A DNA stretch of 64,000 nucleotides from Tribonema minus (Eukaryota; Sar; Xanthophyceae; Tribonematales; Tribonemataceae). The DNA is taken from assembly GCA_017506865.1 (NCBI GenBank), contig JAFCMP010000490.1, positions 496,001 through 560,000 on the forward strand, given 5' to 3'. Of this stretch, positions 1 to 64,000 are shown piece after piece (position 1 is the stretch's first letter; each line of letters begins with the position of its first letter). A model generated the notes under the pieces. That model saw only the letters and a program-made list of their open reading frames with translations, was not told where the DNA came from and ran no database searches. The position numbers and the translations under genes are program-made.

Positions 1-335
1 CAGTACGTAGTCAAAGGAGAGTTCGTCCAGCGCTGCGCGCGCGGGCGAGAGCGGCGCGAGCGTCCAGAGCGGAAGCGCGCTGCGCCACGTTGGCCCTGCA
101 GCAGCCACCGCGGCAGCTGCGCGGGCGCCGGGGCCGCGCGTGCCGCCACTGGCTGTAGGGAGGGGGAGAATGGGAGGCAGAGGCGCGACGCCGCGAGGCA
201 AGCGCGGCCGCTGCGTTGTGCTCGCGGGCCGGGATTTGTCGAGGTGCTTGCGCAGGTGCAACTTCGTGAGCACGCACCCGGGCTCGCCGCACGAGACGCA
301 TGCGCAGAGTACCAGGCTGCAGGATCCGCTCCGCC
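1..335 (-). CDS. Partial zinc-finger reading frame of a retroelement-like protein (runs off left edge)
   Basis: A minus-strand frame stays open from about 335 to the left edge. It contains a finger-like cluster (CACVSCGEPGC followed by HLRKH, about positions 245-315) and then a long Ala/Pro/Arg-rich linker. Tandem N-terminal fingers followed by a low-complexity linker are typical of RLE-type LINE proteins, and a second finger fragment lies at 636-1190 on the same strand, so I infer one broken retroelement ORF. No start codon is visible. The plus-strand frame over the same bases is likely a shadow. Confidence 0.35.
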
Positions 336-755
336 CATCCGCGACCCTGAAACCCAAAAAGCAACCGAGCACTTATGCTATAGTGAGGTCAGTCAAGACC
401 CTCAAACTGTTGAAGTTAGATAATAGGTTGTTGGCCTCACTCAGACGCACCAGAAGAGCTCTTGGTTGTTGAAGTTGAGATTGGTGGAGCCATGCTATTG
501 TACGTTGAGCAGTGATATGACAGTTGAAGTTAGCACGAAGTTGGAGTTTGAATATCACCGTTGAAGTCTAATACCACATCAGGATCAATATCAACTTCAA
601 CAAGCGAGTATTCGGCAGATGCCCCTGACATAGGGCTACAGCATGCCATAACCCAACTTCAATACCAGTTCTGTCCTGGAGACTTTACTACTGGACAAGC
701 GCCTCGGTTGCTTCTTGGCTTTCAGGGTCGCGGATGAGCGGAGCGGATCCCTAAG
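315..755. repeat. Inverted repeat, arms about 50 bp
   Basis: Bases 315-365 recur as the reverse complement at about 703-755 with a few mismatches (core GATCCGCTCCGC). The 340-bp spacer is T/A-rich and has several GTTGAAGTT-like blocks. The arms would encode the same short peptide (DPLRxSATLKxKKQP) on opposite strands, so a coding tail seems to have been duplicated in inverted orientation. Confidence 0.6.
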
Positions 756-1190
756 CTCAGGTTCCACGGCGCGGTAGGTGCCCTCGCCAGCGCGATGGAG
801 GGTCAGACACTCGGCGTCAATCACCTGCATACGCGTGAGGAAATCGGCAGGCATATCCGGATGCTCGCGGCGCTGGTGATCCGCCAGCGCCGTGGCAATG
901 CGGCGCGCCAGCGCCGGCGACGCTGATGTCTGCGCGGTGAGCGTGTGCGCCTCCCCGTTCCTGCGGAGGCGCGGTTTGGGCACTGGCACCCGAAAGAGGC
1001 AGCCAGTGTCATGTAAAGGGCAGCGCGGATAAATGGCAGCCGTTGCAGGCTGAGCGAGCGCCTGCACTGCCTCGGGCTGCGCCGGATCTGTGCCCGCCGC
1101 GGCAGCCGCTGCTGCAGCAGCAGCTGCCGCAAGGGCCGCTGGTGCGGCTCCCCCTGAAGTATGTGCGCCCAGGTGGTCAATGCAACGCAT
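636..1190 (-). pseudogene. C2H2-type zinc-finger fragment of a retroelement ORF
   Basis: This 184-residue frame starts MRCIDHLGAHTSGG and has a poly-Ala run near residues 15-35. It contains one spread-out C2H2 unit: Cys pair in CPLHDTGC (about residues 57-62) and the His pair in ADHQRREH (about residues 104-111), followed by MPADFLTRMQVIDAEC. Such fingers occur at the N-terminus of R2/NeSL-like LINE proteins. No RT follows; the frame ends inside the inverted repeat, so I treat it as a fragment. The start region (1161-1208) is duplicated at 1989-2036. Confidence 0.4.
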
Positions 1191-1208
1191 TTCGACCTGT
1201 ACGACAAT

Positions 1209-1491
1209 TCATTGTTGTGGTGTGCCAACCACAGAGGGTGAAAGTGTGTGAGACCCAGTCTCAACCTTGACTTGAAACAGCCGGAAATGCCCACTGCCTG
1301 GTGCCGTGGGAGGTGCACCGGAGCGCCCTCCCCAAGTGCAATATCACCCTGATATGCAAGCGTGGCTAAACAGGTAGAAGCAGAAGAAGCTGTGCCATGT
1401 TGAAGGTTAAAGTCGTGTCTGATTACTGCACAAAAGGCATTCGCAATGCAAGCCCTACTTCAACTACTGCTCCACCTAGGGTTGCCTCACT
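1209..1491 (+). mobile_element. 283-bp non-autonomous element, copy 1, with 5-bp target duplication
   Basis: The flanks carry ACAAT at 1204-1208 and 1492-1496. An apparent empty site exists at 1989-2045, where the same left flank runs directly into CGCCCCC. The element starts TCATTGTTGTGG and ends GCCTCACT; no terminal inverted repeat is visible. A near-identical copy is at 3914-4195. Both carry a 33-codon open frame starting MLKVKVVSDYC, probably incidental. Confidence 0.7.
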
Positions 1492-1496
1492 ACAAT

Positions 1497-2139
1497 CGCC
1501 CCCTGCATGGCTCTTCCACTCAACAAGTCGAAAGCCATGCACTCATGTGAGGCGCCCTCGATACTACACATGCAATACTGCTACAAAATGCAATGCAAGC
1601 ACGGCTGTCATCCACGACCGCCGAAACTCTCAAATAACACGGGCATATGGCATATACCAGCAAACCTCCGCCACCAACAAGTCTCAGAAAGACTGTGGCG
1701 CGTCTGGCTGGAGTGGCAACTACATTGTTGCAAAACAACACATGACCTAACGCTGCAACAGACAAACTAACGAGCAAGCAACTGGCTCTGCTGCTATATG
1801 CGCCCCCGACATGTTGGCACTGCGCAACCAACGCAAGCAAGCGCACCACCATTCTACAACTACTGTAGTATGTACGCCCCCGACATGTTGGCACTGCGCA
1901 CTTATCCCCCCCCCCAGCGTTTGTGTAACACACGCAAAAGAAGTGCGCATGTACAGCTGAAACAAAACTAAGGGTGGGCGGGTGGGTTTGTGCGCCCAGG
2001 TGGTCAATGCAACGCATTTCGACCTGTACGACAATCGCCCCCAGACACTACACTGCTGATGGTATGTAAGCGGTGTGGTGTCTAAACGTACAGGCTCAAC
2101 AGTGAACCTGCAAACAAGCGCCCCCATGAGCCAAACCGC
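1497..2139. other. Non-coding stretch with repeat fragments
   Basis: No convincing gene. It holds two copies of CGCCCCCGACATGTTGGCAC (about 1801-1826 and 1876-1901) and the duplicate of 1161-1208 at 1989-2036, which serves as the empty site for the 283-bp element. Confidence 0.5.
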
Positions 2140-3492
2140 TCAAGATGCACTGGTAATACACATGGCGCATAAAAGAGCTGCTGCCGTCTGTGTCTCACAA
2201 ATGTCAGCGCAATATGCGCTAAGCACAGCCCGATTGCTGGTGGGAGACAATGCTGTGCTAATGTCAGCACCGCCGCGCCTCCCCGCTGTTGCTGAGTCTG
2301 GCGGCTGCGCGCCATCGCCACGCCTCTCCTTGCTCGCATGTCGCCTGTGCAGCGCCTTATGCCGCGCCTGCCAGTCGCGGAGGCGCTGCTGCTCCTCAGG
2401 CGTATGCGCCGACCAGTACTCCCGCCGCTTCTGCTGCCGCCGCGAGAGCGGCCGTCCCAAGCTGCTGCCTGCGGCGCGCATGCTGCGCCGCGCAGCGCTG
2501 ATGCCGGCGCGCTGTTGCATCGGCACCGTCGCCGTCGCCGAGCTCGCCGCACCAGTGCCGCCACCCTGGTGGCGTGCGCCGCCGCCGCCGCCTTGATGGC
2601 GTGCGCCGCTGCCACCGCCTCGCGCGCCGCCGCTGCCGCCCCGCGCGCCGCCGCTACCGCCGTCGCGTGCGCCGCTGCAGCCGCCGCCGCTGCCGCCGCC
2701 GCGCGCGCCGCCGCTACTGTCGCCGCCGCCACTGCCGCGCGCTGGGAGCGGGGCCGCAGTGTCGCCACTGTCACACGCGCCACTGCGTGCGCGCAGCGGT
2801 GAAAGCGCCGCTGTCGCCGGGGCCAAAAGCGCAGCTGCGGTGCCGCCGCTGTTGTGCCCGCCGATGTCGCATGCAGGCACAGCTGCATGCGCCGCCGTTG
2901 TCGGCGCTGAGAGCACGACTGCAGTGCCGCTGCTGCCAAGCGCGCCACTGCTGCATGCTTGCGATGTTGGAAGCGCCTCCGTCGGCGCTGAGCGTGCGGC
3001 ACATACGCCGCCGCTGTTGTTGGCGCAGCTGTTGGTGCCCGCGTTGCCATCGGCTGCGCGCGCCGACGCCAGCACTGTAGCCATTCTCGCAGCATCCTCC
3101 TCCAGCTCCGACACCCGACTCCGCAGCTGCAACAGCGCTGCTGAATCAGCAGCGCATTGCCGCTCCAGCTCTCGCTGCGCTGCTGCCTCAGCCTTCTTGC
3201 TTTGCTGTAGCCGCTCTTGCAGGATGCTGACTCTCTGCTGCTCCTCAGCGACTCCCTGTGTGGCTTCTGCAAGGCACGTGCTGAGCCGGCGTCGCTCCTC
3301 CTGCAGTTTGACCTCCGCAGAGACAAAATAGGTCATTGCGCTGAGCACCTCACCAAGCTTTTCCCCCACGTCCCTGTCTCCGGTGCTGTAAAACCATTCC
3401 GAGGCTGAGCCCCGACGTCCCTTCTTGAGCAGCCGGGTGTACACGCTAAGCGCTTCAGCCCGACTCGCAACAGCACGTTTCCCCCCCACCAT
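2140..3492 (-). CDS. Coiled-coil, Gly/Ala-rich protein of unknown function
   Basis: This 450-residue frame starts at an ATG (MVGGKRAVASRAEALSVYTRLL). Residues about 60-140 form a strong coiled-coil pattern (repeated E/Q/R/L with RVSILQERLQQSKK and RVSELEEDAARM). Residues about 140-330 are Ser/Gly/Ala low complexity, and about 330-400 are basic (RRQQKRREYW). The coil followed by a basic tail could be Gag-like or a nuclear scaffold, but no zinc knuckle is present. The frame lies between two direct copies of a 283-bp element, so a mobile origin is possible but unproven. I do not recognise it. Confidence 0.55.
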   Translation of the reverse strand: MVGGKRAVASRAEALSVYTRLLKKGRRGSASEWFYSTGDRDVGEKLGEVLSAMTYFVSAEVKLQEERRRLSTCLAEATQGVAEEQQRVSILQERLQQSKKAEAAAQRELERQCAADSAALLQLRSRVSELEEDAARMATVLASARAADGNAGTNSCANNSGGVCAARSAPTEALPTSQACSSGALGSSGTAVVLSAPTTAAHAAVPACDIGGHNSGGTAAALLAPATAALSPLRARSGACDSGDTAAPLPARGSGGGDSSGGARGGGSGGGCSGARDGGSGGARGGSGGARGGGSGARHQGGGGGARHQGGGTGAASSATATVPMQQRAGISAARRSMRAAGSSLGRPLSRRQQKRREYWSAHTPEEQQRLRDWQARHKALHRRHASKERRGDGAQPPDSATAGRRGGADISTALSPTSNRAVLSAYCADICETQTAAALLCAMCITSAS

Positions 3493-3913
3493 TTTGCTTC
3501 CAGTAAAAGGTGTTAAGGTGCTGCTGAATAGTAGATGAGCACGTGCTGCCAGGAAGGTGGCAGTATGCTGAAGCAGCAGCTGCTGCTGCTGCTAAGTAGT
3601 GGAGAGCCGAAGGGCGCCTTACGACGAGCACGCCCCCAGCTATAGAAATCCCGAAAACTCTGCTGTCGCCGTTTACAGCTGCTGCTGCTGACCGGAACTC
3701 CGTGTGTGGCTGGTTCTGAAGCCCCTGGATCCACCGAGTGCTGTAAGTGGCCCCTTAAGGACGCCAGTAGACGGCACAGCTAATGGTGCAGAAGTTTGAA
3801 CCCCAGCCACCTCAGGTTGCATGCAGCAGAGGTGCCGACGGAAACAGCGAAAGCTGTGTGTTGGAGCACTATCCGAAATAGTACTGGACAGGTCAGCACC
3901 TGCCGAGATCAGC
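3493..3913. other. Intergenic stretch, nothing recognised
   Basis: It contains short CTG/CAG runs near 3575-3597 and 3677-3689 and no supported gene. It ends at a CCTGCCGAGATC motif just before the second 283-bp element; the same motif precedes the 395-bp element copy at 58432. Confidence 0.4.
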
Positions 3914-4195
3914 CATTGTGGTGGTGTGCCAACCACAGAGGGTGAAAGTGTGTGAGACCCAGTCTCAACCTTGACTTGAAACAGCCGGAAATGCCCACTG
4001 CCTGGTGCCGTGGGAGGTGGACCGGAGCGCCCTCCCCAAGTGCAATATCACCCTGATATGCAAGCGTGGCTAAACAGGTAGAAGCAGAAGAAGCTGTGCC
4101 ATGTTGAAGGTTAAAGTCGTGTCTGATTACTGCACAAAAGGCATTCGCAATGCAAGCCCTACTTCAACTACTGCTCCACCTAGGGTTGCCTCACT
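3914..4195 (+). mobile_element. 283-bp non-autonomous element, copy 2
   Basis: It matches 1209-1491 almost base for base after the first ten positions. No target duplication is visible (left AGATCAG, right ACAAGTAG), so the copy may have recombined or lost a flank. It is in the same orientation as copy 1, and together they bracket the coiled-coil gene at 2140-3492. Confidence 0.65.
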
Positions 4196-4249
4196 ACAAG
4201 TAGAGTCGAACATCATTACGATGAATGAGGGGAGCGCCGCACCGGCGGC

Positions 4250-5765
4250 TTACAGGCCCGAGGCGCCGCCGCCTCCCTCCGGTGGCGGCGGCGGCGCCGT
4301 CAAGGTGGAGAGGAAGCGGTCGGCGGCGGACTGACCCTGAGGCAGCCCGCGCGCAGGGCGTGCAGCGGGGGGTTCCGCCGCCGAGCCCGGCGTGCGCTCA
4401 GCAGCCGTGCGCTTGCGGCTGGGGCGGGGTGTGCCAGTGTCGGACATAAGCGCGCTGCTGTCACTGGCAGGCATGGGGGGCTGCCCGCTGCGCGAGGGGG
4501 AGGCGCTGCAGCCGCTGCCGTGCCGAGCCGCTGGCGACGATGCGCGCAGACACCGCGAGCGCCCGCGTGAGCAGGAGCGCGGCGGCTGCCGCGGCGCCGC
4601 CGCTGCCTCCGGTGCCACCGCGGGGTCTGCTGCCGCACGTGCGGCCGCTGCCGCTGCCGCGCCGGCAGCACCTACAGCAGGCGGCGGCGCGCCCGCCGCC
4701 TCCGCCGCGGCGGCGCCCGCCGCCGCCGCGCCCGCCGCCTCCGCCGTGGCGGCGCCCGCCGCCGCCGCGCCTGCCGCCTCCGCGCCCGCCGCCGCCGTTG
4801 CCCCGTCCGCCGCCACCGCCGCCGCCGCGCCAGCCGCTTCAGAGCTAGCAAGGTCTCCCGCTACGGGCATGGTGGCCACCGCGCCGGTGGCGTCCGCCGC
4901 CGGCACCGCCACGCGCGCAGCGCGCGCCGCTTCCGCTGTCAGCTGCGCCTCGAGTCGAGCGGTCGCCGCAGCGTTGCGCACCTGCTCTCCTTCGCGCAGG
5001 CTCCGTTGCTGCGCCGCCAGCCGTTCCGCACGAACTTGCTCTGCCAGAGACCGGTCACGATCGGCCTCAGCAGCCCGCTTTCCCGCCTCGGCGGCTGCCA
5101 GCAGTTTTGTCAGTGCCTTGACCTGCTGCTGCAGCCCCTTCCGCGCGGTCCTCCCCTCCATGATGGTCCCCTGCAGCTGCTGAATGCGCTGCTCCTGGCC
5201 CAGCTGCGCAGGGTCCGCGTCGGCCGCCGCCGGCGGCGGCGAGGCGCCCGGCGACGCGCTCGCCCGCGCGGGTGTCGAGGCGGCGGCAGCGTCCGTCGCG
5301 GCGGCGCCGGTCGCCGCCGGCGCTGGGGGCTGCGAGGCGGCGGCGCCGGTGGGCGCACGCTGTGTCGCGGCGGCTGCCGCCGCGGCTGGAGCCGCGGCTA
5401 CCGCAGGGTCACCGGCAGCTGTGCCAGTGGCGACAGCTGGCGTGGTGCAGATGGCGGGGAGCGTGGTGTGTGCGCAACGCGCTGCCCGGCACTGCTGACC
5501 TGGGCACGTGAAGTGCCGTCGCAGGCAGGACAGGCACGCCGTCAGATTATCTGGGCCCAGCAGCCGCAGCGCTACTTCCGTGCCGTCCACCGTGCATAGG
5601 ACCGAGTGCGCGAGTTGCCGCGCCACGCCGCTGAAGTTGAATTTGAAGGAGTCCAAGGAGGCCTGTAAACACACAGTAGCAGTGACATGACCACGTGCTG
5701 AAGAGCAGCAGCGCAGGTGACAGAGCAACAGCGAGCTCGGAGTTAACGAGGTCGCAGCTTTCCAT
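4250..5765 (-). CDS. Ala-rich coiled-coil protein with Cys cluster, two exons
   Basis: The model is exon 1 at 5748-5765 (MESCDL), intron 5663-5747 with GT donor and a TTTACAG acceptor, and exon 2 at 4250-5662, giving about 476 residues. Near the N-terminus lies a Cys cluster (CLSCLRRHFTCPGQQCRAARCAH), a possible zinc site. It is followed by an Ala-rich linker, a Gln/Glu coiled coil around QEQRIQQLQG to ARLEAQLTAEAARAA, a long GCC/GCG-encoded Ala block, and a basic Pro/Ser tail. The exon 2 frame is continuous. The ATG lies 50 bp from the divergent MYND-gene ATG. Function not recognised; Gag-like or chromatin-associated are guesses. Confidence 0.5.
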
Positions 5766-5815
5766 CTCACGGCGTATTCGCAACGGTGCCAGACAACTCA
5801 GAATCAGCAGCAGCA
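5766..5815. promoter_or_regulatory. Short divergent intergenic spacer
   Basis: Only 50 bp separate the predicted ATGs of the minus-strand coiled-coil gene (5765) and the plus-strand MYND gene (5816). If both models are right, promoter elements must be shared or overlap the first exons. I see no TATA box. Confidence 0.3.
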
Positions 5816-6600
5816 ATGGAGGCAGGACCAGCACAGCAGGTATGGATCTCATGTGGTATGCTCACCAAGCCCAGTATCGATGGTTTGAGCATCAGCGCTT
5901 TATCAGCAACCCCATACGCCCTGTGCCTTGGCCTGGTGTGCTCATCGCGGCGTTCTCAGCATCATCATGCCACTAACGGGAGTCTACCATCCACTGCCCT
6001 TTGTCACAGGTCAATGCGGCACGAGGGTCAAGCGCAGATACAACTGAGTGCAGCACTGCAGAGATGAAACGGACAGCTCGCAAGCTATTGCGGAGGCTGG
6101 ATGCCAGGCCCTACATGGAGGATTTCAGACAGGAATGGAGGGAGAAGGGTAGAGGTGGAATGGTCCTGTTCTTTTCAGGTGGCGAACGCAGTTCTTTCAC
6201 GACAGCCAGATTTTACACCAGAGAGCAACTCGCGGAATCACCAGCTCTAGATCTTCCCCACGAGACACTTGATGTTATCGACAACATCACACCCGATAGT
6301 GACACGATCGTCGTCATCACTGCTGTCGCCGACGGAGATGTGTACAGGTGTGCACTGCAGGTGCTCCTGGTGACGCAGATGCTAGACAGCGGTGCCAGCA
6401 AATACGGAGTGGAAATCACAATTATCGACGGTGAAAGGAGGGGCAAGGCAAGCGCAGTACAGTGTTGTCTGCCTCGATGCCAGGGGCCGCCTGATTTGCG
6501 GTGCAGCAGGTGTAAGGTCGCAGCGTACTGCTGCGGAGGATGTCAGCGAGAACACTGGACAGACCACAAGACGGAATGCACGCCACCACTTGAGTCTTAG
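5816..6600 (+). CDS. MYND zinc-finger protein, two exons
   Basis: Exon 1 (5816-5839, MEAGPAQQ) joins in phase 0 to exon 2 (6010-6600) across a 170-bp intron with GTATGG donor and TCACAG acceptor; the next ATG is at 6064. The C-terminus is a textbook MYND finger: CCLPRC, RCSRCKVAAYC, then GGCQREHWTDHKTEC, with every zinc ligand in place. MYND fingers bind proline-rich partner motifs and are common in chromatin and assembly factors. The preceding 130 residues match no family I recognise. A further exon pair starts 33 bp downstream and may belong to the same locus. Confidence 0.75.
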
Positions 6601-6632
6601 CGGTGATGCCAGACATGATAGTGGAGTAGCGT

Positions 6633-6966
6633 GTGTTTTTCCACGACGGCCATTACTACCACCTCGACAAGCCTAAGGACACACGCGAAACCCTGCTCTC
6701 ACAAAACGGGGGTACCAGGTGGTGCGCACTCGCGACCGGCTGCCGGCGGTGGAGGGGCGCTCAACATAGCCGTAGATTCAACTCGAGGAGTCGAAGAGAT
6801 GTGTCACACCCTGGCTATAGCGTTGGGGGTCGAAGAAGCGTCATGGCTCGCATTGTGGCGGCGTGTAGACAGCCTTTGCGCGCGCCGCGCCGTCATGCAG
6901 CTCGGACAGCAGTACGCACAGGTCAAGCAGAGCCTCGTAGCTGATTTTTTTACAGGAGCACAGTAG
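6633..6966 (+). CDS. Small two-exon unknown downstream of the MYND gene
   Basis: The frame from 6633 (FFHDGHYYHLDKP) joins across a 58-bp GT-AG intron (6712-6769) to a frame ending LVADFFTGAQ at 6966; the junction keeps phase. The N-terminal piece has no ATG of its own, so it may be a 3' continuation of the MYND transcript through an exon I cannot place, or a separate decayed gene. The last 60 residues are predicted helical (EEMCHTLAIALGVEEASWLA). Confidence 0.4.
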
Positions 6967-7236
6967 TAAATAAAATTCACCCCCTCTGGATCCAGTCCTG
7001 CTCGTGCGTGCATCAACATGATGTTTGATCGCCGTGCTGCACTCGCTGACCCGATGTACATTTGTGCTCATTTCTTGCACGCTAGGCATTTTGGCTGCAT
7101 CACCTTGCTGCCACATCCCTTGTTGTTGCATGGTGTTAAAACTGCTGTATGCGAACCCACCTTGTTAGCGTCATGGCAGCTCCTCTGTGTCCTGCCACAG
7201 CAAGCACATGGGCTCATTATTATATGATTGTTGCGC
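6967..7236. other. Intergenic stretch, nothing recognised
   Basis: AT-richer than its neighbours, with no supported frame or RNA. Confidence 0.3.
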
Positions 7237-7599
7237 TTAAAGCATTGCCCTCGGTCGCAAAATTCCTCCGTGCTCTGCAGTTTGTGCAGCGCGCCTAAGC
7301 AGGTTGTGTAGATCAGGCAAGTGTGCATCTGAAAAGAGAAAGCCGGTGGTAAATTTACTGCTGTCCAAATCTCTTGATGCTGTGCCCTCTGCAAGCGCAC
7401 CTGAGAACACGCATGCAGCTCCTGTCATGAGGCCAACGTAATGAAAGCACGGACCTAAATCGTGTCGCCTGTGTTTCTCCACGATGATGCCATATCGTTA
7501 CGGGGGTTCCCTGGGCATACATATTGTGTCTCCAACTAACTCAATGACATCCCCTATCTCAAATGTACTCTCATGCGATACTGCTGCCGCAAACGCCAT
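7237..7599 (-). pseudogene. Small gene interrupted by one in-frame TAA
   Basis: From an ATG at 7599 the frame reads MAFAAAVSHESTFEIGDVIE..., meets TAA at 7498-7500 (codon 34), and then continues in the same frame for 86 codons with natural composition (RYGIIVEKHRR, HYVGLMTGAACVFSGAL) to a stop at 7237. The GDVIEL start followed by YGIIV is reminiscent of small papain-like/LRAT-type folds, but this is weak. A 120-codon gene with a single nonsense change, readthrough, or a base error would all fit. Confidence 0.4.
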
Positions 7600-7699
7600 T
7601 TTACATCAATAAACATTTAATTGCACACGTACATAACGCGTGTTGACCCGGTGAGGTCCCATGGAAGCAACGACAACAATGCCACCACGTTGCCCTCAA

Positions 7700-7812
7700 C
7701 GTGGTGGCAGCACAGTGTGCCATCAGCAGCAAAGCAGGTTGGTGCTTTGGGCCAATGGTTCATGTGTGGGGAGTTATGCAATTGGAAGTGTTGGCACAAC
7801 GCTGAGCACACC
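7700..7812 (+). repeat. GGCACAGTGTGCC-family dispersed repeat, copy 1
   Basis: It shares ACAGTGTGCCATCAGCAGCA, TTGGTGCTTTG and GCAATTGGAAGTGTTGGCAC in order with copies near 9450, 10957, 12808, 15100 and 20045. Confidence 0.7.
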
Positions 7813-7989
7813 TGAACAGTGCTGTGCTGAGCACAATGAGCAATGCTGTGCTGAGCATGGTCGAGAAATGCTGCGCCCCACAATCGTATGCGCGATATAT
7901 TGGTACGATGACAGTCCCTGCCACCGCCGCCTATGGCACACGTCATACACGTCCAGACGAAAGTGTCTGCAATCTGCATATGTAGCCAG

Positions 7990-8667
7990 ATGGACGCAAA
8001 ACGCCATGAAAATCCAGCTCGTAGTCTGAGCATTGACGATTGGCAGAGTTGGTGCGGTGGCAACTATGCTCCTCTCGCACGTGTTTCTTCATCGGATCCA
8101 ATGCAGCGGTTACCTGTCAGTGACCTGTACGCCATTTTGGGGGTTGCAGGAACAGCCAGCGAGCATGCAATAAGAAAGGCCTACATGGAACAAGCGCGCA
8201 GGTATCATCCTGACAAGATATCAATTACCTCCACTCAAGCAGAGAGAACGGCTGCAGAAGAGCAGTTCAAGGCCATAGGCAGCGCACAGGAGGTTTTGCG
8301 GGATACTGTTGAACGCTCAAAGTATGATTCTGCACGACGTAATGCAACGAGGTACGATGTGCCGAGTCTAGACCTCACTCAGGCCTTTATTTTGTGGGCA
8401 GGACTTGTTGTCAAGGCAGCTGCGGCAGGACCGAACGGGACGGCTACAGCCGCAACGCTGGTGTTTACACTGGGTGTACCGGCGTTGCTAGTCCACTTGG
8501 CAGGACCAGAAGGCGCAAAGGCAGCTTTTCGCCTAGCCATGGCTATCAATGGCTGCAGCATTGAGTCACAGTTAGCTCAAATGTCAGGTGTGGAGCAGCG
8601 TACATTCATGACAGCAATACGTGTGCTAGACGACCACCTCATAGCTCTCCCCCTTCACAGAGATTGA
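7990..8667 (+). CDS. DnaJ (J-domain) protein
   Basis: The J domain occupies about residues 38-105: LPVSDLYAILGV, then helix II AIRKAYMEQARRYHPDK with the essential HPD motif, then AEEQFKAIGSAQEVLRDTVERSKYD. J domains stimulate Hsp70 ATPase. The C-terminal 120 residues include a hydrophobic Ala/Gly/Leu region (about 150-175, TATAATLVFTLGVPALLVHLAG) that could anchor it to a membrane. An upstream in-frame ATG at 7933 and a later one at 8101 are alternative starts. The last 15 residues and the stop lie inside a DNA repeat also found at 12658-12811, so the tail may be borrowed. Intronless. Confidence 0.85.
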   Translation: MDAKRHENPARSLSIDDWQSWCGGNYAPLARVSSSDPMQRLPVSDLYAILGVAGTASEHAIRKAYMEQARRYHPDKISITSTQAERTAAEEQFKAIGSAQEVLRDTVERSKYDSARRNATRYDVPSLDLTQAFILWAGLVVKAAAAGPNGTATAATLVFTLGVPALLVHLAGPEGAKAAFRLAMAINGCSIESQLAQMSGVEQRTFMTAIRVLDDHLIALPLHRD

Positions 8668-8758
8668 TAATGGCAACGGAAGTACAGCTTGCCAAGTTTG
8701 TTGCTCTCGGTCCGTCTTAAGTGGTGGGATGTGTTGCTCACTATGCGAGTCCTACCTT
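8617..8758 (+). repeat. 140-bp repeat overlapping the DnaJ 3' end
   Basis: It matches 12658-12811 with a few changes, from AATACGTGTGCTAGACGACC to CTCACTATGCGAGTCCTAC. Confidence 0.8.
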
Positions 8759-9664
8759 CACAGCGTATATCACATTCAGCACGACGTCGAGTCGCCACAA
8801 GAATGTGCTCATTCGTTATATAAATGCTGCGGCATGAGCCAGCAAAGACTGCATGCGCATTGCTACTGTCATCTTTGAGTGGTCATATTGCAGAATATTA
8901 AGTTACCACATGCTTAAGTTGACGTCGCTGGTTGTTCTGGGTATGATTTGATGATATTCCTGTCTTGTTGCACGCTTGTAGCAATGTGTAGTCTATGAGT
9001 GTAGAGCAGAGCATTGTACATGTACATTTGGTGCAGGTCGTGTCAGTGTACATGTACACTCGGTGCAGGCTGTGTAGCAATGTAATACTATCTTCTATGA
9101 GTGTAGTGTAGAGCAGTGTACACTTGATGCATTGCGCCGTATTGCGGCATGCTAATCGCATTTCGACCTCCTACTCTCGCAGCCCACTGCTGACCCCTCG
9201 CAGGGCGCCTGCTGCACCGTTCGGCTTCACTGCTGCTCTGTGCCTTCGAGGCGTATCGCTTCCGCACAAAGCACTGGCTCTTTTAGACATGGTCAATTGC
9301 TTGATGCCATGCCTGCATGTTCACCATCACCGATCTGGGTAGCAGTGAGCAATTGCTGCAGCAGCACAGCAGAGGGTTTTAGAGCCGGCGGGTGCTGCGC
9401 CGGTGAAGCCGTGGAGGCATTGACACATTCGCTACCACTTTGCCCGCCGGCACAGTGCGCCATCAGCAGCAAAGTGGGCGGCAGCGGGTGCGTTGCATTG
9501 TTGGTTCACATGACGAAAATGTTGCAATTGGAAGAGCTGGCATGCTGCGACACTAGACAGAGACCGCGATCAAAACTTGCACACAAACATTGTACTTCAT
9601 TATGCCCCATGCAGCACTATCACTACATCGCATGCGTGTAATGTCCGCATTCGCATCTGAGCTG
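8759..9664. other. Intergenic region with short internal repeats
   Basis: No gene supported. About 8985-9125 holds repeated TGAGTGTAG and palindromic TGTACATGTACA blocks. A dispersed-repeat copy lies at 9450-9545. A TATATAAAT sequence at about 8815 has no evident gene after it. Confidence 0.4.
9450..9545 (+). repeat. GGCACAGTGTGCC-family dispersed repeat, copy 2
   Basis: Shares GCTACCACTTTGCCC, GGCACAGTGCGCCATCAGCA and GCAATTGGAAG with the other copies. Confidence 0.7.
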
Positions 9665-9667
9665 ATG

Positions 9668-10171
9668 ACCTAGGCGACATTGCCCTCAAGGTCAGCCAGC
9701 GTACTTATGTACCCGGCTGCAGCTCCGATTCGCGGCAGCACCATCTGCAGGAACGTCATGTAGCTTTTGCGCTTTTCAGCAGCGCGAGGGTGACTGCTCC
9801 CGGGCTCATAATTGAGCTCCGAAGAGTACTTGTGTACGAGCTCTCGGGAGGGTAGACGACGGTTTCAGCATCCGCGACGACGCTCACGACGTACAGGCGG
9901 AGGTCGATGGTCGAACGCGGCTGGAAGCGCACGCAAGTAGGCTCGTTCTTGGTCAGGCCACGTAAAGTCGCGTTAAGTGACTGCAGGCTATCTGCGCGCG
10001 CCAGCTTCCAACTCGCCGCATCGAGCTGCTGTCGCGAAGGTTTCGCCACGCTAGCCACCACGATCTCGCCTCCTGCATGTCCGAGGACAAAATATTATAT
10101 AGCAGTGGTTCAACGATGGGTCGGTACTGCGCTATCTGCAGCATTAGTTCAGAACGCACCGTTTCGCACAT
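9668..10171 (-). pseudogene. Frame-disrupted gene of unknown function
   Basis: Three overlapping minus-strand frames look like pieces of one protein: CETVRSELMLQIAQYRPIVE (to about 10040), then EIVVASVAKPSRQQLDAASW through LYVVSVVADAETVV (to about 9855), then RELVHKYSSELNYEPG through MVLPRIGAAAGYISTLADL ending TAG near 9668. Each join needs a frame change; a CATGCAG site near 10066 could be an acceptor for the second piece, but I see no clean intron for the last join. Family unknown. Decay or sequence indels would explain it. Confidence 0.35.
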
Positions 10172-10337
10172 GCCGAGAAGAGTTTATGCGTTGGTGAGGC
10201 ATATGCCTGGAATGCGCACTCTATGCCTCACCTGCTGCTAACGCGCGCTCACTGTGCCTCTTTTGCTTGTGACGGCGTGCCATGTCAACATGTTGGTTCA
10301 ATGATATGTATTTGCACAGAGCCTATGTTTACTGGAA

Positions 10338-10886
10338 TTACGTGTTGCAATGATAAAAATAGAACCCGTAGTTTTCCTTTGCGATTGCAGATGTTGCTAT
10401 GTACGCCGCTCCCGCTGATGCTGCCAGACCGAAATATCCGCCAACTTTCAGTACGTCTTCATCAAAGCGTCCGGCGGCGAGCAATGCCATGCTGATGGCA
10501 GTCAGTAGAATGGTAACTCGAAGTGCTACACATTCCTTGAATGAGAGGCAGAACATGAGAATTGTGAAGATTGTCCACTCTGACAGGTACATAGGTTCTG
10601 CCGTATCAAAGTCTTCGGATTCAGCGGTCCAAGTGCCTACCAACTTCATTAGACCCCACGTGAACCAGAATGCGGCGTACGAACAGAAGATGACCGCAGA
10701 AAATGTCGTGCCCCTGCGAAGTGTAAACACGCCTGCAACAAACTGAGCCAGTCCACCGGTAAACAGTGCAATGCACGCAACATAATTCTCGAAATCACTT
10801 GATGCAAGTTTTGTTTCTACAAACATCATCGCCGCTAGAGTGATGGAAAATGCGCACAGACCGAGAGGGGCTGGGTTAGCGCTCAT
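10338..10886 (-). CDS. GPR1/FUN34/YaaH-type acetate (succinate-acetate) transporter
   Basis: This 182-residue membrane protein starts MSANPAPLGLCAFSITL. The N-terminal NPAPLGL motif is the family signature. Six hydrophobic segments follow, including ALFTGGLAQFVAGVF, AVIFCSYAAFWFTWGL and TIFTILMFCLSFKE. Family members import acetate or succinate with protons, or export ammonium-linked acetate, at the plasma membrane. Length fits the family (about 190-280), though on the short side. An upstream ATG at 10922 would add 12 residues; I chose 10886 because the signature normally sits close to the N-terminus. It ends at TAA, and no intron is needed. Confidence 0.85.
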   Translation of the reverse strand: MSANPAPLGLCAFSITLAAMMFVETKLASSDFENYVACIALFTGGLAQFVAGVFTLRRGTTFSAVIFCSYAAFWFTWGLMKLVGTWTAESEDFDTAEPMYLSEWTIFTILMFCLSFKECVALRVTILLTAISMALLAAGRFDEDVLKVGGYFGLAASAGAAYIATSAIAKENYGFYFYHCNT

Positions 10887-10956
10887 GGTGCTTGTATGTG
10901 TGATGTGACGTTTTATTTCCATTCATAGAAAGTTAACCTTCCCCCTCTTGAACCAT

Positions 10957-11050
10957 TGCTACCACTGTGCCCTCCGGCACAGTGTACCATCAGCAGCGAA
11001 CTGGGCGGCGGGGGTGCTTTGCATCATTGGTTCGTAGTTCATGGCTGCGC
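10957..11050 (+). repeat. GGCACAGTGTGCC-family dispersed repeat, copy 3
   Basis: Starts GCTACCACTGTGCCC and contains GGCACAGTGTACCATCAGCA and GTGCTTTGCATCATTGGTTC. Confidence 0.7.
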
Positions 11051-11528
11051 AATGCGGACAGCGAATGCGAGCGATGTGAATGATGCAGTCATTGCACTGA
11101 CTACAAACGACTTGAGAGCACGTTTTATCGACACGAGGATCGTCCAGCAGCGGTGCGACAGTCAGCTGAGTAGTTACTGCAATTAAAAGGTTTCAGCAAG
11201 TACTGCATTCAGCTGCAGACACGTTATTGTACAAGGCTAATACTCGTACATTGTCAGAGGTGCGTTGATGCAACTGGGCAGCATGCAGCAGACATTGTCA
11301 GGTGCTGACAAAATCGACCATGTAAATGTCACCAAATCATAGCAGACAGCACACAAGCAGGGAGCGAGATGCAACAGAATTGGTATGAACGTGTACTTGT
11401 GCCATTGCGTCTATTACTGTCACCGCATGCAGAGGAGATAGAACCTTACAGCCATAATCTTACATTCTAAGCCTTTGCAGCCTCCGCAGAATGCTTTTGT
11501 CCGTGCAGGCCTATAGAATTGAAGAGGG
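11051..11528. other. Intergenic stretch, nothing recognised
   Basis: No open frame, RNA or repeat I can support. Confidence 0.3.
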
Positions 11529-12161
11529 TCACTGCATCTGTGCTTGAGCGAGGCGCCTAGCGACGCGGGCGCATGTACGCATGTCCTCCTCTGACCTGAA
11601 CAGGCTTTCCATTATCGCAATTGCGCGCGTTATGCTGCTCCAACCGGCAAGCGGTTCGGCAGACGGCGATGTCATCAAGCCTGACCACACTTTTGGTAAC
11701 GTTTCTGCATGGTGGTCTAGCACTATGATAGTGCCCTGCATTGATCCCTGAAACGCGCAAGCTTCGAGGCCAGCACAGGCCTTCCACCCAGTCGCTGCTT
11801 CCCTGGATTTGCCGAAGCAGATGCCGACTTCATCCAACGCTTTCGCTACCATCAACGGCTCGGCGGAGTTATCGAAGAAAGAATCATAAAGTCTCTTTTC
11901 ACCTGAGACAACACAGCGAGTCAGGGCAGAGAGTGAAGTGTGAGAGCATGCTGTGAGCTCTGATATTGGCTTGGCTCAGTAGCATTGAGGAACACAATGC
12001 GACACATGCGGACGCCACCATATATCGTGAAATCTCTCGCCTGCTTCTGTTGCGGCATCTTCCACCCCTCCAGCTGCGGGAGCTGCTGGATCAGGGGCAT
12101 TCGCGCTGCCTCCCCCCTCCTGCTCCTCTACTTTGGGCCTTTTAGCGTTGTTCTTCTCCAT
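11529..12161 (-). CDS. Unknown two-exon protein, about 173 residues
   Basis: Exon 1 (12014-12161) starts MEKNNAKRPKVEEQEGGG and ends FHDIWW. A 111-bp intron (11903-12013) has a GT donor and a strong pyrimidine tract before TTGTCTCAG. Exon 2 (11529-11902) continues in phase as EKRLYDSFFDNSAEPLMVAKAL to RRLAQAQMQ. The N-terminal KRPK could be a nuclear signal. Exon 2 looks like a globular domain (LDEVGICFGKSREAATGWKA, TIIVLDHHAETLPKVW); the family is not recognised. The donor is GTCCGC, so the exact 5' junction is the least certain part. Confidence 0.5.
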
Positions 12162-12496
12162 GTGGGCTCAGACAGCTAATCAGGAGCAATAGTGCAGTAC
12201 AGTAGCAGCCCTGCACGCCGCGCTGAAAATGACCGAAATGACCGATGCTTCAAGGAGAGAATTAACTTCGGCCAAGTCGGCCAAGGCCGAAATGACCAAT
12301 GCTTTTGCAGGACACCTAGGACGTAGAGTTGGTTTACTTTGCTGGACTGCCCTGCTGCTGTTTCGTTGCTTGTTCTTCACTTGAACTTTGTGGGATTTGG
12401 TTGAAGAAGAACGGCATCTGAAACAGGCTTGTCAATGGAGAGCAGCTTGTCAACGGCAGCAGCAGTAGCACACATCACTCGCGAGAGGTGTGAACC

Positions 12497-12541
12497 ATGA
12501 GGGATTTAAGCTTCGAAGACCTGCTGGATGCGATGCTACAG
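12497..12541 (+). other. Possible orphan first exon
   Basis: An ATG opens MRDLSFEDLLDAMLQ and ends exactly at a GTGTGT donor-like site. The amphipathic sequence looks coding, but no matching downstream exon is visible before the repeat at 12658. The following 100 bp also hold short Q-codon runs. Confidence 0.2.
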
Positions 12542-12657
12542 GTGTGTCAATGGTGCACCGGATATCACATTTCTACCAGTAGCGAAGGCCTCTCGGTACT
12601 AGATTAACAGCGCTTTTGTGGCGACAACAACAGCAGCAGCCATTGCAGCAGCACGGA

Positions 12658-12811
12658 TACATATATACAATACGTGTGCTAGACGACCACCTCATAGCTC
12701 TCCCCCTCACCGAGGTTGATAATGGCAACGGAAGTACAGCTTGCCAAGTTTGTTGCTCTCGGTCCGCCTTAAGTGGTGGGATGTGTTGCTCACTATGCGA
12801 GTCCTACTTGT
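12658..12811 (+). repeat. Second copy of the DnaJ-tail repeat
   Basis: Matches 8617-8758 and is followed directly by another dispersed-repeat copy. It encodes the same IRVLDDHLIALPL peptide as the DnaJ C-terminus, so it could be a duplicated gene end. Confidence 0.8.
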
Positions 12812-12925
12812 GCCCCCCCGCACAGTTTGCCATCAGCAGCAAAGCGGGCGGGGTTGGTGCTTTGTGCCAAGGTGTTCACATGAGGAGAATGATGCAATTG
12901 GAAGTGCTGGCACACTGCATTGCAG
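12808..12925 (+). repeat. GGCACAGTGTGCC-family dispersed repeat, copy 4
   Basis: Contains GCACAGTTTGCCATCAGCAG, TTGGTGCTTTG and GATGCAATTGGAAGTGCTGG. Confidence 0.7.
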
Positions 12926-12984
12926 TACCAGACATCGTTTGTGCCACGGTGTAAAGCATGGCTGAAATACTGGGCTAGCATCAC

Positions 12985-13435
12985 CTATGTGTTAGTTGGA
13001 GCAGTGACTGCCGCTGGCACAGTGCCCCAGCACCACTGAAACCCCTCTTCAGCTTGCAGGGATGCTGTGCGTCGGCGGATCGCAGGATGCGCCATGTGTA
13101 TGGCGGCAATGAGGACAAAATGAGGGAGCACACGCTATTTACATGTAGATTGCAAAGTACAGAACGAGAAAGCACAGGAGAAGTCACAACAGAAGTAGAG
13201 GGATAATCACACTCAGCTAGTGTAAACCAGTCCATTGTGCATGGTCAAAAACGCATTAGGGCTCATGAGCGACACGTAATGATTGCCCAAATTCCGCGGC
13301 CAACCGGCTCTCAACTCTACAACACCTCATTGCCTGCGGTAGCACTTCATAGCCCTCATGAGCACGTACTTAACCACTACTCTGTGAAAGATTCGTGCAC
13401 CATATGCTTCCACCTACTAAGAGCAAAAGTAAACT
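12985..13435 (+). repeat. Long dispersed repeat, copy 1 (paired with 15290-16020)
   Basis: Blocks such as AGTGCCCCAGC, TAGTGTAAACCAGTCC, GCATGGTCAAA, AATGATTGCCC and CATAGCCCTCATGAGCACGT occur in the same order at 15290-16020, with divergence and indels. This suggests an old duplication of about 450-700 bp. Confidence 0.6.
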
Positions 13436-13766
13436 GAGCCCAATAAAAATGTATGGTAATAAATTGATCATAATTTAAAATTTTAATTATTTTTTTTTAT
13501 ACGCGCTATGACTTGCAATCATACCAGACTGAGAGTGTCATCAATGCAGGTCGTGAGGCAAAGAGACTGCATGGCAGGTACGCAATCGAAGACACTAATG
13601 CTGCAACTGAAGCTTCACGGCGTCAGCTGATGTATGAGTGGAGCCTGTGGCTAGGATGTGGCAGCAGGTGCGAAGATCATAATCAGGTTAGAACTCAACG
13701 TTAAACTAAACTTGTTACGTTATATTAACTCCACCGTCACTCTCTCACACACACAGAGCTTTGACA
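13436..13766. other. AT-rich 5' region of the F-box-like gene
   Basis: 13440-13500 is strongly AT-rich (poly-T near 13491). A frame at 13513-13704 has no clear protein character. A CT/CA-rich tract sits just before the ATG at 13767. Confidence 0.35.
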
Positions 13767-14690
13767 ATGGCTTCCACCACAGAAATCCGCCGCTCCTCAA
13801 GACTCGCAGAGATGGCGCGGCGCCGCGCTGTCACTCCTTTTGAGTTGCCCAGCCTGCATGACACCGTGCTCTGCTTCGCGGACAGAGGCCAGGGGGTGTT
13901 CTTCGCCTGCGTGTCCAAGGCTTGGGCTGCAGCGATGCGCAGACAGCCTGGTCCAAGGACTACGTATGACCAGATTGCCAGATACCCAAAGCGCGTAGCG
14001 TGGGCATGGAGAGTGCACCACTGCTCGCAACTGTGCTGGTCTATCGGCAAGTGTTCACCCCCAGACGTCGTGTCGCGGTTCATAAGCCGGTGTGCTGTTG
14101 TGAATCACGGACTTTGCCAGTTAAATGGCGGCATCATCAGCAGCGACCGCCCCCGCCTCCTTGAGTGCCTGCAGAAGAAGACTGGAGTCACTATCAACTA
14201 TGATGTTACCCTTCACCTTGCCATTGACATTGGTAGCTACGACGTAGCCAGGTGGTGCAGAACAAAGGCCGGACCCGGCTACGCATGGCATAGCGAAATG
14301 AGAGCAATTGAGGCGCTGGAGAGGAGCAGCGTAAGAGCATGGGCTTGGCATGCCGAACACATCTGCCCATTCTATTTCGATTGGCTGCATGCCCTGGTCA
14401 TTGCAGTTGAGGCCGGGGGGGTTGCACTCGCGAGGGAGGTGCTCGACCGGCTACCAGCTCATGAAGATGCCGACACTCTAGCAGACAAAGCTTTGCCGTT
14501 CATGTGCATTGGGTGCACAACATCTATCGGGTGGTTTTGTCAGCTCAACATTGGGTTATATGAGGAGGAAGCGCTGACAAAAGCAATAGCTTGGATGAGA
14601 GGAAAAGATCCAGCTCACATGCGACGGAATGCCCTGCGCTTTGTCGTGCATAAGCCAGAGCTGCGCGAGTGGTTTGCAGAGTTCCTGTAA
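13767..14690 (+). CDS. F-box-like / degenerate ankyrin-like protein
   Basis: This 307-residue intronless frame starts MASTTEIRRSSRLAEM. After a basic N-terminus comes an F-box-like stretch (FELPSLHDTVLCFADRGQGVFFACVSKAWAAA, split here as ELPSLHD then VFFACVSKAWAAAM). Then come repeated helical pairs of ankyrin type lacking full consensus (GGIISSDRPRLLECLQ, LHLAIDIGSYDVARWC, ALVIAVEAGGVALAREVLDR). Proteins with this layout are abundant and lineage-expanded in several algae and are thought to act as substrate or scaffold proteins. A shorter relative may be at 42342-42887. It ends at TAA. Specific role unknown. Confidence 0.7.
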   Translation: MASTTEIRRSSRLAEMARRRAVTPFELPSLHDTVLCFADRGQGVFFACVSKAWAAAMRRQPGPRTTYDQIARYPKRVAWAWRVHHCSQLCWSIGKCSPPDVVSRFISRCAVVNHGLCQLNGGIISSDRPRLLECLQKKTGVTINYDVTLHLAIDIGSYDVARWCRTKAGPGYAWHSEMRAIEALERSSVRAWAWHAEHICPFYFDWLHALVIAVEAGGVALAREVLDRLPAHEDADTLADKALPFMCIGCTTSIGWFCQLNIGLYEEEALTKAIAWMRGKDPAHMRRNALRFVVHKPELREWFAEFL

Positions 14691-15099
14691 TGTGCTGTCA
14701 ATGCAATCATAAGACGCTATTGTTCTGATGTCGTCCAAGTCCTGTGTATTGCTCGGTTGCCTTGTCATCTACACTATTTGAACCTTTTAGCATAATTGGA
14801 AAACAAATTTACATCGCCTGTATAACAGGGCAGCTGATGCACTTAATTGTTGGCCCAGCCCTGCACTGACTGCACTGCACCTCTGACTCCTCTGAGGTCA
14901 ATGAGTGAGATGAATGCGCGCGGCGATACCATGGCGCAATGCACAATGTGGCACATTGGTCACAACTTGAGCCTGAGTTGATGCACGTGTCATGCTGCAG
15001 TGTGCCTTCACTGCCTGCAACTTGGGGGGCCTGCTGATGCATTGTAAAAATAGTATCATTTCAGCGGGTGACTGCAAGCCATGAAAGGCACATTGCCAC

Positions 15100-15235
15100 A
15101 TCGCTACCATTGTGCCCCTGGCACAGTGTGCCACCAGCAGCAAGGCGGGCGGCGGTTGGTGCTTTGCATCATTGTTGTTGGAGGAGGAGAATGATGCGAT
15201 TGGGTGTGTTGGCACAATGCATCGCTTAGCAAAGA
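15100..15235 (+). repeat. GGCACAGTGTGCC-family dispersed repeat, copy 5
   Basis: The best preserved copy: CGCTACCATTGTGCCCC, GGCACAGTGTGCCACCAGCA, GGTGCTTTGCATCATTG and GTGTTGGCACAATGCATCGC. Confidence 0.75.
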
Positions 15236-15289
15236 ACATATCCACATAGGTTTGGTATGTCACAGTTGAAGTACAGTGCCCTTGCCGCC

Positions 15290-16020
15290 CTGATGTATGG
15301 TTTGGTCGGAGTTGTGATGCCCACTGGCGCAGTGCCCCAGCTTATCAAGTAATGGTGCCCGCCGGCACAGTGTGCAAGAATTCGAATGACAACTGGCAAT
15401 GCGTTTGACATGAAGAGCGTAACACATGCATGAGACACCTTGCTGGCAATGAAGGGGTTACGAAGCTCCGCCCTGAGTTATGATCACAGTGAAGGCGCAT
15501 CATTGGAGTGTAGAGTGAAAGCAAGCCTTGTATTGATGCGGTTACAAAATGCCTGCTGTGATACATGTAAGACGCTAGATGCCTATTGCATGAGCAAGCC
15601 CTTATGCATGATAAAAGGAAGCAAGTCGCAACAATGGTGACAAGGCTATGCAGGACTGTATGGATAAGGATGATGTTGACAGCGCAAGCAGTCAGTAAAA
15701 CGCATAAGATTGTAAGGAAATAATGATGAGCTGTTACGGCTAGCTCATACACGTGTGAGCGAGCGATGTACAGAAAGCAGTCAGGAAAGCAACAGGAGGA
15801 GCAGAGAAGAAGTAGAAGTACACCCCTCACGCTCAGATAGTGTAAATCAGTCCGTTGCGCATGGTCAAACCACACTCTCTAGGAGCTCATGAGGGACATG
15901 TAATGATTGCCCCGCTTCCGGAGTCAACACACGACAAGCTTCGCAACACCATGTTGTCTACGGCAGCGTGGCTATCATTGCATAGCCCTCATGAGCACGT
16001 AGAATAAACTACTACTCTGT
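15290..16020 (+). repeat. Long dispersed repeat, copy 2 (paired with 12985-13435)
   Basis: See the partner copy; 15835-16015 aligns best, ending CATAGCCCTCATGAGCACGT followed by ACTACTCTGT. Confidence 0.6.
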
Positions 16021-16199
16021 TCTTCGCAGCTCGAGTCCAGCGAAGGACGCGATACATGCAATCTGCCCACCCTGCCGCACTTGAAACCCCCCACCACCCG
16101 CGTGGTGGTAGAAGTCTTCAACCAGCTGCCCACCTCCTGCACTCCAGAAATCATTACATGTCCCTCACTTGCCCTGGCTCCAGCCATCCTTTCCACTTC

Positions 16200-16290
16200 C
16201 GCTGCCGCTGTTACCGCCACCGCTGCCACTGCCGCCGCTGCCACTGCCGCCGCTGCCACTGCCGCCGCTGCCACTGCCGCCGCTCTTGGA
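16200..16290 (+). repeat. 12-bp minisatellite
   Basis: About five tandem copies of GCCGCTGCCACT-type units. Confidence 0.85.
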
Positions 16291-16339
16291 CGTGTTGGAC
16301 GCGTTTTGGGCACAAGAGGCAAACGTGAGTGGCAATGTG

Positions 16340-16450
16340 AGATATACGTGAACGTGTGTAAGGCTTTCAATGATACGCCAAGTGCCTGCGGCACACTCCA
16401 AGTCCGCTACACAATAGCCCACTGGCACTGTGGTGACCTTTTATACACCA
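16340..16450 (+). pseudogene. Inverted fragment of the RNase III-like gene
   Basis: The plus strand reads KAFNDTPSACGT ... IAHWHCGDLLY, matching RQAFNDTLSASGT ... SHAFYGDLLV of the minus-strand gene at 16793-17308. At DNA level AGGCTTTCAATGA and AGTGCC-GCGGCAC are shared. Only about 100 bp survive. Confidence 0.6.
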
Positions 16451-16792
16451 CAACGCCGATGCCTTCTCTCTCAAGTCAGCTGCAGTACAGCTGCAGCTGC
16501 AGTACTCACTCTTGAAGCATCTGAGTGCATGAGATGCACGTTGTCGTCTGCTATTTTTGTCCCCAAGATGCGGTCGCCGCCAAAGTCGAGATAAGCCCAG
16601 AGCGAAAACGATCAGAGGTGATATCCACAGCAGCCGGTACTGCATACCATCAATGACAGCGCATGCTCAACGAGCACACAAACACCTAAACCTCTGACTG
16701 CCAAGTGGACGCCATAGGCGGTATATTTGCATGCGCGCACAAGATGCAGTTATTTGCTGAGGAGGGCCAATGAGGAAAGAGTGGCTTTGGTG

Positions 16793-17308
16793 CTATGAGG
16801 CGACAGATCTCACATATCTCACCTCAATCTTGTCGCCGTGCTGAAGCAGCCACCGATAGATCGCATCCAGCTGGCGCTTGGCGGTCTTCCTGGCATGCCT
16901 GCCCAGGCCGGGCCCTCGCTTCAGGTCCAGGTACGATATGAGCGCTTCCACCTTGTCCGCCTTTGTATGAGCACTGAAGTCGTGGTTGTTGAGCTGAGGA
17001 ACTTGCAGCACCACGAAGTCAAAGAAGGCTGCTTGACTCTCACGCGTCACGTAGGGCTGGAGAAGCTCATGGTCCGACATGCCCCCCGTAGTTTCTCCAG
17101 CCACACGGAACCTGTGCTCCAGATGCTCCACAGCTATGAGCTTGACCAGGAGGTCGCCGTAGAACGCATGAGAGGCCATCGTGCGATGGCCCGTAGTGCC
17201 GCTGGCACTCAGCGTGTCATTGAAAGCCTGCCGCAGGTAAAGAGCATTTACGTCGTGCTCTGGGCCGCCCTGAACGCGCAGGCTGTAAGGTGTGGGGCGC
17301 TCCTGCAT
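16793..17308 (-). CDS. RNase III-like domain protein
   Basis: From ATG 17308 (MQERPTPYSLRVQGG) the frame gives 171 residues. The pattern fits an RNase III catalytic fold: HAFYGDLLVKLIAVEHL corresponds to the signature helix (G-D conserved), MSDHELLQPYVTRESQAAF to the second helix pair, and KADKVEALISYLD to the C-terminal D/E signature (ADxxEAL-GxxYLD in classical enzymes). The Glu usually four residues before the first Asp is Ala here, as in Mini-III-type proteins. No dsRNA-binding domain is present. Possible roles are rRNA processing, small-RNA biogenesis, or a non-catalytic ribosomal-type subunit. The frame continues upstream of the ATG to 17407 without a stop, so a 5' exon is possible. Confidence 0.5.
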   Translation of the reverse strand: MQERPTPYSLRVQGGPEHDVNALYLRQAFNDTLSASGTTGHRTMASHAFYGDLLVKLIAVEHLEHRFRVAGETTGGMSDHELLQPYVTRESQAAFFDFVVLQVPQLNNHDFSAHTKADKVEALISYLDLKRGPGLGRHARKTAKRQLDAIYRWLLQHGDKIEVRYVRSVAS

Positions 17309-17431
17309 TTTTCTCTGCGTTGTGCACGGCGTGTGAAGCGTGATAGTGCACCCTGTCACGAACTTGAAGTTGTATATTTTGTCCTGGACCGCATGGGGGT
17401 TGAGCACACGATAATCGGGCGATAACTAAAT

Positions 17432-18755
17432 CTACGGAGGGGCCGGCGGTTCGGCGCTGGCCGGCGAGGGCCGCGGCACTTGCAACAGTGCGATGCGGCG
17501 GTAAGCACTGACGTCGCCATCAGGGGCAATGACTGCGTTCCAGTTGTCGATCACGACACGTGTGAGCGCGCGCTGTAGCGCGAGGGAGGCGCGGCGGCGC
17601 CAGAAGGCAACGCGCTGCGCGAGATTGTAGCTGCCCTGCGAGCTCTGCTCGGCGAGTGCGTGTAGCAGCGCTTGGGTGTCGCGTGACATAGCGCCGAAGT
17701 GGTCAAAGGCTGCGGAAAATAGGGTGTGTGTAGTGGGGTCCAGGGCCCCTGAGACTACGTATGTGTCTATCTTTTCCTGCGAAGCCGATTCAAGCACGCG
17801 CTGCACATCGCGCGCGCCCCCCTGAGCCTGACGGAGGCGGGAGGGACATGAGCTGTCACGTATGGTGACGTCTATGCAACAAGCTACTTCAAAGCCGCCG
17901 CGCAGTTTAGTGCACCGGCCTGCCGCTACCGCGTCGGCGCTCGGCTGCACTTTAGGGACTGGAAGGCAGATCTGGTTGCTGCCGAAGACGATGTCCATGA
18001 ACTTGTTGAACCCGTGGCGCGCCGCGTAGCGGCGGAAGGGGGCAAGGGTGTCCCGGTCGAGACCGCGGAGGTGGGCCACCTGCTTGAGCAGCTGAAAAAG
18101 CGCGTCTGCGAGCAAGTTGTGTCGCGTGACGTTGAGCCCTTGTGTGCAGCGGCGCAGGTGGGCACCTGACTCCACTGTTTTATGGCACTTGGGGCACCGC
18201 GCCGCAGCGGAGGCGGCGCTCCACGCCCAGGTGGCGCCGCAGCGTCTCGCGGAATTCCGGCGGCGACATGGTCTCCGCTGGGTCAGTGCTCGGCAGTTGC
18301 GCCAAGAAACCCATGGCCCCCTTAGAGGCACCGCTGCGCCACGCCGCGACTGCTTCCAACGCATTTGCTGCTTCAAGCCGGCGCAGCTGCGTGGCGGCGA
18401 GCGCTGCGTCTAGCACCCGTGATAGCGCGGCTTGACGCCGCGGCAGCACGGCGGCCGGCGGGGCCTGGGCGGAGCCTGGCTCGCGCGCCGCCGCTGGCGC
18501 AGCGCGGCGCGCGCCGGCGCGAGTCCGCATGCCCAGCCCCGCAGCTCCGCCTGCCCGTTGCAGCAGATCGCGCAGTGCCCGCCACGCGCCGTCGTCCTGG
18601 CGCCAGTCCTGGTACCAGACCGAGGGCAGGAGCAGTGCGAGGGCCGCTGCGGCATCATCGCTGCCGCTGCGCAGCTGCTGCAGGCAGGTAGCTATCTGAG
18701 GTTGTCGATCATCAGGAGGGGTGAGTACCACCACCAGAGTGGCTGCTCCTCGTCG
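17432..18755 (-). pseudogene. 3' end of a decayed RLE-type LINE (zinc knuckle plus endonuclease)
   Basis: Two frames join around 18190: an upstream frame ending MSPPEFRETLRRHLGVERRLRCG and a downstream frame starting CPKCHKTVESGAHLRRC. One frameshift separates them. CxxC-x7-H-x3-C followed by RHNLLADALFQLL is the CCHC-type motif that precedes the restriction-like endonuclease of R2/NeSL-type LINEs. Downstream, FEVACCIDVTIRD and ASQEKIDTY fit the D...K nuclease core, and AAFDHFGAMSRDT and VAFWRRRASLALQRAL match the usual C-terminal helices. RT is absent, so this is a 5'-truncated copy. It is a different family from the element at 25471. Its 5' side abuts the Ifi-6-16 gene. Confidence 0.6.
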
Positions 18756-18763
18756 TGGCCGCC

Positions 18764-19654
18764 ATGAGTTGGTCATCGGTTTCGTCTGTCGCTCAGCGAC
18801 TCAATGCTGCAGTCGGCCGAGGCATGCTAGCCGCCACAGCTACTGCAGAACGGACGTCCAATTCAACCGAGAGTCTCACAGCAGCTGATCATGTCGCACC
18901 AGCCGAGACTGTGAGTGAGGAGATAATTGAAGCAGACCTGCTGGACAGCCTCAGCGCGGGTGAAAATAGCTATTGTCCCCCTGGCGTGGCGGCTCATTCT
19001 GGGGCAGGCAAGCGCATCGCGTTAGGGAGTGTAGCCGCTGCGGCCGGCGCAGTGCTGCTGCCTGTAGCTGCTGTCGCAGCCTTGCCAGTTGTGGGCTTCG
19101 GTGCCACTGGTGTTGTTGCTGGCTCCTGGGCTGCCTCTTTCATGGGCACCTATGGCGGCACGATAGCGGCAGGCAGCATCTGCTCCGTCCTCCAGTCCGC
19201 AGGAGCCGCTGGCCTCTCTTGGGTCACCTTAGGCACGCTGAGTGCTGCTGGTGGAGCATCGGCGGCTGCGGCGGCAGCCGCTGCAGCGGCAGCGGCAGCA
19301 CAGGAGACGGAATCAACCGCAGGAGCAGAGGAGCGTGTCGCTGCATCGGCGGCGGTGGATGCAGCAATGCATGCGAGCCCAGGTGCAGATACCGCAACAG
19401 ACGGTGCACCTGGTCCAGCAGCAGCGGCTGCTGGCAACACTGCACCAGTGGTGGAGGATTCAGCGGAGCCGCATGCACACACCGGCGGGTCGGACAATGT
19501 TGAGGTAGCAGACACAGCTGCAGTGGCAGCAGATACGGAGACGGTGGCAGCGGCAGCGGTTTCAGCAAAAGATTGGGTGACAGAAGCAGCAGCGACCGCA
19601 GCTGCACAGCGGCGTTTGCAGTGGCTGAATGCAAACGTAGCTGTTGCCAGGTAG
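18764..19654 (+). CDS. Interferon-induced 6-16 (IFI6/IFI27-like) family protein
   Basis: This 296-residue frame starts MSWSSVSSVAQRLNAAVG. Residues about 90-155 carry the Ifi-6-16 membrane domain: GAVLLPVAAVAALP, GFGATGVVAGSWAASF, then GGTIAAGSICSVLQSAGAAGLS, with the family's small-residue-rich paired helices. In animals members sit in mitochondrial or ER membranes and affect apoptosis and antiviral responses. The family also occurs outside animals, where its role is unknown. The C-terminal half is an Ala-rich low-complexity tail. The frame ends TAG TAA TAG. The ATG lies only about 10 bp from the decayed LINE on the other strand, so the LINE may supply the promoter region. Confidence 0.8.
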   Translation: MSWSSVSSVAQRLNAAVGRGMLAATATAERTSNSTESLTAADHVAPAETVSEEIIEADLLDSLSAGENSYCPPGVAAHSGAGKRIALGSVAAAAGAVLLPVAAVAALPVVGFGATGVVAGSWAASFMGTYGGTIAAGSICSVLQSAGAAGLSWVTLGTLSAAGGASAAAAAAAAAAAAAQETESTAGAEERVAASAAVDAAMHASPGADTATDGAPGPAAAAAGNTAPVVEDSAEPHAHTGGSDNVEVADTAAVAADTETVAAAAVSAKDWVTEAAATAAAQRRLQWLNANVAVAR

Positions 19655-20629
19655 TAATAGCAGTAACGCTGCATGCGGAGCCGGAAATTCGCTCTTGCGC
19701 GGATGAGTCTATTCAGGACGCTGCTCGAGTAGCTGTGTGTGTACGGTCATGCTGCGAGGGGAGGGTACATAGCGCTCGGACAGCGAGCGACGTGCGGTAG
19801 CCAGGACATACACTCGCGCCATGAATAATACAAGAAAATGCACTACACGTGTACTGCGCGTGTCTGAGCCGTCACTTCTGCACTGTTCATATTAGGCACA
19901 TTGCTGCTGCATAGAAAGTAGGGTCGCAATGCCTCACCCCGCCGCTGACTCACCTCAGGCCAATGTGCACCATTGCGATACGTCAGGCTCAGTACAGGTC
20001 GCAACCACGACGTTAGCACTTTGCAGGTGCCATGGAGGCAAGGCAGACATTGTGCCTGCAGGCACAGCGTGCCATCAGCAGCGAGGCGGGCGGCAGTTGG
20101 TGCTTGGCATCACTGGTTAACATGAGGGGAATGATGCATTGGAAGGAGTGGCACAATGCATCGCTTAGCAATGAAGTAATGGACATGGTCCCACAGAGGG
20201 CAATTTCACGTTGCTGCGTGCAGTGCAGTCAAAGCGCAATCAGACCTCATACGAAACGCAGCGACAGATCTAAATGTGATGCATGAACACACTTGTCATT
20301 CACTCTTGTTACTTGCACAAACTTGCACACACACAGTAAAGAATAGGTGTAATTAAGACAAACACTCAAGGTGTTTATTTGCGAAAGTGTGGTACCTCCT
20401 TCGAGCCACACACTGAAGAGCACACAATGGCAATTACTCTCATGTCAGCAGCAAGACCTTGTCCATATCACTCACTGCTCATCGCCATCCTTACCTTGAT
20501 GTGCGAATTCTGTAAACCCTTTTCGCTATGTGGATCATGAATACCTATTATTTTATTTTTTCAGGAGAGTTTGAAATATATCATTTATTTGCAGTGTGCC
20601 GCAGCGCCATAACCACTTCACTTCCAAAG
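19655..20629. other. Intergenic region
   Basis: No gene supported apart from a dispersed-repeat copy at 20045-20168. 20340-20600 is AT-rich and ends TTATTTGCAG at about 20593, a possible acceptor just upstream of the zinc-finger gene. Confidence 0.35.
20045..20168 (+). repeat. GGCACAGTGTGCC-family dispersed repeat, copy 6
   Basis: Contains GGCACAGCGTGCCATCAGCA, GTTGGTGCTTGGCATCA and GGCACAATGCATCGCTTAGC. Confidence 0.7.
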
Positions 20630-22040
<1,411 letters not shown>

Positions 22041-22382
22041 CAGGCAAGAGTCCCTATGATAGCTGCTTAACACACGTACAAAAGAAGTGGGTAGCATCGG
22101 GTTGTGATAATAATAATTGTGTCACTCTGCTCTGCATGCGCCACGTTCACATGTGTTCCCGTGCAGGAGCTGAGCTCCTTGGCCGTCGTCAGAGCAGCAG
22201 TTGGCTTTCGTCGGGCTTGGCGGCATTGCTGCCACATCACGCAAAATTACTACGTAATGCAGGCCGGGCACGGCTGGCGTCATTCTGGCACCGCTGCGTA
22301 TGCAGCTTCTTGCAGCTTCTTGTGACACTACAGTGCGCCTACCGTACCCTTTGACAAACTGCCTCATTGTGCCCCGGGGATC
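22041..22382. other. Intergenic stretch, nothing recognised
   Basis: Lies between the convergent zinc-finger gene and the last exon of the large minus-strand gene. No polyadenylation signal is obvious. Confidence 0.3.
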
Positions 22383-23597
22383 CTAAACCCCCGATGCATC
22401 GTAAACGCCGTTGGGCCCCACCTGCACTGCATTAGGCTCTGTTGCATTCGCACCTTGAATGCCATTGCTAGCTGGCTGCTGCTGCGGAACCACAGGAGCC
22501 TGTTGAAACTGCGCCTGGAACCATTGCGACTGCTGCAGCTGCTGGATCTGTTGCAGCTGCTGCAGCTGCTGAAGCCGCTGTAGCTGCTGAAGCTGCATGA
22601 AATGGAACTCTTTCATTTGCTGAGGGCTCAACTGAGATGCCTGGCCGGAAGACTGCTGCAACATCGCGAACTGCATGCCAGGGTGTTTCTGTGACATGAA
22701 CGGCTGAAGGGACTGGGGTGCAGCAGCATTGGGGTATGTGCCTGCTGAACCCGGCATTGTCAGCATGGGTGTGCGACTCTGCTGCTGGCCCTTAAAGAGC
22801 CGTTCCTGGAACGCATACATTGACTGCAGCTGAGCGGCATGCGCAGCTAGCATTCTCTCCTCGCACTTGTCCTCACGGTCATGTATGGCTGCGAGAATGG
22901 ACGCAAGCGCATTTCCACTCACACCGCCGTTTGAGGGTGCATGTGCTACCATCCCCCCAAATGCACCCGCAGGGAGCCATGCAGCACTCGCGGCAGCGCT
23001 CTGAGCCATTGCGCCATGTGCCAAACGCCGCCTGGCTGGGCCATGCGCGCCACCAGCTGCGCCAGTGCCAGCAGCCAAACGAGCAGCAAATTTTACCTGC
23101 TGCTGCTGGTTCATGCTGGAACTAGGCATGAGGCTGGTGTCCTGCATTATTTCCTGGTTATAAGCTGTCTCAAAGGCCCCTAAGCCTGAGTCGATTAGCT
23201 TAGCGGCGTTTGCAATCATCTGCTGAGCGAGCCCGTGCTGCCCCATCTTGCCCAACGCTCTGGCGGTGGCGTAAACTGCTGTGACAGCGGCCGAACGCAT
23301 GCTGTAACTTCCGAAACGGTCAATCGCCAAGTGAACTCGGCCGACTTCGTTCAACATATTGCCGTAAGTGCCGATGGACACTTGCTCAGGTTTATTACCT
23401 GCGACCCCAAAAAGTACATCGGCCGCCTCAGCACCGAGCAGCTCTGCCTGCATTTTCCGTCCGATGAAGAGCATCACGACGAATGCGTCGTTGAGATGTT
23501 GTGGCAAAGGGATCTTGAGATGCAGAGTGCCGTTGATCCCAGCTTTCACCCCGGTGTGGCTGTTCGCCTGCTTCTTGAAGAGCGGTTTGTCGATGAC
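22383..23597 (-). CDS. Exon i (terminal): globular domain plus Gln-rich tail
   Basis: The acceptor CGTGCAG at 23598-23600 precedes VIDKPLFKKQ. The frame has no usable ATG, which supports an internal or terminal exon. Residues up to about 150 look globular (LHLKIPLPQHLNDAFVVMLF, GRVHLAIDRFGSYSMRSA). The rest is Ala/Gly then Gln-rich, with LQQLQ repeats near 22545-22590. Phase 0 matches the exon ending at 33317, 9.7 kb away across the LINE. Confidence 0.6.
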   Translation of the reverse strand, partial: VIDKPLFKKQANSHTGVKAGINGTLHLKIPLPQHLNDAFVVMLFIGRKMQAELLGAEAADVLFGVAGNKPEQVSIGTYGNMLNEVGRVHLAIDRFGSYSMRSAAVTAVYATARALGKMGQHGLAQQMIANAAKLIDSGLGAFETAYNQEIMQDTSLMPSSSMNQQQQVKFAARLAAGTGAAGGAHGPARRRLAHGAMAQSAAASAAWLPAGAFGGMVAHAPSNGGVSGNALASILAAIHDREDKCEERMLAAHAAQLQSMYAFQERLFKGQQQSRTPMLTMPGSAGTYPNAAAPQSLQPFMSQKHPGMQFAMLQQSSGQASQLSPQQMKEFHFMQLQQLQRLQQLQQLQQIQQLQQSQWFQAQFQQAPVVPQQQPASNGIQGANATEPNAVQVGPNGVYDASGV

Positions 23598-26500
23598 CTG
23601 CACGCCAGACAACGAAATGACAATTAGGGTACAACGTTGACATATGCTCTATGAGTAATCATTTCCCAGCTTGACTGTACTTGTTTGAAGTATGAACAAA
23701 TACATGTAGAAGAACTACATGTAGTGTAGAAGTTGTGTACGCAACACTATTCAGCATGTGCAGACGTGACCGTATCTGCCAAGGCCACCACCCTTGTAAC
23801 ATGGCTGAAATACTTCACTATGATGCCAGTAGGCAGGGCCATCTGGCAGGTCTGGCATGCTCTCACAGCAAAGTCTGTCGGGTTTTGAATTCACGACCAA
23901 ATTGCATGCTTTGTAAAATCAATATTTTTATATTAAACTGCCTAGTGTGTATACATTGTGCAGGGTGTGGTACAGTGTGGACCGAGCTTGCAGTAGGTAG
24001 TTGATCTCTTATGTAATGTGTCATTATATCCCCATATCTGCCAAGGCCTACACCCTTGTAACATGGCTGAAATACTTCACTATGATGCCAGTAGGCAGGA
24101 CCATCTGGCAGGTCTGGCATGCTCTCACCTCAAAGTCTGTCGGGTTTTGAATCGACCAAATTGCATGCTGTCAGATATCAGTATTCTTATATCAAACAGA
24201 GTTGACTGTTGTAAAGAAAGTAAGCGATCACATTCTAATATCTTACACCTACTAGCCTATCAGAACACAGCTTGTACTACGTATACATGGCTGACTGTTG
24301 TAATAAGGTAAGCTATCATGTGCTAATGTCTAACGCATACTAGCCTATACCAGAACACAGCTTGTACTACGTATACATGGCTGACTGTTGTAATAAGGTA
24401 AGCTATCATGTGCTAATGTCTAACGCAAACTAGCCTATACCAGAACACAGCTTGTACTCGTATTAAAGAAATATACATGGCTGACTGTTGTAATAAGGTA
24501 AGCTATCCTGTGCTAATGTCTAACGCAATGTATATACAATAGGCAGTGGTAAATCTAATATATAAATATTGATTTCTGAAAGCTTGCAATTTGGTCGTGA
24601 ATTCAAAACCCGACAGACTTTGCTGTGAGAGCATGCCAGACCTGCCAGATGGCCCTGCCTACTGGCATCATAGTGAAGTATTTCAGCCATGTTACAAGGG
24701 TGTAGGCCTTGGCAGATATGGGGATATGATGACACATTACATAAGAGATCAACTACCTACTGCAGGCTTGGTCCACACTGTACCACACCCTGCACCATGT
24801 ATATACACTAGGCAGTTGTATTATTTAATATAAAAATATTGATATCTGAAAGCATGCAATTTGGTCGTGAATTCAAAACCCGACAGACTTTGCTGTGAGA
24901 GCATGCCAGACCTGCCAGATGGCCCTGCCTACTGGCATCGTAGTGAAGTATTTCAGCCATGTTACAAGGGTGTAAGCCTTGGCAGATATGGAGATATGAT
25001 GACACATTATATAACAGATCAACTACCTACTGCAGGCTTGGTCCACACTGTACCACACCCTGCACTGTTGTAATAAGGTAAGCTATCACGTGCTAATGTC
25101 TACGCAAACTAGCCTATATCAGAACGCAGCTTGTACTCGTATTAAAGAAATATACATGGCTGACTGTTGTAATAAGGTAAGCTATCACGTGCTAATGTCT
25201 AACACAATGTATATACACTAAGCAGGTGCTAATTCGGAGCTGGTAGCAAATCGACATATTGCTGAGCAGCTGTCAATGTAAATAACGTTCTCCGCTACAA
25301 CTGTTGTAACTTTAACGAGTGCATTTACTTTAACATTTAAGGTTAACAGAAGTGTAAACTTTGACATCCGCGTTTACAATTGCGTTTGCTACACATGTAA
25401 AATTTCAATTACTATAATGTTGAGTTGATATTATTCTTTTCAATAATCGTATTTGGGCAGTGTACACTGCATGTACTGCAGACATGGTGACAACAGCACC
25501 AGCGGCCGCAGCGGCTGCTGCACCGGGCGGCGAACGTGGGGCGGCTGCACCCCGGCGGGGTCGGCGCCGCGCCAGCGCCCAAAGCACTGGCAGCGTCACC
25601 CGTCCAGAGCCACAGTCTGGCGGTGCGCTGGCAAAGCCGGTCACCGTGACCATGCCTGTACCGATGGAAGTTGGCGAACCTGGGCCGGCGGGTCACCAGA
25701 GACGAATCACGTCCCGGTCTTTGCAGCCAGCTGGCAGCGGCGCCTCTCTGTCAGGCGGCAGCGTCACCTCTGACGGTAACAGTCGCAACGGGCACCCAAT
25801 ATCCGGCATCACCGCTATGACAGTTTTGGCGCCCGCCAAGACACCCGCTGCCAACCGGAAGGTCAATATCCCGGGGCTGGACTGCCGCATGTGCGACAAG
25901 TTCATAGTGCGAGCAAATCCTCGGGCCCCGGGAAAGAATTGCCCAGCGGCACACGCAAGTGCACACCAGCGCACGCGCCACACAGGGAAAGGGAAGCAAT
26001 TTGCAGAACTGCATGTTCAGCTTTTCCTAGACCACCGACCAATATGCGGCGGCCTGGAGCAGGTCTGCGATGGGTGCGGCAACCTCTTCATCAGACGCAC
26101 AGCAGCAAGCGCCACGACACCATCTGGTGATCTAGGGGCCCTGGACCAGTGCGACGTGTGGCGCTGCGCCGACTGCCTCGCAGGCCCGGTCGCCGCGACA
26201 GCATGCACACTGTCAGGCTGTGACCGTGCATCAGGCCATGATCACATTGCTGACATACACACCCGACCAACGACATGCGCGGCGGCAGCGGGTGGTGCAG
26301 CTGTTGGTGGGGGGAATAGCCTGAAGCCAACAGCCGCGCTGCTCGCCGCCGCTAGCAAATGTGGTCCCATACGCAAAATCCTCGGATGCGAGCACCTGGG
26401 GGTAGACCCCAGGCAAGCCCATGCATCTACGTTGGACGGTGTGGCAGATGCGCCGCTGCCGAGACTGACCCGGAGCAGCACAATGGGTGTGCTGCCTGGC

Positions 26501-29500
26501 GAAAGTCGTGCTAGCGATAGCGGTGCAACGATGTCAAGCAACGATCGTGTGCCCAGCACACCTGGCAGTGCCGCAGCTGCTGTCGCAGCGGGCGCTCAGT
26601 CTAGCGAATGCCCCAGGGACCCGACGGGATCACACTGGCAAGGCCTGCTGGGGGCGGCTGGCGCACTCGCGCGCAGGGTACGTGCACTGGCCCTTGCCCC
26701 CAATCGGGCACGCGTCACGGTGCTTTGCGCTTGGCCGACGGGTACCAAGCTTGGACCCTGCCGCACGTCACGCCGACTGCATATGCGGCCGGCGCCCAGC
26801 GACGCGCCAGCAACACAGACCCTGCTGGGCCGGACTTCCTGCGCACCGCTGGCGAGTCAGATGCATGACCTGACGGTCACGTTCAGCTTGCTCTCCCTCC
26901 GAGAAGAAGGTAATGACCTGGCAACGGTGTTTGACCAACTCTCCCTTAGGGAACCGGTCGTTGCCAGGTCGCCTCGCCAGCCAGCCGGGAAACGTGGTGA
27001 GTCAGACGTAACGCAGGCTGGTGATAACAGCACCCACGCAACAATGACCGAGACAGCACCTGTCACGGCTATGGTTGCCAGTGGAAAGCGCAGTCGACGC
27101 AGAGGTAAACACAGACGGCGGACGCAGGAGCGACAGGCCCAGTGCGACAATTCTCGTGCACCCCTGGCACCAGCCACCACACCGCCGAGGGGCGGTGCCT
27201 CTGCCCCCTCAGCACCAATATCCGGGCCGGCGAAGGTCACCACCGTGACGGTGGCGACCCGGATACCCTCAACCGTGTGCCATACAGTCACCGTGGAGGA
27301 GCAGCAAGACGCGCTGGCAAAAGCCACCAACTATGGTTTTTCCACTTGGCACACGGGCCTGCAGGCACTCCACAAACAGGCGCTTGGGGAAAACACAGCG
27401 ACGCTCGCACGTGGTGGGGAGCTTCGCCCCGTGAGCAACGTGGGCAACGGCAACTGCCTGATTCATACAGCTCTACACGGCATAGGCAGCGTCGCAGTTG
27501 AGCACGGACTGCCGGCCCCAGCACTGGTGATTGCCATGCGAGAGGCACTGCTGGACGGGATGGTGGCATACGTCACGCAGGGGGCGGGCAAACAAGGGGC
27601 CAGCATGTCATCGATGCGTCAACTGACCGCGCATGCAGCAGCCCAACCTGCGTGTACACGTGAACAATTCGACACGTACGGGACACGCGCTCGCTGCCTC
27701 GCAATCGAGTACGGCACAAATGAAACGGACAGCGCGGACAGCGGGCACACGCTCCTGCTGCAACGCCTACAGGAAGAGGGCGTGTGGGGACGGCCCCTCG
27801 GTTTGTCTGTGTGGGCCATTGTTGCAGCGGTCTACGCGGTCTCGGTGACGGTGTGGCAGGCCGAGCCTCAGGCCACTGGCAGCACGCAAAAATCAACAGG
27901 GCTGGTGCTGGCACAACTGATGGGGCTACCAGCGGTATTCGCACCGGTAACTCCAGCTCAGCCTGACTGCCATCTGGATGTGCTGTGGACGCCGCCTGGG
28001 CTATATACAAATGTGGGACACTTTGAACTGCTTGTCGCCCCTGCGGCAGCTCCGCCCTTGCCAACCACTATGACAGCGTCGGCGACCACTCAAGCTAACA
28101 GCACCCACATCACGGCTCCGAGTCGGACACAGCCCCGTACTGCGCTACAGTTGCCACAGCAGCCTGAGCCACTGAGGTGTCCTTTATGCACACTGGCATT
28201 TTGGCAGCTTGGTCAGAAAGAGGACAGCAAACAGCGAGGCAAACTGTCAGCTGCGAGCCGCATGGCACCGGTAGTGGCCCACTTCAACGGTGGTAGCTGC
28301 ACGAGGTCGATGCTGAACCCTGAGGCGAGCACATCACACTGTCAGCAAAATCTGGCGGCAGCATACGCCAAGGGCATCCGGCAGCAGGTTGATCACGACC
28401 CATCCGGTGACCGTGCCCCTTCAGGCAGCAGTACCTGCAACACTGGGGCACACCATGCCAAGCGTGTGCAGGAGATGAGCACCATGTATGGTTGCACGGC
28501 AGAAGACTTCCTACGGGCGGTAAGGAAGCTGAGTGCATGCACAGGTGCCTGCGGTCTGGTCCATATGTCAGCCAGCGCGGGGCAGAGGCAATGCGCGCTG
28601 ACCTCGCCATGCCACACGTGTCGACGGAATGGAAGCGCCCCCACGCGCGCACGCCCGGCAGTACCCCCGGGCCAGTCCGAGGGCGGGGGTGCGGGTAGCG
28701 ACGGCGCGGCCGCGGCGGCGGGGGCTGCCGCAGCGACACCTCCAAAGCCACCGGCGGTGCCGGCTAGTGGCGCTGCCAACTCAAAGTCCAGCAAGAAACG
28801 CCCGGCGGCCACGGCAACCGGCGCGCAACGCCGGCGCCGAACGGCAGCTGCTGCGGCACCGCCTGGCAGCGCCGGCAGCCGCACTCAGTCTAACAGCCTA
28901 AGGCTGCAGGACAGCAGCCCCCCCCACGGGACGGCCGTGGGATGGGCGGACATGGACTTGGACCCGCCGGACGATGCCGCGTCACCGCCCCCCCCGACCA
29001 CCACCACCAGTGGCAGGCCCTCAAAGCCCCAGTCACGAGCATCCCTGGCTTGGGACCTCTCGACGCCCTCGGTCGTCCACGCACTTGACCAGACCGATGA
29101 GGCGGATCTACTGCTGCTACGGTTCACCACGACTGCCAACCCCTTCCGCACTCAGCTGCAGTGCACCCAGTGGGCACGGCTAGTGGAGCACGCCACACGA
29201 CTACTGGCGGACGCCACAGACAGTGCACGTGAGGCGGCACGGGTGCGCCTCCACCATGGTGCCGGGGCGTTTGCTCATCAGGTTTCTCAGACTCTAGTGC
29301 AGCGCGGCTACAGGCTGCTGCACCTGCTAGCAGCAATGGCCTTCGGTAGGCAACCGGAGGGAACCGGTATGCCGCCTGCGGCCCGGCTGGCAGCGTTGCT
29401 GTCTGGCGACTTCGCGGAGCTACTGAGAAAGACGCTGTCAGCAGCAGCGGCGCTGCGGGCCCCCAAACCAAACAACGCAGCTACGGCGTCGGCACAAACG

Positions 29501-32500
29501 AACTTCGATGCCGACTGGACGGAGGCTGACTCCAGGCAGCAAACAGCATGCGCTGCCCTCTCAGGCAAGCGACGGGGGGTAGGCCTGGCTGCCGCACGAC
29601 TAGAGGCGCGTGAAGCATGCGCCCCAGCAGACGAGGTCACCGCACAGGTGCTGGCAGCAAAGCACCCTGAAACTGGCACCCGGCCCGGGGTAGTCGATAC
29701 GCCAATGGAGCAAGTGCGCGGCCTGGTACGCGACGCCCGGCGGCACTGCTTGCACGGCGCAAGGGTGGCAACGACCGCCGGGCCCGCTGGCAGCGGCAGT
29801 CCCGTCTTCGAATCGGGTCAGGCGCATGATCGCAGCGATAGGCCTGAGGATGCTGCCAGCGCAGCCGGACGGCGCCTCGAGGTGGAGGCGACAGACATAC
29901 TGTCGACCTTGTCCGCAGCAGGGGCGGGGAAGGCAGGAGGGCTGGACGGCCTACGCTATGAACACCTCTTGATGGCCGCTGGGCCTGGTGCACCAGTGAA
30001 AGCAGCCACCCGCCCTGTGGGCAGTGCCTCGCCAGGACTAGCTGGTGATTCAGAATCGGATGTGATGGAACCGGCATTCGCCCATCACCTGGCCAAGGTG
30101 TTCACGACGCTGCTTGTTGAGCCCGAACTGCTGCCGGAGCAATCGCAACGGCTTCTCCGCGCCGCGGCCCTCTCAGGCATAGGACAGAAGCGGCGTCCGA
30201 TCGCCTGCTCCAGTGTCTGGCGCAGACTCCTCGGGTCCACAGCGGCACGGGGTGTCAAGGGCAAAATATCGGGGCTGCTGGCCTCCATGTCGCAGTTTGG
30301 CGTAGGATACCGGTCTGGCGTCGAGCATGTGGCAGCGCGCGCGCGCGTGTGGCACGAGCTGTATGGCACCACAATCCAGCTGGACTGTGAGAACGCATTT
30401 AACAGTGTGGATCGCGCCGCCATTGTGCGGGGACTTATGCTCTTCTGTCCGGAGCTGCTCCCGCACTTTGAGTCCGTATACTGTGGTGACACTGCCCCAG
30501 AGATGCGAGTGGAGGTGAACGGTGAAGCTCGCATTATCTGCTCCCACCTAGGGTGCCAGCAAGGGGACCCTCTAGGGCCGCTGTACTTTGCAGTGGCAGC
30601 GGCCTTCCTACTCTTCTACCCTGATGGAGTGAATGCGACGCCCGGCAGTATGCCGGCCTACGGCCACAGCACAGCGGAACCGCCAGCCCCGCACTGCGCT
30701 TTCCTGGATGACCTCAACGTGCTGCAAGCTGCCTACTTCGACGATGCAGCGGCCGCTGGGGTGGCAGAGGTGATCCGTCGGCTTGCGGCAGGGGGCCTAC
30801 GCGTTCGACCAGACAAGTCGCTGGCCATTGCCATGCGCGGCACAGTGTTTGATGAAGCGGCCAGAGCACGCCTGCGCGCCCTTGACATACCGTTTGTGGA
30901 CGCCACCATGCCAGAATCCAGTCAGGGCTTTACGTCGGTCGGGGTACCGGTAGGGCACCCAGCCTATGTGCATGCTGCCATGAGCAAGCATCTTGTTGAC
31001 GCAGGGACATGGCGATTGTCGTGGCAGCTAGCTGGGATGGCGCGGCATCACCTACAGGCAGCACAGTTCATTCTGCGCAGGTCACTGACGAAGCGGATGG
31101 GCTTCTTAGCTCGGGTCGTTGACACGGCTTTGAGTGAGACATGGCTGCACGCATTTGACGGGTTCTGTGCATGGACGCTTGAACGCATGCTGCACCTGCA
31201 CGGCTGCGCTACCGCGGCAGTCATGAAGTCACACCTGCTGGCCGCCTGCACTGCTGGTGACAATGAGGTAGCCAGCAGTGGCAGCGTGCTGGTATTGCCG
31301 CGCTTGGGCCCGCCAGAACTCACGGACATCGCAGTGCCACTGCGGGCGTCACGGTTGCCGGAGCGACGAGGCGGTCTGGGCATGCCGCTTTTGGGGCTAC
31401 TGGCACCAGCCGCATACACGGCCCAGGCATGCACAACACTGCGGCCTGCAATAATTCATGCCACTGTGGCAGCAGGGGCCCTGAGGCTCGGCACTGACGA
31501 ACACGGCGCAGTCACCTGGTTCGCGCAGCACTCATGCGCAATACGCGAGGACCAGGGACTGCCGCCAATCATCGAGGCCGTGCGACGCTCTACGCGAGCG
31601 CTGACAGCTGATGGCGGCGAAAAATCACGCACAGCTGTGGCCGAGCAGCTCCCAGCATCGTTGCTACGGTGGGCAGCGGATACAACGGCCGCAGCGTCGA
31701 CGCTCCCCACTGCGGTGCAAGCGATCTACGCCGCCACTGCCGTCACGGAGACGGGGACCACTGAGCCAGCCCCACACACCCACGGCATTGTGCCTGGCGC
31801 CGAGGCGGCCGCTGCGGCGGCGACCGTACCTGGCCCTCAAGCCGCTGCCGCGGCTGCCTCTTCCACGCCCGCTAAAACACAAACTAGCGCGGAAGAAAGC
31901 AGCTGCAGCGGCGGGCAGGAGGACGACGACGACGACTGGGAGGCCTATGCTGACGAGATCTGCAGAAAGGTAGTGCCCCGCCGCCGGCGCGGTCACTTCA
32001 CGCACGGACTACAAGCCCGCCTTTCAAATGTTCTTCGACGTCAATACGAGGACTGCCTGGTGGAGGACCTAGAGACTGCCTCGGCTGGTGCCGTGGGCAA
32101 GCCGACGCAGGCTACACTTATTGGTGACTTGCGTGACACCAGCCGCCGCCGCCAACAGGCTAGCGCGCGGGTCCTGGCGCAGCTGCGCAGCCAGCGTGCG
32201 TCCGGGGCAATGGCGTGGATGAGCGTGCCACCCGCTGCCAATGACCGCCCGGGTGCGGCGCCCATGTCCAGTATGGCAGCAGCCACGATGATTATGGTTG
32301 CGATCTTTATAGACGGGTGGGGCATACAGGGCGAGGTGTGCCCATGGCGGTGCAGTGACGTGAGCCCCACCTCCACGCATGCGATCAGCTGCCCCAGCCA
32401 GCACATACGGGGGCACAACGCGACACACACTGCCCAAAAGCGGTGCCTACAGCGCATCTTGAGACAGCACCATGTCTCTATTGTCCGCAATGAGGACGCT

Positions 32501-35500
32501 AGCGTCTTCAAGGTACCGGGGTATCGGGCGGACACAGTCATTGACCCAGGGTGTCTGCACTTTAGCAGTGCATACCGTAACAAGGGAATAGTGCTAGACA
32601 CAAGTGTGCGCGCGCCCACAGCGAGCTCGTACCTGACAGGCAAAACAAATGCCTCGAACACGGACGGCTATGCTGCTGGGGTGGGGGAGGACGCGAAGGT
32701 CAAGCACCACACCGGCACCTTGACGTCATCTTGGGCTTTTGTGCCATTCGTGCAGGAGTCGTACGGACGGCTGGGCAAGCAGACAAGCCTTTTTGTTAAG
32801 GAGTTGGCAATGCACTCAGCACTGTGCTCAGGGGGGGGGAAGGCAGATGTGTTACGCAAGGCCGGGTTAGCTAAGCGTCAGATCCTCATTGAGCTGAGCA
32901 TATCGCTGGCGCGGGAGTTGGCGGAGCGCGTCATGGCATACACACGTGGAGCGCGAATGCTGGGCTGTGTTGCGGCGCCGGTATCCAAACTCCTAGGGCA
33001 CAGCGCAGACTAGGCTGCTGCGTTGACGCAAGCTTTTCGATTGCATAGGCAACCCGGCCTCCCTTGGGCCTTTATAAATACAAGTCCATACGTACACTGC
33101 GTCAAACCACACGCATAATTACATTCACTTTGACATGCTGAGCATTAAAAAAACGGTGGTTGAATATTGTGGGAGTTGAACCCACTACTGTCGACTAACA
33201 AGAGTTCCTTGCATCAGCACCCTATGTGTATCAACATGTATGCAGGGCACGCTGAGGCTACTTGTGAGGTGGGAAGTCAACCATAACAGTAATGCAACAT
33301 GCATGGCAGTACTCACAATGTAGATCTGGATGCTGCCGTCCTCGCTCCTGGCAAAGACCAGCGACGCCTTGTTGCCAAAGTACGACAGCCCACGCTCCGG
33401 CACGTCTGCTGAAGCGCGCATGTTGAGGTAGAGGCTCAGGGCTGCGACATCGTACCCGTTGAACCCCTCCTCGATCAGGTCCCCCGCCAGCTGCTTGCCG
33501 ATGTCCGTTATAAGGTGGTCCCCCTGCCGCGCGCGCACCTGCACTCTGCGTCCCTTGGGCTTGTTTTGCTGAAGAAGCGGCAGGCAAACCGCCATGAGCT
33601 CGCCCAAGGAGGAGTTCCGCCGTGCTAGGTGGGTCAGGATGGCGTCGCGGAACGGGAACCATACGCCTTGCTCCAACGTCGCCCACATTGTTGCATAGAG
33701 CTCCGTTGAGTTTCCTGTAAGGGCAACCTCCCGTCCTGCTCCTTCTTGGCGTTCATCTGCGACTCTGCCGACTCCTGCGCCTGTAGTTCCGGACCTGGTT
33801 GCTGAACCGCTCGTGCAGTGCTTCTTGAGCTTCGCCAGGTACGTTCGGACATCATCGGTGAGAACATGAAAGGAGGTAGCTCCCATAGCGTGGGTCGCTT
33901 TACTGTTGAGGCCGTTGAGCGACGTCATCGACCGATTGCCAGCTATGCTTGCATCATCACCGGTGCCGACGTTGTTGGCATCGCACCCAGTGTCGGTGCA
34001 TTTGACGAGGTGCTCGACACGGCTCACGGGGCAGCAGTTGATACCCTCGCCGCTCAGCAGACGGAGTAGAGCTTGAGGAAGCTCTTTCCTAACCTGGTTG
34101 CAGCGCATGGATCGCAGAGCATGATATCAGATGTGAAGGTGGCAAACTGTTGTGTGGATGATGGAACATGCAGAAGAAAAGTGAGACTACCTTTGTCATT
34201 TATGAAGCTAATGTCTGAGTAGCTGCAAACATTGTAGAAGGGCAGACAGTCATGAATTGAGGTGTATTGGAAGTCTCCTGCTGCCAGCTTGAGAACATGT
34301 TAGACCTGAGGATCGCCTGATGAGCACAATTCACATGAACATGACTTGCACACTGTGCGAGCGGCATGTGTTGAAGGTGAGAGACCGGAGAGTATCATGA
34401 TCCTACGAAACGCATTGCATCATGATGATGGTTGCCATACTAGTGTATGCCAAGTCGCTAATAAGTAGTAACACTGCAAAGGTCTCTCTAAGACGCACAC
34501 ATGCTTAGCATCAAACGCATATGTCAATAGGGACTTTGGCGACTGCAACGTATGTATGACGGTAAACCTACACAGCTGCCCATAGAGACAAATGTGGTGT
34601 TGCAGCAGAGCAACCATAGAATTGCATGATCAGATGACGTGGCTCAGTCATTGCAAGTGCGTAGAATGGTGTCATTGAGCAGATAATACATCAAGCTTGT
34701 CGCTGCTGATTCTGTATACCAACTCAGAATCTCAAGCTTCGCTACCAAATGCAAGGGACGCTTAAGGTTTAGCATGCCGTAAGACAGGCATTCTGTGCAA
34801 ATGTGAAGTAACATATTGCTTTTTGATTGCTTGCACATTGTGAATGCAGGCTACGATAGGACAAGATGATTCAAGTCGTACCTCATCTGGAGGTTGGGGA
34901 AATGGAGTCGCCGTCGAGCTCTCATCCGGGCAGACTAGCTCCGGCGCGACGCGTCGCTTGACCAGTGCCATCTCAGTGGTTGACATCGGTATAAACATCG
35001 ATGATGAAGTTGGAATGCGGTTGAGGCTCGACACCACCAGCAGGAGCTTGATGACATCGTCGACGGCGTTGTTGTTTTTGCTGTTGAGAGTCCACTCTGG
35101 GTGAGCCATGAGGTCGTAGGTGTTGAACTGCGCCATTGTGAGCTTGGGCCAGTCGTAGTTGACGTAGAGCTCCGTGGCGCTCTCTGCTCCAAAGCGATGG
35201 CCGATCTGCTGGCGCAGTAGGTCGCCGCATTTGAGGCTGCTGATGACGGCCAGAGCCTTCCCGCCACATCTCTGTGTAGGCGCAGCACTACCCTCGGCAA
35301 TGGGCAGGTCGGTGAAGCAGGATTCTTGTGTGTTGGTGTGCTCCGAGCGGAACTTCTGGTCTGGGTCATGTCTGTGCCTGCGATCATACATGCGCAAACA
35401 CAAGCATCTTGAGTGCACAGCCCATGCGTCACAAAGGCAGAAACTGAGGAGAGTAGAAACTTAACGAAATTCTAATGTTTGACGTACATTACACATGCAC

Positions 35501-38500
35501 ACTGTGATGTACACACACGACCCAAATGCGATCTACACGAAAGTGTTCAACATGATGAAAACGACCAACACGTTGTGGCAACAAAGACAGCGCAAAATCA
35601 CCACGGCATCCGTATTTGCTGCACCGCCTTTTGAAATGAAAATCAAAATGAGGATCTGCAACCTGCAGTGCGTTGTGGACGATTGATATATTTTGTTCAC
35701 TGATGATCAAAGCCTGACATTCATGCAAGATGGTGGTCCTTATGATGTTGGCAACAGGGTCATACCCGCCGCTGCTGAGAACGATTACTTGCCCGAAGTT
35801 GACCTGTATGGTGCTGTAGGTGACATGCTTGAAAAAACCTACCTTGGTGTTATTGAGGTGGGGAATGAAAGAGTGTGGCCCATTGAGGGCATACTACTCG
35901 GTCCTAACAGTAGGCCAATGGTGAGTCTTGGTGTGAGGTGTGCTTCACAGACAAATGCTATCAACGTCTTTTTTATTGTCGATACTGGTGCTGCCACTAC
36001 GCACCTCAGCAAACATGCACTTGAAGCAGTTTTGGGAAATGGCAACCCTGTGCCAAACTCAGCAGCTCTCTGCATCAATGGCAACATCTTGCCTGTGCGT
36101 CTATCTGACTCTACAGGATATAACGCAGACCTTTGCGTTCTCGGGGCAGACTTCTTCAGGAAGGCACATGTCACGTTGAAAGTCAACTATGTACAACAGA
36201 CAGTGACACTGCGCACTGCCTAAACTAGTGAGCCTCATGCTGCAACTGGGTCAACTGTATCCGCATGCGTTGGTACTGAAGTTACTAGTACAGCACGTGC
36301 TGTGTGGCAGAGACCACTACATTAAAACATTACTTACTTACTGGTCGTAAACAATCTATGGACAACATCAAATTTACCATACTGCTAGGCACCCTCGACA
36401 GTGCAAGTCACCTGACCAAACTGCGGGGGACCAATCTAGTGTTGTCGCGCATCTTTGATGAACTTGACGCCGCCTGGCATGACGAGCACATACTGACAGT
36501 AAAACCGGGATTCATTGACATGTCAACCTTCACACGACGAAGTGTGAACAGCATGTATAATCGGCAACGCTCATTCTTTGCACAGAGCTTCACCTTCCCT
36601 GCACCTACCGGTCTGTCTATAAACATGATGCCGTTGACGTGCAAATTCGGCAGGATTAGAGACCTCCCTGTTGAGTGCATGCAATATATGCGCATTATTG
36701 ACAAGTGCATCCAGTCAGAAAGGTCTGTAAGCCAATGCAACCAAGTTGTCTACCTGACAATCTTGGAGGGCTCAGTCCTGGTGGGAGACACACAGCGCAG
36801 GCCCGGTGTTCACGTCGAACGCCCCACTTATGAAGTAGAGGGTAAACTGGCTGATAATCTCCCGCTACATGGTGAGCACAATGACCTATTACCACAATTT
36901 GGAGGTGGTTATTGGGAAGAGGGCGAGCCAGTTGATGGTATCTACATGGCGAATTCTGTACCAAACTCATGCAGAATTTGGCCATGCACAATCAAAGATC
37001 CTGAAGAGGTCACGGATTCTCATGGTGGTCTAAGCGGCGCTATGTGCCAGCGCCTACCCCAGGCACAAATGCTGAGTGCGAACACTATGTATTGGTTCAC
37101 CGACGTCACTCCACATGAGTCTCTACCGCTGTAAGCTACTACATGAGAACCTGCTGCAACATATGTTTACCGTCAATTCTTCAGACTTGTGATCGGAAAG
37201 ATCTCGATATGGTATGCAAAACATAATTCAGCAAACCCATGCGGCACGCTGCCCGACGCAATCATTTCACATGCAGACAAGTTCATGTGAAGAATTGGGC
37301 TGCACAAGTTTGGAAAGTCCTAGAGTACTACTACTATTATATTGTGTACACGGTTATGCGATGTCTCGCGCGTGATTACACCATGTCGAACTCGCGTCCG
37401 CAAGTGCTACATCGTGGGGGCACATATGCTGGAGTCGTGCAAAAGCAGCACACCCCCGTGGCGTAATCGTCGGCATTGTGGCATTCAGTCACGCAGTCAA
37501 ATGACGGTATGAATGCGCTGTCATTCCATCGCAACTTTGCGCCACAGATATAACAATACGTACCCATCTTGTACTTTAGCCATTATATAAAATAATGGTA
37601 ATCGTTAATCATGCTTCATTGCCTCACCTATGCATCACCATGATGGAGTTGAACCAGCAGACCACGATGACGCGCAGCAGATACATCCAGGCGTCAGCCT
37701 CCGCCGAGACGCCCTGACCCGGCAGCGCGTTGCGTGTGATGTATGTGAGTCCCCACAGCCGCACAGTCCCTCCGTATTCGTCAGCCGCCTTGCCGCCGAA
37801 GCTGTGGTCGTTCTCGTCAACGGCAATGCGGCTGTGGCTGTTGCGGCTGGCACCCTGGTTACTGTGGTCCGCAGATGCAGCGCCGCGGCCTTGGGCTGAG
37901 CTGCTGCTGCTGCTGGCGCTGGCGCTGCTGGTGCTGCTAGCACTGGCGCTGGCACTTGCGCTTGCGCTGCTGGTGCCGGTGCTGCTAGCGCTGGCGCCGC
38001 TTGCGCTGCTGGTGCCGGTGCTGCTGGCGCTGGCGCCGCTTGCGCTGCTGGTGCTGCTAGCGTTGCCGCTTGCGCTGCTGGTGCTGCTGGTGCTGGTGCT
38101 GCTAGTGCTGCTGGTGCTGCTAGCGCTGCTGGTGCTGCTAGTGCTGCTGCTTGCGTTGTCCCTGCTAGCCACACTACCCACGCCGGCCGCCCCAGCATCA
38201 CCTCCCCCACTACTGGCACTACCCGCACTAGCCGCACTGACTGTGGTGGCTGAATTTTTCACCTCCTCTGCCCCAGTGCTGGGCCTGGCAGCACTGATAG
38301 GGACGAGGATGACCGGCACACGCTTGAACAGTAGCCACATGCCGTGCTTGGGCTGGCTGGGTTCCTCCGATCGAAACAGACTGCGGACGAGGGCGACGTT
38401 GTGCTTGTGGTCACCGGTGGAGTGGAGTGTTAAGGTGGCCATGTAAGGTGCGTCAGCGGTAGCCCTAGTCGTACGTCCACGGGGCTCTGCCGGCTCCGGC

Positions 38501-41500
38501 GCCTGCTCCCGAACGCTGCTGAGGTCCGCATGGACCCACTCCCCAGCGATGTTGAATTAGCGGACAACTTTTCCGTCGAGCTTCTGGCTGTTGTATGACT
38601 CGATGCTGACGATTGAGCTGAGGTTGTCCGGAGGGGGGATCGGCACAGATGGAGTTGACGGGGCACGGGCAGGCGCAGATGCCACTGCAGCAGCAGTGGG
38701 TGGCGCGACGCGGGCTGAAGAAGCGGGCGCTCTGCGTGCAGCTGAAGGTCGGGTCGCCGGGACAGGTACGCGGCTCGAACGCATGTTGTATGCCACACGG
38801 AAGTACATGCCGGTGGTGCCGACGACTTCGCCGCCGTCGCGGAGGCGTGTGCCGATCTGGATGCCGTCGCCTGCGGGATCCATGCAGCGATATGCATTCA
38901 TGATCCACACCAGGGCTTTGCCTCGAGGGCCGCTGTGGCACCATAGCTCCCTCCCGTCAGGAAGGTCCATGAACTTTCTGCGGTGCGTGTTGGTCCTCTC
39001 AAATCTTAGCTGCACATGACGCAAGTAAGGCACATGTGTTAGTTAAACATCCTGATGCCATTTGCGGTGCTGAGGTAGTAGCTTAAGAAGTAGAATACAT
39101 GAGTCACCAGCACACTCCGGTGACAAGAAGCATACTCTGAGCCTCCTCAGCGCATCTGTCCCAAGAAGTATGCCGCATATAGGTTAGCCTGTACTTTGTA
39201 CCAGTCAAATTTCGTGTATCGTGGCTGAGGCTGGCCTACAGCTATCATAATAACATTGTATCCTTAGTACTACCTCGTATGATCATAGATCAAGCGGTGT
39301 ATGGCGCAATCTCAAAACCACACGCGCTGCGTGTCATGGCGACACTTATCAACTGGTCCCTGCTGGTTTTCTACCTGCAAAGGTCAGGCTCATCCCTCAA
39401 AACTGCATCAATTGTCACCGTGTACACAGTCATTACCCTGGTTTTATGGTGGTCAATGTCGGCAGCTGTAGGCATATCTGTCATATGGTGCGCATTGTAC
39501 GCCACGCTTCCCTCATACACCAAAGCTGACCACGTCATATTCTGGGCGCCCAATCTTGCAGTGCTGCTAGTGCCTGCCCTGACGCAAGAGTGGGGACCTC
39601 AGTTCTACTTATTAGCCAATGTTGCGCATGCAGCAGGTGCAGCCAGTGCGTTTCTTCTTTTCAATAGCTTCACTTGAGTCTGCTGCGCCTGTTTTGGGAT
39701 ACAAAAACTTTTGGCTCTGCAACAATAGAATCAATGGCCCCAAGTGCCATTTTCAATCAGCTCTTACCTGTGTTTCGATGATCTTCTCGAAACTCGCGGA
39801 ACGTCAGGTTGACGGGACGCGTCTTCGTGCGCATCTCGTTCACCTTGACGCCATTTGCAGCCGCAATAGATATGTTCTTGAGTGCGCTTTGCACGTTGCC
39901 GATGAAGCTGGTCTTGTTTGCCAGCCGAGGCGTGCCGGGAAGCGCCTTCAAACCCCAAATGTCAATGCACTTGTTGGATGACACATTAGCCTGGGATTGG
40001 GGAGCAAGGACGATTATTGGTGTCAGTGTTGGTGCATAAATTACACAAATTGCAGGTGCAAGCATCAGCCACTTCTGTTCAAGCCGCCAAGCTTCAACCT
40101 GACGTAATAAGACCAAGCATCACTAGCAGTGACGTACAGCTTCAGGTCAGTCTGGCATTCGATTTAGACGGCTTCTTGGATACCTTCACTGCCGTCATAG
40201 GAGTGCTTTTGCAGCCAGCGTTCGAGCGGATGCTTGTGCGCTTTGGGTTTAAGATTTATTGTCCGGACATGAGGCAAGTCATGTTAGATGGCGCAGATCA
40301 GCTGTATGGCCAGGGCGTTCTTGTTGACTCACCATGGCACAACACTGGCCTGCTCGAAGTTGCTGAGCAACTCAAGATCAGCAACATGAAACAGCAACAA
40401 GCGCTCGCTGCCAGCGAGAGGAGGTTGAAGGAGGTGGAGAAACGCAAAGACCCGACAGAGCAGCTGAGGCAGATGAAAAGTGACGACATCTTAGTTGAGG
40501 AGTGTGTCAGTGACGCGGTAGCGCAGCAGCTTCATGACCCCACTATAGTAATTTTCTCTCGGTATGTCTATGAAGGGAAGGGAGGGGACCTGGACGGCCT
40601 CGTGTGCGGGATGTACAAAGGAAAACCGACCGTCGTACTAGTTGAGGCAATGCACAACATGGACACGCATTGGCGCAAAGCTCAAGATGAGCTATGTTGT
40701 TCCGTACAGTACTGGGAAGAGCTACGAGCGTTGGACCTTGACACTGCTGACAAGTCGCTGCTGCTAGACTACACAGCCCTGAGGATCGATGAGTGCAAGG
40801 GTCACAATGTGATGCTCGCCTTTGGCAGTTTAGAGTTTTCTGATTCCACTGCAGAGGAGTGGTTCAACGGCATGATGCTTCCATGGTTTCATGTGGTAGC
40901 CAACTCTGCTGGCAAGTTTGTTGCGTCTGAAGTGTCACCCTAAGGTCAACACACCAACATTTTAAGCACAAGATCCACTGCGTTAAAGTTCAACATATGC
41001 AAGAAACGGTATGCTGCGGCTGCGCACTGACCTGTGCACTGGCTCTCCTGCGCTTGGACGACGCGGCAGTCGCTATGCCGGCCACAGCTCCTGTGGCAGC
41101 AGCACTGGCGACCTGCGCTGCATCGGCCGCGTCACCCGGTGATAATGACCAGCTTCCGTCCGACGACCAACCCCCCTCCGAATCCGAGTTTGCCACCACA
41201 CCTGTGACGAGCAGTGCCATACACAGGAGGCGGCAGGTGCTGCTTCTCTTGGTGCTGGTGATGACGTCGCCTCCGCTGTAGCAGCGCAGCCAGCCGAGCA
41301 CGAAGCCGGCGAGGGCCGCACACGGTTGTGCCATGGCCACAGGGGCGCTGAGGTATGATGTTACCATTGCCGTAGCCGTCAGCAGTGTGCTCTGCATCAT
41401 TGCCACAAGCCACCGGCGCACGCAAAAGCAGCCTTCCTCCACCTGTGTCAGTGGGTGCGGGTGGAGAAGTTGATGCAAATGTGAGTGCACGCTCAAGGGC

Positions 41501-43567
41501 GGTGTTTGGCAAGGATGGCAGCAACACAGTCAAGAGTTGCACTCTTGGGCATCACTTATGGATCATGTAAAATGGTGTTTGATGCAGCTCATGCTGCAAC
41601 AAGCATCGGTAGGCTCAAAGGGACACATGCATGAGAAACAACTGACGTCACTTTCGAGTGGACACTTGAAGTACTGCACACAGACCAGCGCTTTCAGTGT
41701 TGAATACAGTTAGGGTTCAATGTTATGTGTTTGCCACAGCCTGCTACAATTGCATAGTATTACGTGCGTGCTGCTGCACTGCTATGGCTGCATACTCTCT
41801 TGAATCTGCAAATGCATTGTTTGTTATGCGAGTGATAGTCCTAGGCAGTTGTCACGGGCACTGTAGCACAAGCATGTTGCAGCAATTAGGAGTCCGATAA
41901 CCAACTATTGTGATCATCATTACGGATCATGATGTAATGTATGATATGGCATGCAACAAGTACACTGCACGTACCTGGCCATGCGCAGCAGCCTTCTTGG
42001 CACGGCGGCGGAGCGCTTGTGGATGCGGGGCTGGCTCGCGTGGAGCAGAGGCGTGTACAGGCATCGCTGTAGTGCGCCATAGTGGTACCATCACGCTGGC
42101 GAGGAGCAGCATGTATGTGGGTAGGATGACGGTGGCTGTCACTGTAGTGCCGTACACGTACGCCATAGTGGTGCACGCAGCCGCGCATACGCCAAAGAAG
42201 CAGCTGAGTATGTCCAGGACAACATGGCGCCAGGCCTGCACAATGGAACACGTGGTACAGGGTGAGCGATGTCAATGACATTGATGCTGATTATGTGCTT
42301 GTGTGCCAGCCATAAATATATCACATGCGGGCAAAGCGGCAATGCCGCCACTTGCATTTGATAACGCCGTGCGAATATTGGGCACTACAATCCGAGAGTA
42401 CATAGGCAAAGCATTCCTACCCGTTGGCTTGACATGTCGGCTCTTCCTACAAAACATTGCGCGAGCCGGTACAAGGGAAACACTCAACGGCATGGGAGCC
42501 GTTCTAGTTGACGACGTACCTGCCATGCGCCTAGCCAAGCTGTATGGTGAGTTCGATGGACAGCTCCCTGGCCTTTCAGTATTAAGCAAGGCAGGTGCTC
42601 ATGGCTGTGTGAGAATCCTGGGATGGTACTTGATGAACGTCGGAATCGGCTCTAAGGAGATGCGCACTCAAAATTTCACTCACTTCATGTCTGACGCATT
42701 AGAATCAGCGGCAAGAAATGGTCAGCAGGCAGTGGCTGCGCTTTTATGCAGCCAAGCCATTACTCTTCGACCTTTTGAGTGCGAGTTTTGGAGGAGGCAT
42801 CCTCAGCAGATGGACGGATGGCTATTGCTGGCCAAGACTACAGCATACCCGCTTAAAACAGCACAGCAACCGGGGAACCATGTATAGAGCAAAAGCTCGA
42901 GCACACATATGTGGATGCTGGCGCAGTAGAATACTGCAGTGCTGCAATACCATGGCAGCATCAGCAACCAAGACATGACGACTCTACCTGAGTAGCAGAC
43001 TGCTCGAGCTTCATCTGGGCACGTTGTCGGCGAAGCAAAGCGCTGCGGTGCTTCTTGGGGGGCTTGGTGGACCAGCGGTGGCCGCGCTGCAGGGCGGAGA
43101 TGGATCAACAAAGTGAATCAGCATGTGGTGAGCGACTGTCAAATGTTGAGTCAGCTTTCTAGGTCACACATGTGTACAACTTGCTCATCGGATCTGAGCA
43201 TACCATTGCAACTATAGCATGCACATTCAACCATAGCATGCACATTCACGGCTATTTGAAACGTGCAGGTAGCAAGCACTGTAAGCGGGGTTGAAATTAC
43301 CTCTGCATGCATGGCCCGGTAGTAGGCTCGAAGCGCAGCAACAGTTGCGGCACGACGTTTGCGGCCGGACGTGTGCCTGTTTTTCTTCTTGTGGGGGGCG
43401 GTCACAACGCCTGTCTCCTCAGTACTGCCCATGCACCAGGTCAGCTCTGCCAACACCAACAGCGCTATGTGTATCAGGAAGGGGATCAGGTCGATGCTGT
43501 TGGCGATGAAGGCATGCCAGAGCATGCTGACCAAGCAGGTCCAGAGGTTGGCCCGAAGGTCCATCAC
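22383..43567 (-). CDS. Very large multi-exon gene (nine exons modelled) with nested genes and transposons in its introns
   Basis: Nine minus-strand open segments end at GT donors and begin at pyrimidine-tract AG acceptors: 43301-43567, 42988-43086, 41975-42235, 41032-41442, 39768-39990, 37628-39009, 34882-35377, 33317-34093, 22383-23597. Phases match at seven of eight joins (0,0,0,0; then 2,0,0). The join 39768 to 39009 does not match, so an exon is missing or wrong there. The product would exceed 1,200 residues: N-terminal hydrophobic segments (LIPFLIHIALLVLAELTW; TTVTATVILPTYMLLLASV), basic linkers, a Ser-rich repeat, several globular stretches and a Gln-rich tail. Family not recognised. 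Exon 37628-39009 has one in-frame TAA, and an upstream exon is split by a LINE copy, so the gene may be dead. That it is one gene is my inference from phase and order. Confidence 0.5.
23771..25075. repeat. Large foldback (inverted) repeat with tandem-repeat loop
   Basis: The left arm (about 23771-24190) holds two direct copies of a unit starting TATCTGCCAAGGCC and continuing ATGGCTGAAATACTTCACTA. The right arm (about 24559-25075) holds two copies of the same unit in reverse complement, with the same spacer between them. The loop (about 24200-24540) is built of roughly 91-bp tandem units containing GACTGTTGTAATAAGGTAAG. More loop units follow at 25063-25215. The region is AT-richer than its surroundings. 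Confidence 0.8.
24200..24540 (+). repeat. About 91-bp tandem repeats in the foldback loop
   Basis: Three to four units share TAAGGTAAGCTATC, GTGCTAATGTCTAACGCA and CAGAACACAGCTTGTACT. Related units recur at 25063-25215. Confidence 0.8.
25471..33091 (+). mobile_element. Full-length RLE-type non-LTR retrotransposon (OTU-RT-RLE)
   Basis: The 3' boundary follows from a truncated copy at 44128-45601 that ends at the same bases (CAAGTCCATAC). Just outside lie matching 9-bp flanks GTACACTGC (25462-25470 and 33092-33100), a likely target-site duplication. The element is about 7.6 kb with one intact ORF, a 13-bp 5' leader, and a 78-bp 3' UTR without a poly-A tail. It lies inside the 9.7-kb last intron of the large minus-strand gene, in antisense orientation. 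An intact ORF and a sibling copy about 98% identical at protein level suggest recent activity. Confidence 0.85.
25484..33013 (+). CDS. LINE polyprotein: zinc fingers, OTU protease, reverse transcriptase, RLE endonuclease
   Basis: 2,509 residues from ATG 25484 (MVTTAPAAAAAA); an upstream GTG in frame is not needed. N-terminal Cys clusters (CRMCDKF; CDGCGNLF ... CADC) look zinc-binding. An OTU-like cysteine protease spans about 650-850, with Cys658 in NGNCLIHTAL and His846 in VGHFELLV. A further CPLC finger is near 900. RT motifs: LDCENAFNSVDR (D1634), GCQQGDPLGPLYF, and FLDDL (D1742-D1743, where YADD is usual). The C-terminal CPWRC ... CPSQHIRGH knuckle (from 2286) is followed by a restriction-like nuclease core R2348-x-D2350 ... 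D2372 ... K2407. No APE nuclease is visible. OTU domains are known in some algal LINEs (Dualen/RandI type), but those carry APE. The layout here is closer to NeSL/Utopia/R2-like clades. Confidence 0.9.
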   Translation: MVTTAPAAAAAAAPGGERGAAAPRRGRRRASAQSTGSVTRPEPQSGGALAKPVTVTMPVPMEVGEPGPAGHQRRITSRSLQPAGSGASLSGGSVTSDGNSRNGHPISGITAMTVLAPAKTPAANRKVNIPGLDCRMCDKFIVRANPRAPGKNCPAAHASAHQRTRHTGKGKQFAELHVQLFLDHRPICGGLEQVCDGCGNLFIRRTAASATTPSGDLGALDQCDVWRCADCLAGPVAATACTLSGCDRASGHDHIADIHTRPTTCAAAAGGAAVGGGNSLKPTAALLAAASKCGPIRKILGCEHLGVDPRQAHASTLDGVADAPLPRLTRSSTMGVLPGESRASDSGATMSSNDRVPSTPGSAAAAVAAGAQSSECPRDPTGSHWQGLLGAAGALARRVRALALAPNRARVTVLCAWPTGTKLGPCRTSRRLHMRPAPSDAPATQTLLGRTSCAPLASQMHDLTVTFSLLSLREEGNDLATVFDQLSLREPVVARSPRQPAGKRGESDVTQAGDNSTHATMTETAPVTAMVASGKRSRRRGKHRRRTQERQAQCDNSRAPLAPATTPPRGGASAPSAPISGPAKVTTVTVATRIPSTVCHTVTVEEQQDALAKATNYGFSTWHTGLQALHKQALGENTATLARGGELRPVSNVGNGNCLIHTALHGIGSVAVEHGLPAPALVIAMREALLDGMVAYVTQGAGKQGASMSSMRQLTAHAAAQPACTREQFDTYGTRARCLAIEYGTNETDSADSGHTLLLQRLQEEGVWGRPLGLSVWAIVAAVYAVSVTVWQAEPQATGSTQKSTGLVLAQLMGLPAVFAPVTPAQPDCHLDVLWTPPGLYTNVGHFELLVAPAAAPPLPTTMTASATTQANSTHITAPSRTQPRTALQLPQQPEPLRCPLCTLAFWQLGQKEDSKQRGKLSAASRMAPVVAHFNGGSCTRSMLNPEASTSHCQQNLAAAYAKGIRQQVDHDPSGDRAPSGSSTCNTGAHHAKRVQEMSTMYGCTAEDFLRAVRKLSACTGACGLVHMSASAGQRQCALTSPCHTCRRNGSAPTRARPAVPPGQSEGGGAGSDGAAAAAGAAAATPPKPPAVPASGAANSKSSKKRPAATATGAQRRRRTAAAAAPPGSAGSRTQSNSLRLQDSSPPHGTAVGWADMDLDPPDDAASPPPPTTTTSGRPSKPQSRASLAWDLSTPSVVHALDQTDEADLLLLRFTTTANPFRTQLQCTQWARLVEHATRLLADATDSAREAARVRLHHGAGAFAHQVSQTLVQRGYRLLHLLAAMAFGRQPEGTGMPPAARLAALLSGDFAELLRKTLSAAAALRAPKPNNAATASAQTNFDADWTEADSRQQTACAALSGKRRGVGLAAARLEAREACAPADEVTAQVLAAKHPETGTRPGVVDTPMEQVRGLVRDARRHCLHGARVATTAGPAGSGSPVFESGQAHDRSDRPEDAASAAGRRLEVEATDILSTLSAAGAGKAGGLDGLRYEHLLMAAGPGAPVKAATRPVGSASPGLAGDSESDVMEPAFAHHLAKVFTTLLVEPELLPEQSQRLLRAAALSGIGQKRRPIACSSVWRRLLGSTAARGVKGKISGLLASMSQFGVGYRSGVEHVAARARVWHELYGTTIQLDCENAFNSVDRAAIVRGLMLFCPELLPHFESVYCGDTAPEMRVEVNGEARIICSHLGCQQGDPLGPLYFAVAAAFLLFYPDGVNATPGSMPAYGHSTAEPPAPHCAFLDDLNVLQAAYFDDAAAAGVAEVIRRLAAGGLRVRPDKSLAIAMRGTVFDEAARARLRALDIPFVDATMPESSQGFTSVGVPVGHPAYVHAAMSKHLVDAGTWRLSWQLAGMARHHLQAAQFILRRSLTKRMGFLARVVDTALSETWLHAFDGFCAWTLERMLHLHGCATAAVMKSHLLAACTAGDNEVASSGSVLVLPRLGPPELTDIAVPLRASRLPERRGGLGMPLLGLLAPAAYTAQACTTLRPAIIHATVAAGALRLGTDEHGAVTWFAQHSCAIREDQGLPPIIEAVRRSTRALTADGGEKSRTAVAEQLPASLLRWAADTTAAASTLPTAVQAIYAATAVTETGTTEPAPHTHGIVPGAEAAAAAATVPGPQAAAAAASSTPAKTQTSAEESSCSGGQEDDDDDWEAYADEICRKVVPRRRRGHFTHGLQARLSNVLRRQYEDCLVEDLETASAGAVGKPTQATLIGDLRDTSRRRQQASARVLAQLRSQRASGAMAWMSVPPAANDRPGAAPMSSMAAATMIMVAIFIDGWGIQGEVCPWRCSDVSPTSTHAISCPSQHIRGHNATHTAQKRCLQRILRQHHVSIVRNEDASVFKVPGYRADTVIDPGCLHFSSAYRNKGIVLDTSVRAPTASSYLTGKTNASNTDGYAAGVGEDAKVKHHTGTLTSSWAFVPFVQESYGRLGKQTSLFVKELAMHSALCSGGGKADVLRKAGLAKRQILIELSISLARELAERVMAYTRGARMLGCVAAPVSKLLGHSAD
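33101..33316. other. Intron remnant right of the LINE
   Basis: Sequence between the LINE's right target duplication and the donor of exon h. It includes a tRNA T-arm-like GTGGGTTCAACTCCCAC on the minus strand (about 33166-33186) without a complete tRNA. Confidence 0.35.
33317..34093 (-). CDS. Exon h of the large minus-strand gene
   Basis: The acceptor AACCAG at 34094-34096 precedes VRKELPQALLRLLSGEG; the donor after SEDGSIQIYI is GTGAGTAC. 259 codons, phase 0 at both ends. Content looks globular (LYATMWATLEQGVWFPFRDA, GNKASLVFARSEDG) with a basic stretch KPKGRRVQVRARQG. Not recognised. Confidence 0.6.
34094..34881 (-). other. Intron of the large gene, nothing recognised
   Basis: AT-richer sequence without supported genes or repeats. 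Confidence 0.4.
34882..35377 (-). CDS. Exon g of the large minus-strand gene
   Basis: The acceptor GATCGCAG precedes a 1-nt remainder then HRHDPDQKFRSEHTNTQESC; the donor GTACGA follows FPQPPDE. Its 5' phase fits the AG left by the exon ending at 37628. Content includes FGAESATELYVNYDWPKLTM and DDVIKLLLVVSSLNRIP. Confidence 0.6.
35495..36223 (+). pseudogene. Retropepsin-like aspartic protease protein with one in-frame TGA, nested in an intron
   Basis: One frame runs MHTVMYTHDPNAIYTKVF ... CNLQCVVDD, then TGA at 35684-35686, then continues YILFTDDQSLTFMQDGG to a stop at 36223. The active-site motif is VFFIVDTGAATTHLS (Asp codon 35981-35983) and the second signature is VLGADFFRKAHV near 36140. 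Such single-domain retropepsins occur as stand-alone or domesticated genes (DDI1-like) and in retroelements; no Gag or RT is next to it. If the TGA is a true stop, a product could begin at ATG 35723. It is antisense within an intron of the large gene. Confidence 0.6.
36304..37290 (+). pseudogene. Conserved unknown protein with two in-frame stops, nested in an intron
   Basis: The open frame (first ATG 36358) gives SILLGT-type N-terminal segments and a conserved-looking core: VYLTILEGSVLVGDTQRRPGVH, FGGGYWEEGEPVDGIYMANS, LSANTMYWFTDVTPHESLPL. TAA (37132) and TGA (37144) follow, but the same frame resumes as VYRQFFRLVIGKISIWYAKHN to a TGA at 37288. The HV...ERP, GGGxW and DxTPHE pattern suggests a cupin- or dioxygenase-like barrel, but this is a guess. 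Two nonsense codons within 15 bases suggest decay, or a small unrecognised intron. Confidence 0.5.
37628..39009 (-). CDS. Exon f of the large gene, with an in-frame TAA and a Ser-rich repeat
   Basis: The acceptor CATGTGCAG precedes LRFERTNTHRRKFMDLPDG; the donor after MVMH is AG/GTGAGG. One frame spans the whole exon except for a TAA at 38557-38559 (KLDGKVVR, stop, FNIAGEWVHAD). The sequence on both sides looks equally natural. Residues encoded at about 37890-38155 are a Ser/Ala/Thr repeat built from GCTGGTGCTGCTAGC-like units. No plausible intron removes the TAA, so I read it as a nonsense mutation, readthrough site or error. Confidence 0.55.
39279..39677 (+). CDS. Small polytopic membrane protein, nested in an intron
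   Basis: 132 residues from ATG 39279 (MIIDQAVYGAISKPHALRV). About four hydrophobic segments: MATLINWSLLVFYLQ, IVTVYTVITLVLWWSMSAAV, GISVIWCALYATLP and VIFWAPNLAVLLVPAL, with a final AGAASAFLLFNSF. Family not recognised. It lies antisense within an intron and is intact. Confidence 0.5.
   Translation: MIIDQAVYGAISKPHALRVMATLINWSLLVFYLQRSGSSLKTASIVTVYTVITLVLWWSMSAAVGISVIWCALYATLPSYTKADHVIFWAPNLAVLLVPALTQEWGPQFYLLANVAHAAGAASAFLLFNSFT
39768..39990 (-). CDS. Exon e of the large minus-strand gene
   Basis: The acceptor AATCCCAG precedes ANVSSNKCIDIWGLKALPG; the donor GTAAGAG follows EDHRNTG (1 nt into a codon). Content: NVQSALKNISIAAANGVKVN. The 3' phase does not match exon f, so an intervening exon may exist between 39010 and 39767. 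Confidence 0.55.
40056..40943 (+). CDS. Nuclease-fold-like protein with Lys replaced, nested in an intron
   Basis: The frame is open from a likely acceptor (AAATTGCAG at 40047-40055) to a stop at 40943; the first ATG in frame is at about 40230, so a 5' exon is probably missing. After a helical coiled region (EVAEQLKISNMKQQQALAAS) the core reads GGDLDGLVCGMYKGKPTVVLVEAMHNMDTHWRKAQDEL. D-G-L ... V-E-A-x-H-N-M resembles the D...ExK core of restriction-like nucleases, with Met where Lys is expected. That would make it catalytically weak or dead, if the comparison holds. About 295 residues. Role unknown. Confidence 0.45.
   Translation: MQASATSVQAAKLQPDVIRPSITSSDVQLQVSLAFDLDGFLDTFTAVIGVLLQPAFERMLVRFGFKIYCPDMRQVMLDGADQLYGQGVLVDSPWHNTGLLEVAEQLKISNMKQQQALAASERRLKEVEKRKDPTEQLRQMKSDDILVEECVSDAVAQQLHDPTIVIFSRYVYEGKGGDLDGLVCGMYKGKPTVVLVEAMHNMDTHWRKAQDELCCSVQYWEELRALDLDTADKSLLLDYTALRIDECKGHNVMLAFGSLEFSDSTAEEWFNGMMLPWFHVVANSAGKFVASEVSP
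41032..41442 (-). CDS. Exon d of the large minus-strand gene
   Basis: A pyrimidine-rich tract and CACTGACACAG precede VEEGCFCVRRWLVAMM; the donor GTCAGT follows RRRASAQ. 137 codons, phase 0. Hydrophobic stretches STLLTATAMVTSYLSAP, ALAGFVLGWL and LLCMALLVTGVVA suggest membrane spans, followed by an acidic and then a basic linker. Confidence 0.6.
41975..42235 (-). CDS. Exon c of the large minus-strand gene
   Basis: Bounded by CATTGTGCAG and GTACGTGC; 87 codons, phase 0. Two hydrophobic spans: VVLDILSCFFGVCAAACTTM and TVTATVILPTYMLLLASV, then RRRAKKAAAHG. Confidence 0.6.
42342..42887 (+). CDS. F-box/ankyrin-like small protein, nested in an intron
   Basis: 181 residues from ATG 42342 (MPPLAFDNAVRILGTTIREY). 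A cyclin-box/F-box-like start (AFLPVGLTCRLFLQNIARAG) is followed by helical pairs resembling degenerate ankyrin repeats (VPAMRLAKLYGEFDGQLPGL, GAHGCVRILGWYLMN, SAARNGQQAVAALLCSQA). It resembles the layout of the gene at 13767-14690 but shares no long identity I can see. Intact, intronless, antisense in an intron. Confidence 0.5.
   Translation: MPPLAFDNAVRILGTTIREYIGKAFLPVGLTCRLFLQNIARAGTRETLNGMGAVLVDDVPAMRLAKLYGEFDGQLPGLSVLSKAGAHGCVRILGWYLMNVGIGSKEMRTQNFTHFMSDALESAARNGQQAVAALLCSQAITLRPFECEFWRRHPQQMDGWLLLAKTTAYPLKTAQQPGNHV
42988..43086 (-). CDS. Exon b of the large minus-strand gene
   Basis: 33 codons between CGCCCTGCAG and GTAGAG: a basic peptide starting RGHRWSTKPPKKHRSALL. Phase 0. Confidence 0.55.
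43301..43567 (-). CDS. Exon a of the large minus-strand gene
   Basis: 89 codons between CCATCAGCAG and GTAATTTC, phase 0: VMDLRANLWTCLVSMLWHAF, a membrane span LIPFLIHIALLVLAELTW, then a basic tail HKKKNRHTSGRKRRAATVAA. Confidence 0.6.
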
Positions 43568-43910
43568 CTGCTGATGGCAAGGGTTAGGCATTGGCACAAG
43601 TGTCAGGCATGGCTCGTATCGACGTCTACGGTACTACTGCATGTAATTGGAAGGGTCGTTCAAAGCCGACAATTCTGCGGGATGTGTGAGCGCGTGCATG
43701 CTATGCCTGAGCGTGCGCACTCTGCGCTTGATATGTCAACACAGCAAGCAACATTGATGTCTGTCCGTGGCAGACTCAGCAGCGTGTGTGTGCTAACAAC
43801 CTGCCATTAAAAGACAGAAGCTGCTTGCACTTGTTAACGTGTTCTGTGCGCGCCGTCTGCCACTATAACGCGCAGTGCAGAGAAGGCTTTAAACATCAGA
43901 TGCGTCTGAC

Positions 43911-44127
43911 ACGCTGTACTGCTTCAAACAGCTGCATGCAAGCTGACAAAACGGCATACACATTGTTCACGAGCAACATCACAAATGTAGCAAGTTGTGT
44001 GGCTGTCGAGGTACACCCGTGTCTATCTGCTGCTGTAATGTGTGTGCACAATGTGCGCAGAGATCGTTGAAAGCGTGCAGGCAGGAAGAGGAGAATCAAT
44101 GCTGACGTTGCTCCGAAGAAGAAGAAC
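43911..44127 (-). pseudogene. Upstream exon of the large gene split by a LINE insertion
   Basis: The frame GATSALILLFLPARFQRSLR ... TQLATFVMLLVNNVYAVLSA ... EAVQR ends at a GTCAGA donor in phase 0. Its 5' end lies in the 15-bp duplicated target; across the insertion the same frame would begin with four Phe codons directly after an AAATACAG acceptor at 45616-45622. So the LINE landed within about 15 bp of the 3' splice site. Confidence 0.45.
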
Positions 44128-45601
44128 GTATGGACTTGTATTTATAAAGGCCCAAGGGAGGCCGGGTTGCCTATGCAATCGAAAAGCTTGCGTCAACGCA
44201 GCAGCCTAGTCTGCGCTGTGCCCTAGGAGTTTGGATACCGGCGCCGCAACACAGCCCAGCATTCGCGCTCCACGTGTGTATGCCATGACGCGCTCCGCCA
44301 ACTCCCGCGCCAGCGGTATGCTCAGCTCAATGTGGATCTGACGCTTAGCTAACCCGGCCTTGCGTAACACATCTGCCTTCCCCCCCCCTGAGCACAGTGC
44401 TGAGTGCATTGCCAACTCCTTAACAAAAAGGCTTGTCTGCTTGCCCAGCCGTCCGTACGACTCCTGCACGAATGGCACAAAAGCCCAAGATGACGTCAAG
44501 GTGCCGGTGTGGTGCTTGACCTTCGCGTCCTCCCCCACCCCAGCAGCATAGCCGTCCGTGTTCGAGGCATTTGTTTTGCCTGTCAGGTACGAGCTCGCTG
44601 TGGGCGCGCGCACACTTGTGTCTAGCACTATTCCCTTGTTACGGTATGCACTGCTAAAGTGCAGACACCCTCGGTCAATGACTGTGTCCGCCCGATACCC
44701 CGGTACCTTGAAGACGCTAGCGTCCTCATTGCGGACAATAGAGACATGGTGCTGTCTCAAGATGCGCTGTAGGCACCGCTTTTGGGCAGTATGTGTCGCG
44801 TTGTGCCCCCGTATGTGCTGGCTCGGGCAGCTGATCGCATGCGTGGAGGTGGGGCTCACGTCACTGCACCGCCATGGGCACACCTCGCCCTGTATGCCCC
44901 ACCCGTCTATAAAGATCGCAACCAAAATCATCGTGGCTGCTGCCATACTGGACATGGGCGCCGCACCCGGGCGGTCATTGGCAGCGGGTGGCACGCTCAT
45001 CCACGCCATTGCCCCGGACGCACGCTGGCTGCGCAGCTGCGCCAGGACCCGCGCGCTAGCCTGTTGGCGGCGGCGGCTGGTGTCATGCGAGTCACCAATA
45101 AGTGTAGCCTGCGTCGGCTTGCCCACGGCACCAGCCGAGGCAGCCTCTAGGTCCTCCACCAGGCAGTCCTCGTATTGACGTCGAAGAACATTTGAAAGGC
45201 CGGCTTGTAGTCCGTGCGTGAAGTGACCGCGCCGGCGGCGGGGCACTACCTTCCTGCAGATCTCGTCAGCATAGGCCTCCCAGTCGTCGTCGTCGTCCTC
45301 CTGCCCGCCGCTGCAGCTGCTTTCTTCCGCGCTAGTTTGTGTTTTAGCGGGCGTGGAAGAGGCAGCCGCGGCAGCGGCTTGAGGGCCAGGTACGGTCGCC
45401 GCCGCAGCGGCCGCCTCGGCGCCAGGCACAATGCCGTGGGTGTGTGGGGCTGGCTCAGTGGTCCCCGTCTCCGTGACGGCAGTTGCGGCGTAGATCGCTT
45501 GCACCGCAATGGGGAGCGTCGACGCTGCGGCCGTCGTATCTGCTGCCCACCGTAGCAACGATGCTGGGAGCTGCTCGGCCACAGCTGTGCGTGATTTTTC
45601 G
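44128..45601 (-). mobile_element. 5'-truncated copy of the OTU/RT/RLE LINE with 15-bp target duplication
   Basis: Reverse complement of 31616-33091 with few changes. Perfect 15-bp flanks CCGAAGAAGAAGAAC lie at 44113-44127 and 45602-45616. Truncation upstream of the knuckle and RLE domain is typical of incomplete target-primed reverse transcription. The boundary shows short microhomology (CCG) on the 5' side. Confidence 0.95.
44206..45582 (-). pseudogene. C-terminal 458 residues of the LINE polyprotein
   Basis: Open, and differs from residues about 2052-2509 of the full-length copy at roughly nine positions. It retains the CCHC knuckle and RLE residues but has no RT or start context. Confidence 0.9.
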
Positions 45602-45621
45602 CCGAAGAAGAAGAACTGTAT

Positions 45622-46145
45622 TTAGTCCCAGTTATTGTAGCTTTGCATAGCGCTGGCCATGGATGTGTCAAGTAAACGCGCATACTTGCAATAAAAGAAC
45701 TGCACTGCCAGGCTGTGCATCACTGACGCCCACTTGCTGCGATGCATGAGCTGCGCGTGATACTCCATGATGCGATCAATAATACAGACTGGCAGGCTGT
45801 TCTCAAGATGTACACAAACTTTTGCAATGAGGCTCATGTTCGATTAGCTACCTCGAGGGCGTGTCAGCAGTTACGCGTACTGGATCCCTGTGCTTGTTGC
45901 GGTTTTCAGTAGATCAGGCCCTCTCAAACGACCTGCACAGGGTGAGAGCATGAGAGGATATATGTTGATGCCGGCCTTTGTTGCATGTGCGGTGTTTGAG
46001 TGACGGATCACCGATATTGTGTCCGACATGAGCGCAGGTGATGAAAGTCAGAGATGGTGCAGACAGCGCAGTTGCATGACACTGGTAAAGATCTAAAGCT
46101 CTGACGACAATTGAGTGTGTATTATGCATGGAGACAAGAGCAATC
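45622..46145. repeat. Dispersed repeat R, copy 1 (overlaps possible exon)
   Basis: Blocks CTGTTCTCAAGATGTACACA, TTTTGCAATGAGGCTC, TTTCAGTAGATCAGGCCCTC, GAGAGCATGAGAGGATA and ATGTTGATGCCGGCCTTTG recur in order at 47570-48050, 48330-48530, 49470-49750 and 51740-52000. On the minus strand 45622-45837 is an open frame (HLENSLPVCIIDRIMEYHAQ) that could be a further exon of the large gene. Confidence 0.6.
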
Positions 46146-46148
46146 ACA

Positions 46149-46805
46149 TCAGGGCTGATATGGCTGAGCCATGGCGCCTGCTGAACGCTTAACGCCGATC
46201 ATGGCCAGGCGCACAGCCGAGTAGCCGGGAACGAACAAGTTTTCAGGAGAGATGCGTTCCAGATCAGCGGCGACGCGGGCCGAGTGACAGCGCCACGCGC
46301 ACTGAATGGTCACCGCCGCCCCCTGCTGAAAGATCCACACTTGAATAGAAATTACAAAAGTGGACATTGAAATTAATTCTATGCGCCTTTGCCCAGGACC
46401 CATGTCCAACCTTTCATTCACAACCCTCACGCATCTTGTGCGATACCGTGGCTCGAGCACAGTGTCAACACGCGTTGTGGCTTCAAACATGTCAACGACA
46501 CGGCGTGCGGCAGCGTTGTCTTCGGCGCACAACGTCTGCACATCTTGGTGTGTGTTGAATCTTAGCTCCTCCATAAGTTTTTGCAGAGGCTCTACATCCT
46601 GCCCCATCTCCAGAGCCTTATTGAGCGCCCTCAACATAACCCGCCTGTAGCCCAGAGTGCAATTGTGATTGCAGTGGCCTACCGGCAGGGGAGGCCACCG
46701 GCGGGGGTCGGTCAGTAAGTGGAGCTCATGATGGCGCATACCTGAGCGACGACAGGTTACAAGGGACTTCAGGCATGTGCGTGCAGAAAGCGACTGTCTG
46801 CGCAT
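46149..46805 (-). CDS. IQ-motif-like protein or 5' exon(s) of the large gene
   Basis: The frame reads MRRQSLSARTCLKSLVTC ... HNCTLGYRRVMLRALNKALE ... NTHQDVQTLCAEDNAAARR ... QGAAVTIQCAWRCHSARVAA ... AMAQPYQP. AVTIQCAWRCHSAR fits a calmodulin-binding IQ motif. A segment without protein character (RRIELISMSTFVISIQ) may be an in-frame intron from G/GTCCTGG to TTTCAG (about 46328-46405). It lies upstream of, and on the same strand as, the large gene, so it could be its 5' end. Confidence 0.4.
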   Translation of the reverse strand: MRRQSLSARTCLKSLVTCRRSGMRHHELHLLTDPRRWPPLPVGHCNHNCTLGYRRVMLRALNKALEMGQDVEPLQKLMEELRFNTHQDVQTLCAEDNAAARRVVDMFEATTRVDTVLEPRYRTRCVRVVNERLDMGPGQRRIELISMSTFVISIQVWIFQQGAAVTIQCAWRCHSARVAADLERISPENLFVPGYSAVRLAMIGVKRSAGAMAQPYQP

Positions 46806-47100
46806 CAAATCAGAGATGGCAACGTGTGCGTTACACTGTTTGCATATAACCCTTAGATCTAGTGAATGTGAGGCACCACTTGGCTCGTGTCAACAGCAAT
46901 GATGCCAAGACCCTGCGCCGCATCAGCATTGAAGCAGTGACTCATTGGCACGGCTTATACATCTTCAGAGAATGAAGCTGCCCTCCTCAAAACTGCTGCT
47001 TACAATTTCAGATGCATAGCAGCAGTAAATTGATATCAGAGTTGTACAGTTGTGGTGTGTCTGAGATGGCTAAACTATTATCAGTGCTTACATGTAAACA
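46806..47100. other. Intergenic, nothing recognised
   Basis: No supported frame; shares short blocks (TTGCATATAA, AGATCTAGTGAATGTGAGGC) with about 47880-47930. Confidence 0.35.
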
Positions 47101-47362
47101 ATGTCGGACCAGACGTCGAAGGCGAAAATACATGGAGATTTCATGATAATGAACGTTGGCGGAGATCATTTTATGTGCGACGTGTGCCACCGAGACGGTT
47201 CGAGATGGAAAGGAGTGGTCTTGTACCCTATGCTTTGCAAATAACGTTGGCGTTGCCGAAGGCAACTGTCTCATCGGATTTGACTCCTGTGATAAATGCT
47301 ACCGAAAAGCAAAGACAAAGACACATCTTCACGCTCACGAATTGACTCAAGGATGTAGATAG
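47101..47362 (+). pseudogene. Small zinc-binding protein with a frameshift
   Basis: ATG 47101 opens MSDQTSKAKIHGDFMIMNVG ... FMCDVCHRDGSRWKG, which meets TAA at about 47240. An overlapping frame carries GKEWSCTLCFANNVGVAEG ... FDSCDKCYRKAKTKTHLHAH to a stop at 47362. Three CxxC pairs plus a final His pair would make a ZZ- or RING-like double-zinc site if one base were gained or lost near 47205. Two short frames with complementary halves of one motif suggest a frameshifted gene. Confidence 0.4.
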
Positions 47363-48770
47363 TCATGGAACTTCAAGTCCAAGGCTCCAGTACCACTGCA
47401 CGTGGTACCGGTACATGGTGGTGAGTACGCACCGCAGCAACGGTCCAGCGTGACGAGCACATCAGCTCCCGCGCGCGCAGTCCAGGCGCAATGCACAATC
47501 AGTAGCAGACTTGACACAGGCAGAAACTATTGAAGCATGCACGCACGAAGAGGACGCAGAGGGTCATAGTTATTGTAGCTTTGCATCGCAATCAATGATA
47601 CACAGTGGCACGCTGTTCTCAAGATAAACACAGACTTTTGCAATGAGGCTCCTGTTTGATTGGCTAACCTTGAGGGTGTCACGCGTACTGGCACGATCCC
47701 TGAGCGTGTTGCGGTTTCAGTAGATCAGGCCCTCGCGAACGACCTGTACAGAGCGATAGCATGCGAGGATACATGTTGATGCCGTCCTGTGGTATATGAG
47801 GCATTTGAGTGCAGAGTGCAAGAGTGCAGGAATGCGAGTGTCTGTGCATCAAATCAGAGATGGCAACGTGTGCGTTACACTGTTTGCATATAATCCTTAG
47901 ATCTAGTGAATGTGAGGCACCACTTGGCTTGAGTCCACAGCAATGATTCCCTGACCCTGCGCCGCATGAGCATTGAAGCAGTGAACCATTGGCACGGCCG
48001 ATGCAGCTTAAGAGACTGAAGCTGATGGAAAGAATGATGGTCATGCATGTCATCTCCCGCGGGCGCAGTGCGAGTCCAGCCGTAAATGCAGCACCCGTAG
48101 CAGAGCTGCAACCTCAGAACCGCTTCTTACGCCGAAAAGGATTTTTGGTGTATCCGGTGCTGAATGTGACACTCCTACACAATCGACCGCCGCTCAATCG
48201 GTTGAGGGTCACTTTCAGAGCATGCTTAAAATCTCTGTACACCACGCGGGCGCCTCCCATATTGTTATATTGAGTACACATATTTTTTTCCTTCCTTTTT
48301 TCGCGCGCGAGTATCTCATAGCTGAATGTGACACGAGGATACATGTTGATGCCGGTCTTTGGTATATGCGGCAATAGAGTGCAAGAATGCGAGTGTCTGC
48401 GCTCCAAATCAGAGATGGCAACGCGCGCACGCTTAGATGTAGTGAATATGAGGCACCATTTGGCTTGAGTCCCCAGCAATGACGCCCCTGACCCTGCGCC
48501 GCATCAGCATTTAAGCAGAGACTCGTTGGCACGGTTTGTCTCGCAGGAATCACTACAAGCACAGGATGACGGTTGCGATAGACTCTCTTATGCTTTCATC
48601 TGCACACTGCATATATAAGTCCGCTGCAAGCGTGTCCTGTTTGGTGCTGTTCGAAGTGTCAGTCATTGCTTCTGCTTCCGCTGTGCAAAGCATCCTTTTC
48701 CTGTTGACAATTTTTTTAACAGCGCGGTTCGCGTCACATCTTTTTTTTGCAGCCGACTCTCAAATGCGTG
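47363..48770. other. Repeat-rich non-coding region
   Basis: Contains satellite fragments (about 47455-47520), repeat R copies at 47570-48050 and 48330-48530, and a pyrimidine-rich tract ending TTTTTTGCAG at about 48752, which could be an acceptor for the next gene. Confidence 0.45.
47570..48050. repeat. Dispersed repeat R, copy 2
   Basis: Matches 45622-46145 in block order, then continues with TGGCAACGTGTGCGTTACAC and GTGAGGCACCACTTGGCTTG, blocks also seen at 46820-46900 and 49620-49700. Confidence 0.6.
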
Positions 48771-49103
48771 ATGGGATCCATCGCATCGCACCCGGACTAT
48801 CCTGAGGTTGACATTGAGAAACTGACACGTGTATGGCGCGAGTACACGTCAGCCCTGAACGACACATTCCCACTGTCAGCAGAGGAGAGATTGCGTACCA
48901 GCGGCTGCACCAACTACCTCGACAAGCTAACCATTGCCGCTGTGGCACATCATATTAACAAACAGCACATTGTGCCGAGCGATGAGAAGCTGGAGAAGTT
49001 CAATCTGGCTTATGCCAAATTTAAGTGCGATGGAGAGGGACAGTTTTATATCCCAGGATCCGGTCTCTACAACGTGGACTTAAGCAACATGGACGAGATA
49101 TAA
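48771..49103 (+). CDS. Small unknown protein, about 110 residues
   Basis: From ATG 48771: MGSIASHPDYPEVDIEKLTR ... WREYTSALNDTFPLSAEERL ... LDKLTIAAVAHHINKQHIVP ... NLAYAKFKCDGEGQFYIPGS, ending NMDEI. It looks globular and coding. It may be a terminal exon, since TTTTTTGCAG sits 20 bp upstream. Family not recognised. Confidence 0.5.
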   Translation: MGSIASHPDYPEVDIEKLTRVWREYTSALNDTFPLSAEERLRTSGCTNYLDKLTIAAVAHHINKQHIVPSDEKLEKFNLAYAKFKCDGEGQFYIPGSGLYNVDLSNMDEI

Positions 49104-49817
49104 TCTTATAAATGATGTCATCAGAGAGAAGAGGGCGGAGGAGCCTCAGCGCTGATTGCAGTGCAGCACGCAAGTGCACATGCAGGCACGCATGGACAGT
49201 TGCGGTCTCTGAATGCTACCCAACTTGGGCACATCTTGCGCACATCAGCTCCCCCGCGTGCAGTTCAGGCATGAATGCAGCACCAAGTAGCAGACTTGAC
49301 ACAACAGCTCCCGCGCGCGCAGTTCAGGCATTTAATGCAGCACCAAGTAGCAGACCTGACACATCAGCTCCCGCGCGCGCAGTTCAGGAGCACATGTACA
49401 ATCAGTAGCAGACTTGACACTATAGCTACTACCACTGTTTGACTCCAATCACAGATACTTAGCAGCAGTACATCGGTTGGCTTACCTTGAGGGTATGTCA
49501 GCAGTTGCGCGTACTGGCACGATCCCTAAGCTCGTTGCAGTCCCTCGCGAATGCACAGAGCGAGAGCATGAGATGATATATATTATGCGGCAATTGAGTA
49601 AGGACACATGAGTGCAAGATCAGAGATGGCAACGCGCGCGTTACACTGTTTGCATGTAATGCCTACATCTAGTGAATGTGAGGCACCACTTGCTTGAGTC
49701 CGCAGCAATGATGCCATGACCCTGCGCCGCACAGCATATTGATGATTTCCGCGGTTGTGGTTTCTGGCGCCGAGTAATAATGTTGCATGTGAATAACGTC
49801 TGTGGAGGGCGGCAGAT
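49104..49817. other. Satellite and repeat fragments
   Basis: Three partial satellite units lie at about 49230-49420 (CACATCAGCTCCCGCGCGCG, CAGCACCAAGTAGCAGAC), then a repeat R fragment at 49470-49750. Confidence 0.5.
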
Positions 49818-51369
49818 ATGAATGCTGATGCGGAAACAGTTTTTGCCGAGAAGATCGCCTGGCTAGTAGAGTCCAAGAGCAGAGAAACTCAATGCATTAT
49901 GATATCCTGCAACACGGACGCGACTTTGGCTGAGAGGGCCATGGCTCTGTTTAAAAGTGACATCAACATCGAGTTTGTGGCAGTTGCCCTGCAGAAATTT
50001 ATGATTGTAAGATATTTCAAGAAGCTGTTGTTCAAAAAGGCAGCACGCATGTCAGGATCAGGCTATCTATACATAATGGACTTGGGCAAACTTCAATCAA
50101 AGCTGTTGTTGGATCACTTTACAATACTGAGGAGGCGTGAAGCAGTTCAAGACGAGGAACCACCGGCGGTTGTTGGGATGAAGAATGTCTGGTCGTGTGG
50201 TACTCAGACATGGACAACAGAACCTGAAGTGGAACTGTACACCAGTCGCATGTTGAAAGACATGCTGAAACACAGCAGGAGTCGGAGGCAGCCAGTGAAT
50301 GAGAACGCATTCATAGATCGATTGGATGCAGCTTTTGATAACGTGAAGGACGATAGCACTTGCGGCTGCTCCCCTGCCTGCCGGAAAGTCATGACAATAG
50401 ACACAATGTCTCCTGATCGTGGTGACGACACACTCAATTACGATCAAGAACTCACAATCGTGCATCAGGATCACAATACCCGTGTCCAGCCACATGCTGT
50501 CCCGAAGCATCGTAAGAAGAAACGGTCATGGATGGACCAGACGTCGAGAAGTATGACCAAGGGTATGCATGAGCGTATGATGAAACTTGAAGAAAATGTT
50601 CCAGAGGCCCGTCGCACGCCTCAAGAGAATGCTGACCTTCACGAGCACAAGGGAGTCGAGGGCTTTGACTGGGAAGCACATCACCTGAACTCGGTCAAGA
50701 AGGTAAGGCATTTGTGCGCAATTGGCTGCATTTCTCTCACTACTTATAATGCTGTATCTAACCCAACATTCTGCTGTTTTGTTGCAGGTGAAAAGCGAGC
50801 TTACGTCACTGGCATGTCCAAATTACCTCGATGGGAGATGCACAGGTGCCAAAATGCACTTCGGGGATACCAAAGGCATGTTGGGTACCAGCAACAATCC
50901 ACACCAAGCCTCGCCTGACCGCAATGAAAACTCTAACCCGTTCTACATCAGGTTAGATGGAACGGTGAATTATCGTTTTGTATGTCAAGCGTGTAATTTG
51001 CCGGAACGTAAGTACAGCAGAGCAACATGGAGAGATAACTTCAGCCAAAACAACCCAGCTCCGTTCAAATTAAAAGATTTGGTCCCCCAGATCAAGGCAC
51101 GTCTTGAACGGCGCAGAGCAGGTGAGCTCACGCAGAAAGTGTCTGTGATTGCAGACTTCAAAGGTGACGAGACTTTATTTGAGTCAGCTGCAGATGCAGC
51201 TCGTGCGCTTGCTAAGATCGGTGTGGCTGCACACGCATCTGCCATTTCATTCTGTTGCAATGGGAAGAGAAAAGCACATGCAGGGCGAACATGGCGCTAC
51301 ACAAGTTCCGCTGCAGCAGCTACTTCCATAACAGTGACTCTGCCAGCCACAAAACGTGCAAAGCTTTAG
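49818..51369 (+). CDS. Two-exon protein with HNH-like and NUMOD1-like C-terminus
   Basis: Exon 1 (49818-50702) starts MNADAETVFAEKIAWLVESK; an 85-bp intron (50703-50787) has GTAAGG and TTTTGTTGCAG; exon 2 (50788-51369) continues in phase as VKSELTSLACPNYLDGRCTG, giving about 488 residues. Exon 1 is charged and helical with a CGCSPAC Cys cluster. Exon 2 has HQASPDRNENSNPF and VCQACNLPERKYS, reminiscent of HNH-type nucleases (H, D/N, and a C-x2-C pair). It ends with FESAADAARALAKIG and ISFCCNGKRKAHAGRTWRY, close to NUMOD1, a DNA-binding module of homing endonucleases. A homing-type or viral-derived nuclease is possible. Nuclease activity is not shown. Confidence 0.6.
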
Positions 51370-52000
51370 CCGGGTACAGTTCATACCACTGGTGACAAGG
51401 CTACGTATAACCGTGTAAGTTGAGAAGCTTAGGAGCCTTAGAGTATTACATGTGCAGATGCTACTTCACGCAGGCCCCTCTTGCCCCGTGTACAGCAGCA
51501 GTCCAGTACGCCCCGCAGATATTAGCTCCCTGGGCCGCAGTCCAGAAACAATATAAAACTAGTACCAGACCTGAAATATCAGAGTATGTACAGTTATGGT
51601 CTCTGAATGCTATTCAACATGGGCACATCTTGCGCTACTTGCAGCAAAGCTCCATCGTGCACGAGCACATCAGCTCCCCCGCGCGCAGTCCAGGAGCAAA
51701 TGCACAATCAGTAGTAGACTTGAAACAACAGGCAGAGATCATTGAAAGCGTGCACGGCACGCTGTTCTCAGGATGTAAGCAGACTTTTGTGATAAGGCTC
51801 ATGTTCGGTTGGCTAACCTTGGTGAGTCGGCAGTTGCGCGTACTGTCACAATCCCTGTGCTTGTTAACGACCTGCACAGAGCGAGAGCATGAGAGGATAC
51901 ATGTTGATGCCGGCCTTTGGTATATACAGCAATTGAGTGAGGAGCGCAAGAGTGTAAGAAAGCGAGTGTCTGTGCATCGAATCAGAGATGGCAAAGCGCG
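51370..52000. repeat. Satellite fragment and repeat R copy
   Basis: 51580-51735 has a satellite type-2 unit (GAGTATGTACAGTTATGGTC, CACATCAGCTCCC); 51740-52000 is repeat R. Confidence 0.5.
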
Positions 52001-52640
52001 CACATCATCTCCTGCGCGCGCAGTTCAGGTATGAATGCAGCACCAAGTAGCAGACTTGACACTATAGTTACTACCACCGTTGCGTGCGCCGTTTGCAGCA
52101 ACGCTCCACTGTGCTCGAGCACATCAGCTCCCGTGTGCGCAGTTCAGGCATGAATGCAGCACCAAATAGCAGACCTGAAATATTAGAGTTTGTACAGTGG
52201 TGGTCTCTGAATGCTACCCAACACTCCATTGTGCACAAGCACATCAGCTCCCACGCGCGCAGTTCAGGCATGAATGCAGCACCAAGTAGCAGACTTGACA
52301 CTATAGCTACTACCACCGTTGTGTGCGCCGTTTGCAGCAACGCTCCACTGTGCACGAGCACATCAGCTCCCGCGCGCGCAGTTCAGGCATGAATGCAGCA
52401 CCAAGTAGCAGACCTGAATTATTAGAGTTTGTACAGTGGTGGTCTGAATGCTACCCAACACTCCATTGTGCACGAGCACATCTGCTCCCGCGCGCGCAGT
52501 TCAGGCATGAATGCAGCACCATGTAGCAGACTTGACACTATAGCTACTACCACTGTTGCGTGCGCCGTTTGCAGCAAAGCTCCACTGTGCACGAGCACAT
52601 CAGCTCCCGCGCGCGCAGTTCGCGCATGTGCGTCTAGGCG
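52001..52640 (+). repeat. Modular satellite array 1
   Basis: Alternating units of about 110-120 bp. Type 1 contains CTATAGCTACTACCACCGTT and CGCCGTTTGCAGCAACGCTC; type 2 contains TTAGAGTTTGTACAGTGGTG and CTGAATGCTACCCAACACTC. Both share GAGCACATCAGCTCCCGCGC and CAGTTCAGGCATGAATGCAG followed by CACCAAGTAGCAGAC. Order here: 1,2,1,2,1. Confidence 0.85.
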
Positions 52641-52660
52641 TATCGGCGCCTGTACGACAT

Positions 52661-53055
52661 CATTGTGGTGACTGGGTGGTGTCCCAGCTCACAGTGTTGA
52701 CTCTTCAGGAGTGAGGAACTGCTCCATTGCTCCAGTTACAGCCTAAAGCCTGCGAATGTTGCCTTGAGAAAGCAGCGGCGCTTGCAACTACTCTCTCCAG
52801 ATACCAAGTGCCATGGCGCCGGTAAACGTGGCGGTGCAAAAGCAGACAAAAGCCTTCCTTAAAGCATGTAGATCGGTTTCTGATCATTAGGCGAACACAA
52901 GCACAAATGCAGCTGAGCGCTGCTGCCATTCAACTTGAGGTGACTGTTGACAAATACGGGCACAACTCTCCAATTGAGCCCTGGCCACCTCAAGGCGTGC
53001 TACGTGCTGCCAACACACATCTATCATCCTAATGCACGCTAATGGCGGCCGCTTC
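52661..53055 (+). mobile_element. 395-bp non-autonomous element, copy 1, with 7-bp target duplication
   Basis: Flanked by ACGACAT at 52654-52660 and 53056-53062. An empty site with the same left flank (GCGTCTAGGCGTATCGGCGC then CTGTACGACAT) lies at about 55362-55400 and runs straight into CGCCCCC. The element begins CATTGTGGTGACTGG and ends GCGGCCGCTTC. A nearly identical copy is at 58432. Confidence 0.75.
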
Positions 53056-55933
53056 ACGACATACGCCCCCATCCATGACGTCATCGACCGTCTGGATCAA
53101 ATAACAGTGAAGCGTGCAAGGAGCTACTGCAAGCCCGGCCTACCGCAAATAAGCAATGCAAATCCTCAGCAGATACAGCACGCCTGGCACCACTTTACTG
53201 CGCGCCAAGTGTTGTCGATGCGATTGCAACACCTGATTGCGCATCACAAGCAGATACTACCCCTCTAGGCGGCGGCTGCGGCTACACGGTGGCGGCGACA
53301 CCGGCAGCGGCAGAGCAGCACCATATGTTGACGTCATGGTACTGAAATAACAGAGGGGAGTACTGCCAGTGTGTGGCTATATGCCTCTAATGCTGCACCG
53401 GTCAAAGAGGCTGCACCACTTACATACGCCCCGGTAATTGCCTACACTAGCGAACAAACGCACAACTTGCGATGCAAACCAGCACTCCACACTACTGCGC
53501 CCCCGCTTGAGGCACTCACGCAACCCCCACACTACTGCGCTCCCGCTTGAGGCACTCGCGCAACCCCCCATTACAGCCCGTGTCATGCACGCCCTGTGAT
53601 AGGGATATAACCCCTCCCCAACCCCTAAAAGGTCACCATAACGTTGGCGGTGCCTTAAGGTGCGCGCTGGTAGACGCGACTATGCACCTGCTGGAGAAAA
53701 CGATACACCTGGCGCCTACTCTCCCCGCGTTTCCTTGAACGTTACAGGAAAGAGGCTGGAAGTTCGGCTGCGGTCAGTCTCATGACATATGGCCCGAGTT
53801 CCCGCGCGCTACCAACCAGGCTGACGTCCAATTCCCCCCATGACGCCCCCCCCAAATCGCCGGCTACACTGGCCACGTCCCCTGCTCCAGGCCGTAGCAG
53901 TGCTCAGCAACGTGAGGAGCACTGCACACTCCGCGCGGCGCAGCAGCTCGCATGCGTGCCCGCCCTGACTCTCACAGTACGCCCCCAAGCTCTTGGCACT
54001 GCTCAGCAACTTACTTCGCATGCCGTAGCTAGGCCATACTATGCAACCCCAGTCCGCCCAGGCCCGTCAAGTTGACAGCGCTCAGCAGCTCGCATGAGTG
54101 CGTCCCAAATAGCTTAGTCCCCAATCCGCCTCCGGGCCTGGGGCAGTGCTCAGAAACTGGTTTGAGCCCGCCCTCGTGTTGGCAGTGCTCAGCAACTCGC
54201 TTGAACACGCCCCCCGGCTACGCCCCAGGCTTGACAGCGCTCAGCAAGTCGCTTGAGCACCCTCCGCGCCGTGCACGCAGCTCGCAGATCAACTCGAAGC
54301 TCCCTCCTCGAATCGAGCAGTTGCAGATGATAAGTAGTTGCAGATGATGATGAGCGACTTGAGCTTGACTGCGTGTAGACTCCTCACGCCCGCTCCATCA
54401 CAGCAAGTCCAGATGTCCGCCAACGCAGCACCTGTGACACACACACGTAGACTACAGGCACGTTTCCACCCAAGGGGCCGAACACTTGCATGCAGCACAA
54501 CATACTGCTAAACAACAGCATGATTAGGACAGACTTGAAGCAGCATGCAAACAACTGTGTGAAGCCTGCACTGCGATGATCATGTAGGAACACCCTGGGG
54601 TCATCAACCGCCATGCCATTGCCCAGCATTATGTCTGATACAGTCTTCATCATGCTTCAAGTTCTGCCAAGGGCGCGCCATGATGCTACTAGAACCTCAA
54701 TCGTTGAACAGGCATATCCTGATTAGTACACCTAAGCATGAACGGAAAGCATACTATACACTGGCTGTGCCACCTGTCTGCACACTAACATGGCCTGGGC
54801 AAGCACAACTGCTGCAGTACAGGTGTCTTCGCTCGTTGTTCAACTTGGCAGACCCACAATCTCAGGCTCCCTGAGCAGTGATCGCCATACGCTGAAGCTC
54901 TGCATGATGTTGAGCGCAGCAGCTGCTGCAGCAAAGAACGCGAGGCTCCACTGGCACCTGTGCAACAAACACTTCAACGTACATGCACTTTTTCCGCTGT
55001 CGCCCTGCAGGCTGCCTGCAGGCTGCCAAGTCACAAGGAGGCACAAAGAGAAGAAGGCAATGTACGCGGCGCCGTCGCTGCTCCAGCCTGCAAGATGGCC
55101 TAAGCGCGTGCATGACGATGCAGATGACAGTGCAGCGAAGACTTATACGAATTACAACACACTTGCGTAAGGAATAACAAAGACACTGTTGCACGCTGCC
55201 TATAGCGCAATGACCCAGCTCACATCGCACCCCACCTGCTGCAAACTCCCTCCCCCAAGCACTGTTACCACTGCAGTGCGAGCATTCAAGCAGCTGGTGA
55301 GTGATGTGAGTGCAGACACAGAGCAACGAGCCAAACAAAAGGGTGGGTGGGTGGGATCTGTGCGTCTAGGCGTATCGGCGCCTGTACGACATCGCCCCCA
55401 GACATCACCTTGACAACGTCACGGTGGTGTCTCATACGAGCAGGTGCAGATACGCCGCCAGCAACCTGTATGCAGCTCACAATGCACCCGGTCCGTTAGA
55501 AGATGCCAAGGCACTGGCGGCAATGATTGCCGAAAACAATAGTTTGAGGTAGTATGAGCACTGACACAAGTTCAGCACAAACACCACAAATGACATTGCT
55601 GCATCAGCAGCAGCAGCTGCTGCGCATGCGGCAGCACGAGTGTTGCCGCCATTCATCGTCAGCAGCTCGCTCCTCCACACAGCCAATGAGGATACACATT
55701 GCGCGCAACCTCAGCTACCAAAGTGTCAGTACATGATGGTGCGCGTGTCATTTCCCCCAAGTGTAGAGCAACAAACCGCACTGAGTCTGGCTGTCGCTCA
55801 CACCACACCGCTTTGATGTCACTTGGCTCTGTAGAATTGTAATTAGGGATAAGAGACGGTGAACCCTAATGAACCTTCAGTTGCGATCCTGATGTCAGCA
55901 AAGAAAGTCAAGCCAAGAGAACAGCGGTTAACA
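53056..55933. other. Gene-poor region
   Basis: Weak frames only: 53032-53268 (plus) gives IDRLDQITVKRARSYCKPGL, possibly an exon or gene fragment; 54384-54653 (minus) gives a hydrophobic FKSVLIMLLFSSMLCC segment. 53400-54280 repeats short blocks of ACGCCCCC, TTGGCACTGCTCAGCAACT type. 55360-55400 is the empty site for the 395-bp element. 55590-55640 has a CAG run. Confidence 0.35.
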
Positions 55934-57610
55934 TCACGATGACGGAGGTGGCTCTGCGGGCGGCCGAAGCGAAGGCATGCTCTCAAAGATGAATGGGAGA
56001 GCTGCTTTGTATAGACCAGTGCGCAGTTCTTCTGCGTCAAACCCAAGCAAGCTCTGCATCTTGATGTTATCTGTCGCTGACTTCCTGTCGTGCATGCAAG
56101 AAGGCATTGTAAGCTCCGGGGCCTGTTCCACACTTGTCAGCGCGATGGCAGCACCTACTTCAAGTTCTTGGCCTGCCTGCACAGTGATGTCGCCAGCTTT
56201 GTCTTCTGCGGCCGCAGTGACATGTGCTGCAGCCACTGTTTCCTTCAATGCACTCATGTCAGCGCGCTGGTTCTGAGCACTGTCAACAGACTGGACTTTG
56301 CCCCGCGCAAGTGTACTACTGCCATCTCCCAAGAGCAAGGCTGACTTCTGGCCCTCAAATGATGCATCAACACGCTTAGCATTTGAGTGGCTCGGCTTGA
56401 CCTGGCCAACGTCCTCACCAGCCGTGTGCCTCTGCTGAGATGTACCACCATTATGTTGCATATGCACTGCACGGCGAGGCCTAACAGTGCCGTAGTCACT
56501 TACCATCTCACAGAGGGTGTGTGATACATATCGACCGGTCACCATGTTCACTGGCACTTGAAAGTCGAGCTGAGGTGGAGGAGCGTTGAGCCCCACCATC
56601 TGTCCTCTGCCTAGCAACATATAGTCAGTGACCAGCGGGCCTGCATCATTGCCCCAGATTGTGGCATCAACCGGAGTATGCGAAGGGGTGATTGGCATTA
56701 TCCAGTACGGTATGGTGCAGTTGGACACACACGAGGCTGGGACATCATACACAACACCACTCCCCTCCATCTCAACCCGCAGCAGAGGATCCCATACATT
56801 AGCCTCCTCTACTTTGGTATTGGTGCCGCTGAAGTCTTCTACCATCCTGCACCATTCCCATTTGTGGTCTATGTTGCACCGAATCGGAGCCCCGACAGGC
56901 AGTATGCATGGCGTAAGGCGGTGAGCTGCCACCTGCAATACCTCTCCACTGATGACTTTTCGCACCACTACATAGTCCCTGAGCGTATGAGCTTTTGCAA
57001 ATCTCCCTCTCGGTTGACACCAGACTGGCGCCACTTGCACCAGATGCACTTGGGCTAGTTTGCCTGCGTTAGTCCTGCTCACGTCATGCATCTCATGCCA
57101 AAATGCAACTTCGTATCCAGACGGACGCCAACAAGCAAAGTTTCTCTGCTCTCCATTCAACAACTTCACTTCCCAATCCTGATTTGCGTCACCTTCTGAG
57201 AAGTCAGCATGCAAACGCGTGGCATACACGCCACCCTCGCGCGCAGCCACTACCCCCATGCGGCCTACGAGCGTTTCATTCCTCACTACCCATACCACAA
57301 CCAGCTCGCCAGTACTCGGCATATCCCCTTCAAACACGACGCCCCTCTCATTCAATGTCCATAGGTCCTCACGCCGTGACCCCGAACCTGCCATGCGCGC
57401 TTTGAGATAGCCCTCAGGATACTTCTGCCAGAGGGATGTTAGTTCCTTCCGGACTGTGTGGTGCATTGCTGCATAAAGCGGGTCACCTTCATGATACACC
57501 AACCGCTCTTTCAACACCACTGTCGACACCAACGCCTCCGTCTTGGCACGTCGCGCTGCAGCAACTGCGTTACTCGAGCCCACCTCACGCTGTCCACTGC
57601 GTACTGACAT
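55934..57610 (-). CDS. Intact 558-residue protein of unknown function
   Basis: From ATG 57610 (MSVRSGQREVGSSNAVAAAR). The first 400 residues look globular and well composed (VRKELTSLWQKYPEGYLKAR, GELVVVWVVRNETLVGRMGV, WCQPRGRFAKAHTLRDYVVV, CTIPYWIMPITPSHTP). The last 150 are low complexity with a final helical GFDAEELRTGLYKAALPFIF. No catalytic motif, zinc site or membrane span is obvious. No intron is required. It may be part of a mobile unit given its repeat-rich surroundings, but nothing shows this. Confidence 0.6.
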   Translation of the reverse strand: MSVRSGQREVGSSNAVAAARRAKTEALVSTVVLKERLVYHEGDPLYAAMHHTVRKELTSLWQKYPEGYLKARMAGSGSRREDLWTLNERGVVFEGDMPSTGELVVVWVVRNETLVGRMGVVAAREGGVYATRLHADFSEGDANQDWEVKLLNGEQRNFACWRPSGYEVAFWHEMHDVSRTNAGKLAQVHLVQVAPVWCQPRGRFAKAHTLRDYVVVRKVISGEVLQVAAHRLTPCILPVGAPIRCNIDHKWEWCRMVEDFSGTNTKVEEANVWDPLLRVEMEGSGVVYDVPASCVSNCTIPYWIMPITPSHTPVDATIWGNDAGPLVTDYMLLGRGQMVGLNAPPPQLDFQVPVNMVTGRYVSHTLCEMVSDYGTVRPRRAVHMQHNGGTSQQRHTAGEDVGQVKPSHSNAKRVDASFEGQKSALLLGDGSSTLARGKVQSVDSAQNQRADMSALKETVAAAHVTAAAEDKAGDITVQAGQELEVGAAIALTSVEQAPELTMPSCMHDRKSATDNIKMQSLLGFDAEELRTGLYKAALPFIFESMPSLRPPAEPPPSS

Positions 57611-58431
57611 GATCAATCCCGAATCGACCTACTACAACGGCTCCAGATTCGAAATATTTTCAGAAAGCACGCAGTTGTACGTGTAGTCAGCGCAGTTTTT
57701 CCTGATTCCAAACAGCGATAATTGTCACCACTCGACCCAACTTCGTGATGCGTGCAGAACCTTGCCTGATCAGAGCTGTGCTTGCGCAATCCTATTTCCC
57801 CCCCAGCACCGAAGCACAGCGACGGTGATGAAAGTACAACTAAATTGCCAAGCACAGCGCACACAGACGAAGTGAACGCAAGCCCTCTATAACAGACCCT
57901 GTCCACCAGCAGATTTACACACTCGTGCGACACACGTACTAAAATAGTTATCAAAAGAGATCGTTACCACCGTGCAGCGAAAGCAGCAACTTCCTCTGCT
58001 CCAGATTCGTTTGCAAGGCGCAGCAGGACCACTTACCCCCGTCCCCGTGACGCTGCCCACAGTAACCGATGGTGCTTGAAAGCACTTCCGCTCCAGCCCT
58101 GTCAGCAGCCGCGTCCTTCTTGAGCCGCTACGCGCAGCTTACGTCCTGTCCTGGTCTCGCTAATCCCGTACTTGAAGTAGCCCGCAGTTACCTTAGCAGG
58201 CGCCGTGGCGTGGCGTGGCCCTCCGCTACCGCTGAACCTCGTGAAGGCCGCGGGCGTCTGGTCGACTATACTAATGGCGGACGCCCTCCGCTACCGCCGA
58301 ACCTTGTGAGGATTGTCCCAAAGGACAGCGGGCGTCTGGCTGAGTTAACTCCGAACGAAGGCCCTCCGCTACCGCATGGCTCCAGTAGAGTGCGCGGGCG
58401 TCTGGCTATGCACAAGTCCTGCCGAGATCGC
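57611..58431. other. Intergenic with a short tandem repeat
   Basis: 58216-58410 contains three imperfect units of about 75 bp around GCCCTCCGCTACCGC and GCGGGCGTCTGG. The rest shows nothing. CCTGCCGAGATC precedes the 395-bp element copy. Confidence 0.45.
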
Positions 58432-58830
58432 CATTGTGGTGACTGGGTGGTGTCCCAGCTCACAGTGTTGACTCTTCAGGAGTGAGGAACTGCTCCATTG
58501 CTCCAGTTACAGCCTAAAGCCTGCGAATGTTGCCTTGAGAAAGCAGCGGCGCTTGCAACTACTCTCTCCAGATACCAAGTGCCATGGCGCCGGTAAACGT
58601 GGCGGTGCAAAAGCAGACAAAAGCCTTCCTTAAAGCATGTAGATCGGTTTCTGATCATTAGGCGAACACAAGCACAAATGCAGCTGAGCGCTGCTGCCAT
58701 TCAATTTGAGGTGACTGTTGACAAATACGGGCACAACTCTCCAATTGAGCCCTGGCCACCTCAAGGCGTGCTACGTGCTGCCAACACACATCTATCATCC
58801 TAATGCACGCTAGTGGCGGCCGCTTCACAA
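58432..58830 (+). mobile_element. 395-bp non-autonomous element, copy 2
   Basis: Differs from 52661-53055 by about three substitutions over its length. No target duplication is visible: the left flank is CCGAGATCGC, and the right side runs into satellite sequence within a few bases, so this copy probably moved by recombination or was later truncated. Confidence 0.8.
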
Positions 58831-58837
58831 CACGCAG

Positions 58838-59395
58838 TTCAGGCATGAATGCAGCACCAAGTAGCAGACCTGAAATATTAGAGTTTGTACAGTTGTGGTC
58901 TCTGAATGCTACCCAACACTCCATTGTGCACGAGCACATCAGCCCCTGCGCGCACAGTTCAGGCATGAATGCAGCACCAAGTAGCAGACCTGAAATATTA
59001 GAGTTTGTACAGTTGTGGTCTCTGAATGCTACCCAACACTCCATTGTGCACGAGCCGTTTGCAGCAAAGCTCCACTGTGCACGAGCACATCAGCTCCCGC
59101 GCGCGCAGTTCAGGCATGAATGCAGTACCAAGTAGCAGACCTGAATTATTAAAGTTTGTACAGTGGTGGTCTCTGAATGCTACCCAACACTCCATTGTGC
59201 ACGAGCACATCTGCTCCCGCGCGCGCAGTTCAGGCATGAATGCAGCACCAAGTAGCAGACTTGACACTATAGCTACTACCACTGTTGCGTGCGCCGTTTG
59301 CAGCAAAGCTCCACTGTGCACGAGCACATCAGCTCCCGCCCGCGCAGTTCAGGCATGAATGCAGCACCAAGTAGCAGACTTGACACTATTGACGG
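58838..59395 (+). repeat. Modular satellite array 2
   Basis: The same type 1 and type 2 units as 52001-52640, in the order 2,2,(part of 1),2,1,1-start. One junction (about 59050) fuses CACGAGC directly to CGTTTGCAGC, showing a recombination between unit types. Confidence 0.85.
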
Positions 59396-60301
59396 AACTA
59401 TAACACCGTGGCAGAGTAGGACACCCAAGGTGGACCCAATGCAAAGTGCAGAACAGCACTAGACCAGGGCAGGCTGGTATTGCAAAGAAGTGATTATTGT
59501 GCAGGAGCGTGAGCAAGCGGAGAAATAGCCCTGAGTCAATGGCGGAACAGTACCGGACTGGTGCTGGAACATGCAGTGGTGGACTAACAAGAGAAACTCC
59601 CAGAATGGGGAGAAACCTGTGTAGGTATGCATGCACATGCAAGTAGGTTATGTAGGTATCATACTCCGTCACCCTCCCTCAGTACGAAAGCCGTGTGCTG
59701 AAGTACTGAAATGCAAACATGCAGGTATGAGCCGGGTGTGCTCCTTGATGTGCAACGGTGTGCATGCTAACTGGTGTAGCAACCAGTGTGTACTCTGAAA
59801 ACCTGGATTAGGCACCAGTGTGTACTGCAAGTGCGAACGGCGTGCTGCCGTGTGAAACTTGAGTGTGCGCCGCTTGATCCCTGCGGTTGTAGCTGCTGTT
59901 GAAGCTGAGCTGATGGTGTTTGACGAAGCTGATGAAGCTGTCGTTGAAGTTGTTGTTGAAGCTGAAGTTGGAGCTTGACATTGAAGCTGAGGTTGCTGCC
60001 TAGATGCCCATGATGAAGGCAGTGTGTGTGCGGTGAGCCGTGCGGTGACACTGGGTTGTGTCACCTGTTTCAACGGTCTGTTCTTCAAGGGCCGTTCCGA
60101 GACAGTTCTTGACAGTTACAAAAGTTGAGGTTGGCGATCACTTCGGAGTGAGCGATAGCCTGATAACACACACACACTTGCTCGAGTGCTGCTGTGAGTG
60201 TCAGTGTGCTGTCTGCTCTGTTTGTCAGTGCTCACGTGCAGTGCAAGCACATCATTTGGTTTACAGCCTATGCCATATATGAATTCCACACCGCACCGCA
60301 G
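59396..60301. other. Upstream region of the Gag-protease-methyltransferase element
   Basis: 59890-60000 has repeated GAAGCTGA/GTTGAAGCT blocks. No LTR or primer-binding site is recognised. CACCGCACCGCAG at 60289-60301 may be an acceptor, since the Gag frame has no ATG downstream of 60194. The N-terminal Gag part must lie in an upstream exon or outside my recognition. Confidence 0.4.
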
Positions 60302-60568
60302 GGCCGCGCATGCTTCAACTGCGGCAGCCTCGACCACGGCTTCGTCAGGTGCGGTGCTGACTTCAACAGCGCAAATTGGGAGGCAGCTGTCAGGAGGCTA
60401 CCTTGGGTCCAGAAGTTCAAGCCGAGCAGTGACGAGGACTTCAAGCAGCTGTGCGCGCGCGCGGCGGAAGGCATCAGCAAAGGGGAGAGGGGCAAGTCGG
60501 CACTGGCAGCGCACAACCGCCGCGGCGGCGGCGGCGCGAGCCGCGGCCATGGCGGCCGCAACACCTAG
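60302..60568 (+). CDS. Gag C-terminus with CCHC zinc knuckle (5' end not found)
   Basis: The frame is open from about 60194, but I start at a likely acceptor. The knuckle CFNCGSLDHGFVRC (60311-60352) is a perfect C-x2-C-x4-H-x4-C nucleocapsid motif. Downstream FNSANWEAAVRRLPWVQKFK and DEDFKQLCARAAEGISKGER lead to a basic Arg/Gly tail (NRRGGGGASRGHGGRNT), as expected of an RNA-binding Gag end. The frame stops at TAG 60566-60568; the next codons continue the same frame as the protease-methyltransferase polyprotein. Capsid sequence was not found upstream. Confidence 0.7.
   Translation, partial: GRACFNCGSLDHGFVRCGADFNSANWEAAVRRLPWVQKFKPSSDEDFKQLCARAAEGISKGERGKSALAAHNRRGGGGASRGHGGRNT
60566..60568 (+). 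promoter_or_regulatory. In-frame amber codon between Gag and protease (possible readthrough site)
   Basis: TAG followed by GGGGTGCGG sits exactly between the Gag tail and 3.4 kb of open sequence in the same frame. Gammaretrovirus-type elements use UAG-G readthrough plus a downstream structure; the GC-rich sequence here could fold. An error or mutation is the alternative. Confidence 0.45.
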
Positions 60569-63500
60569 GGGTGCGGCCCCACGCCAGCCCTCGGCGTGGG
60601 GGGAGCACTTGGGGGTTCTAGTGTCGCGGGGGGCGGGAGTGACGCCCCGCCCCGGACGACAGTCAGCGCGCTTGACGCGCCCGCGGTTGCAGCAGCTGCT
60701 CAACAGCAGCAGCAGCAGCAGCAACCGCTCGTGGTTGCAGCGGCGGCTTCACAGCTGCGGCAGCAACCGCACCATCTCTCCACAACAGCGGCGCCGGCGA
60801 GCGCCGCCTCAGCCGCGGCGACAGCGGCGCCTGCACCGGCGGGCGCCGCCTCAGCTGCGGCGGGCACAGCTTCTGTGGTGGCGCCGACACCAATCGCGAC
60901 GTCTGCAACAGCTGCGCTACAACACGCTGCGACGGCAGCAGCGCTCAAAGGCGCTACGCCGCTCGCGACGCATTCTTCTGCTGTGACGGCGCCGGCGAGC
61001 GCCGCACACGCAGCAGTAGCGCAACGGCCCGGGAGCGCTGTGGCACCAGCAGCGCCCGCGGTACCATCCTCTCTGCGTGCAGGTAACAGCTTGCGTCCCA
61101 CCGCCTTGCCCTTCGTACCAGCATCGTCACCAGTGGCTCAGCAGCGCCCGTGGCACCGCCGCGCGGCGCAGCAAGACCTTAAGACGGCTGGATTCGCGAC
61201 CCCCTACAGTCATTCCGCGGCTGCTACGGCGACGCGCGGGACAGCTGCGGTTCAGCGCGGCACGCCGGCGCGGCGCGCTTCAGCGACCAGCGCCGGCGCA
61301 GGGGACGTGCGCGGTCAAGGGGGGGTGGGGGCTGCCTCAGTAACTGCGGCAGCAACACCAACGACGGGGGCTGCCTCAGCAACTGCGGCAGCAATACCAA
61401 CAACGGCGGCGCCCGCGATGGCGCACGCTGCATCTACTTCAGCATTGGCTCCAGAGTCCACGTCGGCACCATCTACTTCAGCACCACCCACTTCAAGGGT
61501 AGCCGCGCGCGACGCCGTCAGCGCCACCCTCATCAAAGGCGCGCTGGTGACTTACTTGAAGCAGGGTGCAGCAGAGGGCGAGCCTGCCAAGATCCTTGCG
61601 GTGCACACCGAAGCTGACGAAGACCCATACTACACCGTGCTGCTGCTGCGCTCCTGCCAGGAGCGGCAGACCGACGCTGCACACTTGCGCCTCTGCCAGC
61701 ACGCTGCGCCATCAGCGACGGCAGCTGCTGCTGCTGCTGCTGCTGCGGCGGCGGCGGCGGCGCCGGCAGCGCCGGCACAGGCAGCAGCGGCGGCGGCACC
61801 GGTGCCGGCAGCGCCGGCAGCACCGGCAGCAGCAGCGGCGGCTGCGGCGACGCCAACGGCAACACACTCAACTGGCACCGATCGCTGCGGCAGCAGCCAC
61901 GCCTCGGCGCACGCGCAATGGGCAGACTTCAAGGCATGCGCAGCGCAGCGACAAGCGCAGCAGCAGGAGACCAAGGCACGCTCTCAGCGCCAGCTGCAGG
62001 CGAGCGTTGACGACAACGAGTGGGCCGGCCTGGTCACACCAACGTTGCATCATAGTGGGGGTTCCACTACGCTGGCCGATGTTGCGGAGGACGGATTGGA
62101 CAGCTTGGGGCGTGACGAGGCAGCGGTGGACGCGGCGCGTGTGACGGCATACATCAATGGCCTCATCTCAGCGCTCTACACGCCAGAGAGTCGTACGCGC
62201 GGCCCCGGTGCCAGCGATGCTGCCATCTTCCAGTACTATGCTGAGGTGGTAGCGTTGGAGGCGCAGCTACTTCCGCTGACCCAGCAGGTCGAGCCAGGCA
62301 AGCTGCGCGGTTCTGTGCATGCTGACGTGCACTCCCTTTTCCGGTGCAAGCTGCGCTCCGCCCGCGCCACGCGCTGCTCATTCATCAAGCGCAGTCTGTG
62401 GGACTCTGGTGCGTCCGTCACTGCTATTTCACAGCGCTGCTATGAGCGCCTCGTGGCTAGTGGTGCCATTGACAGCGCTGACGTCCAGAAGCTAACTGCC
62501 CCTCGAAGCATTGCCGGTATTGACACGAGCGCTGCCCCGCAGAAGGTCACCACCATTGTGGCTCTGCACTTTGGCGCATTCGGCGCGCATGGCCTTTCCG
62601 CACCCGTCATGGCGCTCGTGGTGCCGCATTTGCCGTACGACTTTATTCTGGGGCGCGACTTCATCAACCGTCACCCCTGGACTGCGGTCAACACACCCTT
62701 GTACGGCAGTAGCATCAACGACTCCGAACCACCTGGTAGCACCGAGTACAGGTTCAGCAGCACCCCTCCACCTGCCCAGCCCACACGTAGTGACTCAGCG
62801 GCCTCCCCATCTCCCTCAACCCCGTGCTACGCGTACGACACGGACAAGCAGTGGGTCGCTGTGGTGCGCGTGGACGCGAATTCACCGGAGACACCTTCAG
62901 AGTCCACCTTTCCTGTGTGGATTCAGGTTATGGAGGCAGACGGCGTGACACCAGTGCAGGCCTCGGCGGAGCAGATGGTGCAGGTTCTGGTGACAGCGGC
63001 ACACGCAGGTACTATTGCCAGCACAGAGCTCGCTACGGGCACCTTTGCCAAACCAGTGCTACTGCAGCAACGCGCCAACGCTTCCCTCAACCTGCCACGT
63101 GGCACAGTGCTCGGCAAGGCGATCCCGCTACGCAGTGTACCGGCCAGCAGCATGCAGCGCGAGCACGGCGAGCGCCCGCGCGCGGTCGAGATCTACTGCG
63201 GCGCCTGCGGTATGGCTGAAGGTCTACGCGACTACACCGACATCGCGCTCGCCATCGACCACGAGCAGCGCGCACTAGACATCTATGCCGCAAACCATCC
63301 CGGCACGCAAACATTGCGACGCGACATGGCGCTGTCGGAAACGCGGCGCGAACTCATCGCGGCTATGCGGCGCCTGCAGGCGCAGGTACTCTTCGGCGGA
63401 CCACCATGCACGCGCTACTCGTATGCAGGCACGCGGCTGACTGCACTTGGCATCCAACACCTATATTACATGCTGGAGATTGCCATGGGCGCGGACTGCT

Positions 63501-64000
63501 GCCGCCTGCTTCTGCTAGAGAACGTTCCCGGCTTGCAGAGCGCGCCGGAGCTCGCAGAGTTCTTGCGCTGCGCTCGCCACGGTGGTTTCACGCTACAGGA
63601 GGCATTGTACGTACGCGGCGATGACGCGCACCTCGCGCAAACGCGCCACCGCGTGTTCTATGTGCTAGCGCGGCCCGGCAGCGGCGAGCACGACAGCGCG
63701 CGCATGCGCGCGTCCATGGCGCACGCGCGCGAGCTGCTGGCCTTCGCCAAGGCTGGAGCCGCGTACGAGTCAGTGCGTGAGGTCACCGGGGACGTTCCCG
63801 ACAGCAGCGGTCAGCAGCGGCAGTTCTTCACGTCAGTTGGCCGCAACCGTCTCTCCAAGCAGATCTACAGCATGGACGGACCAGCGCCGACTACGCGCGG
63901 CAGCACTTACCGCCGCGACCCCAAGCCCACTGGTGTACAGTGCACCATGCGTCCTATGGATGCCACTCAAGACCCGGCCGAGTTTGCGCGCTCTGAGCAT
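60569..64000 (+). CDS. Retroelement polyprotein: retropepsin plus C5-cytosine DNA methyltransferase (continues past right edge)
   Basis: 1,144 codons without a stop. After an Ala/Gln/Pro-rich linker with poly-Gln and poly-Ala runs comes a retropepsin: LWDSGASVTAIS (Asp codon 62402-62404) and DFILGRDFI (62639-62665). Next is a spacer, then a methyltransferase in normal motif order: I EIYCGACGMAEGL (63188), II/III AIDHEQRALDIYAANHPG, IV LFGGPPCTRYS with the catalytic Cys at 63407-63409, VI LLENVPGL (63515), VIII QTRHRVFYVLA (63640), then SMDGPAPTTRGS (63874). The enzyme would methylate cytosine C5 in DNA. Motif IX/X helices, and any RT, RNase H and integrase, lie beyond the window. Cytosine methyltransferases captured by retrotransposons are known from some dinoflagellate and charophyte algae, so there is precedent for the type but not for this architecture as far as I know. 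Confidence 0.9.

Follow-up and report, generated by a model that had tools for sequence, protein, structure and literature searches.

Retroelements that carry a methyltransferase of their own have been described before. KnitGypsy-Dnmt3 of Klebsormidium nitens is described as an LTR Gypsy element of several copies with a Dnmt3-derived C5-cytosine methyltransferase (MTase) inside Pol, purifying selection (Ka/Ks below 0.2), and a DIRS-like repeat arrangement (Fig. 4 legend of PMC5890265). SymbioDIRS-Dnmt3 and SymbioLINE-Dnmt of Symbiodinium are retroelements with a C5-MTase of the Dnmt3 or an orphan family, hundreds of copies, and RT-like selection, and known retroelement DNMTs are reported to be able to methylate CG de novo (PMC5890265, sections cited here). 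Among stramenopiles, Gypsy elements with chromatin-reader domains (chromodomain or Tudor) are known from Ectocarpus, and a Tudor Gypsy homologue was reported in Tribonema minus; no cytosine methyltransferase is described for Gypsy elements in the cited part of that report (PMC12477816). DIRS elements with a Dam-like methylase also use a methyltransferase as an accessory domain, but theirs is described as an adenine-N6 enzyme whose structure has no relation to that of cytosine DNMTs (PMC5890265).

Here, we analyzed a window of 64,000 nucleotides from T. minus (Xanthophyceae) and its continuation to the right. It holds part of an LTR retrotransposon with a C5-MTase in its polyprotein, an arrangement that, according to the cited sections of de Mendoza et al. 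2018 (PMC5890265), few other algae are known to have, in line with the rarity proposed in the initial annotation of this DNA. Retroelement cytosine methyltransferases now extend to a stramenopile. The elements appear to encode a DNA-methylating enzyme and may thus contribute to the very chemical marks by which they are normally silenced. With a probability of about 60%, we propose that a Ty3/Gypsy-type family produces, by UAG readthrough, a Gag-Pol with the MTase between protease and RT, and that the MTase pre-marks new copies.

The T. minus elements resemble KnitGypsy-Dnmt3 in their Gypsy organization, the MTase inside Pol, the presence of several copies, and purifying selection. They are set apart from its description (PMC5890265) by the lack of a DNMT3-named match at E ≤ 10, by ordinary terminal LTRs with a target site duplication (TSD) in both insertions read end to end, by the Gag-Pol UAG of one group of elements (group 1), by the stramenopile host, and by the coexistence of two MTase positions. 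Membership in KnitGypsy-Dnmt3 was rejected, as there was no DNMT3-named match and the terminal LTR pair is plain rather than DIRS-like. As in Symbiodinium, more than one arrangement occurs within one genome; compared by description, SymbioDIRS uses a tyrosine recombinase and the enzymes of SymbioDIRS and SymbioLINE are Dnmt3 or orphan, whereas the T. minus integrase is of the rve type (PMC5890265). Given the stramenopile host, the non-DNMT3-like enzymes, and two domain orders in one genome, MTase capture by retroelements appears broader than the systems of 2018.

Anatomy of the element and its insertion site

The element begins with a 214-bp 5′ LTR with TG...CA ends (60041–60254, + strand). 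Its partner 3′ LTR, 99.07% identical, lies at extended window coordinate 69036–69249 (C490:565036–565249), and a 4-bp target duplication, GCCG, is present at 60037–60040 and directly after the 3′ LTR. The whole LTR retrotransposon spans 60041 to extended coordinate 69249, and the window edge falls inside it. It is nested in a Ty1/copia element on the − strand (59390–64000, continuing beyond the window), recognized by LTRs at 59390–59671 and 73419–73700 that are 98.6% identical. A second complete insertion of an MTase element had LTRs of 233 bp, 100% identical, and the TSD CACT.

The Gag remnant (60255–60565, + strand) is a C-terminal part with a CCHC knuckle at about 60311, and it had no Pfam match in the profile search of the element. 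Just past the 5′ LTR, the window copy lacks the primer-binding region and the greater part of Gag, both of which related copies have. Because of this deletion and an altered motif I, the window copy looks defective and is probably not functional. An in-frame UAG (TAG, 60566–60568, + strand) divides Gag from Pol. The Pol frame (60569–64000 within the window, + strand) extends from stop to stop to extended coordinate 68857, corresponding to 2763 aa, and encodes, all in one frame, protease, MTase, RT, RNase H, integrase, and a borderline chromodomain. The retropepsin-like aspartic protease (62396–62671, + strand), with DSGAS at 62402 and ILGRDF at 62645, matched PF13975 below the curated cut-off (E = 5.7e-4; 20.9 bits against 28.2 bits). 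Downstream matches were, in order, RVT_1 (8.6e-22), RT_RNaseH (1.5e-33), Integrase_H2C2 (9.3e-18), and rve (1e-7, 0.1 bit short of its cut-off), followed by a borderline match to a C-terminal chromodomain (PF00385, E = 4.5e-5; 23.7 bits, short of the 25.1 cut-off). The integrase is thus of the rve type with a zinc-binding domain, and no LINE- or DIRS-type machinery (endonuclease or tyrosine recombinase) was found in its place. The element has the direct LTRs with a short target duplication and the protease-RT-RNase H-integrase order, integrase last, of Ty3/Gypsy elements, an assignment resting on domain order and LTR structure, the latter judged by TG...CA (or TA) ends.

The initial annotation had linked a CCHC knuckle, a retropepsin, and the MTase in one reading frame. 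Protease and MTase do share one open frame from 60569, but the knuckle lies outside it; although in Pol's phase, it is separated by the TAG, and an uninterrupted Gag-MTase frame was rejected on account of this in-frame stop. The succession of retropepsin and C5-MTase with motifs I, IV, VI, and VIII in canonical order was confirmed by the PF13975 (below cut-off) and PF00145 matches. The MTase does follow the protease, but "directly after" was loose, since about 170 residues separate the two domain matches. RT and integrase had been expected within the next 5 kb to the right, and this held, as RT, RNase H, and integrase continue the same frame. The LTRs sought in the same direction and the further genomic copies were also found, and the reading as the polyprotein of a retrotransposon that brings along a C5-MTase is supported by the LTRs, TSD, RT/RNase H/integrase, many related loci, and purifying selection on the MTase.

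Gag-Pol boundary

Genome sites matching CACCNNNGGGTGCGACC carried TAG in 62 of 63 cases; the window's own UAG site has one mismatch to this pattern and hence lies outside the 63. An RNA hairpin of 5 bp + 9 bp was predicted just 3′ of the UAG (60570–60609, + strand). The hairpin was seen in 3 sequences, of which 2 are effectively independent, and two of its pairs are double-compensated between subfamilies A and B; 50 of 500 shuffles also attained the covariation score, and two of three fold-energy z-scores were only −1.2 to −1.45. The conserved UAG and the predicted hairpin suggest stop-codon readthrough at this boundary, and they provide a testable route for setting the MTase dose relative to Gag.

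The methyltransferase domain and its relatives

The MTase (motifs I to IX at 63176–64000, + strand; domain as taken ending at 64156) matched PF00145 with E = 3.1e-15 and 56.9 bits against a 22-bit cut-off. Motifs were located at 63182 (I), 63395 (IV, PPC), 63518 (VI, ENV), 63638 (VIII, QTRHR), and 63878 (IX), and motif X follows shortly after the end of the window (extended coordinate 64100). The predicted fold was that of a C5-MTase with a mean pLDDT of 83.8. By the canonical succession of motifs I, IV, VI, VIII, IX, and X, with motif I reading GACG in the window copy, and by this modelled fold, the MTase is complete.

The best Foldseek rows were Dnmt2, M.HaeIII, and MET1/DNMT1, with TM-scores to the model of about 0.55–0.65; no DNMT3-named chain was among the best 50 of 149 rows at E ≤ 0.001. 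In profile comparisons with solved chains, which we take to include DNMT3 chains, none named DNMT3 was found at E ≤ 10 among the 50 distinct sequences matched by group 1 or the 26 matched by group 2. An enzyme acting on RNA, methylating the element's genomic RNA or tRNA primer in a Dnmt2-like manner and thereby stabilizing the RNA or helping priming, would be consistent with the Dnmt2 chains among the best matches by both profile and fold, which were the top rows for group 2. We consider this unlikely: for group 1, the match to Dnmt2 is about as good as those to DNMT1 and to a DNA MTase of an E. coli prophage, M.HaeIII scores about level with it by fold, and two DNMT2 sequences fall outside the element enzymes in the tree, although the separating branch is weak (62/97). 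The MTases of both groups join at a branch of 62/97, with the bootstrap not settled according to the program's warning, and the MTase may have been captured once or twice.

Morozov et al. 2019 propose a defensive or competitive role for transposon methylases (PMC6338049, part cited here). An MTase that shields cDNA from a host nuclease or counters DNA viruses would suit the likeness to Dcm-type enzymes of bacteria (TIGR00675, E = 2.9e-14, short of the cut-off) and the occurrence of the MTase at the majority of RT-linked loci in two lineages. Such a weapon predicts no given place within Gag-Pol, however, and no nuclease partner or viral link turned up incidentally; it seems to us as improbable as an RNA enzyme. 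In viral contigs, the group-1 MTase yielded 101 confirmed loci, of which 80 were kept (18–37% identity), and the group-2 MTase yielded 2, which resemble the C5-MTase pairs usual in prokaryotes.

Searching the full polyprotein's MTase region against 5.8 billion proteins at 0.55–1.75 times its length gave 5732 candidates, none at E ≤ 0.001. In alignment searches with the MTase alone, group 1 had 582 proteins at E ≤ 0.001; the 120 listed were led by nine relatives of 34–82% identity (P0004–P0012; jgi or ena) and included one T. minus protein. Group 2 had five relatives.

Integrity and selection

The MTase might instead be a passenger or structural relic without catalysis, as the window copy, with its motif I of GACG and its Gag deletion, could indicate. 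In the loci read (63 of 118 rows of one match list served as input), the motif-I glycines were kept in 28 of 29 others, L026 having SAGG, and motif IV of L021–L025 was SPPC (seen for L044), with the cysteine present. Motifs VI, VIII, IX, and X were in one frame in all 30 loci, and in 29 of 30 no stop interrupts the stretch from motif I to motif X. In the comparison of subfamily A1 with A2, Ka/Ks was 0.07 for the MTase, 0.075 for RT-RNase H, and 0.57–0.62 for two linkers, and values in deeper pairs were 0.135–0.232. By these ratios, the MTase is under constraint equal to that on RT between the two subfamilies. The Ka/Ks range of 0.07–0.23, the retained motifs, and nearly identical young copies in the family speak against a relic, to which we give slightly less credence than to an RNA enzyme or a weapon.

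Copies and domain orders in the genome

The T. minus genome contained at least 290 methyltransferase loci and hundreds of full or partial element copies. An MTase lay upstream of 190 of 220 RT matches in two divergent Gypsy lineages pooled (70/80 in group 1 and 120/140 in group 2); these figures count matches rather than elements, since some RT matches share one MTase, as do two on C522. Before counting, 11 of 145 and 2 of 142 rows were dropped from the RT lists as second fragments of the same RT. The linkage count used 92 of 118, 131 of 135, and 58 of 123 listed rows, the remainder being repeated places or fragments, and a later count included 20 additional loci absent from the earlier lists. 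Among the MTase loci listed before these 20 were added, none accompanied the 54 RTs of 36% identity. As read from the sequence, the T. minus MTase follows the protease in one Gypsy lineage and precedes it in the second.

That Gag-protease and MTase segments were joined by an assembly error or by chance, as the window edge alone could suggest, was rejected as extremely improbable. A single 840-kb contig spans the element; MTase and RT are found side by side at dozens of sites, with nearly constant distances between them (medians of 925 bp in A and of about 1.5 kb in A/B and C); and on other contigs, copies of 99% identity keep the Gag-Pol-MTase order.

Proposed mechanism and methylation signals

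In the pre-marking model that we prefer, Gag would be produced alone, and Gag-Pol including the MTase would arise from occasional UAG readthrough aided by the 3′ hairpin. The element's protease would free the MTase, or the MTase would stay beside RT in the particle. It would then methylate fresh cDNA or the integration site, so that new copies would arrive pre-marked. T. minus is the only SAR species with CDCA7 in one survey, beside DNMT5, DNMT4, and HELLS, as stated in the cited part of that work, and is on this account a natural place to test element-written, host-kept marks (PMC10538959). The reported DNMT5/HELLS/CDCA7 machinery could keep the mark, and the benefit is likely to be host tolerance or cDNA protection rather than direct escape from silencing. 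More speculatively, and in our view unlikely, de novo methylation in T. minus may come largely from the non-DNMT3 MTases of the two Gypsy lineages, which would mark incoming copies at CG or in other contexts, with the host DNMT5/CDCA7/HELLS mainly propagating these marks; parasites would in that case be the authors of the methylome and the host its keeper.

Indirect signs of self-methylation were mixed. CpG depletion was not found in the element, whose CpG observed/expected ratio was 0.998 against 0.859 in the whole window. Substitutions were counted with the truncated copy L018 left out, and a CpG-transition excess appeared in one of four tests. Family B had none in 15 copies (44/753 CpG vs 105/1697 other positions, P = 0.78) or in 12 recent copies (4/787 vs 7/1772, P = 0.75), and the A2 copies (0/820 vs 1/1755) were too alike for a test. 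In the A1 copies, transitions were in excess at CpG positions (14 of 834) relative to the remaining G/C positions (9 of 1740; P = 0.006).

Structure and insertion of the MTase element

The 158-Mb genome of Tribonema minus (554 contigs, with the window at C490:496001–560000) was searched, and the sequence beyond the window edge was read. Both ends of the MTase element were located, at 60041 and 69249 (coordinates past 64000 continue the window numbering along the contig). Its LTRs, with these positions as outer ends, are 214 bp long, run TG...CA and are 99.07% identical, and GCCG is duplicated on both flanks. The element is inserted in a minus-strand Ty1/copia element, which has copia Gag, integrase and RT domains and LTRs at 59390–59671 and 73419–73700. 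Since the latter LTRs are 98.6% identical, the copia insertion and the nested insertion are both fairly young. Tandem arrays with a 119–120 bp unit were present at 58835–59389, adjoining the nested elements, and at 52000–52628.

The Pol frame (60569–68857, plus strand) is open over 2763 aa. Pfam analysis indicated, in order, a weak aspartic protease, PF00145, RVT_1, two RNase H models, the zinc-binding and core domains of integrase, and a borderline chromodomain. Thus, the RT and integrase looked for to the right of the window were found in this frame with RNase H, and the LTRs were found as well. Two short non-repetitive stretches, one at 61541–61693 (ALVTYLKQG...TDAAHLRL; Ka/Ks 0.04 between subfamilies A1 and A2) and one after the chromodomain at the end of the frame, resemble small SH3/Tudor-type reader domains on visual inspection; the Pfam search gave no match for either.

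The MTase was delimited at 63176–64156 (plus strand). Motifs I, IV, VI and VIII, claimed in the initial annotation, were all present in the window copy, together with IX in the window and X at 64100. The predicted structure had a mean pLDDT of 83.8 and a pTM of 0.84. A structure search with this model matched C5-MTase folds, namely S. pombe Dnmt2, M.HaeIII, Arabidopsis MET1, mammalian DNMT1 and M.HhaI (E values around 1e-13 to 1e-11, with TM-scores, relative to the model, of about 0.55–0.65). In sequence searches of solved chains, none named DNMT3 matched the MTases of the T. minus elements at E ≤ 10.

A related copy, L056+L044, has 100% identical LTRs of 233 bp, the target site duplication CACT, and Gag and Pol frames of 1090 and 2758 aa. 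Compared with this copy and with four 99%-identical relatives (L051, L052, L053 and L055), the window copy has lost most of Gag, along with the primer-binding region, directly behind the 5′ LTR. Among the 30 loci read, motif I was GACG only in the window copy; one other locus had YFGAGG and one SAGG. With these losses and the GACG motif, this copy probably lacks autonomy, even though its Pol frame is open.

Abundance and two lineages of MTase elements

The search for further copies yielded at least 290 distinct MTase loci in the genome (270 from merged lists and 20 added), a count that includes fragments and a few loci without a demonstrated element, e.g., on C223, C181 and C523. In group 1, the lineage of the window copy (subfamilies A, B and C), defined by RT identity of 60% or more with the window copy, an MTase lay within 4 kb upstream in 70 of 80 RT matches (A, 16/16; A/B, 41/48; C, 13/16). 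In the divergent group 2 (subfamilies D, E and F), it lay within 4.5 kb upstream in 109 of 140, or 120 of 140 with the added loci. Distant Gypsy RTs (36–37% identical) had an upstream MTase in 0 of 54 cases among the MTase loci listed. Five A2 copies were 99.95–100% identical over 4 kb, indicating that the family moved recently.

The MTase follows the protease in group 1 and precedes it in group 2, as judged by Pfam for L045 (D) and by protease-like landmarks for L046 (E) and L047 (F). RT identity between the groups was 32–35%, and group-2 MTases were 21–24% identical to that of the window. In an MTase tree of 37 sequences, each group was a clade at 100/99, and the two joined at 62/97, with the bootstrap not settled. 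The MTase may have been captured once and moved later, or captured twice; the tree fits either. Proteins of jgi/ena source, probably environmental, nested inside both groups by tree and alignment searches, and one of them, P0012, has protease and MTase together; hence, the element type is probably not limited to this strain.

Three stand-alone C5-MTase frames of 367–390 aa (L001, L002 and L003, on C223 and C181) were the three best PF00145 matches in the genome. L001 and L002, those put in the tree, formed a separate long branch, and all three are possibly of viral or bacterial origin. The MTase-related protein P0030, assigned to T. minus by a public source, matched C540 at 100% over residues 13–262 and, adjoining, at 99% over 258–483, the latter match containing two stops, as expected from an intron; the genome is thus that of T. 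minus or of a closely allied strain.

Separation of Gag and Pol by UAG

The initial annotation joined the CCHC Gag knuckle, protease and MTase in a single frame. The knuckle shares the phase of Pol, but an in-frame TAG at 60566–60568 separates the two. The pattern CACCNNNGGGTGCGACC, which allows any base at the three stop positions, matched 63 genomic sites, whereas its reversed control matched 2; the stop position was TAG in 62 of the 63 and TCG in one. When 63 of 118 group-1 MTase entries were used for pairing, a listed MTase lay 1.9–4.5 kb downstream of 46 of the 62 TAG sites, and none was listed for 16. A hairpin of 5+9 bp was predicted directly 3′ of the UAG in three copies; in two of its pairs, both bases differ between subfamilies A and B. 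Fold-energy z-scores over 101 nt were −1.45, −1.20 and −2.58, the covariation score was reached by 50 of 500 shuffles, and in slid alignments at most 57.1% of the hairpin cells stayed paired. With effectively two independent sequences, conservation of the hairpin is suggestive only. Group-1 Gag-Pol is most likely produced through UAG readthrough. Each of the three group-2 copies read has one frame that covers Gag, MTase, protease and RT.

Selection and recombination

Constraint was evident between A1 and A2: Ka/Ks was 0.07 for the MTase, 0.075 for RT-RNase H, 0.10 for integrase, 0.11 for protease and 0.12 for the chromodomain region, whereas two low-complexity linkers reached 0.62 and 0.57. 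In deeper pairs, some with Ks near saturation, it was 0.135–0.232 for group-1 MTases, 0.117–0.126 for RT-RNase H (A–B) and 0.19 for the E–F MTases of group 2; E–F RT and integrase were saturated. It follows from these low values that the MTase has most likely been retained for function. Ks between A1 and A2 (L012 vs. L044) was 0.40–0.49 from protease to MTase, 0.17–0.24 from RT to chromodomain and 0.11–0.28 in the linkers, as if the two had recombined between MTase and RT, swapping 3′ halves by template switching.

Methylation and relation to known elements

Sequence signs of self-methylation were mixed. CpG depletion was looked for and was not apparent in the element (observed/expected 0.998; 1.25 in the MTase region and 0.859 in the whole window). 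CpG transitions were in excess in seven A1 copies (14/834 vs. 9/1740 at other G/C positions, P = 0.006). No excess was seen in 15 B copies (44/753 vs. 105/1697, P = 0.78) or in 12 recent B copies (4/787 vs. 7/1772, P = 0.75), and the A2 copies (0/820 vs. 1/1755) were too young to tell.

We propose that UAG readthrough would yield a Gag-Pol including the MTase, which could be packaged along with RT and methylate new cDNA or the target site. Retrotransposon DNMTs are described as capable of de novo CG methylation in known cases (PMC5890265). Such marks could be maintained by host DNMT5, DNMT4, HELLS and CDCA7, which T. minus is reported to carry (PMC10538959).

SymbioLINE-Dnmt, SymbioDIRS-Dnmt3 and KnitGypsy-Dnmt3 were described by de Mendoza et al. 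2018 (PMC5890265). The T. minus elements differ from these in host, enzyme class and UAG, and in having ordinary LTRs and two MTase positions within Gypsy-type elements. DNMT3 is also mentioned in LTR Copia and DIRS elements (2025; PMC12344493), and antiviral roles were proposed by Morozov et al. 2019 (PMC6338049). The latter paper counts Stramenopiles among the hosts of retrotransposons with adenine or cytosine methylases, with no case named in the sections retrieved. The retrieved sections of a SAR DNMT paper (PMC9998398) and an Ectocarpus TE paper (PMC12477816) contain no description of such elements. Likewise, the titles and portions of the open-access PMC literature retrieved report no C5-MTase retrotransposon in Tribonema or other xanthophytes.

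Other features of the window and genome

A 2529-aa open frame at 25424–33010 (plus strand) had a weak RVT_1 match (E 1.3e-6, 0.9 bit under the cut-off) and contains the stretch VGNGNCLIHTALHGIG, which resembles an OTU protease motif; the frame probably belongs to an element of non-LTR type that carries an accessory protease. A frame at 20661–22037 (plus strand) has C2H2 zinc fingers that are coded by 90-bp tandem repeats. T. minus is a yellow-green alga (class Xanthophyceae, Stramenopiles). Two light-harvesting exons were found in its genome, one matching FCP chains best and the other matching multi-repeat LHCI chains first and ACPI and CAC chains next. Both are consistent with a chlorophyll a/c alga.
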